This document shows positions 1 to 64,000 of a stretch of 64,000 nt of DNA, piece by piece. The position numbers and the translations under genes are program-made. The DNA comes from Imbricaverruca yamaguchii (taxonomy: Eukaryota; Arthropoda; Thecostraca; Neoverrucidae). Position 1 is the first letter of the stretch; every line of letters begins with the position of its first letter. The DNA is taken from NCBI GenBank assembly GCA_034440575.1, contig JAOTOL010001477.1, forward strand, positions 1,110,001-1,174,000. The letters run 5' to 3'. The notes under the pieces were generated by a model. It did not search any database. It saw only the letters and a program-made list of their open reading frames with translations, and had not been told where the DNA came from.

Positions 1-2
1 CT

Positions 3-1470
3 CATCACACCGTCTGGGGATGTGATAGTGTTAACACCCGCGGACAAGCTTTACACTCACTACTATTAAACGAAGCTATATGTTTGTTAAACACAGGTAC
101 ACATACACATTTCACTCTACCCTCAGGTCATTCATCGGCATTGGACCTGAGTCTTGCGAGCCCGCAACTAGTGGATTCATTTGAGTGGTCGGTGCACACC
201 GATCCTCTCGGTAGCGACCATTTTCCTGTGTGGCTATCTTATCGTGATGGGTCGGTTCTTGCTTCTAGACCTCCTCGTTGGAATCTCAGGAAAGCGGATT
301 GGACACTGTTCGCAGACAAAACGGAGATCCTTGTCGAGGCGGACTGTGAACTATCTCCTCCAACTGTAGAAGAGTTCACCTCTAAGATTCTACGATCAGC
401 AGAAGGAACGGTTCCGCGCACCACAGGCACACCTCGTCGCATCCCTGTCCCGTGGTGGACGGACGCCTGTCGCGACGCTATACGGACACGTAGGCGAGCT
501 TTCAGGGCATTCGACAAACGAAGTACAACTGCTAATCTTGTAGTATTTAGACGAGCACGTGCCCTCGCGCGTCGTACCATCCGGGAGGCCAAGAGAGTCT
601 CCTGGAGGGGGTATGTGAATAAACTGTCCCGTTTTTCGGCCATATCACAAGTATGGTCACGTGTGAAACGCATTTCAGACCATTATGAGCCGTTGCCACT
701 CCCGGTTTTGGATGTTGCTGGGCGACAGATTATGCAGCCTGCCGAGGTGGCTAGCGAAATTGGGTAAGTATTGTCGGAAAGATGTCGCGTGAGCAACCTG
801 GACGCAAAATTCCTCCGTTTCAAACGTCGCTGCGAGGAAACATCGATAGACTTTTCAACCTCAGTTCCACTAAATTATAACCAATCTTTTACATTAGCCG
901 AACTAACATCAGCCATAAACTCCATGCAGAACATGTGGGAAGGACTGGACTGCCTCCATAATAGTATGCTAAAGCACCTGTCAGTGAACGCTGTCCATGA
1001 ACTCTTATATGTATTTAATACACTTTGGCATAGTGGCAACTTTCCAGCTTCCTGGCGGGAGGCCATTGTGGTGCCTCTGCTTAAACCTGGAAAGAATGCG
1101 TATGATCCACATAGTTATAGGCCTATTTCACTCACATCATCATTATGTAAGCTTTTGGAGAAGCTGGTCAATGTCAGACTGACATGGTTTCTAGAAACAA
1201 ATAACATTTTAGCTAACGCCCAGTGTAGTTTTAGGAAGTATCGCAGTACGGTGGATCACATTTTAGCTCTCGACACTACTGTACGTGTTGGCTTTAAGGA
1301 AAAACGACATGTTCGGGCCATATTTTTCGACATGGAGAAAGCGCATGATACTACATGGCGGTACGGTGTCTTGAAGAAAGTGTTTAACTATGGGATTCGT
1401 GGTGCGATGGGTATCTTTATCAACAATTTCCTAGGTGATCGGTTTTTCCAGGTTAGAATTAGTAACTGCC
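3..1470 (+). pseudogene. LINE ORF2: endonuclease C-terminus plus RT fingers/palm, with a premature stop
   Basis: One reading frame is open from base 3. A TAA at 765-767 interrupts it (EIG-stop-VLSERC), yet the same frame continues to about 1,470, so this is a point nonsense mutation and not a gene boundary. Visible landmarks are GSDHFPV of the apurinic-type endonuclease (near 225), SYRPISLTSSLCKLLEKLV of RT motif 1/2 (near 1,110-1,170), and FFDMEKAHDTTW, a changed form of the usual FFDxEKAYDTxW (near 1,325). Near 1,470 the frame is lost and the usual PQGxxLSxxLF block is missing. The reverse transcriptase would have copied LINE RNA at a nicked target. This copy cannot. Confidence 0.85.
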
Positions 1471-1479
1471 TTTCTCGGC

Positions 1480-2208
1480 GTTATTGTAAGTGTAAGTGTC
1501 GCATTGTTTGCTATCATGATAAACGATATTGGGAATTGTCTACCACAGTCCATCGGTCGGTCTCTCTTTGTAGATGATCTTACGATTTGGTCCCGTGGCG
1601 CTAGCACTCATTCTGTGGAACGGCAGCTGCAACTGGCGGCGAATCGACTTGAAAGGTGGAGTTTTACAAATGGGCTTATGTTTTCCAAATCGAAGACTGT
1701 GGGTTTTCATTTTTGTCGTCGTCGTCGACCATGCCCCGATTTTTCAGTTAAAATGTTTGGCACGGTGATCCCTACCAAACCAGTTTGGAAGTTTTTGGGA
1801 GTGCACTTTGACAATCGCCTGACATATTGAGAACACTTTACAATTCTTAGGGATAGGTGTTTTGAGGCATTGAATGTCTTGAAGTGTGTGGCAAGAACTT
1901 CATATGGTGCAGACCGTAAGACATAACTGCTTTTTTACAGATAACTCATCCGCTCCCAGCTTGATTATGGCTGCTTCGTTTACGACTCGGCTTGTACATC
2001 TGATAAGCGAACGTTGGATGTTGTGCACAACGTAGCCTTGCGAATTGCCACTGGTGCATTTCGAACGTCCCCTACGGCAAGCCTTCTGGTTGAAGCGCAT
2101 GAGCCACCCCTTGCCTTGCGGCGTATCATGCTTGGAATGAGATACGCATGCAAGCTCTCCACAATTTCCGGACCACCCCACACATGATCTAGTGTTTTCG
2201 TCAAGCAA
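1480..2208 (+). pseudogene. LINE ORF2: RT palm with FVDD motif and thumb, frame-shifted
   Basis: A second frame picks up SVALFAIMINDIGNCLP, then the catalytic box FVDDLTIWS (near 1,568-1,595), SKTVGFHF and KFLGVHFDNRLTY. It ends at a stop at 1,828-1,830. Thumb-like sequence continues in broken frames (RSQLDYGCFVYDSACTSDK, LRIATGAFRTSPTASLLVE, then PPLALRRIMLGMRYA) to about 2,200. The junction with the upstream frame lacks about ten residues of motif B, so there was a small deletion as well as a frameshift. FVDD in place of FADD is common in I-group elements. Confidence 0.85.
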
Positions 2209-2331
2209 TGTGAACCTATTCCATGGATTGTCTACGCAGCGTTCGTCACCTTTCTGTATCAGGCTCTATAATGCACTGCGTCTGAGTGGAATCACTTTCC
2301 ATAACATGATCAAACTGAGCGCTCTGGATAC

Positions 2332-2345
2332 TCCTCCCTGGGGAG
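2332..2345. repeat. Probable target-site duplication, left copy
   Basis: TCCTCCCTGGGGAG at the left edge matches TCCTCCCTGGGAG at 21,820-21,832, with one extra G. Both copies encode the LINE residues PPW, so they are the same target sequence on both sides of the insertion. Three bases (CTG) lie between the right inverted repeat and the right copy, so the exact length (10-14 bp) is uncertain. Confidence 0.75.
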
Positions 2346-2346
2346 A

Positions 2347-2960
2347 CGTATCATAACCTCCACAGGTCTTAACCTCCACAGGTCACAACCTCCACAAATT
2401 CAACACATCGCAGCGGTCGTAACCTCCACAGGTCATAACCTCCACAAGTCCGCAGCGGTCATAACCTCCACAGGTCGTAACCTCCACAAGTCCGCAGCGG
2501 TCATAACCTCCACAGGTCGTAACCTCCACAGGTCGTAACCTCCACAACTCCGAAGCGGTCATAACCTCCACAGGTCATAACCTCCACAGGTCGTAATCCC
2601 CACAGGTTGCAACCTCCACAAGTACGGAGCGGTCATAACCTCCACAGGTCATAACCTCCACAACTCCGAAGCGGTCGTAACCTCCACAGATTCAAGAACT
2701 ACATAATTTTATCGAAGCATCATTTCGGATAGCTATCGCTAGGTAGCAGCACGGTCTAGGTATTATAGCAACGGATATTGAATGAATGTCATGCGATTGA
2801 ACGTTGAAGCATATATAACAATATTTCTCACTAGATGGCAGGATGTGTCGTTGAATACGCTTTTTCTGTGTGCGCACATTGTTAACTTTTCAGACGTCGC
2901 GAACCGGCCGTCGCCCCGTGGGAAGCTGATATGCGGCGCAGTGGCGGATGCAGAGTACGA
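2347..2960 (+). repeat. Left terminal inverted repeat with 16/26-bp minisatellite
   Basis: Positions 2,347-2,695 hold 17 copies of the core AACCTCCACA. They alternate 16-bp units (GGTCATAACCTCCACA) with 26-bp units that carry an insert such as AGTCCGCAGC. Then comes about 265 bp of unique sequence, which is also found inverted at the right end. Copy number differs from the right end (about 15), so the arrays have changed length by unit gain or loss while the order of the variant units (the AAATTCAACACATCGCAG unit, the TAATCCCCACAGG unit) is still recognisable. Confidence 0.85.
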
Positions 2961-5900
2961 ACACCCTGCTTAGACCTGTTTGTATCAGATTTGATGGCTA
3001 CCTAAAATGTTGAATACATTGTGATTCTCGCGCAATATTTGCATTGTCCGCCTTGAATATGCCGACTAGTCGTACCCTGGTGACGCCATTGATCAGCTGT
3101 CCTGGGAAGGAACGGAGAAAGCGCAGCGTCTGTGGCGCGAAAGTGGACGGTTCGCGTCGCGAACCAGTCACGGTGTCGCTGATGAAAAGTTAGGGAAGCC
3201 TAAGTGGGTGATTAGGAGTCGACTTGGCGCTTTTGCCCGGAGTGAGTGATTCGGAGTCTGGTTTGGAAAATCGCTGACCGATTTTTTTGGGGCTGAATAT
3301 AGGATCAGGGGTCGTGGACCACTTAGGAATTCTCACAGTTTTGGGAATTTTCCCCCATTTTTTTCTTCCAAAAATTGTGATTTCTGCTGAGTTGGTGAAG
3401 TAGGGTGATTTGACGGTATTTGCTTACCTTCTGAGTGGTTGCGATGCCCATTATAATACCATAAGCATGTAATTCAAGCCGGTGATTCGGAGTTCGCGTC
3501 TCGGAAACAACATTTTGCCATAGCAAATATTGATATTAATATCCAAATATCCAAAAATACCGGCGGAGAAAGCCCCCATGTCGCATCTTTTGTGCAACTT
3601 TTGAAACGTTTTTTGAAAACTTTTCTTTCTGATTAACAATTATATTCAAATAACCTAGGTAATTGTAGAGTGTACTGGACGAATGTAGATCATTCAAAAG
3701 TACATATTTTCTTCATTTTTGATTATGAGATGCACAGCTCCCGTGGCAACACATTTTGTCTAAATGGAAACTTCATCTTGAGTACAAACCTATCCGCTGT
3801 AGTGTTTCCGCTATAATTGTATGTTTCTGTGGGTGTATTGCTTTAAAATCCGCTGGCAGCCGAATGTTTGTTGGACCAGAATTTCCTCCGATAAAGCATT
3901 TTTTCTCTCGATTAAAATCCGATGATTGTTCGCATCGCGAAATCGTCACGGTGTCGCTGGTGAAAATGTGCATTAACCTGCAAGAACGGGTTACCCATAG
4001 TTCATTATAGCCTCCTGCCTCTTGTGCACTCGAGGTGCATTACGAGTTGGCTCTCTTTTACTTGCACGATGTTGGCATTTTTTATGTCGCAATAGCGCTT
4101 GCTGGACGAAGCAACTGCTTTTTGTAGGTAAGCGACCACCAAGCTAGACCACCGTTCCAAATCCTCAAGGAAAGAATTACTCATGTATTACTCATCATGT
4201 ACGATTGTATTTGCGTACATCTAAAGCAGCTCGGCTTAATCAGTTAAACGGTGGTAAAGTTCTACAGAATGCACCGACACTGTATATCTTGTTCAAATTT
4301 ATGCGAGGAAGTGAAAAGCTCCGGGCTATTTTTGTATAGCATCATTTGATTTTGCGGTTGGAAATTGCAGCTGAATTTAAGATTTCTCCTGTCTTAATCT
4401 TGTCTTATAGTTATGTTATCGGAACATACGTGTGTGATTCGGTAAGAATTTGGCTAATTCCTTCTGTGTTTTCTAGCTCTTCCAAACAGCTACTGTTCCG
4501 TTAAGAAGCAGAATGGAAGATTCCAACCATCACATAATTGGTCGGTATGCGTTGTATCGCAAAGTGTGTGCAAGTTTTGTAGCAGCTGGCATGTGTTCGC
4601 AGCCTTCATTTTGTTTCAACCGACCTCTGGCGATTCTATTCCAGTTCAAGAAATAAAACATCACAGCGTCCGATGCGCAGTCAATTAGGCGAAAAATGCA
4701 GACTTTCTAAATCTGTTACTTCACATTTGTGTCCATCAATTCCAACGACTTCCGAATGGCCATAGAATAGTCTCGAATGTAATGATAAGAAAATACATAT
4801 TCACTAAATCATTCAAATAGATCTCAATCCCACCAAAAAAGATGACGGTGTGCATAATCGTGATATGCCGTACCATTGGTTAACATTTAAGCATGCTACG
4901 GAAAGGGGCTGTCTAGGCCCAATGCGCCCTCATGTAGTATCCAACCCCGGCGTGTGACATATGAAATGTCCGCTAAGCTTTAGATTGTGATATCTTGCAA
5001 ACGTAATAGAGTCGGGCCCTCTGGATCGGCCAATGGAGCTAAAAACTCCATGACGTGCAACAGTGCATGACCAGATTCTCATTTTTGGAAAGCTGAATGT
5101 TTTCAGCTTCATGTTTTCACACCCAGAAACAGAGGTCACGGACCCAGCAGACAGCACTTATTTCCAACCTTCCCACCACTCCTGGGATCTCCAGCAGTGC
5201 ACTGAACTGCACATTGTATACCGATGAATGTACGGAACACTCGGGGGGACGGAGCAAGAACAGGAGAAAGCCACTCTGTAGATGTCTCTGGGTTCAGCAA
5301 CAGAGATGGGATAATATCGACTACTTTAGCAGTTCTATGCTAACTCCACTGTCATAGAACGTCTTTTATGCGAGGGATTCGAAAACTGTTTGCTGGGCGC
5401 GAGATAGGCTGTGTTATGCAAGCCAGGGTTTTATGTTGTTAACTGTAAAGAACATGCCTAGGAAATCTGTCGTCCCTCTTCTCCCAAAACAACTTTCGAC
5501 TTCCCAATCATAGACAGGCCTAGGAAAAGGAAAAGATGAGACATTCGCCCCCCACCCCAGGTTGTGAGGGCCAATAAAGCGTCATATTATGAAGGTGGCA
5601 GGCCGATATCATGTGTATGGCGCAGGAATGATTGTGTCTGACCCCGTATTGGTAGGGATTTGTCACCTCTTCCCTGCTGAGTGTTTGTTTTTGTTGTTGT
5701 TTCGACACTCATGTTCCCAAGCACCGAGTGTTGTACATGCACTGCGAGTCACCTGATGATCCCGGAAAATGCGCCCGGCCGAATAAGTTTGTGTGAATGT
5801 GCTGTATTTCATTGGCTTCGCGTACTTTGACGTATACGCATGCCAATTGTGCGCACACTCAAGTTTACGTAAGCACGAAAGCACACATGCGCAAATGTAA

Positions 5901-7739
5901 GTGAGCGCAAATATATGGAGGCCAACGTTGCGTATATGAATATAGGTCAGCGCAAATGTACGTGAATATGCGGAAATGTACATACACAGATGCAAGGGAA
6001 CTTACCCATTTTTGCATGCACAAGCGTACTTCGGAGTAGCTGCACGTAAGCAACCGTACGTTAGAGCACAGGCGTGCTCAGAATATTGTTAAAATGTAGT
6101 TGTATTAAGAAGACCAGAGGTGTCTGTGGATTTATTACATTTACTAAAGTGGGCCTCGTTTAGGCCTGAATCTATGAGGTGGATCCCCCCATCTATCCCC
6201 TCCATCTCGAAATCTATTGGACACATATCGAAACTGGACAGCTCAGGTTCGTCTAATATACACTTTAAGAATGTCGAAATGTCAACCTTCCCAGTGGAGA
6301 GCTTAGGAGGTAAAACGATTGGTGGATTGATAAAGGCTATTTGGGCTTGCGTTTAAATTTTACGTCGACAAAATTGTCATAGCTCGGAACAAATGATTTG
6401 TAATGGTGTAAAGCACTAGATGTCCATACATGCACATGCAAAACATCCAATGATGCAGCCAGAAGCCTGAGGAAGGGAAGGTATCATTCGTTCCTTGCTG
6501 CTGATCTTCACAGTCAGTGCCACAAACTTGGACGTAGCTAAGAGGGTGACTGGATCGGTCACCCCATTCTTGGGATTCTACGGGTCCATGACACGGCCCG
6601 AGGGCCATGCTAGTGGCCCATTCGCACTCCTCTACGCTATTGTCTTGGAGGAGACAGAAAATTCAACATAGCTTTTTTAGGTGTTGTTTGAAGCCTAAGA
6701 ACGCCTCCAACCCCTTGCAAATAATAACGGGCCCTTTGAGATGTCTACGATGTACACAAGTGGTGGGGAAGGAGGTAGATTCGGACGCTGGAATCCCTCC
6801 CACACATCTATGATTATCTACAATTAGTTGTGGGAACATGAATAGGGAACAATTATTGAATCAGCAACACATCCCTGACATCGAAACTATTCCTTTTATA
6901 AGCAACTGTATTCGTGATCCATGCTTCTGCAACAGTATTTTGGCCAGTTGGCCAACAGTTGGACTTCTCATACTCGCACAAAAAAGCAATGAAATCAAAA
7001 CATAAATAAACCCAAATGTAAACCTAAACGAGATCATTGTTTTCGAACAAAGTCTCTTGTCGACACCCAGCGTATTCAGATACAATCGCTTCAGTCAATA
7101 TGGAAGATGGCTCATAAAATGGCCATACAAGAGATATCGAACGAGAGCCATGCGGGGAGCAGCAGCATCGTGGAGGCGGCTGACAGCTTCAGTGTGTACT
7201 GACATTCGGTTGTGAACACATAGCAAACATTCATCAGCAAATATACATGGCTTTGTATTATCGGGGATCGATATGGCATGTACATTATGGCACCAACCCC
7301 GCCGGTCGGGTTCAGTGTGACCCGGCGAAGTAGCTGATGACTAGCGATTGCAATAGAATCCCACAACTTGTGGTCGACCACGAGCGACCACGAGTCGCTA
7401 AAGTCACGGCACCAACCTATTCCAAGGCTCCGTGCCGTCTGGCGCGAGCCGTTCCGTGGCGGCGGCACCTAGTTGTAGACGTGGTCAGCCAATATACTGA
7501 CACGCACATGACGGCGCACACGTGGCCGGCTGGACATAACACAACTTTGGATTTCAGCCACTTCCTTTTCAATGCCATTTTCAGACACTTCAATTCATTT
7601 CAATTCCAGTGTATTTCAATTTTTCAGATTTACCATTGCTAAAAATAATATTTTGGTGACATGTGTTGGACCTGATCACCACCATCACCATAGTGAATCA
7701 GGTCCAACAATGTTAGAGTAATGTTTTAAGTATGTTTAA
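2961..7739. other. Non-coding interior of the 19.5 kb insertion
   Basis: No convincing gene. Short ORFs have no recognisable motifs. A related phrase, TCACGGTGTCGCTG, occurs twice (near 3,168 and 3,947), which hints at old internal duplication. Positions 5,840-6,060 contain loosely repeated GCGCAAATGTACGT-like words. A hairpin lies at 7,664-7,709. Confidence 0.5.
7664..7709. repeat. Perfect 13-bp inverted repeat (hairpin)
   Basis: TGTTGGACCTGAT at 7,664-7,676 pairs with ATCAGGTCCAACA at 7,697-7,709 across a 20-base loop. The pairing can extend through CAC/GTG with one bulged base. It lies about 30 bp before the start of element X. Confidence 0.8.
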
Positions 7740-8570
7740 CGGTGCCCTCTTGTAGCAGGAAAAACCTAAATTATCGGACGATGGTTTTATGGTAGCAAAG
7801 ATGAACATGCAATTTCATTTCCCATGCTGTTTTACGGGGACACATTCCCCCATGCCGGGAAATGCGTCCCTCTGAAAAGGTTCCAGTGTTCCCGCTCGCA
7901 TTTTTCAGCTTCAGGCGCCTCTATTAAATAAAAAGGTTCCCCTTGGAAGAAAAGGCGCCCCTTGCGGAAGAGCCGAGTACATCCCTCCCCCTCGAATTTT
8001 GCAGCGAGAGGCGCCACTTCAGGCGCTTTCACAGTGAAGCCGATCCAAAGAAATGGCGCCTCTCCAGACAGGTGCCCACATAATAATTCCTGGGTTCTAC
8101 ATCTGATTACAACATTGCTCTCTCGCGGTTATTAATTCGGGCTGGTTATAAAATTGTGCGCATTCACGTGTGGCTTCTCTTGCAAATTTTACAACAACAG
8201 TTGAGTCATCAAGAGGAAAGCGGTCAAACTGAAAAGAAAGTTATATGTTTTGTATGTCCGTAACAGCAATGTGGCAGCGTAAATTAAAAACCGGCGATGA
8301 GAGCACCGTCCGAACAGGTTACGACGGATTTCTTGGGGAACCCCTTGTCATATAGGATGCGAGTGACTGCTATCACAAAGGCTGCAAACAAACATAGATC
8401 TGACCGTCCTATTCCTACTACACTCAATAATTGTAAACACGCCGGACCTTCGACATTTTTGAAATTACTTCGATATCTCAACATTCTGATACCGTACGGC
8501 AAGCCACGTCAAGTGATACCCACATGATGCAAATTGAAGCCATAACCACGAAACGCAAGGACTCTGAAAA

Positions 8571-9544
8571 TTAACACACGCCCTGGAGGGGGGGGGGGTG
8601 GCGAAATCCGCCTACCCATCCCGTTTTTTCGTACATCACTCCAGATAGTTACTGGCAGATAAACCCCATTGTTTGCGTACCTGCTTAGAATTGACAGGCG
8701 CGTTGCCTAAAGCATGACAAAACGGAAATTGGACAACACATTTCGAGTTAGGGGCCGTTAAAGTCCAAAAATCTCGCAGCGCCAATCCACAGAAATCGGC
8801 GCTGATGCGCTTCCCATATATTGGCAAAAGGGAAATGTTCTTGGCAACACTAGCGACTTGTTTCTTGTATATTATTATGCCATATAGTTTCAAAATTATG
8901 TTAGGTCACCGAGGTCAAGTTAGGTCCGGTTCATGACAGGTTAATGGAACCAAACTTGGTCAACTTGAATGCTGTCATAAGTGCAAATGACTGTCATGCG
9001 GTTGATGTCACTTTGTGTGTTATTCTCTACACATCTTGAAAACTACTGTTTGTCATTGTGTACCTAAGCGCTTCCATACTTTATTCATGTACTTCACTCC
9101 ATTCTTTGCGAAGCCGATTGCGACGAACCGCCCAACGGAGATGTCAGGGGGCGGCCCGGTTACAATAACCGCAGCAGGTAATGGCCCGATAAATTGCTGC
9201 TATATAGATGACCTGAGGTCAAATGTGGGGTCTAGCATCTGTACTGCATCAGTAGTAATGTCCAAAACACATATATGCCCATTTTGGAGCGTTCAAACAC
9301 AATCACAGCGATCCATAACAATGACAAGCCAAGCCACGCAAAACCAGAACATTTTGACATATTTTGACCTAGTATGTCCTTGAAGATATTGGCCATGACA
9401 TTTCCACACAATAGAGTTCACTATCGTACCCATCTACCCTGCGAATTTCGTTTCACCAGCTTTAATAGGAACCGTGAACTTAAGGGCGGAATCCGCCCCC
9501 TCCAGTGCGTGTAATTTTCAGACGCTCTCCAGGGCGCATGTTAA
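8571..9544 (+). mobile_element. TTAA-flanked non-autonomous DNA element, copy E1
   Basis: The segment begins TTAACACACGCCCTGGAGG and ends CCAGGGCGCATGTTAA, so short inverted repeats (CAYRCGCCCTGGAG) lie directly inside a TTAA at each side. A duplicated TTAA is the hallmark of piggyBac and Kolobok insertions. No transposase is present and the length is about 970 bp. It sits in a ~280-bp satellite monomer, whose sequence resumes after the right TTAA. The internal order of blocks is the exact reverse of copy E2. Confidence 0.75.
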
Positions 9545-9804
9545 ATTAATATTTGACCTTGTGGTTTGATCTGACATTCCCCAGATTGAAATGCTACTCC
9601 AGAGTTTATCTCTTGATACCAAGCATGGGTAGCTTTTGGAGAAAACGAAGGAACGTTGGGCGACAGAATAAATGAGTTCGACCTTTGACTTTGAAAATTA
9701 AAGTGATTTCTGAACAGTTTGATGGAGTACGACACGGCACGTTGAGTCACTCTACTGCATGAGAATTGAAGACATAGCGACGAGGCGCGAGGACGTCGAA
9801 CCAT
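9545..9804 (+). repeat. Single ~260-bp satellite monomer between the two TTAA elements
   Basis: Shares the phrases ATTGAAATGCTACTCCAGAG, TTCGACCTTTGAC and CATAGCGACGAGGCGCGAGG with the monomers at 11,108-12,100. It is a leftover unit of the same tandem array. Confidence 0.7.
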
Positions 9805-10741
9805 TTAACACGCGCCCTGGAGGGCCTCTGAAAATAACGCGCACTGGAGGGGGCCCCCCCCCCTAAGATCTCATCTCCTATGAAGGCTAGAGCAACCAAA
9901 TTTGCAGAGCGGATGGGCACGATAGTGAACTCTATTGTGTGCAAATGAGGTCAAAATAGCAAAATGTTCTGGTTTTGCGTGGCTTGGCTTGTCATTGTTA
10001 TGGATCGCTGTGGCTGTATTTAAAGGCACCAAAATTGGCATTAATGATGTTTTGGACATTACTAATGATGCAATACAGTTGTCAGATCCGCCATTTGACC
10101 TCAGGTCACCTATATAGGAAAACTTTATTTGGTCATTACCTGCTCCAGTTACCAGAACCGGGCTCCCATCCCGACTGCTCCATTGCGCGGCTCGGCACAA
10201 TCGGCTTCGCAAATAAAGGAGTGAAATGCATGAATAAAGTATGGAAATGCTTAGGCACACAATGACAACAGTAGATTTCGGGATGCATAGGGAGTAACAT
10301 GTAAAGTGACATCAATCGCATGACAGTCATTTGCATTTATGACACATTCCAGTTGACCAAGTTTGGTTCCATTAGCCTATCATGAACTTGACCTGACTTG
10401 ACCTCGGCGACCTAACATGACTTTTAAATTATATAGCATAACCATATGCATCAAACAAGTCGCTAGTGTTGTCAAGAATACTTCCCTATTGCCAATATAC
10501 GGGAAGCGCATCAGCGCCGATTTTTGTGCTCTGGCGCTGCGAATTGTTTTTAGTTTAACGGCCCCTAACTTGAAAACTCCTCGGCCGATTTACATTTTTC
10601 TTGCTTTAAACAATGCGCCGGTCATTGCTAAGCAGGTACGCGAAAAATTTGGCGTATATCGGCCGGTACAATATGGAGTTATGCACGAGAAATCGGAAGG
10701 ATTGGCGGATTTCGCCATACCCCCTCTAGGGCGTGTGTTAA
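9805..10741 (-). mobile_element. TTAA-flanked non-autonomous DNA element, copy E2 (inverted)
   Basis: Starts TTAACACGCGCCCTGG and ends CTAGGGCGTGTGTTAA. It is a near full-length reverse complement of E1: for example the block around TTTTGCGTGGCTTGGCTTGT at about 9,972 is the complement of the block near 9,345. It entered the satellite at the equivalent TTAA of the next monomer (flank GCGAGGACGTCGAACCAT, compared with GCAAGGACTCTGAAAA for E1). A further partial copy of its right end follows. Confidence 0.75.
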
Positions 10742-11107
10742 CCTGTTATGAACTTGACCTGACTTGACCTCGGTGACTTGACATGACTCTGGAACAATGT
10801 AGCATGACAATGTACATCAAGCAAGTCGCTAGTTTTGCCAAGAACACTTCCTTTTTGCTAATATACGGGAAGCGCATCAGCGACGATATTTGTGATCTGG
10901 CGCCGATAGATTTTGTGGAGTTTAGCGACCCCTAACTCGAAAAATGTTCGGTTGATTTTCATTATTCCTACTTCAAACAACGCGCCGGTCATTTATTAGC
11001 AGGTACACAAACAATAGCGCATATCGCCCGGTAAAATCTGGAGTTATCTATGAAAAATCGGAGGGGTTGGCGGATTTCGCCCCCCCCCCCTCCAGGGCGC
11101 GTGTTAA
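10742..11107 (-). repeat. Partial third copy of the TTAA element (one end only)
   Basis: Repeats the last ~365 bp of E2 (GAACTTGACCTGACTTGACC, then AAGCGCATCAGCG) and ends CCAGGGCGCGTGTTAA at 11,107. It has no second end, so it is a tandem duplication or a truncated insertion. Confidence 0.7.
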
Positions 11108-12100
11108 ACTAACCTTCGGTCTTGTGCTTTGACATTGACATTGATCCGGTTTGAAATGTTGCTTGAGGTGCACCACGGGCTATTGCTTGGTATCAGATGC
11201 GAGTAGGTTAGGGCGAAGAAGAAAATGCGAGGCGACTAAGGAAATCGGTTTGACCTTTGACCTTAGAAATTAGTTATATTTGGAAGCATTATGATACGGC
11301 ACAAGCCACGTCGAGTGACACCCACTTGGTGCAAATTGAACCCATAGCGACGAATCGCGAGGACTTGGAAAATTAAAACTAGCCTTTGAGCTTTAGGATT
11401 GATCTTGCCACATCCTGGTTTTAAAATCCTACTCGAGGGTTCACCATGGGTTGTCGATTGATAGTGGATCTGGGTAGGCTTGGGCGAAAACCACAAAACA
11501 ATATGAGACAACCGAAGAAATCAGCTTGAATTTTGATCCGTCAAGACTATTTCTAAATTTAAACTTTCTGATAATGCACAACAAGACAACACGAGTGACA
11601 GAATACTAATGACATCCATTTTCTGCAAATTGAAGCAATAGCGACGAAACGCGAGGACATCGAAGAACTGAATACAACCTTTGACCTTGACCTGTCCCGG
11701 TTTGAAATGTTACTCGAGTGTTCACCACTGATTATTGCCTGATGTCAGATTTGGATAGGTTTGAGATAAAAAGAAGAAAATAGGCGATCGAAGGATCAGC
11801 TTGGCCTTTTCTCTTGAAAAATAGATAGCTTAGCTTTCTGATACTGCATAGCAAGCCACATTGAATGATCCTCATTTGATGCAAATTGAGGCGAATGCAA
11901 CCGATTCTCCCGTTCGGTCAATATGACTTCAATGTCACCATCTAATAAATCAAGCTAACATTTGACCTAGAAGTTTGACCTTGACATGTGCCGATTTGAA
12001 ATGTTGCAGGACGGTTCACCACAGGCTATTGCTCGATACCAGATGTGGGCAGGTGTGGGTGAAACAAATTGGAGACGAACGAAGAAACCGGTTTGCGTTG
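11108..12100 (+). repeat. Tandem array of ~270-295-bp monomers
   Basis: The anchor phrase GGTTTGAAATGTTGCT followed by TTCACCA recurs near 11,148, 11,420, 11,698 and 11,991, so the period is about 272-293 bp. Each unit also holds a TTTGACCTT word, a GGCAAGCCACRTCGAGTGA-like word and a GCGACGAAACGCGAGGAC-like word. Diverged units flank the TTAA insertions (8,280-8,570 and 9,545-9,804). One unit survives in the inverted copy at 36,840-36,954 plus 41,228-41,390. Confidence 0.8.
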
Positions 12101-15100
12101 AACCTTGACCGTTAAAGTTGTATTGTTAGACCTATGTAGTTCCTTCCGGCGTGTTCAGTACAGGCAGAAGCATTCGTGGCAATTGATTCGAACGATCTTA
12201 AAACCGTTGCGGAATGCCGATGCCATTACAAATACGCCTCTGGCGACCTCGTCACTGAATACGAATACGAATACGACGTTAACTTGACATACGTGCTTAA
12301 GGCTGCCCATGACTACCCTCAATAGTCTCGAACGTACCCAAGAACACTTAGAGTCACATTTGTTCAAGATATATCAATATATGAGCAGGTGAATGCAACC
12401 TAAGACGTATAAAGCCCTGCGATAATGCAAATTTGTTGCCTAGCAGAGCACAACTTTCTACCCAAGTGAAAACAGAAGATGGTCAAGGTTCATGTTCTTC
12501 AAGAATTTGCTGGAAGCAAAAGAACGTTTCCTGATTTATAATTCGGATATTTTGCAACTACAGATAGCCTGTGAAGCTCGTTGATTGCCTAGGTCGGCTT
12601 TTAGTATTGTTGGTGATTCTCTGACATACATATTTTGCACTTCATAAATGACTAAGAAGAATTTTGCAGAGATGATACTCAAGTAGCTGAGACTGGGGAA
12701 CACGGCAAAATTGAGGGGGCAAATCGTCACTTCTCAGAAATGTATGGTCACGTTCCCTCTCCAGCCCCCTCAATGGTTACATCCATGCAGCACACCAATA
12801 GTTAATCCCTGATTCCGAAGCAGGGGGGGGGGGGCAATTACAAACGAAATGTCATCATAGATAAGGAATCAAATTGTGAGGCACCAAAAGTGTGTAAACA
12901 CTTGCGTTCATAGCGGAGTGCAATCTAAGCATACATGGGAGGAATATACAACTTGCAATGTCTTCATAGCCATGAAAAGGTTCTTAAAATGAATGACTAT
13001 TATTTCAAGAAATTACCAACATTTCGGATTTGATACTCAATTGCTGAAAAATGGTGATGAAGTCTGAAGCACGAAACGTCGGTAATGTAGTGAAACAATG
13101 TAACTTTTGAATGTACTGTCCCAAAAGATTGAGGGCGAGGACATTAATACCTTGCGGGGTGATAGTACGTGTCATCCATTTCCCAAAATATGCACCACAC
13201 GACTACTAATCGACAAGAACGTAGCTTATAAACGTCTATGAAACCTAAAGTGATCTGCCCTAAACTTTACTTCAATGACTCCTAGTTCCTCAGTTGAACA
13301 CATGTTTGCGTTGGTAGATGCACACCAGCAGATGTTACGCCACACGTTCAGCAATGAAACGAACATTGGAGGGCCCTGAGCCTTAAGCCCTCAGTCGGCG
13401 CGATTTTTGGTCATGTGCATCGATTTGTAAGCCTCATTGCAATTTGTTTTAAACTCTATTCGATATTTTGAAGGTCCCTTGTTTTTTATGTAAACTGAAC
13501 CATTCCGGAACCATGTGGAAGCTTTCAGGCCACGATGCATTTTTTCAAGATCCATCTCGACTTTTTTTTTCTCGGGAGGATGGAGTCCAACGATTTTGTG
13601 GACTCTGATACGATTTTCTTAGGCCGCGGCGCGATTGGTATGGAGCTCAGCAAGGTTTGTTTGAACACTATCGCCGTTGTAGTGTCTGGCGATATTTTTT
13701 AGAGTTATATCCAGCGGCTTTGTTTTGAGATGAATGGCTCACTCAATCTAACTACAAGATACCGTCCCAGTCTCCGTAACACCCAGCCCTACACCCAGCC
13801 GGTTTTATCTTTTATCACAATATTTTGCAATGTCCTTTCTGCAGTGTTTTGGGAGCAAATATGATGATTATGAAAGCACTGATGTCAGAGGATCCAAATG
13901 GCACAGTCCAGGTAACAGTTTGCGAGGTTGCCATGCAAACACATTAAATAGCCGTGAAAAATATGAGTATGGAGACCGGGTCTAGTTGATACACGGGATG
14001 GTAAATACAACAACATTTTCTCCAAAAGCATGAAACCGGTTGCCATGGCTACTGTTGCACATGTTGCTATTGACACCCTCTTCTCACGGAAAAATCAAGC
14101 CCAAGTACTTTTGACCCGAGACTACAGAATGGTAAAGATGTCACACATTTTTGGACCGAAAGTGCCTTTGCTTTGCTCTAAATTTCTAATCTGTCGCCCA
14201 CATGCTAATTTTTTAAGTGTCAGGTCATTACCATGTTCTCTCAACTTTGCGTCTGTGAAATGTGTTTAAATTCGTGCTTAACATACAGCCTGTTCCAACG
14301 TTTTATGGATTGGAAATGGAACAAAATAACCATACAATTGCCTACTTTTATTAAGGCGTCTGCTAAAACTGTATCCAGATATCTATGGAATGAACGTTTG
14401 AGCATTCCATAAATGGCATAAACCATTAGCTATGGTCAGTCAAGACTCCCACCAGTATTGTTACTCTAAGCGTGAAATATGAACCTTTCAAAAGGAGCAA
14501 ACTAGTACCATCTATATTATAACATAGTTTTCTTAACCTACATTATATCAACTTAACCCATCAGCATCAATTTAACCCTATTGCGGGGTAAGTTGATGAA
14601 CCGATAGTTGCGCCATGATTTCCTCTCTGGTGGAAAGCCCAGAGGACGCCACGAAAACAAAATATCGTGATGAAACCAGGTTTAGGCTCGGCGTAGGTGC
14701 AGCAATCTCCTCGCTACCCCACCAAAGTGATGAGTTATATTGAGTTTCGTTAAAATTGTATGAACTAGGCCAGGTTTCCCCTATCCAATGATTGCAACAA
14801 TGACGTCATTAAGGTTTGCTTCACCTCAGGCCCATCCATTGTTATGAAGACTGTAGCGAGACAGAGGAACATGAGCTTATCACACGAAGTCACCAGATAG
14901 GCACAGTAGATGTTATGCCAAAGTACGCCCACGCATCCAAAAATCAGCTAGACTTCGGCCGCTTTGTTGTAGACATCGGGTATGTTTGAAACATTTTTAC
15001 CAACTGTAAAAATCAAGCATGTATTTGGAAGTTGATGGACCCCTGCCATCCCAACTTTCAAGGTGGAGAGGCAGTTTCCCATACTGGCATCACAGTATGT

Positions 15101-15559
15101 ACAATGATGATGTCTTTCACCTCATTAAACTTAAAAATACAATAAGTAGTACTGATACCATATTACATCCTAAGCGATCACTACAGCTTGAAGGCATTCA
15201 TTCTTGCTATATTTGTGGTTAACAAGATGGAATTCAATGTTTAAATATACCTAATTGTTCTAGTTTTTCTGATTATGTGGGAACCATTCAAATTGTCATG
15301 CTCGAACGACTTCGAATTACGCTCTCAATACGAACTAACGTGTGCATTGCTATGCCTGTTGCCGACGGTAGCACGAAGTAATTGGTGATTTCGCACCAGC
15401 CCCAGCATCACTTGAACTTCACCTTCCATCGAAGCATTTTCATTGCCCACAGGGAAGTAGATTAAAATACTTTGTTTTTGTCTAACGCGACACAGATATC
15501 AGTCCCGTTTCTGTTTTCACCGTAAATCTAACCTAAATCCGTTCCCATTGCTAGTCGGT

Positions 15560-15716
15560 TGGTCATTGGTTTTTACGACACATCGACCGTTGAGTCATGT
15601 AGCGTCGCCAATCTCTCACGCCGATTGGTCGCGGGCGAAGAGTAGCGACAGGTGAGACTCCAACCCACAACCTTTCGATTGTGAGACGAGCAACCTACCC
15701 CTAAGCTGCTCGTCCC
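15560..15716 (-). repeat. tRNA-derived SINE remnant
   Basis: Read on the minus strand from 15,716 it gives GGGGACGAGCAGCTTAGGGG, with an A-box-like AGCTTAGGGGTAGG, an anticodon-like stem ACAAT/GTTGT and a B-box-like GGTTGGAGTC. The anticodon loop is short, no matching 3' acceptor strand follows, and non-tRNA sequence continues, so this is a SINE head and not a functional tRNA gene. Confidence 0.5.
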
Positions 15717-17683
15717 CGTGTTCCCATTGCTAAATTCCTTTGGTAGGGGTGGGGGGCAGGATAGCCCGCGCTGAATTCGAAGTTATTAACGTATGAGAAA
15801 CGTTTTCATGGGACAACAAATGCGACTCTGCGCTGTTTAAGGTAGACCTTCGAATTACCCCGGTCGATGCAAACTGAGTAACTGATTATATTAATTGGCT
15901 TACATGTTCTCCTAGCTGGGTCGATGGTCGGCACATGACCAGCCTCGACCCTTGGGAGGTGGAAACTGAGGTCACCCGTATTTTAATAAATATTTTTCAA
16001 AAATCGAAAGAAGCTGGTGCCAGACCGACATCAGAACCTCAAACAAACGTAAAAAGGAATTCGAAAAAAAAAAACAAAAAAAAAACAAAACAAAAACAAT
16101 AACAAACAAACAAAAAGAAAGGAAAAAAGTACAAAAAGAACCGAAAAAAACAACAAGAACAAAGAACTAGATAAGAGACAAAAAAGAATGTAAGAGACAA
16201 CTAACAGTGTATGACCATGTATGTTTGCAATGTTTACACCAAAGGCGATGACCCCCAACCCCTTCCACCAACTACTACCAGGCACCGTCCGGACCACCAC
16301 GTCCAACCGACTTCAAAGTCGTAAACAGACGAAATCACCAAACGGTGGCAGGCTGTTATAATTCACACACCCACACATACATACACACAGCCACTTACAT
16401 ACACACACACACTCCTAGCTGGATGCTGCATGCCAGCAGGATGATTTCAAGGTTAAAAAGCCATACATTTGACATATCGTTCAACACCTTGCATTATGCA
16501 TGTGTGTATCGACCTTAAACCAGTCAACCACGTCGGCCATTAATAAGCCAGACCGTCCGCTGGTGTCAGTTCCCAGTAGCCCAGTCCCAAGCCTGCGTTG
16601 GAAGGCCACGCATGAACTACCCCTCCCCTCCCCCCAGACGACCTCACGATATAGTGCCTCACCCTCACCGTATCCAGTGACATGTGCACGTTGCCAGTGG
16701 CGTCTTCAGCTTGATTTCCAAGGAAACCTCCACATGACTGACAGGGAAAAGATGATGCGCCAACAGCACAACAGCATATAGATCTGAAGATACTGTACAT
16801 GTTGACAAAATGATGAATAGTTCAACAACTGTGTCCGCCACTGCAGTCGTCCGATTCCCAGCCTGCGTGGCTGGGCGCTCGACGCCGCAGCCCGGCTCGG
16901 ATTTCCCAGAAGAGGCGAGCTGGCCGCGATCTGAACGGCCAGCCTGCTTCTAAAGCAGAGCTGATCTAGAAACGGCTAACTAATGTCGATCTTGCAAGTT
17001 CTAATGGAGCACTGAATCGGTACAAAGTAAATGAGAGTACTGCATATCGGCTCACAATTACCTCTGGTATTCTCTTCCTCAATCAACAAACATAGAGATG
17101 TGTCATTTGTGAAGGTATTACTGAAGAAAAAACACTAGGTGGTCATGAATATTGCGGAGGATCGAGGAGGGACGCTCTGACTTATTTATGTCTCCTGGTA
17201 GATCTAGAGAACCAGGCGATAAGCAGCATATTTTGTGCCGTCGCAACAGACTAAATGACAGCCTGGCCCAGCTCTGCTGTTAACGGACCAATAGGTGACT
17301 GAGCCACAGCCGAGCTCGGCACCTAGTAATATGCAGCGTGAGTGTAAATGTGTGTGTGTATGTTTGTGTGTAGGTATGTGTGTGTGTATGTGTGCGTGTA
17401 TATTTGTGTGTATGTGGATTTGTGTGTTTGTGGCAGGAGGTGGCTTGATCACTAGAAGTCACTATGATCACTAGCTAACCGCTCTTCGGCGAGGGGTGAC
17501 GTCGCGAAACACGAGTCTCTGGGATGGCTGCCGGGCGTCCAGCGCTGAAACAAACGCTTGCGAGTCCTGCAAAACTATCGTGAATTTAACGTCGGCGAAC
17601 ACAAGGCACAAGAACAACTGAAGGCGCGGAATATACCTAATCTATATATCTATATCTAAATACAGGTCCATGTCTTCATGTAC

Positions 17684-17750
<67 letters not shown>
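17684..17750. repeat. (AT)n microsatellite
   Basis: Uninterrupted TA dinucleotide run of about 66 bases, followed by GATATCTATATCC repeats to about 17,835. Confidence 0.95.
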
Positions 17751-17753
<3 letters not shown>

Positions 17754-18394
17754 TGATATCTATATCCATATATATATCTCCTCATCCCTATCTCCATCAC
17801 TCTATATATGCATACTTACATTGATATCTATATCCATATATTTATCTCCCTCTCTCCCTTCGCCATCACTCTTTTCATCTCTTGATCTTTGTATCTCTTG
17901 ATCTCTGCACATCTGTATCTCTGCATACATATTTGTATCTAAGCCTCTTTGCATCTCTGCATCTCTGTATCTCTCTTTCTCTCTCTCTTTCTGCATTTTT
18001 GAAGTGGTGTCCTTCGGACATGGCCGCCGTGTGACAATGTCTGGGTCTGCACCTGGCCAAAATAGAATGCAATTCTTAAACGTTAAGTTCATACTATGCA
18101 CTATTTCATTCAGTGATTCAATCTTGCTATTCGGGGCAGTATCGGGACTAGGGACTGTCTAAAGTAGAAGAGCGGCCATCTGAAGTCGAAGAAGTGGTAG
18201 GTTATAGAGGGTTCATCTAAGGTCAGAGTGACGACCTAGCGGTGACATCGGACGTACATAAGCAGACTTCATTTGATAACGGTCACCCAGAGGTACCATC
18301 GAACGAACTATGAAACATGATGCGAACCTCAACACATCTCCGCATTATATCACCCCGAACCCAATAGACGGCACGCTACTAAGTATGACTAACC

Positions 18395-21106
18395 TTGGGT
18401 GTAACCCATAAAATACTTATTTCCATAATGTATTATGGTAGCATAGGTACAATAATGAAGTCTACATCTTACTACATCAACTTCAAGTGCGGGAATGCCA
18501 CAAAAATTGCGTCAAAGACCCCAAACAGATGTAGGGCCCCGGAAGGAAGTGCGTTGGAGCACGGAAAAAATGCACCAAGAGCCCGAAGAATCGCACCGGG
18601 GCTCACAAATATCGTGCAGGAGGCTTACAAAAATAGAAGTCGACCCCAATAAATCACAAAGCGATTCTATCGAGTTCACCCGAGCACCGGACAATTCAGA
18701 AGAGGTCACGAAAGGAAATTATCCTGAGGACCTTTCTACTCTGAATGGTGCCATCCGCTGGAAAAAAAACTCGTTGAGCAGCCGCAGTGGCATGCTAAAG
18801 AGGAAAATCTCCCTCCGTCCTAGCAAGGCGGGCTCCGAAGAACCCAAGAATCGCGCCGGGGTCCACAAAAAAGTTATAGGGCAAGATACATTCCTGTCGG
18901 GCCCCCATAATATATACATTTGAATGGGTTTGAAATACATACAGCGGACACCAAAAAAAACTTGCTTCGGACTCTAAAATTTGCGCTGGGGAACGCTAAA
19001 ATTAGTCTGGGCCTGGGGTCGGATTAGCACAACGCGACCTGTGAACTGGCGCCAACACCCCCACCCCCAAATGTCGCGCATGGGACCCAAAATTCCCGTC
19101 GGTAGTCGCGTAAGTTCTGGCCGAGGCATCAATAATTCCCTCTGGGCTCACAAAAATTGGCGTTGATGTCCCGAAATAAGCACAGCGTGGTCCCAAAGTC
19201 GCAACGCAATCCGACAAGAATCAAGCCAGAACCCTAAAAAATAAAGGGAGGTACCGAAAAATAAATGTTCCGACCAGAAAAATAACCCCTTAGTCCAAAC
19301 ATACTACGAGATGCCTTAACAAATCGCATACGACACCGAAAAACATTCCGGAGCTCGACAATCCCGGCGGGACATAAACATACGGAAATGTCGCCGAGGG
19401 CCTGAAAAATAAGGCCTTGGCTGGGACTTTACATAATTCAGAATCAGTCACCAAAAACTGTCAAGCCCAGAAAACTGACGTCGGATTCTCCCGGAACCAC
19501 GCGACTGGGCCAGAAACGTCGAGACCAGATCCGAAGAAATTATACCGAGCCCCTAATATTGTGCTGAAGTCCCACAAACACGAGGAAAAAAACACAGCGG
19601 GACTCAAAGAGCATAACTGGAGGACGAAAATGCACCGAGCGCTTCAAAGCTTTCCGCGTCTGGAAAAAAGCGGCATTGCCTTAAGACATTCTGCTGCTCT
19701 AAGTATACACACCGGAGCTAAAAATCAAGACACAACGGTCCCTCAAAGCACAGCGGGGTTTGATACAGCATGGGGCTCCCAAAAAAGGCTGGGTCCCTAA
19801 AAAATCGACATGATCCTAGAAAAGGAATGAAAAGACAGTGCACTAAATGAACACTGCGGGGCCTACGAAAACGCACCGATGCTTACAAATTATCGTCGGT
19901 ACACAAAAATAAGTAACAAAACTTTGCTTTTGTTTAAAAAGCCGGTATCGCAAACACGTGTCGAGCCCCAAGCAAACAATTGCTGGTGCCTTAAAACACA
20001 TTCGAAGACAAAGAAAATCGGAAAGGTTAAAAAGAACGCCTAAGTGGAGTCTCAGTTCGGTACCCAATCTGGAAGCGTTGTTATTTAATCAGAAATGAGG
20101 TGCGTCAAAGCTAAGCGGTTATCCGGATTTCTTAGCCACTAGAAAACGTGGGAAGGAGAGAGCTAGTCATCGAAGTGAATTCAGGATGGGCCCTTGCGGC
20201 CCTAAGTCTGAACACATTATGACTTTATGAGGTATCGTGTGTTGTCACCTATCAGCTGTTTTGCACTGCTTTGTTGGTCCTCAACATATGCGCTTTCATT
20301 CCGTTTCAGCCGGGTGTTACGTGATGCAGTTGTAGCATTTCCTTTCAAGTGGCAAATATTATAAAGTGCACGATGTGCACTACACAAATGTTTGAGGTGA
20401 CTGATGAGGCCCTGAGGACGAACACAATACCATATGTTATTATTTATAGAGCTTTTCTTTTCCCCCTTCTGTCAGCTTGTCAATCATGGCCTCCCACAAA
20501 CCGGATCAAAGCATCTTCAACCAGCGATCACCCGTCTTTCCTTTTCTCATCATCTCCAACAATAATCATGATAATTTCTTCATCGGCCAGCAAGTAGGCT
20601 TCGTTCTTACTAGCAGCCAGTGCAAACTTGCAAGGTGAACACTGCCTTAGAAACGTCTGTGGGCCAATAAGTACTAAGTATGGCTATATCTGGCAATCTT
20701 AATCAAATCAAACCCTTTCTCACCTTCACATTCAAGTAACTTGCCATGAAAATATGAACGTGTGAAGAATGTCTAAGGGGAAAACTCAACTCAATGAACA
20801 ACAATCTGAATTGTGCAAAAGCATAGATCGGTCAACTCATAATGACCCCCTGCAGCTTTTGGCCATTTCAAAATATTCGTTTACGGGATAATTTGGACTG
20901 GCGTTCTATTCTTTCTCCCCATGAACATCGGTGAACAACGGATGTTCTTTAGCGGTCCCCATCTTAGTGGTAAAAGTTGTGTGTTTATAATTAAAAGTAT
21001 CGGGTTATCAACCCAAAAGTGCTCAACCATGGTATTTTGCGAAATTCCTTGACGCGTCCCTGCTGTTCACCCTGGCCCACTCACTTTTGGGGACGTTCCT
21101 ACGTCT
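18395..21106 (+). repeat. Dispersed repeat R with degenerate ~21-bp satellite, copy 1
   Basis: Positions 18,480-20,050 are built of units of about 20-22 bp, each with an A-run, a short core (TCGCGCC or TCACRCTG) and a G/C-rich end. Examples are GAATCGCGCCGGGGTCCAC and AAAAATTGGCGTTGATGTC. The flanks match a second copy downstream. The lead-in ACTACATCAACTTCAAGTGC (18,471) resembles 29,290. The blocks GGCCAGCAAGTAGGCTTCG (20,584) and CCAAAAGTGCTCAACCATGG (21,012) match 33,326 and 33,792. It ends against the right inverted repeat of the large insertion. No coding function is seen; the ORFs within it follow the repeat phase. Confidence 0.7.
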
Positions 21107-21149
21107 GACCAGGCCATGCAAAGGCATCGTTGCATTTCATGGCCTGGTC
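21107..21149. repeat. Perfect 12-bp inverted repeat at the inner edge of the right arm
   Basis: GACCAGGCCATG at 21,107-21,118 pairs with CATGGCCTGGTC at 21,138-21,149. It marks the boundary between repeat R and the right arm of the 19.5 kb insertion. Confidence 0.8.
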
Positions 21150-21204
21150 ATTGCATTGCATATTGCAGACGGATAACATGCAAATGTCTTGCCATCATCC
21201 GCCA

Positions 21205-21816
21205 CTGCGTGTCGCATTATTTTCCCACGCGTCGACGCATTGCAGGCGAAAATCGTGTGAATGTTATACGATCATCGGCCACTGCGCAACGCATTACTTT
21301 CCCACGCGTCGATGCGCGGGCTACCGAGCTCTCGAACAATAGGACAGCTGCACGCAAAGAGCACGTACTCAATTGTATCATCCTGCCATCTGGCGATAAA
21401 TATTGTTACCTATGATTCAGCATTAAATCTCATTAGTGTAATACGTAGACCGTACTGCTACCTAGCGATAGCTATCTGAAGTGTTGCTTCTAGAAAATTA
21501 AAAAAGTTCTTGAATCTGTGGAGGTTGCAACCTGTGGAGGTTACGACTGCTGCTGAGTTGTGGAGGTTATGACCGCTTCGTACTTGTGGAGGTTGCAACC
21601 TGTGGGGATTACGACCTGTGGAGGTTATGACCTGTGGAGGCTATGACCGCTTCGGAGTTGTGGAGGTTACGACCTGTGGAGGTTATGACCGCTGCGGACT
21701 TGTGGAGGTTGTGACCTGTGGAGGTTATGACCTGTAGAGGCTACGACCGCTGCGATGTGTTGAATTTGTGGAGGTTGTGACCTGTGGAGGTTATGAACTG
21801 TGGAGGTTATGATACG
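21205..21816 (-). repeat. Right terminal inverted repeat with minisatellite
   Basis: Complement of the left arm. About 15 copies of TGTGGAGGTT occupy 21,516-21,816, and the outermost bases TGTGGAGGTTATGATACG mirror the left terminus. The inner part keeps CTACCTAGCGATAGCTATC and CCATCTGGCGATAAATATTG. It also contains an extra ~70-80 bp direct duplication (TTCCCACGCGTCGACGC at about 21,223 and again near 21,299) that the left arm lacks. Confidence 0.85.
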
Positions 21817-21819
21817 CTG

Positions 21820-22909
21820 TCCTCCCTGGGAGTTACTGGTGCCGAAAATCGATGTTACATTGAGTGAAAGCTACAACCATGATACCCTACCTCAAGAGTT
21901 CCGAATTAAAGCACTGGATCTCATTGCGTCCTACGTCGGCTACAAGAAAACATACACGGATGGTTCAAAGATCGAAGCTGGTGTTGGCTCGGCGTTTGTT
22001 AGCGGCTCCGCCACACGATCTTTTACGCTACCTGTGCAGGCATCCGTCTTCACATCGGAATTGGTAGCGATTAACAAAGCATTGTGCTTTATACAAGTAT
22101 CCGACGAAACATTGCACCTCATCCTAACAGATAGTCTCAGTAGCCTTATGGCACTGAGGTCTTTTAATTTATCACACTCCATTGTCCAGGAAATAGTTTT
22201 ACGGTTGACGTCACTACGTGCAGATGGTAAGACCATCGTTATGTGCTGGATTCCGAGCCACGTCGGTATATCGGGGAATGAGGCTGCTGATGCGGCTGCA
22301 AAGCGCGCAGCACAGATACCGTGTACACGGTATATGGCCATTCCTGCTAGATATATATATCCAGTCATTAACAATTATGTTTTTCGTGAGTGGCAGGTGC
22401 TTTGGGACGCGGTTGGTGAAAACAAGCTTAGGACAATTAAGCCTAGCATCGGCCAGTGGTCCTCGTGCTCGCGTAGGACTAAGCGAGACGAGGTGACACT
22501 GTGCCGCCTACGTATTGACCATACTTACGCAACTCACAGATATCTTCTTTGTGGTGATGATATGCCCATGTGCCCCAGATGCCAGGGACGTCTTTCAGTG
22601 CATCATATCTTAACCTCATGTCCTCAGCTTTCTAATGTTTACAAGCACTACTTTGGTCGATCGCAGGCACTATCAATTCGTGATGTTCTTGGGGATGACT
22701 CGGTCGCGATCAATTCTGGTAAATTGTTCCACTTTCTTTGGGAGATAAACTTCAATTCTATATATTATCCTGTTGTAGAGGTGGCAGCTCAGTACAATGC
22801 CAGGTCAGTGTACGACCGATTATGTCGGCCAGGATCAAACGGCGGCGCTTCCGCTCGTGAGCGGGGAAGGGTGGGGGTGGGTGAGGGTGGGTGGGGTACC
22901 AACTTGTGA
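21820..22909 (+). pseudogene. LINE ORF2 C-terminus: RNase H and Cys-His domain (continues the LINE at 1-2,345)
   Basis: The frame is open from inside the inverted repeat (21,800) to 22,909, but LINE homology starts at PPWELLVPKID (21,820). Counting residues from 21,800, the RNase H catalytic set is complete: D54 in YTDGSK, E87 in TSELVA, D111 in LTDSLS and D164 in NEAADAAAK, with SHVGISGN just before. A CX2CX7HX4C motif follows (C258, C261, H269, C274: MCPRC, VHH, SCP). I-group LINEs carry RNase H at this place. The enzyme would degrade the RNA strand after first-strand synthesis. This piece is intact, but it is severed from its RT by the 19.5 kb insertion. Confidence 0.9.
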
Positions 22910-23219
22910 GCTGTGTGAAGAGTCAGCTGACAGCTGCCGTCACTCAGAGGTTCAACTGATCGCCAGCTGGTCATCCAATTGCTCAGGAATTCTGAGAACG
23001 GCGGGTTTTCGAACCTACCAGACATGGGGTCGTTAACCCAACTGTCAGATCACCACCACTATCAGCAGCCGTAAGAGGCTGCTGCTGGGAGGCAGGGCTT
23101 GGTCTCTGGTCAGTGACTAGCTACCGTCGTGAGTTCTATCATGGTTGCCTCCACACCATTCCACTTTTTACACTGTTCCATTCTACCGAATTCCGCTTTC
23201 AGCATTGTTCCATGCGGCA
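22910..23219 (+). other. Probable LINE 3' untranslated tail and junction
   Basis: Directly follows the RNase H stop. No poly-A or short terminal repeat is obvious. AGCAGCCGTAAGAGGCTGCTGC near 23,063 can form a small hairpin. Confidence 0.35.
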
Positions 23220-23960
23220 TTATTCAAGCCCCTCAAAACCCAGCTACTTAACCTCAAAGCCTCTGAAAACCAGAGCAAAAAAAATCGCACCTGGACACAA
23301 AATATGGCGTTGGGGGCTCGAGAAATCTGTCTGGGGCTCTGGCTTTAAGAAGTTCCGAAGAAGCCACCAACAATTGCGTCTAGTCCAGAAAATTGGCGTC
23401 CCCCCCCAGGAACCACTTTCCTGGGCCCGAAAAGTCGCGTTGTGACCCCGAGAAATTATACCGGGGCCAGCAAAATCATGCTGGGGTTCCACAAATGTGT
23501 GTCACGAGCCTAAAATAAACATAGCGGGATCCTAAGAACACGACAGGAGGCCGAAAATGCACCAGGCCGTCCAAAGCGTACCGGGTCTCGCAAAAGAAAG
23601 GCAGGCCCATCCGTTGCAGCTCTAACTAAACACATCGGAAGCTATGAAAAGAACCGATTTCCTCAAAGCACATCGGTGCTCTTAAAAAGCAACATGGTCC
23701 TAAAAGGAACAAAAAAAACTAAATATAGGCCACTAAATAAACACATCGGGGTCTTTGAAAACGCGACGGTACCGCGAACTATCGTCGATTCACAAAAAAG
23801 CAACAGCACTCTAAAAAAGAGCTGTGGTTCCAAAAGTGTGCCGGGAGCCTAACAAAGATTGGCTGGGGCCCCAAAATACATCCGTAGACGAATCAAAATG
23901 CACCGGGTCTAAAAAAGAACACGGAGCTAGGGCCTCGGTTCGGTAGCCAATCTGTGAGTG
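23220..23960 (+). repeat. Degenerate ~21-bp satellite of repeat R, second block
   Basis: Same unit style as 18,480-20,050 (A-run, TCGCRYC core, GGGNCCC end). It shares CGAGAAATTATACCGGGGCC-like and CACAAATGTG words with the other blocks, and a final phrase GGGCCTCGGTTCGGTAGCCA that resembles 20,050. Confidence 0.7.
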
Positions 23961-24547
23961 CATTTAAAATGTGGTAAAAAGAGAACTAATTGTCGAATTG
24001 AACTCATCGGATTTTCCAGCGAACTCCGATACGAAGCGTTCTACACGCAAAATCTAGTAAAAGGGGGCAATTGGCAAAACGTAGAAGGCCAAGCATAAAC
24101 TGGAGAATTCCACGGTGTGGCGAATGGTTTGAATGCGCAAACCGGGTGTACAAGCACACGAATGTCTGTGCATTGGCGACTGTGCGTCATTAATTGGAAT
24201 GCCTGAAAATGGAACATTTTGCATGTGTAGGTGATTTGCACAGGTGTAGTTTCAACAGTGTAAAGTGACTTATCAAGGGATACCAAAAGAAAAGCTTTCG
24301 AACAGGTTGGGGAGAGTTAGGTCTGAAATCCGGTGACACAAAGAAGATAGTGGCAGATTGGGCCCACCACAGCACAATTTAGTTGGTCAATAATTATTTT
24401 ATTTCGTAAACGTGAATGGGTCCCATTCACAAAATTGTGGTCGAAATCCGGGTACTTTTTAATGGGGTTAGGTGGGCTCCCTCCAAATCCGGTTGCCCCA
24501 CCCCGCACTTCGTGACTGCAAATCAGAGGTACCCCGCTGGCTCGGAT

Positions 24548-24613
<66 letters not shown>

Positions 24614-27189
24614 TGGATAGCAAGGTTACCTAAAAAATTCAGATGGCAGTCAACCCATTAATAAGTTGCGTTGAAATCAAGATAAGTATTTTGGAGACAT
24701 TTTCCTATGCACTTGTTTCATGTTGCGTACGGGGAATAGCCAATTTATAACTTGAACCACTAGATATTGTCGGCTGAGCTAGCGGTGGTTAAACAACATC
24801 CTGTTATATTTGCCTTTGGTCATAATTCACAGCGCAGTTTACGATAGCTTTGACAACCAATTCGGATCCGGCGTTTGAAAAAATCATCCTATAAAGACTG
24901 ACTGACCCATGGCCCGTCACGAAGTAGCCGCTCGACACACAAAACACGCCGGCCGCCTGCCATCGAAGCCGGCAGGCCTTCCGGGAAGCCTGCCGCGTAT
25001 GACAGGGGCCTGGCGTCGGCAGAGAGCCCGCGGGCCGCCGGCGCCGGCCTGTCCGGACGCCGGCCTGTGGCTGTGTGTCAGGCCGGCCCGTAATCGATCT
25101 GACAAGCTGTGAAGGCCCGCTGTCCGGTCTGTAGGCGCGTGCAGCTGATACTAGTGGCCGTCGGGACGGTTGCAGCCCGATGGCGTTTAATTTGTTCAGT
25201 CGAGTCGGTCTAGTGGTCGGCTACCGCGTCCGACCAATCGGTCAGAGTGGTGGCGGCGAGTCGTACACAGCCTTCACGACGCGCCCGGCGACGGCTGGCT
25301 CCTGTTTAGTGTTTAGGCATGACATTGCTCCGGATAAATTGTGGTCAACACTAGCGCCCATCGCATCCCAAGCAGTCGCTTGAGCGGAACAATAATAACC
25401 GCATAACAAACACCTTATATTCACGCATTGCGAGTAACTCTGAAGTTTGGGTGAGCTTTGTGTATGATGGAAGGAATGTGCACGGTGGTTATAATTCCGG
25501 CGGTAATGCTCTTCACTAACTGCTAACCTGATAGCTGGAAGCTATTGTACATGCAACAGGAACTATGAAAACGCTACCCGTGACAGACCACATTGTATTT
25601 TATTCAAACCATTGTACCCCCTTGATTTTTTCTTTGTTTGGGGGAGGGGTCCCAGCAACCACGAATCACCAACGCTGAAGCGTCCTATTGTACCGGATAT
25701 TCGAATGTATAATACATGTGGCATGCAGTGGCTCGACAGTGGTATTCCACATATAATACGATTGTGTTCCACAAAATCCTAACATCTACAAGTGGGACGC
25801 TTTCACTGTTTTATGTCGTTATTTTGCGACTTGTCTGGGGATATTGTAGGATCAACAGAACGAATGCAAAGGAAGCGTGCGAAATACAATTATGCGTAGC
25901 CTTTAAGTAATTCTCCAATGATGACAAGTTCTTGCAATACGTTCTGCTGATATGTATATGTATATATATATATGTGCATATGTGTGTATATACCACATTC
26001 GCCTTCCATCAAGAGTTGCCATTATACTATGCAATGAAGACCATCCTCTTTGACCTTCTAGGCGACGAAAACACTTGCGAGTGATAATTTTCTCCCTCCT
26101 GTCATAAAACGTCGATGGTGATTAAACGTCGGTCCTGATGCACGAGAGAGGTGATCCGCACAAAATTAACTACACGAAAGAAATTTTCGGTGTGTTGGTG
26201 AGGAATCTCAGAGCCTTAGGTGGCTAAGTTCCCGCTTTCTTCTCCTTTTTTCCGCTTCCTATTTAGCTGTACTACTGTCTGTATTGTCAGGTCCATTTGG
26301 CTTGCTGAACTGTAGAATAACCTTTGTTGCATACACAGACACTCGGTGAGGCCTGCTGACATTAAGGCGGTGATTTCTTCACAGATGGCACTTCAGCCAG
26401 AAAATGTATGACATAATGAACCTGTGTCTCGGTAAGGATCGATTTGTGGTGAGCCCGGATTTCTCCTACACCCAAGACACCTCTGCGTTTCCTCAAATGT
26501 GGCTGTCCTGGCGTCTGGGCTCGCTTGCCTCCCTTTCCCAGGACACTGCGTATTCGCATTGCTCTTGTGTCGCTTTTTATAGCGGCGGACATAATGCCTC
26601 TTATCATGACCCTATATTCCCTCTTCTTTCCATATAGTCTTATACTATTCCTGTACTCCATGTAAGATGAAGTAGTTTAGACATCCAGCTGACTATGCCG
26701 AGACATATCATGCACCCATATGCGTAGGAACAGGGGGCCAGGCCACTAAACATGGCCCACCCACTTTTCAAAGTGGGAGGACCAACAATGGTAGCTGGCC
26801 CTCCCACTTTTGAGACATATATATTTCCCAGAAAACAGCGTGCACACATTTGAATATTTGAGAAAAACTCCCTGCAATCCATAACCAAGCAAAAGCTGCA
26901 CATATCACATCGTAGCACTTCCACTCGCACCACTCGGGAAATTTCCCAATCCCGCGGCCGACCGGTGAAACGGTGTGGGCGGCGCCATTAGCCGTGATCG
27001 TGGATAAACTGCGTCGAGAACCACCCAATATACAAACAAATATCGTAGCGCTTCATTTTTAAGTCATGCACTCTTGGGCACGACCTTACAACAACGTAAC
27101 TAATTCAGGAGTTGATGCAATGAAGCATATTTATGGATATTTACATCGATCGATCGACGTGAATATTGATATTCGATTATAAAGACATA
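23961..27189. other. Intergenic stretch without recognisable genes
   Basis: No supported gene. Contains an (AC)n(AT)n microsatellite at 24,548-24,610 and a GC-rich patch at 24,905-25,160 with several CCGGC palindromes. A tRNA-like head (TCTAGTGGTCGGCTACCGCG) near 25,208 may be a SINE remnant. Confidence 0.5.
24548..24610. repeat. Compound (AC)n(AT)n microsatellite
   Basis: About 10 CA units followed by about 20 TA units. Confidence 0.95.
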
Positions 27190-28305
27190 AAGACATAAAT
27201 GATTAGTGCAACTATGAGCCACAAGGGCCCTTCTTGGTTGCACTCTGTACACTCAACCAGTTGCCCACCAAATCTGTCAACAGCCCTCCCTGTAATACTG
27301 AAAAGCAAGCCCTCTATTCTTATAATGATTGTCTATGCTGTTTTTAAAGCTGTTCAATGTGCTGCTACTGACAATGTTTTCTGGCAGCTGGTTCCAGTGT
27401 TCTACTACCCTGTTGGTGAAGAAAGTTTGCCTTAACCTTTTTCTGCTGTGGTTAATTTTAATTTTGAATTTATGACCTCTAATTGCATCATTTCTGTTAA
27501 ATTCAAACATTTCCCCAAGGTATCCCCTCTCCAGACCATGGACAAATTTAAAGACCTCGATGAGATCTCCTCTCAGCCTTCTATATCTAAGTGAAAACGT
27601 ATTCAATTTCTCCAATCTTTCCTCATATGCCAGGTTGCTTATGCCATTAACCATTGTTGTAGCCCTCTTTTGTACTCTCTCTAAAAGCCAACAATCTTTT
27701 TCATAGCTAGGAAACCAAGCTTCGATGCAGTATTCCAAATGTGGCCTGACGTATGCGCAGTAAAGCTTCCTGATCACTTCCTCACTTCTGTATGATACAT
27801 TCCTATTTATTGCCCCGAGCATTCTCAGTGCCTTCTTCCTGGCTTCCTTGGTCTGTTCTGATGCCCCCAGTTTTGTGTTTAGAATAACACCTAAATCCTT
27901 CTCCTGTTGAGTCACTGATAGCACTTGGCCACCCATCAAGTATGGAGCCTTCATATGCTGCTTACCTACATGCATGATTTTGCACTTATCAAAATTAAAT
28001 TTCATTTGCCATTCTTCGGACCACTTCACAAGCTCGTCTAAGTCTTTTTGCAGCGAGATATGCTCATCTTGACCTGTTATTGCCCTAAAGACCTTCAAAT
28101 CATCCGCAAATTTCAAAACTTTACTGCTTAGGCCACTTTCAATGTTATTTACAAATATAATGAACAGTAATGGCCCTAGTACTGACCCCTGGGGGACTCA
28201 ACTAAGAACATTTTGCCATGATGACTTTGTACCATTTAGCATCACTCTTTGCTGTCTATCTGAAAGCTAGAACTCTATCCACTTTAAGATGCTACCTGCA
28301 ATACC
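27190..28305 (-). mobile_element. CR1/Jockey-like LINE, 3' half
   Basis: Truncated non-LTR retrotransposon read on the minus strand, beginning with GIAGSILKWIEF near 28,305 and ending in an (ATGTCTTTAT)n-like short tandem tail (27,183-27,200). 3' ends made of short direct repeats are typical of CR1-like elements. The sequence 27,200-27,600 is repeated at 63,225-63,640, so this is a multi-copy family. The 5' part is missing and is replaced by AT-rich simple sequence. Confidence 0.9.
27277..28303 (-). pseudogene. Reverse transcriptase palm/thumb of a CR1/Jockey-like LINE
   Basis: The frame reads LSDRQQRVMLNG, then VPQGSVLGPLLFI (motif B), then FADDLKVF (catalytic box, about 28,095-28,118). After these come MQFNFDKCKIMHVG-type residues, KDLGVILNTKLG (about 27,880), RPHLEYCIEAWFP, ERVQKRATTMV and NRVVEHWNQLPENIV near the C-terminus. 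Two in-frame stops (FYL-to-stop near 28,272 and TGA before VPQG near 28,198) show it is dead. From 28,116 to 27,277 the frame is open for 279 codons. No RNase H follows, unlike the I-type copy. Confidence 0.9.
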
Positions 28306-28385
28306 TGCAATGCAATATAATATATATAATGCTACTGGGATATATAACATATAATGCTGCTATAATATATATATAATGCTACTAA

Positions 28386-28640
28386 ACCAACTGAGCTACC
28401 GGGACCGCCGCCCCGATAGCTCAGTTGATTAGAGCGCTGGCCTGCACTGGTCTTCCCTGTACTGGCAACACAGGGTTTGAGTCGCTTCGCGCGCTTGCAT
28501 TTAGCCCCCGGCCGGCAGTGTCAGTTGGCAGCTGGCCCGATAAGGCCGGGGACGAGCTACCGGGCGGACGTGTCGGTGCAATGGCGGCACGTTAAACTTT
28601 CGGTCTAAATTCTGCCGTTGAACTAGAGTTCATGGATCGG
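28386..28640 (+). repeat. tRNA-derived SINE, with a second, inverted tRNA head
   Basis: CCCCGATAGCTCAGTTGATT at 28,411 is an A-box-bearing tRNA 5' half, and GGGTTTGAGTC near 28,474 is B-box-like. A SINE body with GGCGGCACGTTAAACTTTCG follows at about 28,580-28,605. Immediately upstream, AACCAACTGAGCTACCGGG (28,385-28,403) is the same tRNA 5' half in the opposite direction, separated by only 7 bases. The anticodon arm is not cloverleaf-compatible, so it is not an active tRNA gene. Confidence 0.65.
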
Positions 28641-30730
28641 GTGGTGGGGCCATGGTTCACACAACAAGCTCTGCTTAGCAATATAACCCTGGTTCCTCAA
28701 GCCACCCCAGCAACAACTCGGACTAAATTTGTTAAAAAATATTGTGGATCGATTGGATATTCATATGGATATTATGGATTTATTATGCCATGAAAAGACT
28801 ATAAAGCAGATACTGTGCCAGCCAGTAACAAAATGCATTCGTACTAGATTTTCACTTTCGTTTTTTGACTGTTAAGATATTTAACATTGAGTGCATTAAT
28901 ATTGCCTGCAGTATACAATTTCGAAGGCTGAAGGCAGTAACGTAACACAATCAAAGTAGGACATACAATTCCAAGTGCAAGTTCCCTGCCTGGATATTAC
29001 ATAGCCATGTATGGCCTTGGTTCTAGCTGCCATACACTTCAACATTTACATGTATTTTGAGTACTAAAGCATACAAATTGTTGTCACGATACATAATGCA
29101 TACATTGCGTGACTGTAGTATGGAATATAACGTACAAATGCCCACATTTCAATGGATTTTCAGTTTGGCATAGCACACAGATAGCCAACCTTTTGAGTGA
29201 GATGCCTGGGTACCATCGGTGCTGGCATCCAACATAGCAAAATACTTATTGTCATAACTTATAGATACAATGATGGAGTCTGCTCCATACTACATCAACA
29301 TCAAGTGCGAAAACGCCTCTCAGAATCCCCGGGAGGATTAGGCGCTCGTGATGTGACCTAAAAAGGTGAAGAGCGGCATATGAAGCGTGATGATGTGACG
29401 AGTGATGCTTGTCATGTGACCTGACAAGGCACATCACGACAGTGTTAAATTTTTCAAGAAAATGGGTGGAAAATACCACCTAATGAAAGTTCAATCGACC
29501 GAAACTAATGAAACTAATGAAAGTCTATGGCTTTTGTGACATCCTTCCTTACTAGTTGCTGACTATGAAGCCAACATAAACTCAACTGAAGACATCCTGA
29601 TGCCCTTCAACAATTCAAATATGCCACAGTTGGGGTGCACCAATGACCTCTGGTCAGGAAATCTCCTGAAACCGTATCACAGAGCCTCTTCTGTTTCAGA
29701 CGGTCTACCCAGTATCCTGGAACCCGGTATCATCCAGCACCTCTTAAGTCCTTATTCACCAAGCAATGAAGCCCTGCATTGAATACAACATGCAGGCTTA
29801 TCAAAGTTACTCAGTGATAAATAATTCCACTTTCTGAATATACCACTTTCTGAACACTCAATCGACATCCTTCTCCAAGAAGTATCAGCATCCTGCTCAT
29901 TGATATGAAGTATTTATGTCTCCTTTGTAACAGTATCTTGTTTATAAATAGCATGTGCATGCCCTCAATATGGAATGGTGTTACACGAACATTTTGCAAT
30001 GAAATTTCGGGTAAGGGGATGACCTATGTGATATGGGATACAATAACAGTTCATCATAGCCATTATTCTCCTTATCCCGAAAACATCTTTTCTTAAATTA
30101 TGAATCTTAAAACAAATGATGAAGGTCCAGTCATAATCACCTACACCATGAACTCAAATTTTAGCCTGAAAGACATCAAAAACATTTTAAATTACATTAA
30201 TTGCATGTCAAATTTCGACATCCTGCTATGCTCGATGTCCATTTCGACATCTCACACCTAATGAAAAACCAATATTTTAACCCTGCATCACGAGCATGAC
30301 AACTGACCCTATTGGATCTTTAGCTGGGTAGCTGCCTAGTGGCATTGACAGCATGTTAAACATTTAAGTCAAATTATGTCCTTCAACGGAAATGGTTCGG
30401 GCACATGGTGGTCACATGGTATATGCAACAATCTCTGCTTAGCAAAGACTGATCCCAGAATCTATTCAATGAAGACATTTGGACTGAATGTGGTAGAACG
30501 CCAATTTGCAACGGATACTACTATCAAGGCCTTCCATCGTCCAGTGGTGTGTGCGTCCAGACTGAGATTTATGAACCCAAAGAAAATGGGATTAGTTTAG
30601 GCCCATTGCAGGGTGTATATTTCTGAACACTACTTATGGCGCAAGCAGTTAAATGGGCATAATAAAGTAGATTTTGTGCGATGTACTCCATAAACGTCAT
30701 TGTTAATCTATAAAACAATTGGGGTATGCA
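28641..30730. other. Intergenic stretch, AT-rich, with a diverged SINE body
   Basis: No supported gene. At 30,330-30,460, GCATTGACAGCATGTTAAAC and ATCTCTGCTTAGCAA resemble the SINE body and tail at 28,580-28,680, which suggests a second, older SINE copy. Positions 29,230-29,320 resemble the lead-in to repeat R at 18,405-18,495. Confidence 0.4.
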
Positions 30731-33700
30731 CAGTGGCGTAACGAAGGGGGAGGTATTGGAGCAATCCCCCACCTCTGAGAGGTTGTGGACCCACAATGTT
30801 CGCGCCGGGTTCCAGAAATCCAGAAAATAATAACGAGCTCTCTAAAAATCCTGCTGGTGTCCGTAACAATCACACCGGGGCCCATAAAAATGACATTTGG
30901 GCCACACAAATGTCGCGCAGAGACCCCTGAAAATGATGCTAGAGCACCGAAAATCCCACCAAGATCACTAAAAATCACACTGATGGCCTAAAAATCGTTT
31001 CGAGACCCTAAATATGACGCTGAGGACTTCAAAACATGGGACCGCGCCCCTGAAAATACCGCTGAGGCTCCCAAAAAGTTGCGCTGGGATCGCGAAAAGT
31101 CGCGCCCGGACCCCGGAAAATCACGCTAAAGCCTTAAAAGGTCGGTCCGGGATTCTGGAAATCACACTGGGGGCAAAAAAGTATCGCTGGGCTCCCGAAA
31201 ATCACACTGGGCGCCAAAAAGACTGGCCGGACTGTCCAAATCACGTTGGGTCTCAAAAGGTCAGGTCGGTATCCCTGATAATCGCACTGTGGCCCACAAA
31301 AGGTCGGACTGCGGCCCCTGAAAATCACGCTGGGAGCACAATAAAAGTCGTGCCGTGGTTCTTGAAAATTACCATGGGAGCTGCAAGAAGACAGGCTGGA
31401 CCCCTGCAAATCACACTGGGGGCTTCAAAAGTTCCCACCTGGGCCCCGAAAACCATGCTGGGGGTCGAAAAAGTCGTGTCTAGATTCTTAAAAATCACAA
31501 CGGGGAACCCAAAGGGTTGACCGCCCACGACAATCACGCTGAACCTGAAGGTGCCAAAAAGTCGCGCCCGGGCCGCTGAAAATCACTCCAGTGGCTTGAC
31601 AGGTCGCACCGGTGTCACAACAGTCTCATGGAAAACACCTACTAAATGAAGTCGGGGCAACGAAAAAGAATCATTCCGGATACAGATAATAATTCTGGTG
31701 TCTCAGCAAATTCCCCCAAAAAACAAAAGCGTGTTGGGTCCAAAAAGACGTGTCGAGGCCACTCGCATAAGCATCCTAATAAGCATAAGGCTCGCGATAA
31801 GCATCCTAACTAATGACGACAGGGTGTAAAAATCGCACTTAGACAAAAAAAAAAACGTCGCACCGCTGCCCTTGGAAATCACACTAGGGGTCTAAAAAGT
31901 AGCCACAGAGCCCCATAATTCGCAGCTGGCTTTCCAAAAATCAATCCCTACCCGAAATGTCACTTTGCGGCCACAACAATTGCGTCAAATACCACAAAAA
32001 ACGTGTCGGGGCCCGGAAGGGAAACGCTTTGGATCAACGAAAAAAATGCACCGAAGCTCGAGGAATCGTAACGGGGCCCAAAAATATAACGTAAGAGGCC
32101 TATAAAAATAGAAGTCAATACCAAAAATTACAAAGGGACTCCATCGAGAAGGCCCGAACACCGGAAAATTCAGGACAGGTCCCAGAAGAAAGTTCTCATA
32201 AGGGCTTTTCTACTCTGAAGGGTGTCATTGGCTGAAAAGAAACTCGTTGAGCAGCCATCGTGGCATGCCAAGGAAGCGAATTCCCCTCCATCCTGAAGAT
32301 GTGGACTCGCAAAAACCCAAGAATTGCGCCGGGACATATACCCCGGCGCATTTCTTGGGGTTTTAGGACCATAACTTCGCATCTGGCCCCCAGAATTGGG
32401 GATTAAAGATAAATACAGCGGGCACAGATAAGTACAACATGCCTAACGAACTAGCGCCAAGCCCCCAAAATATAGCGATTTGGACCCAAAATTGCTGTCG
32501 GTAGTCTCATAAGTTCTGGTCATGGCATCAAACATTCCCAGCGGGTATCCATAAAATTAGCGTCGATGGCCCCAAATAAGCACAGCGTGGCCCCAAAGTC
32601 GCATCGCAGCCCGATAAGAATCAAGGCGGAGCTCTCCGAAATAGATATTTAACAAACAAAAAAAAAACAAATAAATACGAAGCCAAATACGAAAACTAAG
32701 TACGGGCCAGGAAAATCACTCCACTGCCCAAACATATCACCAGATGCCTTAACAAATAGCATACCGGTCACAGAAATGACAATGACAAATCGCTGGGAGC
32801 CCGAAAAATCGGGTGGTGGCTCGGACTTTGCATACTTCGGAAGTCACCAAAAATTACGTCGAGCACGGAAAACTGGCAGAATCTATCCGAAATCACGACC
32901 TATCCGATCCGAAATGATAGATCTATCCGAAATCACGCGCCTGGGCCGGAAAGGTCGCGACGGGACCATGAGAAATTATATAGGAGCCCACAATATCATG
33001 CTGGGGTCCCACAAATGTGAGCGAGGAACCCAAAATAAACACGCCGGAATTCTAAGAGCACAAATGAAGGACGAAAATGTACTAGGTCCTCCAAAGCGTA
33101 CCGAGTTTGTCAAAAAGCGACAAGACCTTAAACTATGAGTTGCGGCTCAAAGTAGCTACACCGGAAGCTAGAAAGCAAACACAACCGGTCCCTCAAAGCA
33201 CACCGGGGCTTTGAGACCACATGGTGGCCTGAAAAGCAGGCTGGGGCCCTAAATAATCGACATGGTCCCATCTTTCTTGTTTCTGAACCTCTCCAGCACC
33301 AATCATGATACTTCTTTTGCAATAGGCCAGCAAGTAAGCTACGTTCTTGCTTGTTCTTTCTCCTCACCAGCATCGGTGAACATTTACAACGGTACAACGG
33401 GGGCATCTTAAAGACGTATTGTACTAAATCACGGAAACTAGGGCACACCACATGCCTATTAGTGAGGCTGTAAGGAGGTTGCCCCACCTCCCCCACGCAC
33501 ACCTATGCACATACCGGAAGCTGAAGAAATGTTGTTTGAACAGTAATGTTAAATGGCTTCATTCGTACCAGGAAAATAAACCTATTATTACACAAGGATC
33601 ATTCCAATTACAGCGAGAATTGTGTCTGAAAGTACTTATGCTGCGATGATCGTTCTTTTCAGGACCACATGTTGCTGTTAGCCATAGGTGCGCCCAGGGT

Positions 33701-33890
33701 CTGCCCCCCCCCCCATACACACACTCAGCGGTGAAAGTTGTGTGTTCATTATTAAAATTATTGGATATTAATATAAAATTGGATTTTCTATCCAAAAGTG
33801 CTCAACCACGGTACTTTGCGAAATTCCTGGGTGCGCCTCTGCTTTTAACCCTGGCCCACTCACATTTTGAGACGTTCCTGCGCCTATGCA
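30731..33890 (+). repeat. Dispersed repeat R with degenerate ~21-bp satellite, copy 2
   Basis: Opens with CAGTGGCGTAACGAAGGGGG, which looks like a hAT-type terminus. Positions 30,840-31,620 are the cleanest part of the satellite. Units alternate between AAAATCACRCTGGGGGC and AAAAAGTCGCGCCGGGNCCC, so the higher unit is near 41-42 bp. Positions 31,980-33,270 follow the same order as 18,490-20,050. The flanking blocks at 33,326 (GGCCAGCAAGTAAGCTACG) and 33,792 (CCAAAAGTGCTCAACCACGG) match those of copy 1. No gene is recognised inside. Confidence 0.7.
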
Positions 33891-34500
33891 TGCACCAATA
33901 ATGTAATCTGTCTGAATCTGAAGAAAGATGGCATAATGCAGGCAGAACAATTACTTTTGTGAAATGTCATGAAGAGATCAGCACAAAATAATAGTAATGC
34001 GCATGTAGTATACTTAGTTGATTATTATTGGGTGTTATGCTTTCTATTGGCAGCAAGACTGACCCCGAGGACACAAGTGAGTAATTCACCCGCATAGTCG
34101 TCAGCTTAATCGCCACCTCGCTCCTCGGAAGTGGAGCTGGAATGCGTCACACGTCGTGGAAAACGCTGTCACCGGAAACGAGGAACAGAGAGATACGAGG
34201 AATTGTGCGCCAACCGCCGAGCGGAAACAGTGATGGGGTGCATTAGTAGCTGGCCGAGTTTAGGAATCTGAACAGCAAGAGATAGACAAGTATCTGCCAC
34301 TCATAGGATTATTCTGGGAACGCTTCGGGATATAAACTCATTGCATTCTGACAGGGTTCGGTAAATAGTTGATCAAGGTCGATCAGGGGCCGGTCAGGAT
34401 CGGTCACGGTTCAAGGCTTCACGATTGCGTGGGGCAAGAACCTGTTGTGAATCCCTAGCTTGTCTAGTTTTGGGAGGATGGAAATAGCTCTCCTGTGAGT
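33891..34500. other. Unannotated intergenic stretch
   Basis: Nothing recognisable apart from short GATCGATCAGG-like direct words at about 34,371-34,410. Confidence 0.4.
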
Positions 34501-34596
34501 AGAAAATAGCTCACTTATGTCTGGCTTCAGAGGCAGTCCAACGGGATGAAAGCAAACTGTTCATGCGAGCCACTGCGGGTCTCAAACGAGTCTCAT

Positions 34597-34745
34597 CGGG
34601 GTTGGTGACACATATCATCATGCCCAGAAGCTGCTGAGTCTCCTGCGGGGCGGTGCCACATATCATCGTACCACAAAAGCTGCTGAGTCTCTTGTAGGTC
34701 GGTGACACATATCATCATACCCAGTAGCTGCTGGGTAGTATATCA
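34597..34745. repeat. ~50-bp tandem repeat, three copies
   Basis: GGTGACACATATCATCATGC followed by CAGAAGCTGCTGAGTCTC recurs at about 34,602, 34,653 and 34,702, with substitutions. Confidence 0.75.
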
Positions 34746-34904
34746 CACCATCATGCCCAGCAAAGTTATGACTTCTCGTGGGATCTAGAAGTTCCAACTT
34801 GAGCTATAAGCTTGCATATTCTGAGACGTCATGTCTGTCGTAGATGGTCGTCAAGCTATACGAGAGATGGTGGCAGCCAAGTTACATCGTGAATCGTTGC
34901 AATA

Positions 34905-35285
34905 CGCCTGCCATGAAATTGTCCAACGCCCACCATGCAGTCGTGAGACACCCACCAGGCGCTCGGGACACGCCTACCAGGAAGTCGTGACACGCCCACC
35001 AGGCAGTAGTGACATGGTCACCAATCAGTCGTGACAAATCCACCCGGCGGTCGTGCATGGTCACCAGTAAATCGTTGCAAGCACACCAGGTGGTCGTGAC
35101 ACGATCTCCAGTAAATCGTGACAAACACACCAGGTGGTCGTGATACGATTACCAGTAAATCGTTACAAACACACCAGGTGGTCGTGGCAAGATCTCGAGT
35201 CAATCGTGGCAAACTCACCTAGCGTTCGTGACGCGGTCACCAATCAATCGTGACATGCCTATCAGACAGTCCGCAACCCGGTCAC
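34905..35285. repeat. 22/44-bp minisatellite
   Basis: ACCAGGTGGTCGTG recurs near 35,085, 35,129 and 35,172 (43-44 bp apart), each followed by CCAGTAAATCGTGACAAACA-like sequence. To the left, simpler 22-bp units such as CGTGACACGCCCACCAGGCA continue to about 34,905. Confidence 0.8.
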
Positions 35286-35690
35286 CAAGCCCTAGTTTGT
35301 GTTGGATGTGGGACCCCACTGTAACATCGTATGTGTTGATTGCGGGACCCGCACCATACCATCGCCTTTGTCGACAGACCTCCACCACACCGACGCCTGT
35401 GTTGCCTGTGGGACCCCCACCACACCATCGTCCGTGTTGACTGAGACCTCCACCACACCGACGCCTGTGTTGCCTGTGGGACCCCCACTGTGCCGTCGTA
35501 TGTGTTGATTATGGGACCTCCACCACACCGACACCTGTGTTGCCTGTGGGACCCCCACCACACCATCGTCCGTGTTGACTGAGACATCCACCACACCGAC
35601 GCCTGTGTTGCCTGTGGGACCCCCACTGTGCCGTCGTATGTGTTGATTATGGGACCTCCACCACACCGACGCCTGTGTTGATGGTGGTAG
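35286..35690. repeat. 34/35-bp minisatellite with ~69- and ~139-bp higher order
   Basis: TGTTGCCTGTGGGACCCCCA recurs near 35,400, 35,470, 35,540 and 35,608. Alternate units end in CATCGTCCGTGTTGACTGAG or CGTCGTATGTGTTGATTATG, which gives a repeat of repeats. Because 69 is divisible by three, long open frames on the minus strand (for example 35,282-35,695) encode a repeated peptide. I treat these as by-products. Confidence 0.8.
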
Positions 35691-36149
35691 GCCAATTTAA
35701 CATTATCACATTTAGACTACTTATCACAAGTGAAACCCCAGTAAGTAATGTTCAATCACATCAAAACATCATAGTGACGTCACATGATGAACCAGCTTTT
35801 TGGAAAAGGTATTCCTTCCATATCTGCCATTATTCCGATTCCTTAGTATATCAGAATACAATCCTTCTGCTCACTGACACAGCGGCAATCTTACATGGCA
35901 TGGCACATCTCGCTCTAATTATAGGCGTGCACAATTTTGGTAACAACCTGGAAGCTATTGATTACGACAGTGCATTTGCACATTATTGCGTCATTGGACC
36001 ATCACGTGCCCAACAGATTAGCTGACAAGCTCCAATCTTAGTAATTTAGGTGTTTAGTCTAAATTCCGAACCACGTGTGGAGTAGTTTGAAACTTATCGG
36101 TGTGACCCATTACATGAAAACAATGAGTGCTGCGAATTGGGTTGGTGGG
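35691..36149. other. Unannotated intergenic stretch
   Basis: No recognisable gene. A 116-codon plus-strand frame (35,675-36,025) begins inside the minisatellite and carries no known motif. Confidence 0.4.
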
Positions 36150-36946
36150 GCCCATGGGTGTAACCATTCGGAGGGCTAAGGGGGACATGTCCTCCCCAAT
36201 TTCTGAAAAGTGGCGATTTGTCCCCCTCACTTTTTTCCCTGCCCCCTCTCAAACCTCAGCTACCTGAGTATCGTCGCCGAAAAATTATACTTAACCATAT
36301 ATAAACTAAAAATATATCTGCAAGATAGCCACCAAAAATACTCAAAGACTTTCTAGCCAATCAACGGGCTTCACAGACAATCTGTTGTCACAAAATATCC
36401 GAATGGTAAATCAGCAGATGTTAATTTTTTTTTGCTTCCAGCCAATTCTTGAATAGCATGAACCTTGACAGCCTTCTGCTTCACTTGGGTGAAAAATTGT
36501 GCTCTCCTAGGCAACAAATTTGCTTTATCGGAGGGCTTTATGCGTCTTAGCTTGTATTCACCTGCTCATCTATTGCTATATATGACAAATGTGACTCTTG
36601 GTGTCCTTGGGTACCTTGAAGACTATTGAGGGAAGTCATGGGCAGCCTTAAGCACGAATGTCAAGTTAACGTCGTATTCGTATTCGTATTCAGCGACGAG
36701 TTCGCCAGAGGCGTATTTGTATTGGCATCGGCATTCAGCGACGGGTTTTTGATCGTTCGAATCAATTACCACAAATGCCTGTACTGAACACGCTGGTAGC
36801 AACTGCGCAAGTCTCACGTTACAACTTTAACAGTCCAGGTTCAACGCAAGCCGGTTTATTCGGTCATCCCCATTTTTTCACTAAAACCTTCCCAAATCGG
36901 GTATCAAGCAATAGCTTGCGGTGTACCATCGTGCAACATTTCAAAT

Positions 36947-36954
36947 CTGTACAT
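36947..36954. repeat. 8-bp target-site duplication, left (CTGTACAT)
   Basis: Identical to 41,228-41,235. Element X copy 1 has a single related site (CTTGACATGTGC near 11,979). The pattern fits the hAT preference nTnnnnAn. Confidence 0.92.
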
Positions 36955-37328
36955 TAGGGTGGAGTGATTTTATGCGTTTTTGTAAAAACGCTGGGGGATA
37001 AAGTCTTAAAACTTGCGTTTGGTTCTAAAAAGATGATCTGCAAAGTTTTAGAGCAATCTGAGGCCGGGAAGCCGCCGCGCCTCAGGGCTTTCTGAGACCG
37101 AAATGACGTTTTCTAACGAACTTGCGGGATAAATCACCATTTCAAGAATTCAAATAATTAGATAGAAAATAAAGAGTTGTTTCATTGCATTCTACAGTCT
37201 TTTATTGACCGCTATGCCAATTTTCACTTCTCTGACTTGAAAATTGTGCCCGTCATTACGCAGAGTCTCGTAAGGTGTACCGACCGCAGCGACATCACTG
37301 CCCTCTATCGGTGGAAGTGTAAACTGTG
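36955..37328 (+). repeat. Left terminal inverted repeat (~374 bp) of the hAT-like transposon
   Basis: Matches the right arm from the first base. A GC-rich inner palindrome, CTGAGGC with GCCTCAG (about 37,059-37,087), is kept exactly in both arms and is a plausible transposase contact. The match fades after CTCTATCGGTGGAAGTGTAA. Confidence 0.9.
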
Positions 37329-37528
37329 TGTATTGGTCGTTTTTCCCGTTTTAGTTCCTCTCTGTGACAACTGAAGGCAGGGAGGGGGCGGATCTAAGAC
37401 AGGGTATATTCGGACGGTTGTTATGCCTACAAATAGGCACCCGAACAGAACGAACTAAGCGCAGTTAGTCCTAAGACCTACTCATCTAAATAAGATCCTG
37501 GACCACCATACGACTACGAATTGCACAC

Positions 37529-37613
37529 GGCTATCTCTCTGTCTCTGTCTCTGCCTGACTGTCTATATATATATCTCTCTCTCACTCTCTCTCTCCCCAT
37601 CTCTCTCACATTT
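37529..37613. repeat. CT-rich microsatellite
   Basis: (CTCTGT)n and (CT)n tract just downstream of the transposase stop codon. Confidence 0.8.
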
Positions 37614-37617
37614 ACCG

Positions 37618-38556
37618 CTACACGAAGTCACTTTTCTTGGCGGATTTCGGTCTCGAAGCACAGCTGGCCTGGCGCGATACGATAATGCCGTGTCGCCTGT
37701 CCTCGCCGAACACACGCGTGGACGCCGTAACGCATCGCTCGATACTTTGTGCGTGGCATGGGAATGCCGGTAGCGAGAGAGGTTGGTCGACGGCTGACAT
37801 AATCTCGTCGTTCGACATGCGAGCGGTAACTGGCGGTTCGATCACCTCGACATGGTCCCATTGAATCATGTCGGTGTATGTGGCCGCCTCCCAGTTCAAT
37901 GGGGGTACCATGAACTGTCGGCACCGGGATCCCGAGTTACTCCGCGCACTCCTGCTCAGTTTGCCCCCCCCCCCCCCCTCTCCCGGATCGACCTCTCAGC
38001 GTCGACAACCATGGCCGCGATTAGGTTCTTCGGGTGGGCGAACCACGCATTTCGTTGCACTGAACGTTTCGCCACTGTCTGCACTTCAGGTGTCTGTGTC
38101 TGAATAAGTCCCATCGTTCTGAAGAGATGCACGACTCCTTGTGTGAAGAGTGGGCGCACCTTGATGTCGAACCACATAGGGGCATACACCTGCTGGACAA
38201 ACTCTGTCATCTTTGTCAGAGCCAGGGTTGGCGACGCAGTTATCGTGTACAGTACGAGCACTCTGATGCCGAGAGTTAGCCACCGCGCGTGGTTAAGCGG
38301 ACCCGGCCTGGTACGTGCCAGCTCAGCACTGACAACGCCGGTGGCGACGGCTCGGCAGTATCGGAGAAGGATGCGCTGGTCAGCAGACAGGTCCGCGACA
38401 ACCTGCTCCGCGATGTCAGGTGCGTTGAATGGTATGGGACGGATGTCCACCCCCGGCTGGCGGTGAATGTCACCAGCTATAGTTTGTCCCAGCGGGCCCT
38501 TGAAGGAATTGGACCCACTGGTACCGTGGCCTTCATCCAGTTCCACGAACACATGC
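37618..38556 (-). CDS. Transposase-like gene, exon 2 (C-terminal half), one frameshift
   Basis: Starts right after a TTTTTCGCAG acceptor and reads HVFVELDEGHGTSGSNSF, completing exon 1 in phase. It continues through SADQRILLRYCRAV, LNHARWLTLGIRVLVLY, VYAPMWFDIK and VQRNAWFAHPKNLIAAMV, all blocks I know from this family. At a run of 15 G (37,964-37,978) the frame is lost. The other frame goes on through KLSRSARSNSGSRC, FMVPPLNWEAATYTDMIQWD, EPPVTARMS and FPCHAQSIERCV (E codon about 37,738-37,740), and stops at 37,618. SIERCV probably holds the acidic residue that completes the RNase H-fold active site. A run one base longer, or two shorter, would keep the frame. Confidence 0.85.
37964..37978. 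repeat. 15-base C homopolymer causing the frame break
   Basis: The only lesion in an otherwise continuous transposase gene. It lies between the conserved NLIAAMV and VPPLNW blocks, in a glycine-coding linker. Long homopolymers are prone to replication slippage and to assembly error. Confidence 0.8.
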
Positions 38557-38802
38557 CTGCGAAAAAGCCCAGGACATAATGGGATTGGGACAAGGAAGGA
38601 ATTGGATTAACACTTATCAGGGTCTAAATGGCATGGCAAGTGTTTGGATTGTACTACGGACTCACAAATTGCCATGGGTCTAGATAGGTATGCAGATGAC
38701 GCAGTATATTATTGTATGTCATGTAATTTGTAAGGATCAGGTGGATAGTGGCGATGTATTTCAGTCAATTCTTGTTTTATTATAAAAACAAACGGCACAT
38801 AC
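38557..38802 (-). other. 246-bp intron in the transposase-like gene
   Basis: Donor ATGAG|GTATGT at 38,803/38,802 and acceptor TTTTTCGCAG|GCATGT at 38,557/38,556. Removing it joins LPM-R-HVFVELDE in frame, which restores the family motif HxNxLPxRHxF across the junction. Reading through gives an unrelated tail and a stop. Confidence 0.88.
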
Positions 38803-40097
38803 CTCATCGGGAGCACGTTGCCATGAAGAAGGCAGATGAGCCACTGGACGCTACGGCCCAGCTGGCGCTCCATCCTCGTGAGTGCACCGTTTTCGCGGCC
38901 TGTGTTGACGGCAGTGCCATCGACCAATACTGCCTGCAGGGATTCTTCTGAGTCGCACTCCCGAACGACTTCTAAAGCCTTGCCAGCAATTGATGCACTA
39001 TTTTCTGATGTCAGTGCTCTGTGAGCGATGTAGGTTCTACCTGGCTCGCTCACAAATACCAGATGCTTCTCTTTTCCCGTAAGCCGTACGTCTTGCTCAT
39101 TTGTTTTCTCTCGTATCTTTGTGATATCCTGTCTCCCATAGAATCCCATGCATTGCACCTTACCGCCTATGCCCTCCTTTAGCTTTCGTTTTTCTTTCTC
39201 CTGTGCCCTTTTTCTGGCTCTTATCACTTTATCTCGTGTGATGACGTGCCTCATGTCGTTCTCAGTGACGAGGCCAAGGTCCTTCAAGAGAGCGGTGCCA
39301 AGGGCCGCTGCAATCCTATCAGTGACCTCAATGTACCGGTCACACTCCTTAACGAAATTCTCCAGAGGCATCATATTGTACGGAGCCCTAGTCTGTGTTG
39401 GTTCGTGGACACTCCCTGTGTCATATGCATCGTCACCATTGTTTCCCTCGTCCATGCTTTCGGGCTCGTGTCCCGTGCTGTGCTCGGTCAGACCCGAGGG
39501 ACCAGGATCCGAGTCGTTGGCGTCCGTCTGAAGGAAAGCCGGGTCAGGCCGCAGACGGTTCTGATCTCTTCGCCTCCTCCCCAATGCATTGGAGGCCTTC
39601 ATGTCAATGCCGCCGATGCTTCGCTTCCTCTCACCTCGCTGGTCTTGTAAGAAATTCCACTCGCGGTATGGAACCTTGTTCTCGCTGGGGCAGCTGCAGG
39701 CATTTCTCGAATGACAACTGCACGCGCAGATGTCAATCAGCTCATGGAGGGGAATCGTTTTGCTTGCGCCAGCGCGTTTCTTTATTGGGGTCTTTGTTAG
39801 ATCCTTTCCTTTCTTCATAATCACCAGGACACCCCGGACAATCGACTGAAACGATTTAACAGGGACGCTTGTTTTCCCCCAAAGGTATACAACGCCCTTG
39901 GCAATGCTCGTGGCGATTTGCCTTTCGCCCGCTGCATGGTTGTCGACAGCCCGAAGTCTGTTAGACTGTAGTCTGTAGAAGTTGTATACATGAATCTGAA
40001 GTGGCAGTTGGTTCTTCGGCAGTTCGCGGGGATGGCCCAACGCAAAGCGAGCCGTCTTCGATCGGAATGAACTTCCCTTAACCTTTTTTACTTTCAT
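38803..40097 (-). CDS. Transposase-like gene, exon 1 (N-terminal 431 codons)
   Basis: ATG at 40,097 follows an in-frame stop shortly upstream. Blocks in order are QIHVYNFYRLQ (about residues 34-44), a Cys-rich CACSCHSRNACSCP motif (about 128-141), YREWNFLQDQRGERKRSIGG (about 147-166), and an acidic, low-complexity linker (about 185-240). A basic stretch RARKRAQEKEKRKLKEG follows, then LVFVSEPGRTYIAHRAL, VDGTAVNTG (D near 393) and QWLICLLHGNVLPMR (C422, H425). The D...CxxH arrangement resembles the second catalytic D and the following CxxH of hAT transposases. That makes an RNase H-fold DDE enzyme likely, acting in the nucleus on the element's ends. The family normally has E at the place of V in GNVLP. 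Function is inferred from context: it is the only gene between the inverted repeats. Confidence 0.88.
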
Positions 40098-40865
40098 ACT
40101 CGAAATCTGATAGGTTCACTAGTCTGGAAAAGAGGCAAAAACTGGTTAGGCAACTGGTAAGTTTCAAAATTCATCTCTCGCCATAGGATAAAAATGTATC
40201 ACAAAGTTTTTTTTGCTATACCAGGAAGTTCAGGGTGCATAACTGCATTGGAAATTCCGCGTGCGACACACGCCCTCGTAGATCCTTATTTTCGGTTCCA
40301 ACCATGGTCATGGTTGGAGAATATGCTTCGGCCACCCCGGCCGTGGCCGCGCAATATATTGGCCGCCAGTGGGGTAACTTATAAAGCAACTCTTTACCCA
40401 TGATCATGGTGGTGATGGTGAGCAAATGTAACAGTTGGTGGGCAATCGATGGTCGGAGTACACAATCATCGCCAGTACTGCTAAATCTGAGCGGTATGCG
40501 TTAGTCGTGCAACCGAGTACCCACCCAGTAAGGTGTGGGATTGTTCAGTGTTTCTGCCAAAGTAAATTAATTAAGTTCAAATATCTGCAGCAACAATTCA
40601 CATGCAGCCAAGAAAACATGCTAGCAGGGTATCTCAGGTAAGCAGTGTGAGCTTGGAGGCTGAAAGGCATGCCACAATATGCCAAAGCCGGCTGTGGCTA
40701 GGCTCCAATCGTGTGTAGCTGTCGATAGAAGTCGCTGGATTCGTAATAAAATAGCGCTGTGCGCATAAGAAGTCAGCACACTGTGCACTGTCTCAAATCC
40801 GCCACCTACCTGCCCCCCAATTTACCAAGAAAGATACTAATATTGCGGAATGAACGGTGAATGAT

Positions 40866-41227
40866 CGCAGTTCATACTTCTGCCGATAGAGGGGAGTGGT
40901 GGCGCTGCGGGCGGCACACCTTCCGGAACTCTGCGTCGTGGCAGGCACAATTTTCAAGTTAGGTAAGTGAACATTAGCACAACGGTGGATGAAAAACTAT
41001 ACAATGCAATGAAGTACATATTTATTTGCTATCTAATTATTTACATTCCTGAAATAGGGCTTGATCCCGCAAGTTGGTAGAAAAACGTCATTTCGGCCTC
41101 AGAAAGCCCTGAGGCGCGGCGGCTTCCCGGCCTCAGATTGCTCTAAAACTTTGCAGATCGTCTTTTTAGAGCCAAACGCAAGTTTTAAGACTTTAACACC
41201 AAACATTTTGGAAATCACTCCACCCTA
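40866..41227 (-). repeat. Right terminal inverted repeat (~362 bp) of the hAT-like transposon
   Basis: Complement of the left arm, ending CACTCCACCCTA. It differs from the left arm mainly in bases 17-35 from the end and by scattered substitutions. Confidence 0.9.
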
Positions 41228-41235
41228 CTGTACAT
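41228..41235. repeat. 8-bp target-site duplication, right (CTGTACAT)
   Basis: Exact match to 36,947-36,954. Confidence 0.92.
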
Positions 41236-41945
41236 GTCAAGGTTAAACTTCTAGATCAAAGGTTAGCTTGATTTAGTAAATGGCGATATTGAAACGATAT
41301 CGACCGAACGCGAGATTCGGTTGCATTCGCCTCAATTTCCATCAAATGAGCGTTATTCGACGTGGCTTGCCATGCAGTATCAGAAAACTAAGCAATGGTT
41401 CAACGGAAGTTGTAAAATTTGCAAGAGAAGCTATCCATGAATGCGCACAATTGCATAATTGGCCCGAGTTCACAACCGCGAGAGAGCAATATTGTAATGA
41501 AGGGTATATCCAGGAATTGTTATGTGGGCACCTGTCTGGAGGGGCGCCAATATTTTTTTGGACGGTACCACTTTGAAAGCACCTAAAGGGACGCCTCTGG
41601 CTGCAAAATTTGAAGAGGCGGGTTGCACTCGGCTCTTCTCCAAGGGACGCCTTCCCTTCCAAGGGGTGCCTTTTTATTTCATAGAGGCGCTTCAGGCTGA
41701 AATATTCCAGCGGGTACATTGGAGCCTACTAAAAGGGACGCATTTTCCCAGCCCGAGGGACGCCACCTCCAACGTGGGGTACATACACTCAGTTCCAGAC
41801 TCTGTACCATCCCTGGTTGTCATTGCATTGAAATGTGTCTCCGTAAAACAGGAAAGCACGGGAAAGGAAATTGCATGTTCATATTTGCTAACATAAAAGC
41901 ATTGTCCGATATTTTATGTTTTTCCTGCTCACAAGAGGGCAACGC

Positions 41946-43469
41946 GATCTTGTAGTGAAGGTCCTTCTTCTTGTTGGCTCGTGATAGACTAGATGACCCG
42001 CGCGTCGCGATAACTCCGAATGCCAAAAATGATATGTTCTCTGCACGATATATTGTGCAGAAAGTATAGTGAATATATAGAGACACTCGCAATAATGTTC
42101 CAGGCCGACAGCAATCACTTTCAGTTCTCAATTTGGAGGCCGAAATACAGTTGTTAATTTACGCACGCGACGGACAGCGACAGGTCCGCGCGGCTCGACA
42201 GTCCAGACACGTCTCACCGCGGGGGTCTGGCCACAGCCCTGGCTCAGACACGGCCGGAAGGCCGGTACAGGTCGCAGCAGCCGGGCGTTGGCCCGAAAAC
42301 GCTGACTTGGCTCCGACGAGGGCCGGTGACCGCGTCGCCGGCGCCGGACGGACATGTACGGGCGTGACATGTGCCGGGCATGGTAGGTCGGCTGATTTAC
42401 GGGGTCACAACACCCACAGTTAGATATTATACGATTAAAACAGTACGCGTCTAGCAACTCTGTTACAATCTATGGTGATCGCGAAATCGGGTCCAGCACG
42501 TACGACATAAAACTAGACGTTCATAGGTAGCGACAAGTAGTAAAACTTGCTAATTTTCATGGTGGAACATTTTAGTCACCAAAGTATAATTTTTGCCAAT
42601 GGTAAATCTGAAAAATTGAAATAGTCATAACACTGAAGTGAAGTGTCTGAAAATGGTATTGAAAAAGATGTGGCTGAAATCCGAATATTTGTTTTTTTAG
42701 GGGAGGGGGTGGGAAGGGGAGGCGGGGCTAGGACCCTCTGTCCTGTTCAAACTTATCGCGTCCCGTGTTTTCCCCACAATTTCGAATCCGTGGTTACACC
42801 CATGGTGGGGCTCATCCTTTATGGTCTCAGGTTAAAAGAGCAAGAAGTTGGTGGGGCCAAGGGAAAGATGGTGGGGTACAGGCCACACAAAAAGCAAAGG
42901 AATTTCCGCCCGCGCTCCGGATCTTTCTTCTATGCCTGCTTCCCATTATCACAACTTGCGCATCGCTTAAACTTGGCGTTGAGTCACTTGGCGATGACAC
43001 GTCACCAACAACTGGTGGGTGGGTGCGCATCCTGTGTAAGCACAAAAACTGCTCTCGCTCGCATCACCTTTCGCAGCATATGCACTCGCAGTCCCACAAT
43101 TGCTGAGCAGTACTCAGCTATTGCGGACACCATCGCACTGCGCAGCATTGCTCGCCATCCTGTTTTCTGAAATTGGCGATCCCTACAGCAAATATTGGTC
43201 GGCTAAACACCATCCACTTATACCTGGCTTATGATAATTTTGTGTTTGTCGAACACGTGACGTCATGCATAATGTACAGGACACAATGCTCACCCTTCGA
43301 CCACCTGACCCACCATGGCATATGCGGGGTTTCATTTTGATAACATTTGATCAAGAAGTCATGAAGAAATATGCTGTTTCGTTCACTAATAAGCTGTGAC
43401 AATTTCACCACACGTAGGCACATCTAATGGCGTTTCTTTTTTTCTTTTTCTTTTTCTTCTTTTTTAACA
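41946..43469. other. Intergenic stretch with a GC-rich patch
   Basis: 42,165-42,400 is CpG-rich (CCGGCGCCGGACGG and similar). The plus-strand frame 42,643-43,170 (175 codons) has no motif I recognise and its base use looks like the surrounding DNA. No supported gene. Confidence 0.45.
43420..43465. repeat. CT/T-rich simple tract
   Basis: (TTTCTTT)n-like run. Confidence 0.85.
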
Positions 43470-43607
43470 GCGAGTGCCCTCCATGAAAATGCTCCATGCT
43501 CCATCGGAGCTGATGGGGAGATGTGCGTCGCCGGTGGGGCGCTGCGGCAGCGGCGGCGGTGGTGGTCGGCAGGCCGCTCCCATGATCTCGGCTACCCGAG
43601 AACATGG

Positions 43608-43905
43608 CTCTGTCGACCCAGTGCCAGGCGGAGAGCCGTGGGGACCATTTGGCTGGCCCTACCGTGGCGTGTTGGGGAGGCCTGGCTGCTTTCCATGCTC
43701 TCGACTAACCGTCTGTCGACCCGGTGCGAGGCGGAGAGCCGTGGGGACCATTTCACCGCTGGGCCGTGGCGTGTGGTGGTCGGGTGGCTGGATCCCCACG
43801 TACCCGGCTGTCTGTCGACCCGGTGCGAGGCGGAGAGCCGTGGGGGTCATTTGGCTGGCCGGACCGTGGCGTGTGGGGGAGAGCTGGCTGTCAGCATTGG
43901 CGGTG
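43608..43905. repeat. ~100-bp GC-rich tandem repeat, three copies
   Basis: CTGTCGACCCGGTGCGAGGC followed by GGAGAGCCGTGGGG recurs at about 43,610, 43,713 and 43,812 (103 and 99 bp apart). Several long overlapping frames here (for example 43,474-43,923) follow from the GC-rich repeat. Confidence 0.85.
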
Positions 43906-44789
43906 TCTGGGGCGCGATTCTGAGGCGCTGCAATGTTTCCGGCTTGTCGTCCGAGGGGTGTGGATGAGGATGGGATAATGTTGTCACTGTTACATTACGT
44001 GGGGATGGAGGCGGGTAGGAGGGAGAGGGGCGCGGGCATCGTCAATATCCGCTGAAAAGCTGATTCATAATTTAGTTTCGGAACTGAAAATTGCTTGCAC
44101 ATGCTTTGAAAGCGGGTGTGTTTATAGGCGTACGATATGTACGAATCAGATAGCAAGTCCCATCCAACGTAGGCTACCGTGAGGAGGAAAGTGGTGCAAT
44201 GGAAAAGCGAGTCGAACACAATGTAAGTGCAGATAAAGCATGGATAAATACGGCCGCAATATTTCGGTTATTTTCTTGTTATTCGATAACAGTTGGGTAA
44301 AAGAACAGCCATGATGAGAGTGGTGTTTGGATGCAAATCAATAAGAAGTCACCATATCCGATGAACCTCTGGCAGCTCGCAGCCACCTGTTGTTCCACCT
44401 CGCAAGTCCTAATGGTGACTGTGTTATTTTAGATAACCTCAACCAGTGAAATGCCGGTAGAAGTGCAGGTTCTCTGCATTGGCGGATCTAGGGGACACGG
44501 CGGCCATGCGATTCCTCACCGGTCACCTCTTTCAAATTTGATGAAGTGCGTTATACGCACAGAAGCCGAAGCGCCCGATCGACGGCGATTGGTGTTGCCC
44601 CAAAGCGATGTAGGCCAGGGCAAGCTGATGTGATTAATTCCGCAATAGCTGATGTGATCACCTCGTAAAGTTGGGTTACTAAAGCTCCAAACTACCAGTC
44701 AACGGAGGAAGGTCAGCCAATCAGGCTGTGCAACCAGAGCGCAGCTATTGATCGGCTCGCAGCGTCTCGTCGCGAAGTGTGCGCCGATG
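43906..44789. other. Intergenic stretch; possible hAT-type end at about 44,476
   Basis: No gene. TTGGCGGATCTAGGGGAC (44,479) resembles the TGGCGGATCTAG ends common in hAT elements. No partner end was found nearby. Confidence 0.35.
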
Positions 44790-45130
44790 CCTTGTGTGCT
44801 CTTGCTGCTGACGATTGAGGCTGTCTGGAGGCCCCTGTCGGCGGCCGACAAACCCGCCAGCTCTCGGATGGGGGACGGCACGCGCGTCGGCGCCGACGAC
44901 CCTCTGCGTTGGCGGCGCGCGGCAGTAGTCCCGCGGGCGGCCGGTGGGAGGAGCTGGCTGCGCGTCCCGGTCTGGTGCCGGGGTCCGACGGCCCGGGGTT
45001 CGGCGGTACGGCGGTCCGGGGTTCGGCGGTCCGACGGTCCGCTGTCGGGGTTGACAGTTCGGTGTCGGGTGGGGCGGTCCGTGGTTCGGAGGTACTTCGC
45101 CCGAGTTCAGGGAGCAAATACGGAGTGCGA
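44790..45130 (+). promoter_or_regulatory. GC- and CpG-rich stretch upstream of the signal-peptide exon
   Basis: About 340 bp far richer in G+C and CpG than its surroundings, with short GGTTCGGCGGTCCG-type repeats, ending about 200 bp before the ATG at 45,335. Its position suits a promoter or 5' UTR, but no TATA or initiator is clear, and the GC-rich minisatellite to the left makes a repeat origin possible. Confidence 0.3.
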
Positions 45131-45334
45131 AGATATACTGTTGTAGGCTGACTGGCATCGAACTCAGCTATAGCCGGTGTGTATGTGAACGGAGTGCTAC
45201 TGAGCAGGACCGGCCAGTTCCGTCTGCGGCTAATCTCCAACTGTATAGCTAGCTGGTGTCTGCCGGCCAATGTCACGCGTCTCCTTTGGAACACACCGTG
45301 AAGGTGAAGAGAAAAATAAGCCACAAAGAAGCCA

Positions 45335-45395
45335 ATGACTGCAGCAATGCGCCGACCGGTGGTACTTTTGGCGTCACTACTGCTGCTCAGCACAG
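45335..45395 (+). CDS. First coding exon of a putative secreted or membrane protein (signal peptide)
   Basis: ATG in the context AAGCCAATGACT, with an in-frame TAA a few codons upstream. It encodes MTAAMRRPVVLLASLLLLST and ends ...AGCACAG|GTAAGTTTGG, a near-perfect splice donor, in phase 1. The peptide has a basic n-region (RR), a 10-residue leucine/alanine/valine core (VVLLASLLLL) and a small polar end, which is what a cleavable signal peptide looks like. A second ATG at codon 5 could also serve as the start. The rest of the gene is not recognised. The next exon may lie far downstream, since the intron would run into repeats at 45,490. This is the only strong candidate in the window for a host gene that is not transposon-derived. 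The protein's role cannot be told. Confidence 0.6.
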
Positions 45396-45486
45396 GTAAG
45401 TTTGGAAGGATGTCTTCTGCGACGTATTGTGTTCCCTTCACCTGTACATGCACTCACTTATACACCTACCCACATGAGCATATGTA

Positions 45487-45489
<3 letters not shown>

Positions 45490-45540
<51 letters not shown>
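45490..45540. repeat. (AT)n microsatellite
   Basis: About 25 TA units, followed by TGTATG-rich sequence to 45,620. It lies in the putative first intron. Confidence 0.95.
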
Positions 45541-45544
<4 letters not shown>

Positions 45545-45649
45545 TGCATATCCGTATCTGTCTGTATGTGTGTGAGTGAGTGGCTGTATGTGTATGTGTA
45601 TGTGTGTATGTGTGCATCCTGGTTCAGTTAGCAATGTTTGCATAAACAG

Positions 45650-46340
45650 ATTACATGCCATGAAGAATCTAGAGCGTAGACAAGACTCTCGTCAGATGGG
45701 TCACATGATCTACCTCTTCTTCCTTCTTCGTAACAGAGGAACTATGCACTTTTGCTGTGCTAATTTTCCGGCTTCCGACTGGAACATGGTAAGCGCAAGG
45801 TAAAATATTCGCTCTTGAGCTCCCATGATAAAGCCCTGCCTACGGCGCCGAGCGTAGTGAGGATCTTCCCTTCAGGACGCGAGTTCGATATATTGCTAAT
45901 GCCAGGCTGTCTTCAAAATTAATCATTTCGGATGCACGCCGAGTTATCACTTACGGGTTAATACCAAGTAATGTTTCCCAAGATCCGAGATCTGGTGCTG
46001 ACGATTCCAGTTCGGCAGTACAATGTTGGATTTCAGTGGAAGCTGCGTGGATTTTAGTTGAAACGTATTCTTCGACCTCGGGTTATGTGTAAATCCCGCA
46101 CGGATATACGAGTATATTGCCTCACTTCGAACACTTCGAAATCACACTAACTCTTTCTTGTTGAAAACAGATGGTAACTAATTCACTTGATTCAAGCCTT
46201 CTCATAATCAGATAATAGATCGCTGTCGATTGTGAGTCGGCGCTTTCAAGAACAACAATGCAAGTTCATATGCCCACTAGATCATTGCGATGTTCTGTGC
46301 TATCGTTTTTAATAAAGCAATAAGGGGGAATTTAACTGGG
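45650..46340. other. Non-coding stretch
   Basis: Nothing recognisable. It may be intron of the gene starting at 45,335. Confidence 0.35.
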
Positions 46341-46349
46341 TGGGAATTG

Positions 46350-46880
46350 GGTGTCCCGACCGCCTGCTGAGAGTGCTGGTACCCGTTTGTGGCTCTCAAC
46401 ACCCCACTGAGCTTCCTGGAATTTTGCTGAGTTTCCCGGCATCCTGCTAAATCAATGAGTGAACAACTCTCTGGTATAAGTCCGAAGTCCCCACTGAGTG
46501 TCCTGGCTATCCGTTGAGAATTCAGACACCATTCTGGATGACTCGATATCCTACCGAGTTTCCAGGCATCTTGCTGAGCTTCTCGGCATCCTGCTAAATG
46601 TCTCAGCCCTCTGTTAAAGGTCCGAGATCAACACTGAGTGTCCTGGCTATCTATTGAGAGTTCTGACACCATTTCGGATGACTCGATACCCTACCGAGTT
46701 TCCCTGCATCTTGCTGAGCTTTCCGGCATCCTGATAAATGTCTCATCTCTCTGTTAAATGTCAGATATCTCCACTGAGTGTACTGACTATCTATTGAGAG
46801 TTTTGTGACACCCTAGTGGATGACTCGATATCCTGCGAGTTTCCCGGCATCTTATTGAGTGTCGAGGTCTCTGCTGAGTG
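46350..46880. repeat. ~141-bp tandem repeat, about 3.5 copies
   Basis: CACTGAGTGTCCTGGCTATC recurs at about 46,491, 46,633 and 46,773 (142 and 140 bp apart). Each is followed by GAGAGTTCTGACACCAT and CTACCGAGTTTCC-like words. Within each unit a shorter CTGAGTNTCCNGGCATC word repeats, so the unit itself grew from a ~25-bp motif. Confidence 0.85.
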
Positions 46881-48580
46881 TACCGGCAGCTGGTGAAGCC
46901 GCAGTTGCCGGTCGTAATCTGCCTCTGAGCAGCAGCACTTCTTGATCTCGACGCCGATGTGCGTTGTGTCGAGCCTGACCGCCGTGCAGAATGCTGTGGC
47001 ACTTCGCTACAGCTTGTGGAACCCTCCAGCCTCTGTGAGCTCGTGGCCCCACTCGCACCTGTAGTCCCACCTGTAGTCCCACTCGGCATCTGCCCATTGC
47101 CATTTGACTGGAAAATGGAGGAATATCTTGCGGATTCGCAACCTAAGAGACAACGCGAGTGCGTTATTTTAGGTCTGGAAATGTGCCAAACATTTCGAGA
47201 AAAAAAAAGGTGTGTTGGTCAGCTGTTGGTCTGCCAGCCAGTAACGTCCCAGGTACAATCACACATCATTGCTGAATAGAATATGAGCAACGTGAACATT
47301 TCACTGGCGCCAACAAAGCCAACGTCATTAGTAGCATCGTTGGGAAAAGAAACTGCGGTATGGTCACGTACATATCACGTCATCTGTACATCACATCATC
47401 TCTCCACGTCACGTCATCTGATCATCTGATAACGTCACCTAATACCCATCACGTCATCACGTCGTCTCACACCTATATCTCACGACATCACATCACGTCA
47501 ACTCTCTCAACTCTCTCACATCACGTCATCTTATCTCTCCCTGCCGTTTGCTGGAGTCCACCGATTGGTCGCTTCGTAACGCGCTCCGCAAAATAAGGAA
47601 TACGTGGCTGCAGAGGGTGATGAGCCGGAGGATGTCACGCATCATAAAATGCGGCCTCAGCGGCTTGAACACATTGAGCATAAGTTCCCCATGCAACTCG
47701 CCTGTTACTTGGGCAATATGTCCCAGGATTTTAACTGCAGTCACCTCTTAAAACACTTTAAAGTACCTCTATGCAATCTCGTTTTTCTCGACATAACCTG
47801 CTGTTCTTACCTCGGGCGCCTTGATAGCCCCGCCTTATTCGTACCATTAATGATGTCCGCTTCATCCCGAACAACTTCGGCATCTCACTCTCTGGCACGT
47901 CCCCCCTTAGCAGATGTAAGCACCACTAACAGCAGCTGCTTTTTTAAATTCCGGCTGTGTAGCTCATTTCTGGTATCTCCTCCTTGCTTTTTCTGTACTC
48001 TGTCGTCTCAAGTTCTGCTGTGCACTAATACTCCGTCAAGGCCTGCGTGTTTTAGCGACCATTCCTAATTCGACGCCCATAAGCAATTGCATATGGGCGT
48101 CGAAACAAAGTCAGATCTATCAATGTATGGCGCCGTGTACCATTTGTTTGAGTGGCATGATATAATCCAGAGTGCTTATGTTGACACGTACCCTATACTG
48201 CTCTTTTGCTTACGCAACTTCACTTGTTATTGAGAAAACGTACACGTTGGTGATGTAAAATACACGAATAAACATACTCATGCACGTTTGTTGCTGGTTG
48301 TGCGGTGGCGCGCTACAATGCGTGCACCGCGTGGGTAAAGGACCTACCATTGCATTAACAAATGGTGGAACTGATAGATTCCCAAAATTCAGCGTAAGCC
48401 GTTCTTAATAATGGATTAACCGCAGCAGTTTGTACAGCCAAACATTGTCCCGACGGGATGGAGGAGTTAACAGCGTGTGCCCCCAGTCATGCACTTGTGA
48501 ATTGATGCGTTGTTCCGGTGATGATGTATGACAGGAAGCTTCTCTCTCGCCTTATGACACTACCTTCTTCCAGTCGCCTT
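46881..48580. other. Non-coding or unassigned stretch
   Basis: Positions 47,360-47,540 are a loose CATCACGTCATCT repeat. Short ORFs around 46,960-47,280 and 47,604-48,068 have no recognised motifs. A minus-strand piece near 46,900-46,990 (EIKKCCCSEADYD) is Cys-rich but isolated. Confidence 0.4.
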
Positions 48581-48584
48581 CCAT

Positions 48585-49010
48585 GGTCCCTTCCCTGGTT
48601 CTATTCTTCACTTCCCTTTCCCCGCTCCTCCCCGTCCCTCTTATAGGGCCTCTTCCCCACCCTCCTCCCAGTCCTGTCTTCCCGGTTCCCTTGTTCGATC
48701 GCCATGTCCTTGCCCAACTTCCCCAGACTACTTCCCTGGTTCTCTTTCCCGGTCCACTTTCCCGTTCCCCATCCCCATTCCCATTCCCCGGTACAATTTC
48801 TACTGTTGCCCAATATAGCCCCCATGCCTGGTTCCTTCCCCGGCCTCATTCCTGTTCCCCTCCCTCAGTCTATTTCCACGGCCCTGTTTCCCGGTCACCT
48901 TCTCCGGTTCCCTTGCACGGCCCCTTTCCCCAATCCCCACCACCGGTCCCGATCCCCGGTCCCCATCCCCAGTCCCCATCCCCGGTCCCCATCACCGCTC
49001 CCTTTCTCCG
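48585..49010. repeat. Long polypyrimidine tract with CCCCGGTCCCCATCC units
   Basis: About 425 bases with almost only C and T on the plus strand, built of loose ~11-12-bp units (CCCATCCCCGGT and similar), most regular at 48,945-49,000. The ORFs here (for example 48,583-49,041, Pro/Ser-rich) are products of the repeat. Confidence 0.85.
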
Positions 49011-49584
49011 ATCCCATAGATATATTCAAAGCTTTGGCTGAGACATTGCCTGACAGGCCTGGAGACACGTTCTCAAGAACAAATGCGCAGATTTCGCTGA
49101 GCACTGCAGAGTCATCTTTCTTCGAACTCTGAACAATACAATTCCCCTGAACTGATTTCATGATGGATAAACTCTGGGAAGAAATAAAGCTGCACTCGAC
49201 ATAGCCACCAATAACAATATAAACATCAATCGGAGAAGCAGTGAAGACACATATGCTGCTTTAGATTCAAGCCACATCTACTAGGTTTCCAAGTCACGCC
49301 TCACTGGACTCGTTAATCCTCGCACAGGTCACAGTCGAGGTCACCACAGCCGTATTTTGAAAGTCGCCGAACTTGTGTTGCGATTCTATGGCCTCGGACA
49401 CAACCGGCGTAGTGTGTACCGATGTGCTCCGATGGAATTCCGAAACCCAGCCCGAGGGCTTTCTCGGTTCGCCTTCGATTCCACTGAGGATATATTCGAA
49501 TACCCCAATCACGTGTGACTTATTTGGATGCAACATTTGCCTGCACTGTATATAACTAAGAACACGCTTGCGCATACATTTATG

Positions 49585-49876
<292 letters not shown>

Positions 49877-50094
49877 GCGATGATGACGGTGAGCCCAGCG
49901 ATCAGACTGGGGCTGGCGAGATGTCGAGCTGCGACGGTGCATCGAGCGACACAATAGCGTTAACAGTAACCACTTATTAACTTTCTCACTAGTATACGAC
50001 ATAGCTGGAGGCAGAGGACGCAGGCCTGCCACAAGTCGAAGGGTGGCGTGGCGGAACATTCGGTCTCGGCCGAATTGGGGCTCCGATCTCAGTT

Positions 50095-50275
50095 GGTGCT
50101 CTGAGCGGAAATGCTGAACTGAAACAGTTCAGTTTCGTCTCCGCTGTCCCCTGAACTGAAGCAGGTCAGTTCCGCCGAATGCTATGTAATGTCTTGCACT
50201 GAAGCTGGTCAGTTTTGCCAAACGTTATGTTTTGTCCTGCACTGAAGCGAATCAGTTCCGCGAACCTCTTCGCTG
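50095..50275. repeat. ~53-57-bp repeat with an internal hairpin, about four copies
   Basis: CTGAACTGAAGCAGGTCAGTT and relatives occur at about 50,115, 50,152, 50,197 and 50,240. Each contains AACTG and CAGTT arms that can pair, so the transcript would hold a row of small stem-loops. Confidence 0.7.
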
Positions 50276-51094
50276 TGTCTATTTCTGCCGACAAGTGACA
50301 ATCCGAGTTCTTCCAGAAAATATGTGAGGAAGTTTTGGACACCCTGTCAATATTCAGACGTACAGTTGCGAGAAAGGCAGGGATGAAGAAGGGAAGACTG
50401 CATTAAAACCGGTGGCTGTTCAGGGTGGGATTTAGGCGGGTGTGGTAGGGAGCGGCCAACAGAAACATCGTCATTTAGTTTTTAACGTTTAATCACCTAC
50501 AGATTAATTCTCCGATAACAAGGTAAAACTGCAGATTTGTAAAACCTTCGCAAAGCATGTGAGGACAAATAAATATGCATTACAGGAGTGACAGTAACAT
50601 AAACCAAGTATGTCGACTCAATTAGTTGTTAATACTACTCGCATAGATAATAAAAGTGCGAAAACCTCAGCAAACGCATGCGATAACATATAATAAATAA
50701 ATATTACCTGTTGAACTACTACTCGAAACTACCAACGAATACTCTGCCTGATGCTTGAATGATGGTGGTGTGTGAAAAAATATATACCATGACAAGTTTG
50801 GGAAGAAGCTCATTTGGCAACCTAGGAAGTCTACAAAACAGATCCAATTGCACCGTGCTAACACGTGCACTTTGTTTGAATAGTGTGTGCCTGCGCGGAT
50901 TAACCCAGTTGGCACTTACACTTACAAGGGGAAGTACGCCAGAAGGTCATACATGTCTATGCTGTTTTTGAGGATGTTACTAATATAAACAAGTCAAACA
51001 TTTCATGCCTGGAAGCTAGGGAATGCATTTTGAAATGTTGGCAAGGTCATTGTGGGACAAGGAGGCCGGTTAGTCAGATGGCGTGGGATGTAGG

Positions 51095-51475
51095 AGCCAC
51101 ATCTGAATTTGTACTGTACTCGATCGACCCGCACAGTGTGGGACCCACACTGTGGGTGGCAGCGAAGCCCGTCCAAATGACGCTGGCTTATTTTAAAACA
51201 GAACGTACGTTGGTGAAGTACGCAGCCATTACAGCACTGCGCTTAAATTCGGAATGTTTTGTGACGACCTGAAAAGATCCCACAAACATACCCAGAGTTT
51301 TGGTTGATGTTCGTGCGATGTCATTAACATGAGCTCCAGATGTTAATTTTGAATGCAATATTACACCCAAATCGCGAACTTCGTTCACTTTTTCTAATTT
51401 GATATTGCTAGTTTTGTACGTCCCTTGGACAGGGATCCACTTAACAGTCATCGTGAACGCTTTGCGTTGCATTGC
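51095..51475 (-). pseudogene. Reverse transcriptase C-terminal fragment of another LINE
   Basis: Frame 51,472-51,188 reads NIKLEKVNEVRDLGVILHSK followed by LTSGAHVNDIA, the KDLGV region just after the catalytic box. It ends SVLK-stop, with continuing homology (ASVIWTG, AATHS) in the same frame beyond the stop. It differs from both the I-type and the CR1-like copies in this window, so it is a third LINE lineage. The left boundary abuts unrelated sequence and the fragment is only about 380 bp. Confidence 0.75.
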
Positions 51476-51614
51476 TCAAAGGTGACGACATTTCTGCAAC
51501 ACAAACAGGGCTTCGTGTGATTTAAAAATGTGAACATAAACTCATTTGCATTTCGTCGACGTAACATTTCGATAAATTATCCGTTTTTACATCTCATCAT
51601 TATTCCAAACCAGA

Positions 51615-51915
<301 letters not shown>

Positions 51916-51959
51916 ATATGCAGCCCGACAGCAGCTTGCCGATGGGACCCAAGACGCTG

Positions 51960-53314
51960 GAGGTCTAGTGGTCGGCCCATCGAGCCTCTTGAAGTATGAC
52001 CAACTGTGCGGCAGCTTGGTCCGATACGTCCCGGGTGGCAGGGACCTGACACGGAAAGGTTCACAACACCTCCGTGAACGCCCACCCGGGCGATGTATTT
52101 GTCGGGCACTTTAACTGCGAAACGCGGCACACCGGAGCGGCTATCGCCCAACAGCTGCTGCGCTTTCTTGTTGAGCGCGGTATACAGGCCACTGCCATCC
52201 ATGCGGTGGGAGGCGATGGGACTAACGAGGTGGTGGGCTGGCAAGGCGGCTGGATGGCCCAATTCGAAAAGCTGCTAGGCCGGCTGCTGGCCGAGCTGCC
52301 CTACAGAGCCCCATTCAGGAAGCTCAACGGGCCGAACACCAGTCCCTCCAGCTTCTCGGTTCCAATCGGCAAGCTGCTGTCGGGCCCGGTGCATCAGTTG
52401 CATGTCGCTCTTCCCGCCCCTGACAACAGCTGCGCTTCCGCTGCTGTAGATGATGTCAAACGCAATCTGAGCTCAGATCTGCGCCTGCTGGTGCAGTGTG
52501 CCCAGTGTGTGACTTCAGGCGATGGAAGAGAAGGAGCGCAGTGCGTTCATGGCCAGCTCAGCATGGCGCGGTGGCACACCGCACAGAACAGACTGTTGCG
52601 TGTTTACATGGCCCAACAGTGCCCCAGCGCCGAACTGCAGACGCTTTCGTTGTACGTTGTGGGCGCTTACATCCCAGCAGTGCTGGCAATCAGACACCGG
52701 CCGGATCTGGTGGAGGCGCCGCACCACCTGCACGACCAGCTTGAGCGGCAGCGCCGCCACATTACCCGCGATGATCTGGCCGAAGTGCAGAGGAGACTCT
52801 GCGGGAACGCCATGATGGCGCACCCTGAGGCCGTCATCTTCGGCATGCTCGGGGACGAACGCCGAGAGATCCGGGCCCGAGCTATCCAGCTCATCGGTGA
52901 GGCCCGTCAGCGCCGGCAGCCTGGGCAGCCAGTCCGGGCTTACAAATGCCTGGAAATAAATATCCGGGCCAGCAACTTCATGGAGTTGATGGATCTGCAG
53001 CACCATCAGGCAGATATCGAGCCACCCTAACCCGCCCACTTGGCGGCGATGAGCTGGCGCGTATGCTGGACGAGCCTCTGCGAACTGGCATTCCCTGCCA
53101 CACGCAGGCGACGGAGCGAAGTGTAAAGTTGACCATGGAGTCGGCGGCGGCTGTCACCGGTAGAGATCGCCAGGGTGGCTATAGCCTGAATAAGGTGGCC
53201 TTCCGTCGCCGGTTCCGGGCCAGCGAGTCCCAGAGCGCCGCTGCCGCGAGTCTCAGCGCGGCGGGCTGTTGCGGCGTGCCCCGGTGGCGGCGGCGGAATG
53301 GTAATGACAGATGA
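51960..53314 (+). pseudogene. Decayed second copy of the VDGTxxNTG transposase-like family
   Basis: The frame 52,074-53,030 starts from a GTG, and a TGA lies in frame at 52,047. It holds AVGGDGTNEVVGW (family VGxDGTxxNTG, N and G altered), FRKLNGPNTSPSSFSVPIGK, LSMARWHTAQNRLLRVYM, VVGAYIPAVLAIRHRPDL, NAMMAHPEAVIFGMLGDERR and NFMELMDLQ. The QWxxCxLHxNEL block is deleted: LLGR joins LAELPYR directly. After IEPP a one-base loss shifts the frame, and the family's end GGDELARMLDEP, then IPCHTQATERSVKL, continues in the 52,946-53,314 frame. It is GC-rich compared with its flanks. Clearly inactive, and diverged from the 37.6-40.1 kb gene, so it is an older or separate lineage. Confidence 0.8.
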
Positions 53315-53329
53315 TCTGACGGAATACAT

Positions 53330-54585
53330 ATAATATACCTTTTACAAAATACATACAGGTGTGAGGGGTAACACTGGTTTCATGTTGATTACCCTGTTGC
53401 GATTCAGGCCAGGCTTCGCAGGGCATTTTAAAGAAAATATGTTCTGCGCAATACCACCACTTTTCAACCAATATGTGCGATTATTTCTCTGTAGAATCCG
53501 TCACCATTTGTTTTTGTATTTGCGTATCTAATTCACATAAAACATAACCGGTAAGTTAGTTGAGACGGTACCAGTCCATCAAGGCGCCAAACCACGCTTG
53601 GTGGAAAGTACAAACGCGTCCGTCATGAGGCATTTGGAAGGCAGCTGGGCTCGCCAGGCCTGCCATTTGTTGGCAGCCCAGGGAACCGCTCGAACTTTCC
53701 ATACTTCAGAAGACTAAATCTGAGGTAAGAATCTTGTAAACAGTGCCAAATGATCGAAAATGAATTTCCTCGACGATGTAATGCTCAAGCGAACTGATTT
53801 TCCCACCAGTCCGCTTATGTGATGCAGAAATGTAAAAAAAATTTGGTCCCAGCCAAAATCTTCAAGTGGCCGGGGGCCATCAAAAGATGTGAGAAATTTG
53901 CATTTCTGATGCTTTCATGGTGTTCAGCGGCCCAAAATGCATAAAATGAGGGGGAGCTGCTTTCGATTTTGGCAAAAAGTGTGCAAGCCGGACCAACCTA
54001 GTAGTACGTGTACATCATTTGATCCTGTGAATACCCTTTTTCTGAAAGCGAGGAAAAATGATCGAGATCGCTTGTTTGGAATACCCGATGCTGGGTAGGC
54101 AATTATCAAACAACAAACGGCGTAGAACATCCAGTCTATTGATGTAGTATTGTTACCCCACTGAAGGTGTGGTTTTCGCGATGCATTTCAGGTGCTTCAG
54201 GGAGTTACTCCGCGCATATCGTAACTAAATGTGAATGTGTCATGATCACTCGATTGTCAAATGGATAAAAGGCGTTTGCATGGCGCATCTGGAAGTCATG
54301 AGCCGAAATTCTGCTTAGAGAGGATATATGAATCCCGGGATCCCGGGAAGTCCCGGGATTTTTTTCCCGGAAAATCCCGAAATCCCGGGATTTGGAAAAC
54401 GGCCCGGGATCGACATCCCTACTAGGCACGCCATTAGCGGGGGATGGGCGGGGCTGACGCGAAAATCCGAAAGTTGGCCCCTCCCAAACCGGTGAGCTAG
54501 ATCCGCCAGTGAGTCAACCTTATGGTATCGTATCGTATGGTGTACTTTCACATTGTGTCCAACACCATCTGGTTTTCATCAACGT
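53330..54585. other. Intergenic stretch
   Basis: No gene. Contains the TCCCGGGA cluster at 54,330-54,412. CTAGATCCGCCAGTG near 54,497 resembles a hAT-type end. Confidence 0.4.
54330..54412. repeat. TCCCGGGA palindrome cluster
   Basis: At least five full or partial copies of TCCCGGGA within about 80 bp, spaced by A/T runs (for example AATCCCGGGATCCCGGGAAG). Read on the minus strand it starts TAGGGATGTCGATCCCGGG, which looks like the end of a hAT-type element. Confidence 0.7.
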
Positions 54586-54701
54586 ACATTAGGGTGTCTC
54601 ACCATACCAATATCCATATTTCATTCGATCCACATTTATTGCCGCATTCGTTTATGCGAGAAACCACCACACTGAAATAACTGGACGGTTTGTTCAAGAT
54701 C

Positions 54702-56101
54702 TAGGGGTCCCGCAAGTTGGCATATTTCAGAAATGGGTACATATCGCGCGGCAGGGATCGGCGGTCACTCGGCAATAATAAGATTCACACACCGGGTCCT
54801 TCAGACGATGCGTCGACTAACCGACCTGTATGTAGGTGTCACACTTGTCGCTCAGATCAGCATTTCCTTTTTTGTTGTCTTTTGGATCAGCTTTCTAGTT
54901 CCATGCACTGCCTTCAGCAGGAACTGCCTCTTCTGTCGTTGTCAGGGCGTTGTTGAACTCCTTGATCAAGGCGATCGCTCGTTCCGCGTGGTCGTTGACG
55001 ACCGCAAGCCGTGTCACGCGCTGCTTGCCCGCCTTGTACGCGTCGTTTTCTTCCCACGACTGGACTGGTGTGCTCAGGTTCAGAGCCTCCAGCAGCACTT
55101 TTGTCCGTGAGGTGACGAAATCCGACAGGCGTTTTCCCTGGAATGGCCCCACATTTTTCTTTTCGAGTCGCTTCAGTGCCTTTTTCTTCGCAGGCTTTCC
55201 GCGGTTGGTGACCATACACTCCTTATCACACTGCTTGGTCGAAGAGTGCAAGCCCGACCAGAGTCTCGGATATATACCACACATGGCGCATCATGGCTTC
55301 CAGAGCTGTTTGCGCACAGCTGCAGCTCCCTCGCATGCAAGTGCATCCGGGTCCTTGAGGAACTCTGCTCGCGGTGCGAGATCCGCTCGCGACGCAAGAT
55401 CCCATGTAGACCAGCGCCACGAAGAGGCTGACGTACGTGATGCCTTTGAGTTGGTCGGACGTCATCTGGAACATTGTCGTCCGCTGCAGCAGGAACAGCT
55501 TCAACGCGTATATGCCCTTAGCCATCCACCTCGCATGATGGTGCGCTCCTGGTCTCTTCAGGGGGATCTCGTCCACCATCGTCTCCCCCAGGAACAGGAG
55601 CACGAGCTGCAGCAGCTCCTTGTAGTCGTTCCGTGGCTGCGCCTGGACCAGAGCCTCCGTGATCACCGGCACCGTTCGGGCTTTCAGCGCGGCAGCGTTC
55701 CGCTGGCTTCGATTTTGACTGATGGAGTATCACTGGCGGTGGTGACATCAGTCTTGTCCAGTGAGTTCCACTGTCTCTGGAACTTATCGTCTGGCCCGGT
55801 GGAAGGGCCCATAGCAGACTTCATGGCGCGGGAGAGAATGACCTCGTACACATGATGTCTGCAGGTGAGGTGAAGCAGTTCCCCTTCCAAGAGTTCCTCG
55901 AACTTCACGCACGCTCCTACATAGCAGCCAATATTTGAAGCGGTAGTGTCGAAGGAGACCCTTTCAGCCAGCTGGTGCTCCTGAACCAACTCAAACCCGA
56001 CGCGTGCCATTTCGACTCCTGTGCCAGCTGACACTTTGGGGATGCCAAGCAGTTTCTCCTGTCCAGTGGAGTGGCAATGATGCCAGCTTGCGGGACCCCT
56101 A
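54702..56101 (-). mobile_element. Internally deleted DNA transposon bounded by 22-bp inverted repeats
   Basis: TAGGGGTCCCGCAAGTTGGC (54,702 onward) and its complement ending at 56,101 match over 22 bases with one mismatch. The coding piece fills the space exactly. At its upstream end the inverted repeat runs straight into the middle of the transposase frame, so the N-terminal half has been deleted together with any promoter. I find no matching 8-bp flank (TCAAGATC against CATCAGTT), so the target duplication has been lost or the ends are misplaced by a few bases. Confidence 0.65.
54852..56095 (-). pseudogene. Third copy of the family: C-terminal half of a related transposase-like protein
   Basis: Read from 56,080 down it gives GQEKLLGIPKV, SFDTTASNIGCYVGACV (probable catalytic D), HLTCRHHVYEVILSRAM (CxxH equivalent) and MGPSTGPDDKFQRQW. 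Frame breaks follow near 55,690-55,710, after which come NDYKELLQLVLLFLG, RPGAHHHARWMAKGIYALKL, FVALVYMGSC and HVWYISETLVGLALFD. Another break near 55,230 precedes LSDFVTSRTKVLLEALNLS, WEENDAYK and VVNDHAERAIALIKEFNNAL (probable catalytic E). A further break at about 54,925 precedes QFLLKAVHGTRKLIQKTTK, with the stop at 54,852-54,854. This is the DTTxSNTG/VVNDxAERG branch, distinct from the VDGT branch at 37.6-40.1 kb. Dead, with at least three frameshifts. Confidence 0.82.
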
Positions 56102-59100
56102 CATCAGTTCGGATGTATCTAAAACTTACAGAGGTGAGCTTTTAAGATAAAAGGAACATGGAGAGGCATGTGGATCAACGTTCGAACAACTTTTGTTTTT
56201 TACCATTGTTCGGTGTCTAACGTACATCTTGAAATAAATGCAAACGACATAGAGTTTTGTCAATTGGACAATCACAAATGACATTACAACCATACGTAGC
56301 CTATTATCAAAACACAAATAAGCACAAATATTAGTCACAAATAAGACACACTCACAGAACACGATGGATGGCATAATTCTTGGGTTTTCTTGGTGTTGGT
56401 ACGGGGTCGGCATAGATGGGCGTGATTCTTGGGCGTAGATCGGCAGATTATCTAGTGTTAAGTGTTATGGTGGCGCTGGTTGTGCGGCGTGTTATGGTGC
56501 TGCTGATTGGACTGGGAGTATTGGTGATCGAATAACACCAACCATAATACCAGCTTGGAGTGCTGGTCCTATGGTTGGTGGTGCTAGTTGTAGAGTACCT
56601 AGTGTTATAGTTTTGCTGGTTGGACAGATGGTGACAGATAGTCTTGTATTATGGTCCTTGGCTGTGAATTTTTTATATCAAGTATTTCAGGTTTTCTTCT
56701 CGAGGTTGGTTGGTTGGTTTGGTGTTTGGTATTTGGTGTTTTGGTGTTTTGGTGTTTGGTGGGGGGCGGGGGTGGGCATCATTCTCTTCTCGTTGTCATT
56801 TGACATATTCTGTGAAAATCTGTCAGTTGTCAATTTAGGTTTAGGATGCAAATCTCGGTTGGGATAATACCGAAACGAAATGAGGCGATGCCAGCGGGAA
56901 ACAATTGGCTGCTGAACTCATCGAAATAAGCATCGGGATTGCCACAGATTCCGTTCTTCAGATTTAAATGTGCTCAGGAAATACACATTTGCACATTGTC
57001 CCATTAGGTCGTTCAATGTTCGATGTCCTGTGTCTGCCCGTGCTGCCAGCTTTTAGGTGAGTTTCCTGCCATATTCTGAATCTCATCTCGGTCCCGGTTG
57101 TCGATTGTGACCCAACTGGTATGACATAACCAACTACGTTTGGTAGTGATGGCAAAATAGTCAACCAATCGCAGATAACTGGTGGCTGTAATGGCTATTG
57201 CCACTATTTGAAGATCCTCATCTCACTCGGCTGGTGGACTAGTTCAAAATAGGCGCACGGAAGGCGTCTAAGCGCGGAATATAGGCGCACGGAAGGTGTC
57301 TCCAGCTAAAAGTGACACGTCACAGGACTACGTTAATTAATCAGCTTGAAATAATTTGACCTTCATGAATATAGCTAGGTTAGGTTAGGTTAATCAAGTG
57401 GGTCAAATGTATCCTCGCAAAATCTCGCAAGAACCAAGTGGACCGATTGCATCCTTGCAGGGGTGTTTTGTAAGATGGACATAAAGTAGGGTTTTGAACC
57501 GACGCGAAATTGGAGGAGTGCGCTTTGAAGTGAAAAGATCAATCCATCTGAAAATATCAACCCAACCCAGTTTAAGCACGCCTAAAGTACACTTCAGATG
57601 ATATGAAGTTCGTTAAAAAGCGACATTTCGGCGACTGCCACGCCCAGATAACAGCAAAATCTCGAGAATCAAGTGGGCCAAATCTATCCTCCGACGCACG
57701 GTTAGGCTTGTGATACTTTATCTGTGCATATTATTTGATAAAGATACTCTAGTAAAAGATGCAGCTGGTCTTGGCGCATCTGATGGTGTTATCAAGGCTA
57801 GGTTAGGTTTTCAACTTTTTCGAAGATGTTTTTTTTAATGAAAAAAGCAACATAGTTAAAAACATTAGAAAAACAAAACATGCTTCCCTTAGCTTTTGCG
57901 ACATTTTTCAACATGGTTCTGTTAACACGTGTCATTTAACATTTAGGTTAGGTTGATAAAAATAGGCAAATGTTCATATTTACGTAATATTCATATTAAT
58001 GTTTTGGGTGCATTTTGTAATTGTCTAAATTTGAAAACTGTGTGGACAAATTTTAATCAAAAGTTCTTTCTAAATTTTTATCCTTCCTAATTTTACACCT
58101 GCTTTACATTTTTCACCCGGGAAGCAAAATCCATAAATCCCGAGCATTTCTCCCAAAGCAATTTAGTTTTTAGGCATGTTAAAGGTATGTTCGTCCGAAC
58201 TAATTAATCTAAGCAATAGGCGTAGAATCACGCACTGACCACGAATATAAGAAATCGTACCGTAACTTTTTGAGATACGAGCATATGACGAAATCATGAA
58301 ACATTGTTTGATGTTGTGTGTGAAATTTTCGCAAATTGTAAGGGAAGACAATTAACGTGGGTATGATAAAAGAAGGGAAAAATGAGGGGAAAAATTGTGA
58401 TGGTCGAAAATTATTGATGAATAGCGTATCGATAGTTTTGAAACTTTTAAAAACCTTTTATAATATAATGTTATCTGACAAAGTAGCACACATGAATTGT
58501 GTATGGAACTGCTTTTTTGGATTTTAAAAATTCTTGTGATTTGTTTAATTTTTAAAAAGTTTACTTAACATTTTAAGTACGAAAAAAGTGATAATTTTGG
58601 AATTTTTTTTTCTCCTTTCCCCCATGGCACCGAACAGTGATATCAAGATGGCGTAGATCGGACACGAATCGAGCGAATTCTGGAGACTCAGTCCACAGGA
58701 TTTTCCACATTTCCCGAATTTTTCATTTGCAACAATTTCCTCATACAACCCAAGTTACACAGACTTAAGTGGACGAGCTGAGCTGAGAAAAGTAACTTAT
58801 ATCGATCTAGCTGTGTAACTTTTGAGATATAAGCCAAATAGTTTTGGCATGATGCTTCAGAAAATGATGCATGACAATAATTATTTATAGTGCATTGCCC
58901 ACATGATGGGATTATCGACATTGTGTCGACTTGCGTTTGAGAATGATAATTATCTTTGTAACTTGTGATGGACTTGGATGGATGGATAGATGACTTGGAC
59001 GCGACACATTGCTTTCTATAGCACTTAGCACTAAAAGATCGGTTTTAAATTGCTCATTTGAGAAATAAGGAAATAATGGAAATTCTGATGAGTACATATC

Positions 59101-60380
59101 GTAGCAAATGTCCAAGTGCATATATGTGGCGAGTTTGGGTTTGGTATGTTGAATACTTTGTGACATAAGAACAATATTACTTACGACTAGTGTTGACATG
59201 CAAAATAGCCTATTTGGGGGGAAATATCTGTCAACGACCAACCTGACGTGCTCCAAAAGATGAGGTCGACTGGAAGATATCGCATTGTCACATTATCACA
59301 TCATGAGAGCGAAAATTTCACCCTCGAAGCACTATTAGATCACCAAACGCGACACACCGCATGGCTAAAGTTTGAAGCAGAAGGCAGTTGCGAATTGCTG
59401 CGCATTGCCGACAATTGTGTGGCTGATTGCGATGTGTTTACAGTCGAGAGCTTAATGGTGTTATAATTATGAATAAAATGGTGATAAAGTGTTACAGATG
59501 ATTTGTAAATTAGCGCTGAATTATTCTCTGTTCGGTGGTATGCGAAACGTGTGCGAAAATATTCGAGAAAGTGGAGAAAAAGCAGCAAAAGATGGCGTTC
59601 GAAGTCGGCTTTCGATAGCTGTCAGATGATGCACTATTGGCCGTTGCAGACGATTCTATTTGTTGTAGAATATGCGACATGGTCGATAATCATGTCGATA
59701 CGGTCGACAACCGAGCGATGGATGGCACCGCAAAAATGAAGCCTCACGGCGAAAGGGATAATTTGCAAAGAATAATTATATGGAAATTTTGTGAAAATTG
59801 TTCATTGATGCGAGACGATGCCTAGGTGGTATTCGCTATTTTAGCAATTTAGTATGAGGATTATGAATGCGCACATCATTTGCAATGGAGTAATTTGTTT
59901 GTGAATTCTCGCAGAGGGAGTGTAACGAAAAGTTGGGATAATCGAAAACAAGTTGGAGGTTGCGGCATGGGGCTCTGGTTCGGTCTCCACCGCTCGGGGC
60001 GTTTGGCGCCCGGTCTGTGGGTTCATGCGCCTACGGGAAATCCATTCCCCGTTCTGTTCTTCCCGTGCGGCGGATGTCCAGTGGTGGGACTCGCCTGACT
60101 TCAGTAAAAAGGGATCTGGGCGCTCCCGTCCCGCGATTGCTTTGGAGTGCTGCGTGCGGGGGGTGGTGGCGTGTGTGCGCGTGCGGGGGTGGTGGTGTGT
60201 GTGGGCGTGCGGGTGGTGGTGGTCTGTGTGTGTGCTGGGGGAGGGGGTTCTGTGTGTGTGCGGGGTGTGCGCTTAGATTGGACCGGTTGGCCCGGATTTA
60301 AGCCAGCCAATTGCATGTCAGAACCTCGATAAATATTTATGAAGGGCATCGGAAGACAGCCTGACCATTGACAGATTTGA

Positions 60381-60825
60381 GACCATTGGAGATTGATTCG
60401 CTAATGTAGAGTATATTTACTAATAGAAGTACCACAATGTATAGTAAATTCGAGACAACGGCAGATAGAAACAGACAGAAATCGTGGAGTTCAGTGCAAA
60501 AATTACAGGGTTTACAGGGAGACCATTTGAAATTAGTTGGCTGATGTAGAACATCTCACTTTCAATTTGAAGCAGTAGAATGTGATAATTTCAGACACAA
60601 ATCTTTGAATTGAGTGCAAAAATGACAGGGTTAGCTATCCATAAAAGTAGTTGAACATGGCATCAAACGGCAGCTGATTTTATGCCATGTATTTTAGACC
60701 ATTGGCTATTTATCCGATAATGTGGAACATCTGATATACAACATATAATCTGTGATGTGATACGATGTGATGTGATACTTTGGAACACAAATTCTGGAAT
60801 TGAGCGTAAAAGTGACAGGGGGAGT
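60381..60825. repeat. ~140-175-bp tandem repeat, three copies
   Basis: GACCATTGG or GACCATTTG starts units at 60,381, 60,522 and 60,698. Each unit ends with TTGAGTGCAAAAATGACAGG-like sequence. Confidence 0.75.
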
Positions 60826-61260
60826 TATTAAACCTTCCTGGAAGTTATTCAAGATGATATAAAAGTGTACGCTCGATTTTCGTTTCGTTAAGAACATTGG
60901 AAATTGTCAACACATCACACAGAAGATGTATGACGCGCTTTTATCACAAGATGTTGGGTGACCAATTGCTTTCATTTTATTTTAACGGCATGGTTGTGAC
61001 AGGATGAAGACAGGGTGGGTGACAGGGTGAAATGATTTCATAATAAAATGAACTACACATCATAAGAGAGCTTGTTTCAATGTTGTTCACATTTGGCCAT
61101 TGGAAATCACCTGCACCTTCTCTAGAAACAATAATCAGACCCAGCCCACTGTGGTGGTGTTCTTTCAGAAACCCACCACCAGAGGCGCCGCCACCAGTAT
61201 TATGTCCGCTCATGGCGCCTAACGAAATAGTAGAGCTACTCTTAAGAGTGGTTAATAGTT

Positions 61261-61318
61261 GTGGTCATAGCCCCTCTTAACCTCTTAACCTCTTGGTTAA
61301 GAGGGGATGCATGACCAC
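61261..61318. repeat. Long hairpin (8 + 12 bp stem)
   Basis: GTGGTCAT and CCCCTCTTAACC on the left pair with GGTTAAGAGGGG and ATGACCAC on the right, around a 12-base loop (TCTTAACCTCTT), with small internal bulges (2 and 4 bases). Confidence 0.85.
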
Positions 61319-61406
61319 CACACTCAATGCTCCCTTAAACCCCATTTAAGCTATGTGTTTTCTTGCATGTATGGGTAGGATAGGTTAGGAAAGACTATAT
61401 ATCTTT

Positions 61407-61765
61407 TTATAAGAATTTTTTTTCTATGTTTTGAGCAGAACCTCTATTCTCTTCATTTTGTCCCTTCTTGCTGCCATTCATGCTTATGCTTAAAAGAATC
61501 TTAATCAGCTGGTCGAGTTTTGACCCGTTCCGTTTCCCGCGCGAGTCGACATCCTTCACCTTTGATAACAGTGCGTTGGTATCACTTGTGGCACCAGGTT
61601 CAGGACGGACGTCTTGTGCTGAGTCGCCAGCGATGGGATCGACAGCTACATCAGCTTCCGAACGACCAGCACCGCCAGAGGTAGACGAGGAAGGGACACG
61701 ATCCATATTTTCGCTCACTACAGGGTCCGGTTCTCCTCCAACCTGCAGAGTTTCCGCATCGGTCT
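61407..61765 (-). CDS. Possible terminal exon, hydrophilic low-complexity protein
   Basis: On the minus strand a good acceptor, TGTCACCTCTTTCAG, is followed by a 118-codon frame starting ACCGATGCGG in phase 0 (TDAETLQVGGEPDPVVSE) and ending at a stop at 61,407-61,409. The content is acidic and Ser/Gly/Ala-rich, then lysine-rich (SKVKDVDSRGKRNGSKLDQL), with an aliphatic LIKILLSIS near the end. No domain is recognised. The frame also stays open upstream of the acceptor into LINE sequence on the other strand, so it could be chance. It could be the last exon of a host or transposon gene. Confidence 0.3.
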
Positions 61766-61795
61766 GAAAGAGGTGACAACGGTAAATGCGCATGA

Positions 61796-62430
61796 ATGCA
61801 AATACGTATTTTGAACCAAAACCAGAACGGTTTCCGCTCTGTTTTTCTAGAGAAAAAAAACAGAGCAGAAAAGCGAGCAAAAGAATTGGACTTGGCTAGA
61901 AACTGTAATGAAGATGGCAAAGAGTTCTTTAGTTTTTACAAGCTGAGTAAATTTTCTAGCACAGTGGGTCTACTGGAGGTGAATGGCACTGTATTAAGTG
62001 AGGATGTTGAGATGATTGAGAAGCTGAGGAAGCAATTTAAATCATCGTTTACAGTGGAAGATATAACCAATCTGCCAACCGTAGATTATGGGTCAATGAC
62101 ATGGGATAGGAAAAATGATGTTGACTTGATTGATAGTGACGTTGTTCTCAATCATATTGGGAAAATAAAGCGAAACAAGGCAGTAGGACCTGATGAAATG
62201 TATGCTAGTCTACTGCGTGAAGCTAAAAATGAACTGTCAATTCCACTTAGTATAATATCTTATAGATTAGTTTCACAAAGTAAAATTCCAGAAGACTGGA
62301 AGAGGGCAGACGTAGTTCACATTTTCAAGAAAGGCGAAGGAGGGGAAAGTTGAAAACTACAGACCTGTAAGCCTCACATCCCTAGCCTACCTAGTCTACT
62401 TGAATCAATTATCAAGGATAGAATAGTTTT
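61796..62430 (+). pseudogene. LINE reverse transcriptase N-terminal fragment (CR1/Jockey-like)
   Basis: An open frame from about 61,796 to 62,353 carries the pre-RT segment (EFFSFYKLSKF), NHIGKIKRNKAVGPDEMYAS (RT motif 0/1, about 62,148-62,208) and IPEDWKRADVVHIFKKG. A one-base slip at GAAGGAGGGG (near 62,345) then shifts the frame into VENYRPVSLTS-like and LESIIKDRIV, where it ends at about 62,428. This is the part missing from the 27.2-28.3 kb copy, and it may belong to the same family, though no overlap allows a direct comparison. Truncated at both ends. Confidence 0.85.
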
Positions 62431-63150
62431 TTTTGGAGTGGCATAATGAATAGAGCATGTCCTTGGTCAGAGATCTTTGCTGTTATTGGTTGTGGAGATC
62501 TACCTAGATCTGAATGAGCTGAGGAATTTTTTAAGCGCTTTCCGGAGATAAACCTAGTAAGTGGGCGTGATTGAAGTGACTTAGGGTCCAGTAAGATTAT
62601 ATACTTTTTGGGGGGCGAGGCATCCATAACCGCATATTTTAGCATCACGCCTAAGGTGGTGTGGTATATGAATGGCATTAAAATAGATACTGACTAAATA
62701 TGCGCACCAAGTAGGCACAGTCTGTAAGTCCAAGAAACATAAACTGGAACATAAAAGTTACACGGCTATTGCTACGGTTGGGACTTGGAAGAGGCCCCCT
62801 CCATGATCATTAAAAAAAAAATATATGAACCCCTGGAGAGGTAGTGTCTATGACATGATGAGGTTTCTATGGCGATGGCCTCTGGCACTAAGCCCAGCTA
62901 TGGACATTGTTTTATTGGGTCCAGACCATGAATCATGATCATGGATGTGACCTACACAAATGCGGAAAGAAGGCTTCCTGTTGACTGTACTGTCCATATA
63001 TATGTACTGAGCTACCAAGTTTTGTAGTATTTTGCATGGCTGCAGAGGTGGATTCAGTCCATGGATTTGCCATCAGTCAGTAGATATGTAATTGTCTGCA
63101 GATGACACAAAGACATTGATTGATTGATTATTTGGGTTTAGGGGTGCATC
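62431..63150. other. Unassigned stretch between LINE pieces
   Basis: No gene. An A-run at 62,812-62,821. ATAAAGACATAAAGGCATAA repeats begin at 63,165. Confidence 0.4.
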
Positions 63151-63159
63151 AACTGCTAC

Positions 63160-63640
63160 TGGTTATAAAGACATAAAGGCATAAAGATATAAAGACATAA
63201 AGACATACATATATAATGACATAAAGATTACTGCAACTATGAGCCGCAGGGGCCCTTCTTGGTTGCACTCTGTACACTCAACCAGTTGCCCACCAAATCA
63301 GTTGATGAGCCCTCCCTGGAATACTGAAAAGCAAGCCTTCTATTCTTATAATGAGTGTCTATGCTGTTTTTACAGATGTTGAATGTGCTGCTACTAACAA
63401 TGGTTTCTGGCAGCTGGTTCCAGTGTTCTACTACCCTGTTGGTGAAGAATGACTGTCTTAACCTCGTCCTGCTGTGATTAACTTTAATTTTGAATTGATG
63501 ACTTCTAATTGCATCATTTCTGTAAAATTAAAACATTTCCCCAAGATATCCCTTCTCCAGACCATGGACAAATTCAAAGACCTCTAAGAGATCATCTATG
63601 AGATATAATCTCAGCCTTCTATATCTAAGTGAAAAAATAT
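63160..63640 (-). mobile_element. CR1/Jockey-like LINE 3' end, second copy
   Basis: Base-by-base similar to 27,190-27,600: GGCCCTTCTTGGTTGCACTC, then TGGCAGCTGGTTCCAGTGTT. It covers the C-terminus (WNQLP region), 3' UTR and the ATGTCTTTAT short-repeat tail (63,165-63,230). Stops and small deletions break the frame. Truncated at 63,640, where an unrelated coding fragment begins. Confidence 0.9.
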
Positions 63641-63990
63641 TCGACGACCTTCACGTCGTGAAGGTCGTCGATGAATTGATGGATAGTTTTCAGCAACTTG
63701 GTGCTCGAATGTCGGTAAAAATGCACTTCCTTAGGTCCAATCTAGATTAATTCACACATAACTGTGGAGATTACAGTGAAGAGCAGGGAGAACGCTTCCA
63801 CGAAGACATACGGGTGATGGAAGAACGCTACCAAGGTCGCTGGGATGTGAACTTTCTGGCGGACTGTTGTTGGTGTCTGAAGAGGGATGTCCCATCTGCT
63901 CAACACGGTCGTAAGTCCCTGAAAAGTCCATTTATTTCGCAGCTTGGGATGCCCTCTGAATACACTTATGGTCCATCTGTTTGGAGTCAA
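63639..63990 (+). pseudogene. Fragment of a conserved arthropod-type protein (SxKxHFLxSHLD...GERFHxDI)
   Basis: The frame reads FDDLHVVKVVDELMDSFQQL, then GARMSVKMHFLRSNLD. A TAA follows (63,748-63,750), and the same frame continues FTHNCGDYSEEQGERFHEDI, RVMEERYQGRWDVNFLADCC, WCLKRDVPSAQHGRKSLK. I recognise this as a family of unnamed arthropod proteins with the motifs HFLxSHLD, GERFHQDI and MExRYQGxWxxxMLADYCW. It is probably derived from a transposon or multi-copy gene, but its function is unknown to me. The stop makes this copy broken, and the start is cut by the LINE junction. Confidence 0.6.
63641..63671. repeat. 31-bp perfect palindrome at the LINE breakpoint
   Basis: TCGACGACCTTCACG, a single T, then CGTGAAGGTCGTCGA. 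It begins where LINE similarity stops. Confidence 0.9.
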
Positions 63991-64000
63991 ACCTTTATTT

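Follow-up and report, generated by a model that had tools for sequence, protein, structure and literature searches.

A decayed, apparently hATm-type transposon in Imbricaverruca yamaguchii with a spliced gene for a predicted Hermes-like DDE transposase

A 64,000-nucleotide stretch of the Imbricaverruca yamaguchii assembly (contig JAOTOL010001477.1; hereafter the window, in whose numbering all positions are given) contains a 4273-bp transposon (36955–41227) delimited by matching ends and carrying a spliced gene. Our analysis makes it very likely that this is a decayed autonomous cut-and-paste element of the hATm branch of hAT transposons, with a gene that once specified a DDE transposase built on a Hermes-like RNase H core.

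The element begins with TAGGGTGGAGTGATTT, ends with AAATCACTCCACCCTA and lies within an 8-bp target duplication, CTGTACAT, whose left (36947–36954) and right (41228–41235) copies agree at all eight bases. Its two TAGGGTGGAGTGATTT tips match at 16/16 bases. The perfect tip 16-mer is found in the window only at the two element ends; with up to three mismatches it occurs three times (0.52 expected), and one of 100 shuffles gave three. The left terminal inverted repeat (36955–37402, plus strand) can be aligned to the right one (40788–41227, minus strand) at about 80%; the ungapped alignment gives 82% over 364 nt and the gapped alignment 80% over 422 nt (36985–37402 against 41209–40788), and counting the 16-bp tips brings the repeats to about 440 bp. 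Followed inward from the tips, the global alignment of the arms passes from the perfect 16-mer through a short unequal stretch to roughly 100 bp of near identity, beyond which the similarity decays out to about 440 bp. A first-pass annotation of this DNA had described the duplication, the matching ends and inverted repeats of about 370 bp; all three are borne out, the last by the ungapped alignment, with gaps and tips extending the arms further.

The transposase gene lies on the minus strand. Exon 1 (40097–38803; 431 full codons) holds the N-terminal CxC/CxC domain, the site of the first catalytic aspartate (D1), the second aspartate (D2) and the CxxH motif, and is followed by a GT-AG intron (38802–38557). 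Exon 2 consists of two reading-frame pieces, the first (38556–37979) with an RW motif (38285–38280) and the second (37963–37618) with the catalytic Glu (37740–37738) and the stop; the corresponding open frames (38606–37956 and 37995–37618) are broken at a run of 15 C residues (37964–37978), where the frame switches. This frame change is either a mutation or an assembly error. Each of three open pieces of the gene is matched by the family profile, the one in exon 1 at E 4e-117 and those in exon 2 at 4.5e-73 and 4.3e-35. In one relative (P0002, 46% identical) the open frame ends at the residue spanning the same exon junction, and in another (P0001, 47% identical) divergence begins there, so the splice and intron look conserved. 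The single two-exon gene of the first-pass annotation is therefore upheld as to splicing but not as to one open frame.

At the D1 position (residue 320; codon 39138–39140) the window copy has TAT (Tyr), whereas 51 of 51 relatives in the family alignment (A2) have Asp; its motif reads GFYG, against mostly GFDG in the relatives. With this substitution and the broken frame, the copy, as assembled, should make no active enzyme. The earlier description "nearly intact" thus suits the element outline and not the enzyme. Its catalytic set of D, CxxH and E also needed revision: the CxxH (C422xxH425) and the Glu of the SIER motif stand, but Asp393, taken there as the first Asp, is D2 (codon 38921–38919).

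The RNase H-fold DDE enzyme proposed in the first-pass annotation is favoured by the structural comparison. The predicted model of a relative (P0035) has an RNase H core with a helical insertion between CxxH and the final Glu, as in Hermes, and Hermes is the first-ranked match to this model in both Foldseek and VIA. In VIA the match spans the insertion and extends to the C-terminus (Hermes residue 609); the Foldseek TM-scores are low (0.32/0.45), with an rmsd of 14.8. The order D, D, CxxH, RW, E is conserved in the family as it is in hAT, with the Tyr at D1 in the window copy, and the Trp of the RW motif is present in 43/43 family rows of A2. In the relatives the predicted DDE site is complete. 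The prediction for the window protein is thus a DDE enzyme whose fold is Hermes-like (hAT).

At the level of profiles the link to hAT is fainter. In the comparison with Pfam hAT suggested by the first-pass annotation, the 25 of 41 families listed at E up to 5 for 51 family members included no hAT family, and none of ten proteins, the window pieces among them, matched one; as a positive control, PF05699 was matched by 4/4 hAT proteins. This C-terminal dimerisation region is not among the families listed, yet the fold match extends past the PF05699 stretch of Hermes (524–602). An hhalign comparison with a 26-sequence, Hermes-centred hAT alignment fell short of significance (probability 1%, E 0.053); among its controls, one of 15 column shuffles gave E 0.055 and the two reversed ones E 0.083 and 0.13. 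The alignment obtained still pairs the D1 and CxxH positions of the family with those of hAT. We treat this result as a test of detectability only and not as defining hAT membership. Sequence alone does not demonstrate common descent with hAT; with the profile comparison near control level, it is by its motif order and predicted structure that the protein is assigned to hAT.

The N-terminal region of the window protein (residues 1–239) is helical in the predicted model, and its CxC...CxC cysteines are kept, at four of five counted columns, in 42–44 of the 45 A2 rows with letters. A BED zinc finger is common, but not universal, at the N-terminus of hAT transposases; zf-BED was matched by none of the ten proteins and is likewise missing from the listed families (25 of 41) for A2, nor did the N-terminal model have a match in the PDB. 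This region may bind the long repeats.

These observations bear on the possibility that the family is a superfamily distinct from hAT, with only the general fold in common and with 8-bp duplications and TAGGG ends acquired by convergence. The missing Pfam hAT match among those listed, the non-significant profile comparison and the N-terminal CxC...CxC pattern, with neither a BED match listed nor a PDB match, would all fit such an origin. It is nevertheless unlikely in our judgement, given that the Hermes match is top-ranked by both search methods and covers the insertion through to the C-terminus, that the RW motif is conserved, and that the published tree, in the available text of its report, puts hATm inside hAT (PMC6004678). 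An hAT transposase remains our preferred identification of the protein.

The window holds two further family members. A diverged relic (52050–53311, plus strand), located downstream of a long GT repeat, matches the family profile in two frames (E 1.4e-58 and 4.2e-9); no delimiting ends were found for it. The profile also picks out an older relic (54590–56219), missed by tblastn at 1e-3: its transposase remnants occupy two minus-strand frames (E 2.6e-10 and 2.4e-4) between 56103 and 55229. Its left end is TAGGGTGTCTC, its right tip matches only TAG, and ACGTACAT flanks it on the left (54582–54589) and on the right (56220–56227). At nearly symmetric distances from the ends (108 and 114 bp) lie paired inverted repeats of 26–30 bp, whose score was equalled by 2/984 random pairs. 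The delimitation of this relic is only suggestive, because its arms do not significantly resemble those of the main element (best score 26, against null values of 26 at 95% and 29 at 99%) and because the window contains the 8-mer ACGTACAT four times and TAGGGTG six times. Two of the three family copies thus have matching 8-bp flanks, firmly so for the main element and suggestively for the older relic, and the two flanks, CTGTACAT and ACGTACAT, have GTACAT in common. No relatives of the family were found in two scans of viral contigs and one of genome contigs.

Other repeated sequences are present elsewhere in the window. Two tandem arrays, built of related units but oppositely oriented, are separated by 19 kb (2351–2663, TCATAACCTCCACAGG; 21516–21812, TGTGGAGGTTATGACC), and a 366-bp unit occurs in two tandem copies with 80% matches (10382–11107). 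Open frames at 768–1577, 21797–22909, 27277–28197 (minus strand) and 61796–62353 resemble, by eye, pieces of non-LTR retrotransposon reverse transcriptase/RNase H.

The family relics also bear on whether the protein is instead a passenger or a host-derived gene within an element moved by some other transposase. The window copy has lost D1 and its frame, one of the three copies is without recognisable ends, and the element also contains other open frames, the longest of 155 aa. Against this, the relatives combine their complete predicted DDE site with the Hermes-like fold, and another relic is likewise flanked by matching 8-bp copies, making a passenger very improbable. Because of the predicted Hermes-like DDE fold and the location between matching ends, the window protein is very probably the transposase. 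The same two features support the tie between this orphan family and transposition drawn in the first-pass annotation; in its proposed check on other copies, made on the window's relics, two of three copies (the main element included) had matching 8-bp flanks and a TAGGGTG tip at one end or both, while for the remaining copy no ends were found.

Hermes is established to cut at its ends, to form hairpins on the flanking DNA and to insert with an 8-bp stagger. By analogy, the enzyme encoded here would have bound the TAGGGTG ends and the long inverted repeats, and the element would have been excised via hairpins on the flanking DNA, with the conserved Trp assisting. Joining to a new site by 8-bp staggered cuts would then have produced the CTGTACAT duplication.

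For a family that has no Pfam entry, these results offer a probable identity, a set of catalytic residues and a structural connection to Hermes. On this basis its members can be labelled hATm-type transposases in place of unknown proteins. A wider and more speculative suggestion, which we regard as possible but rather doubtful, is that hATm is a deep hAT lineage in which a Hermes-type core is joined to a helical N-terminal CxC/CxC domain that binds DNA, lacks BED and has an unrecorded fold, and whose enzymes read very long repeats and prefer mostly alternating purine-pyrimidine, TA-centred targets. The target preference is proposed because CTGTACAT and ACGTACAT share GTACAT and because Hydra hATm-3 is shown with TATATATA in the available text of PMC8721813.

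Among known systems, the Drosophila P element makes 8-bp target duplications, and its transposase carries a GTP-binding insertion. That transposase also has an RNase H core and comes directly behind Hermes in the Foldseek ranking (E 3e-4), but it is the weaker fold match and is absent among the 50 VIA matches listed. The family protein is 12% identical to Hermes, the house fly hAT transposase (VIA), and differs from it in having the N-terminal CxC/CxC domain without a listed BED match. Inverted repeats in hAT elements generally are given as 10–25 bp in the available text of PMC3942097, in contrast to about 440 bp here. The first-pass annotation had proposed that repeats of this length mark a separate hAT branch, which agrees with the available text of Zhang et al. 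2018 (PMC6004678), but the branch looks to be named already: hATm was proposed there as the fourth family of hAT, and over 74 related entries are counted in Repbase. This class of transposon is therefore already in Repbase and in print, and what is added here is the Hermes-like structure and a residue map for an unannotated family. PF05699 is reported in hATm-6 (PMC6004678), whereas it was not detected in the present family, among the Pfam families listed. The element looks to be of hATm type, an assignment made by DNA anatomy: according to the same text, hATm is defined by TAGGGTG/CACCCTA termini, which are present at both ends of the window element, and by 8–9-bp duplications, with which its 8-bp CTGTACAT agrees, and its repeats of about 440 bp resemble those of hATm-6_RP (417 bp) and hATm-6_CV (575 bp), which are given as examples and not as a stated rule (PMC6004678).
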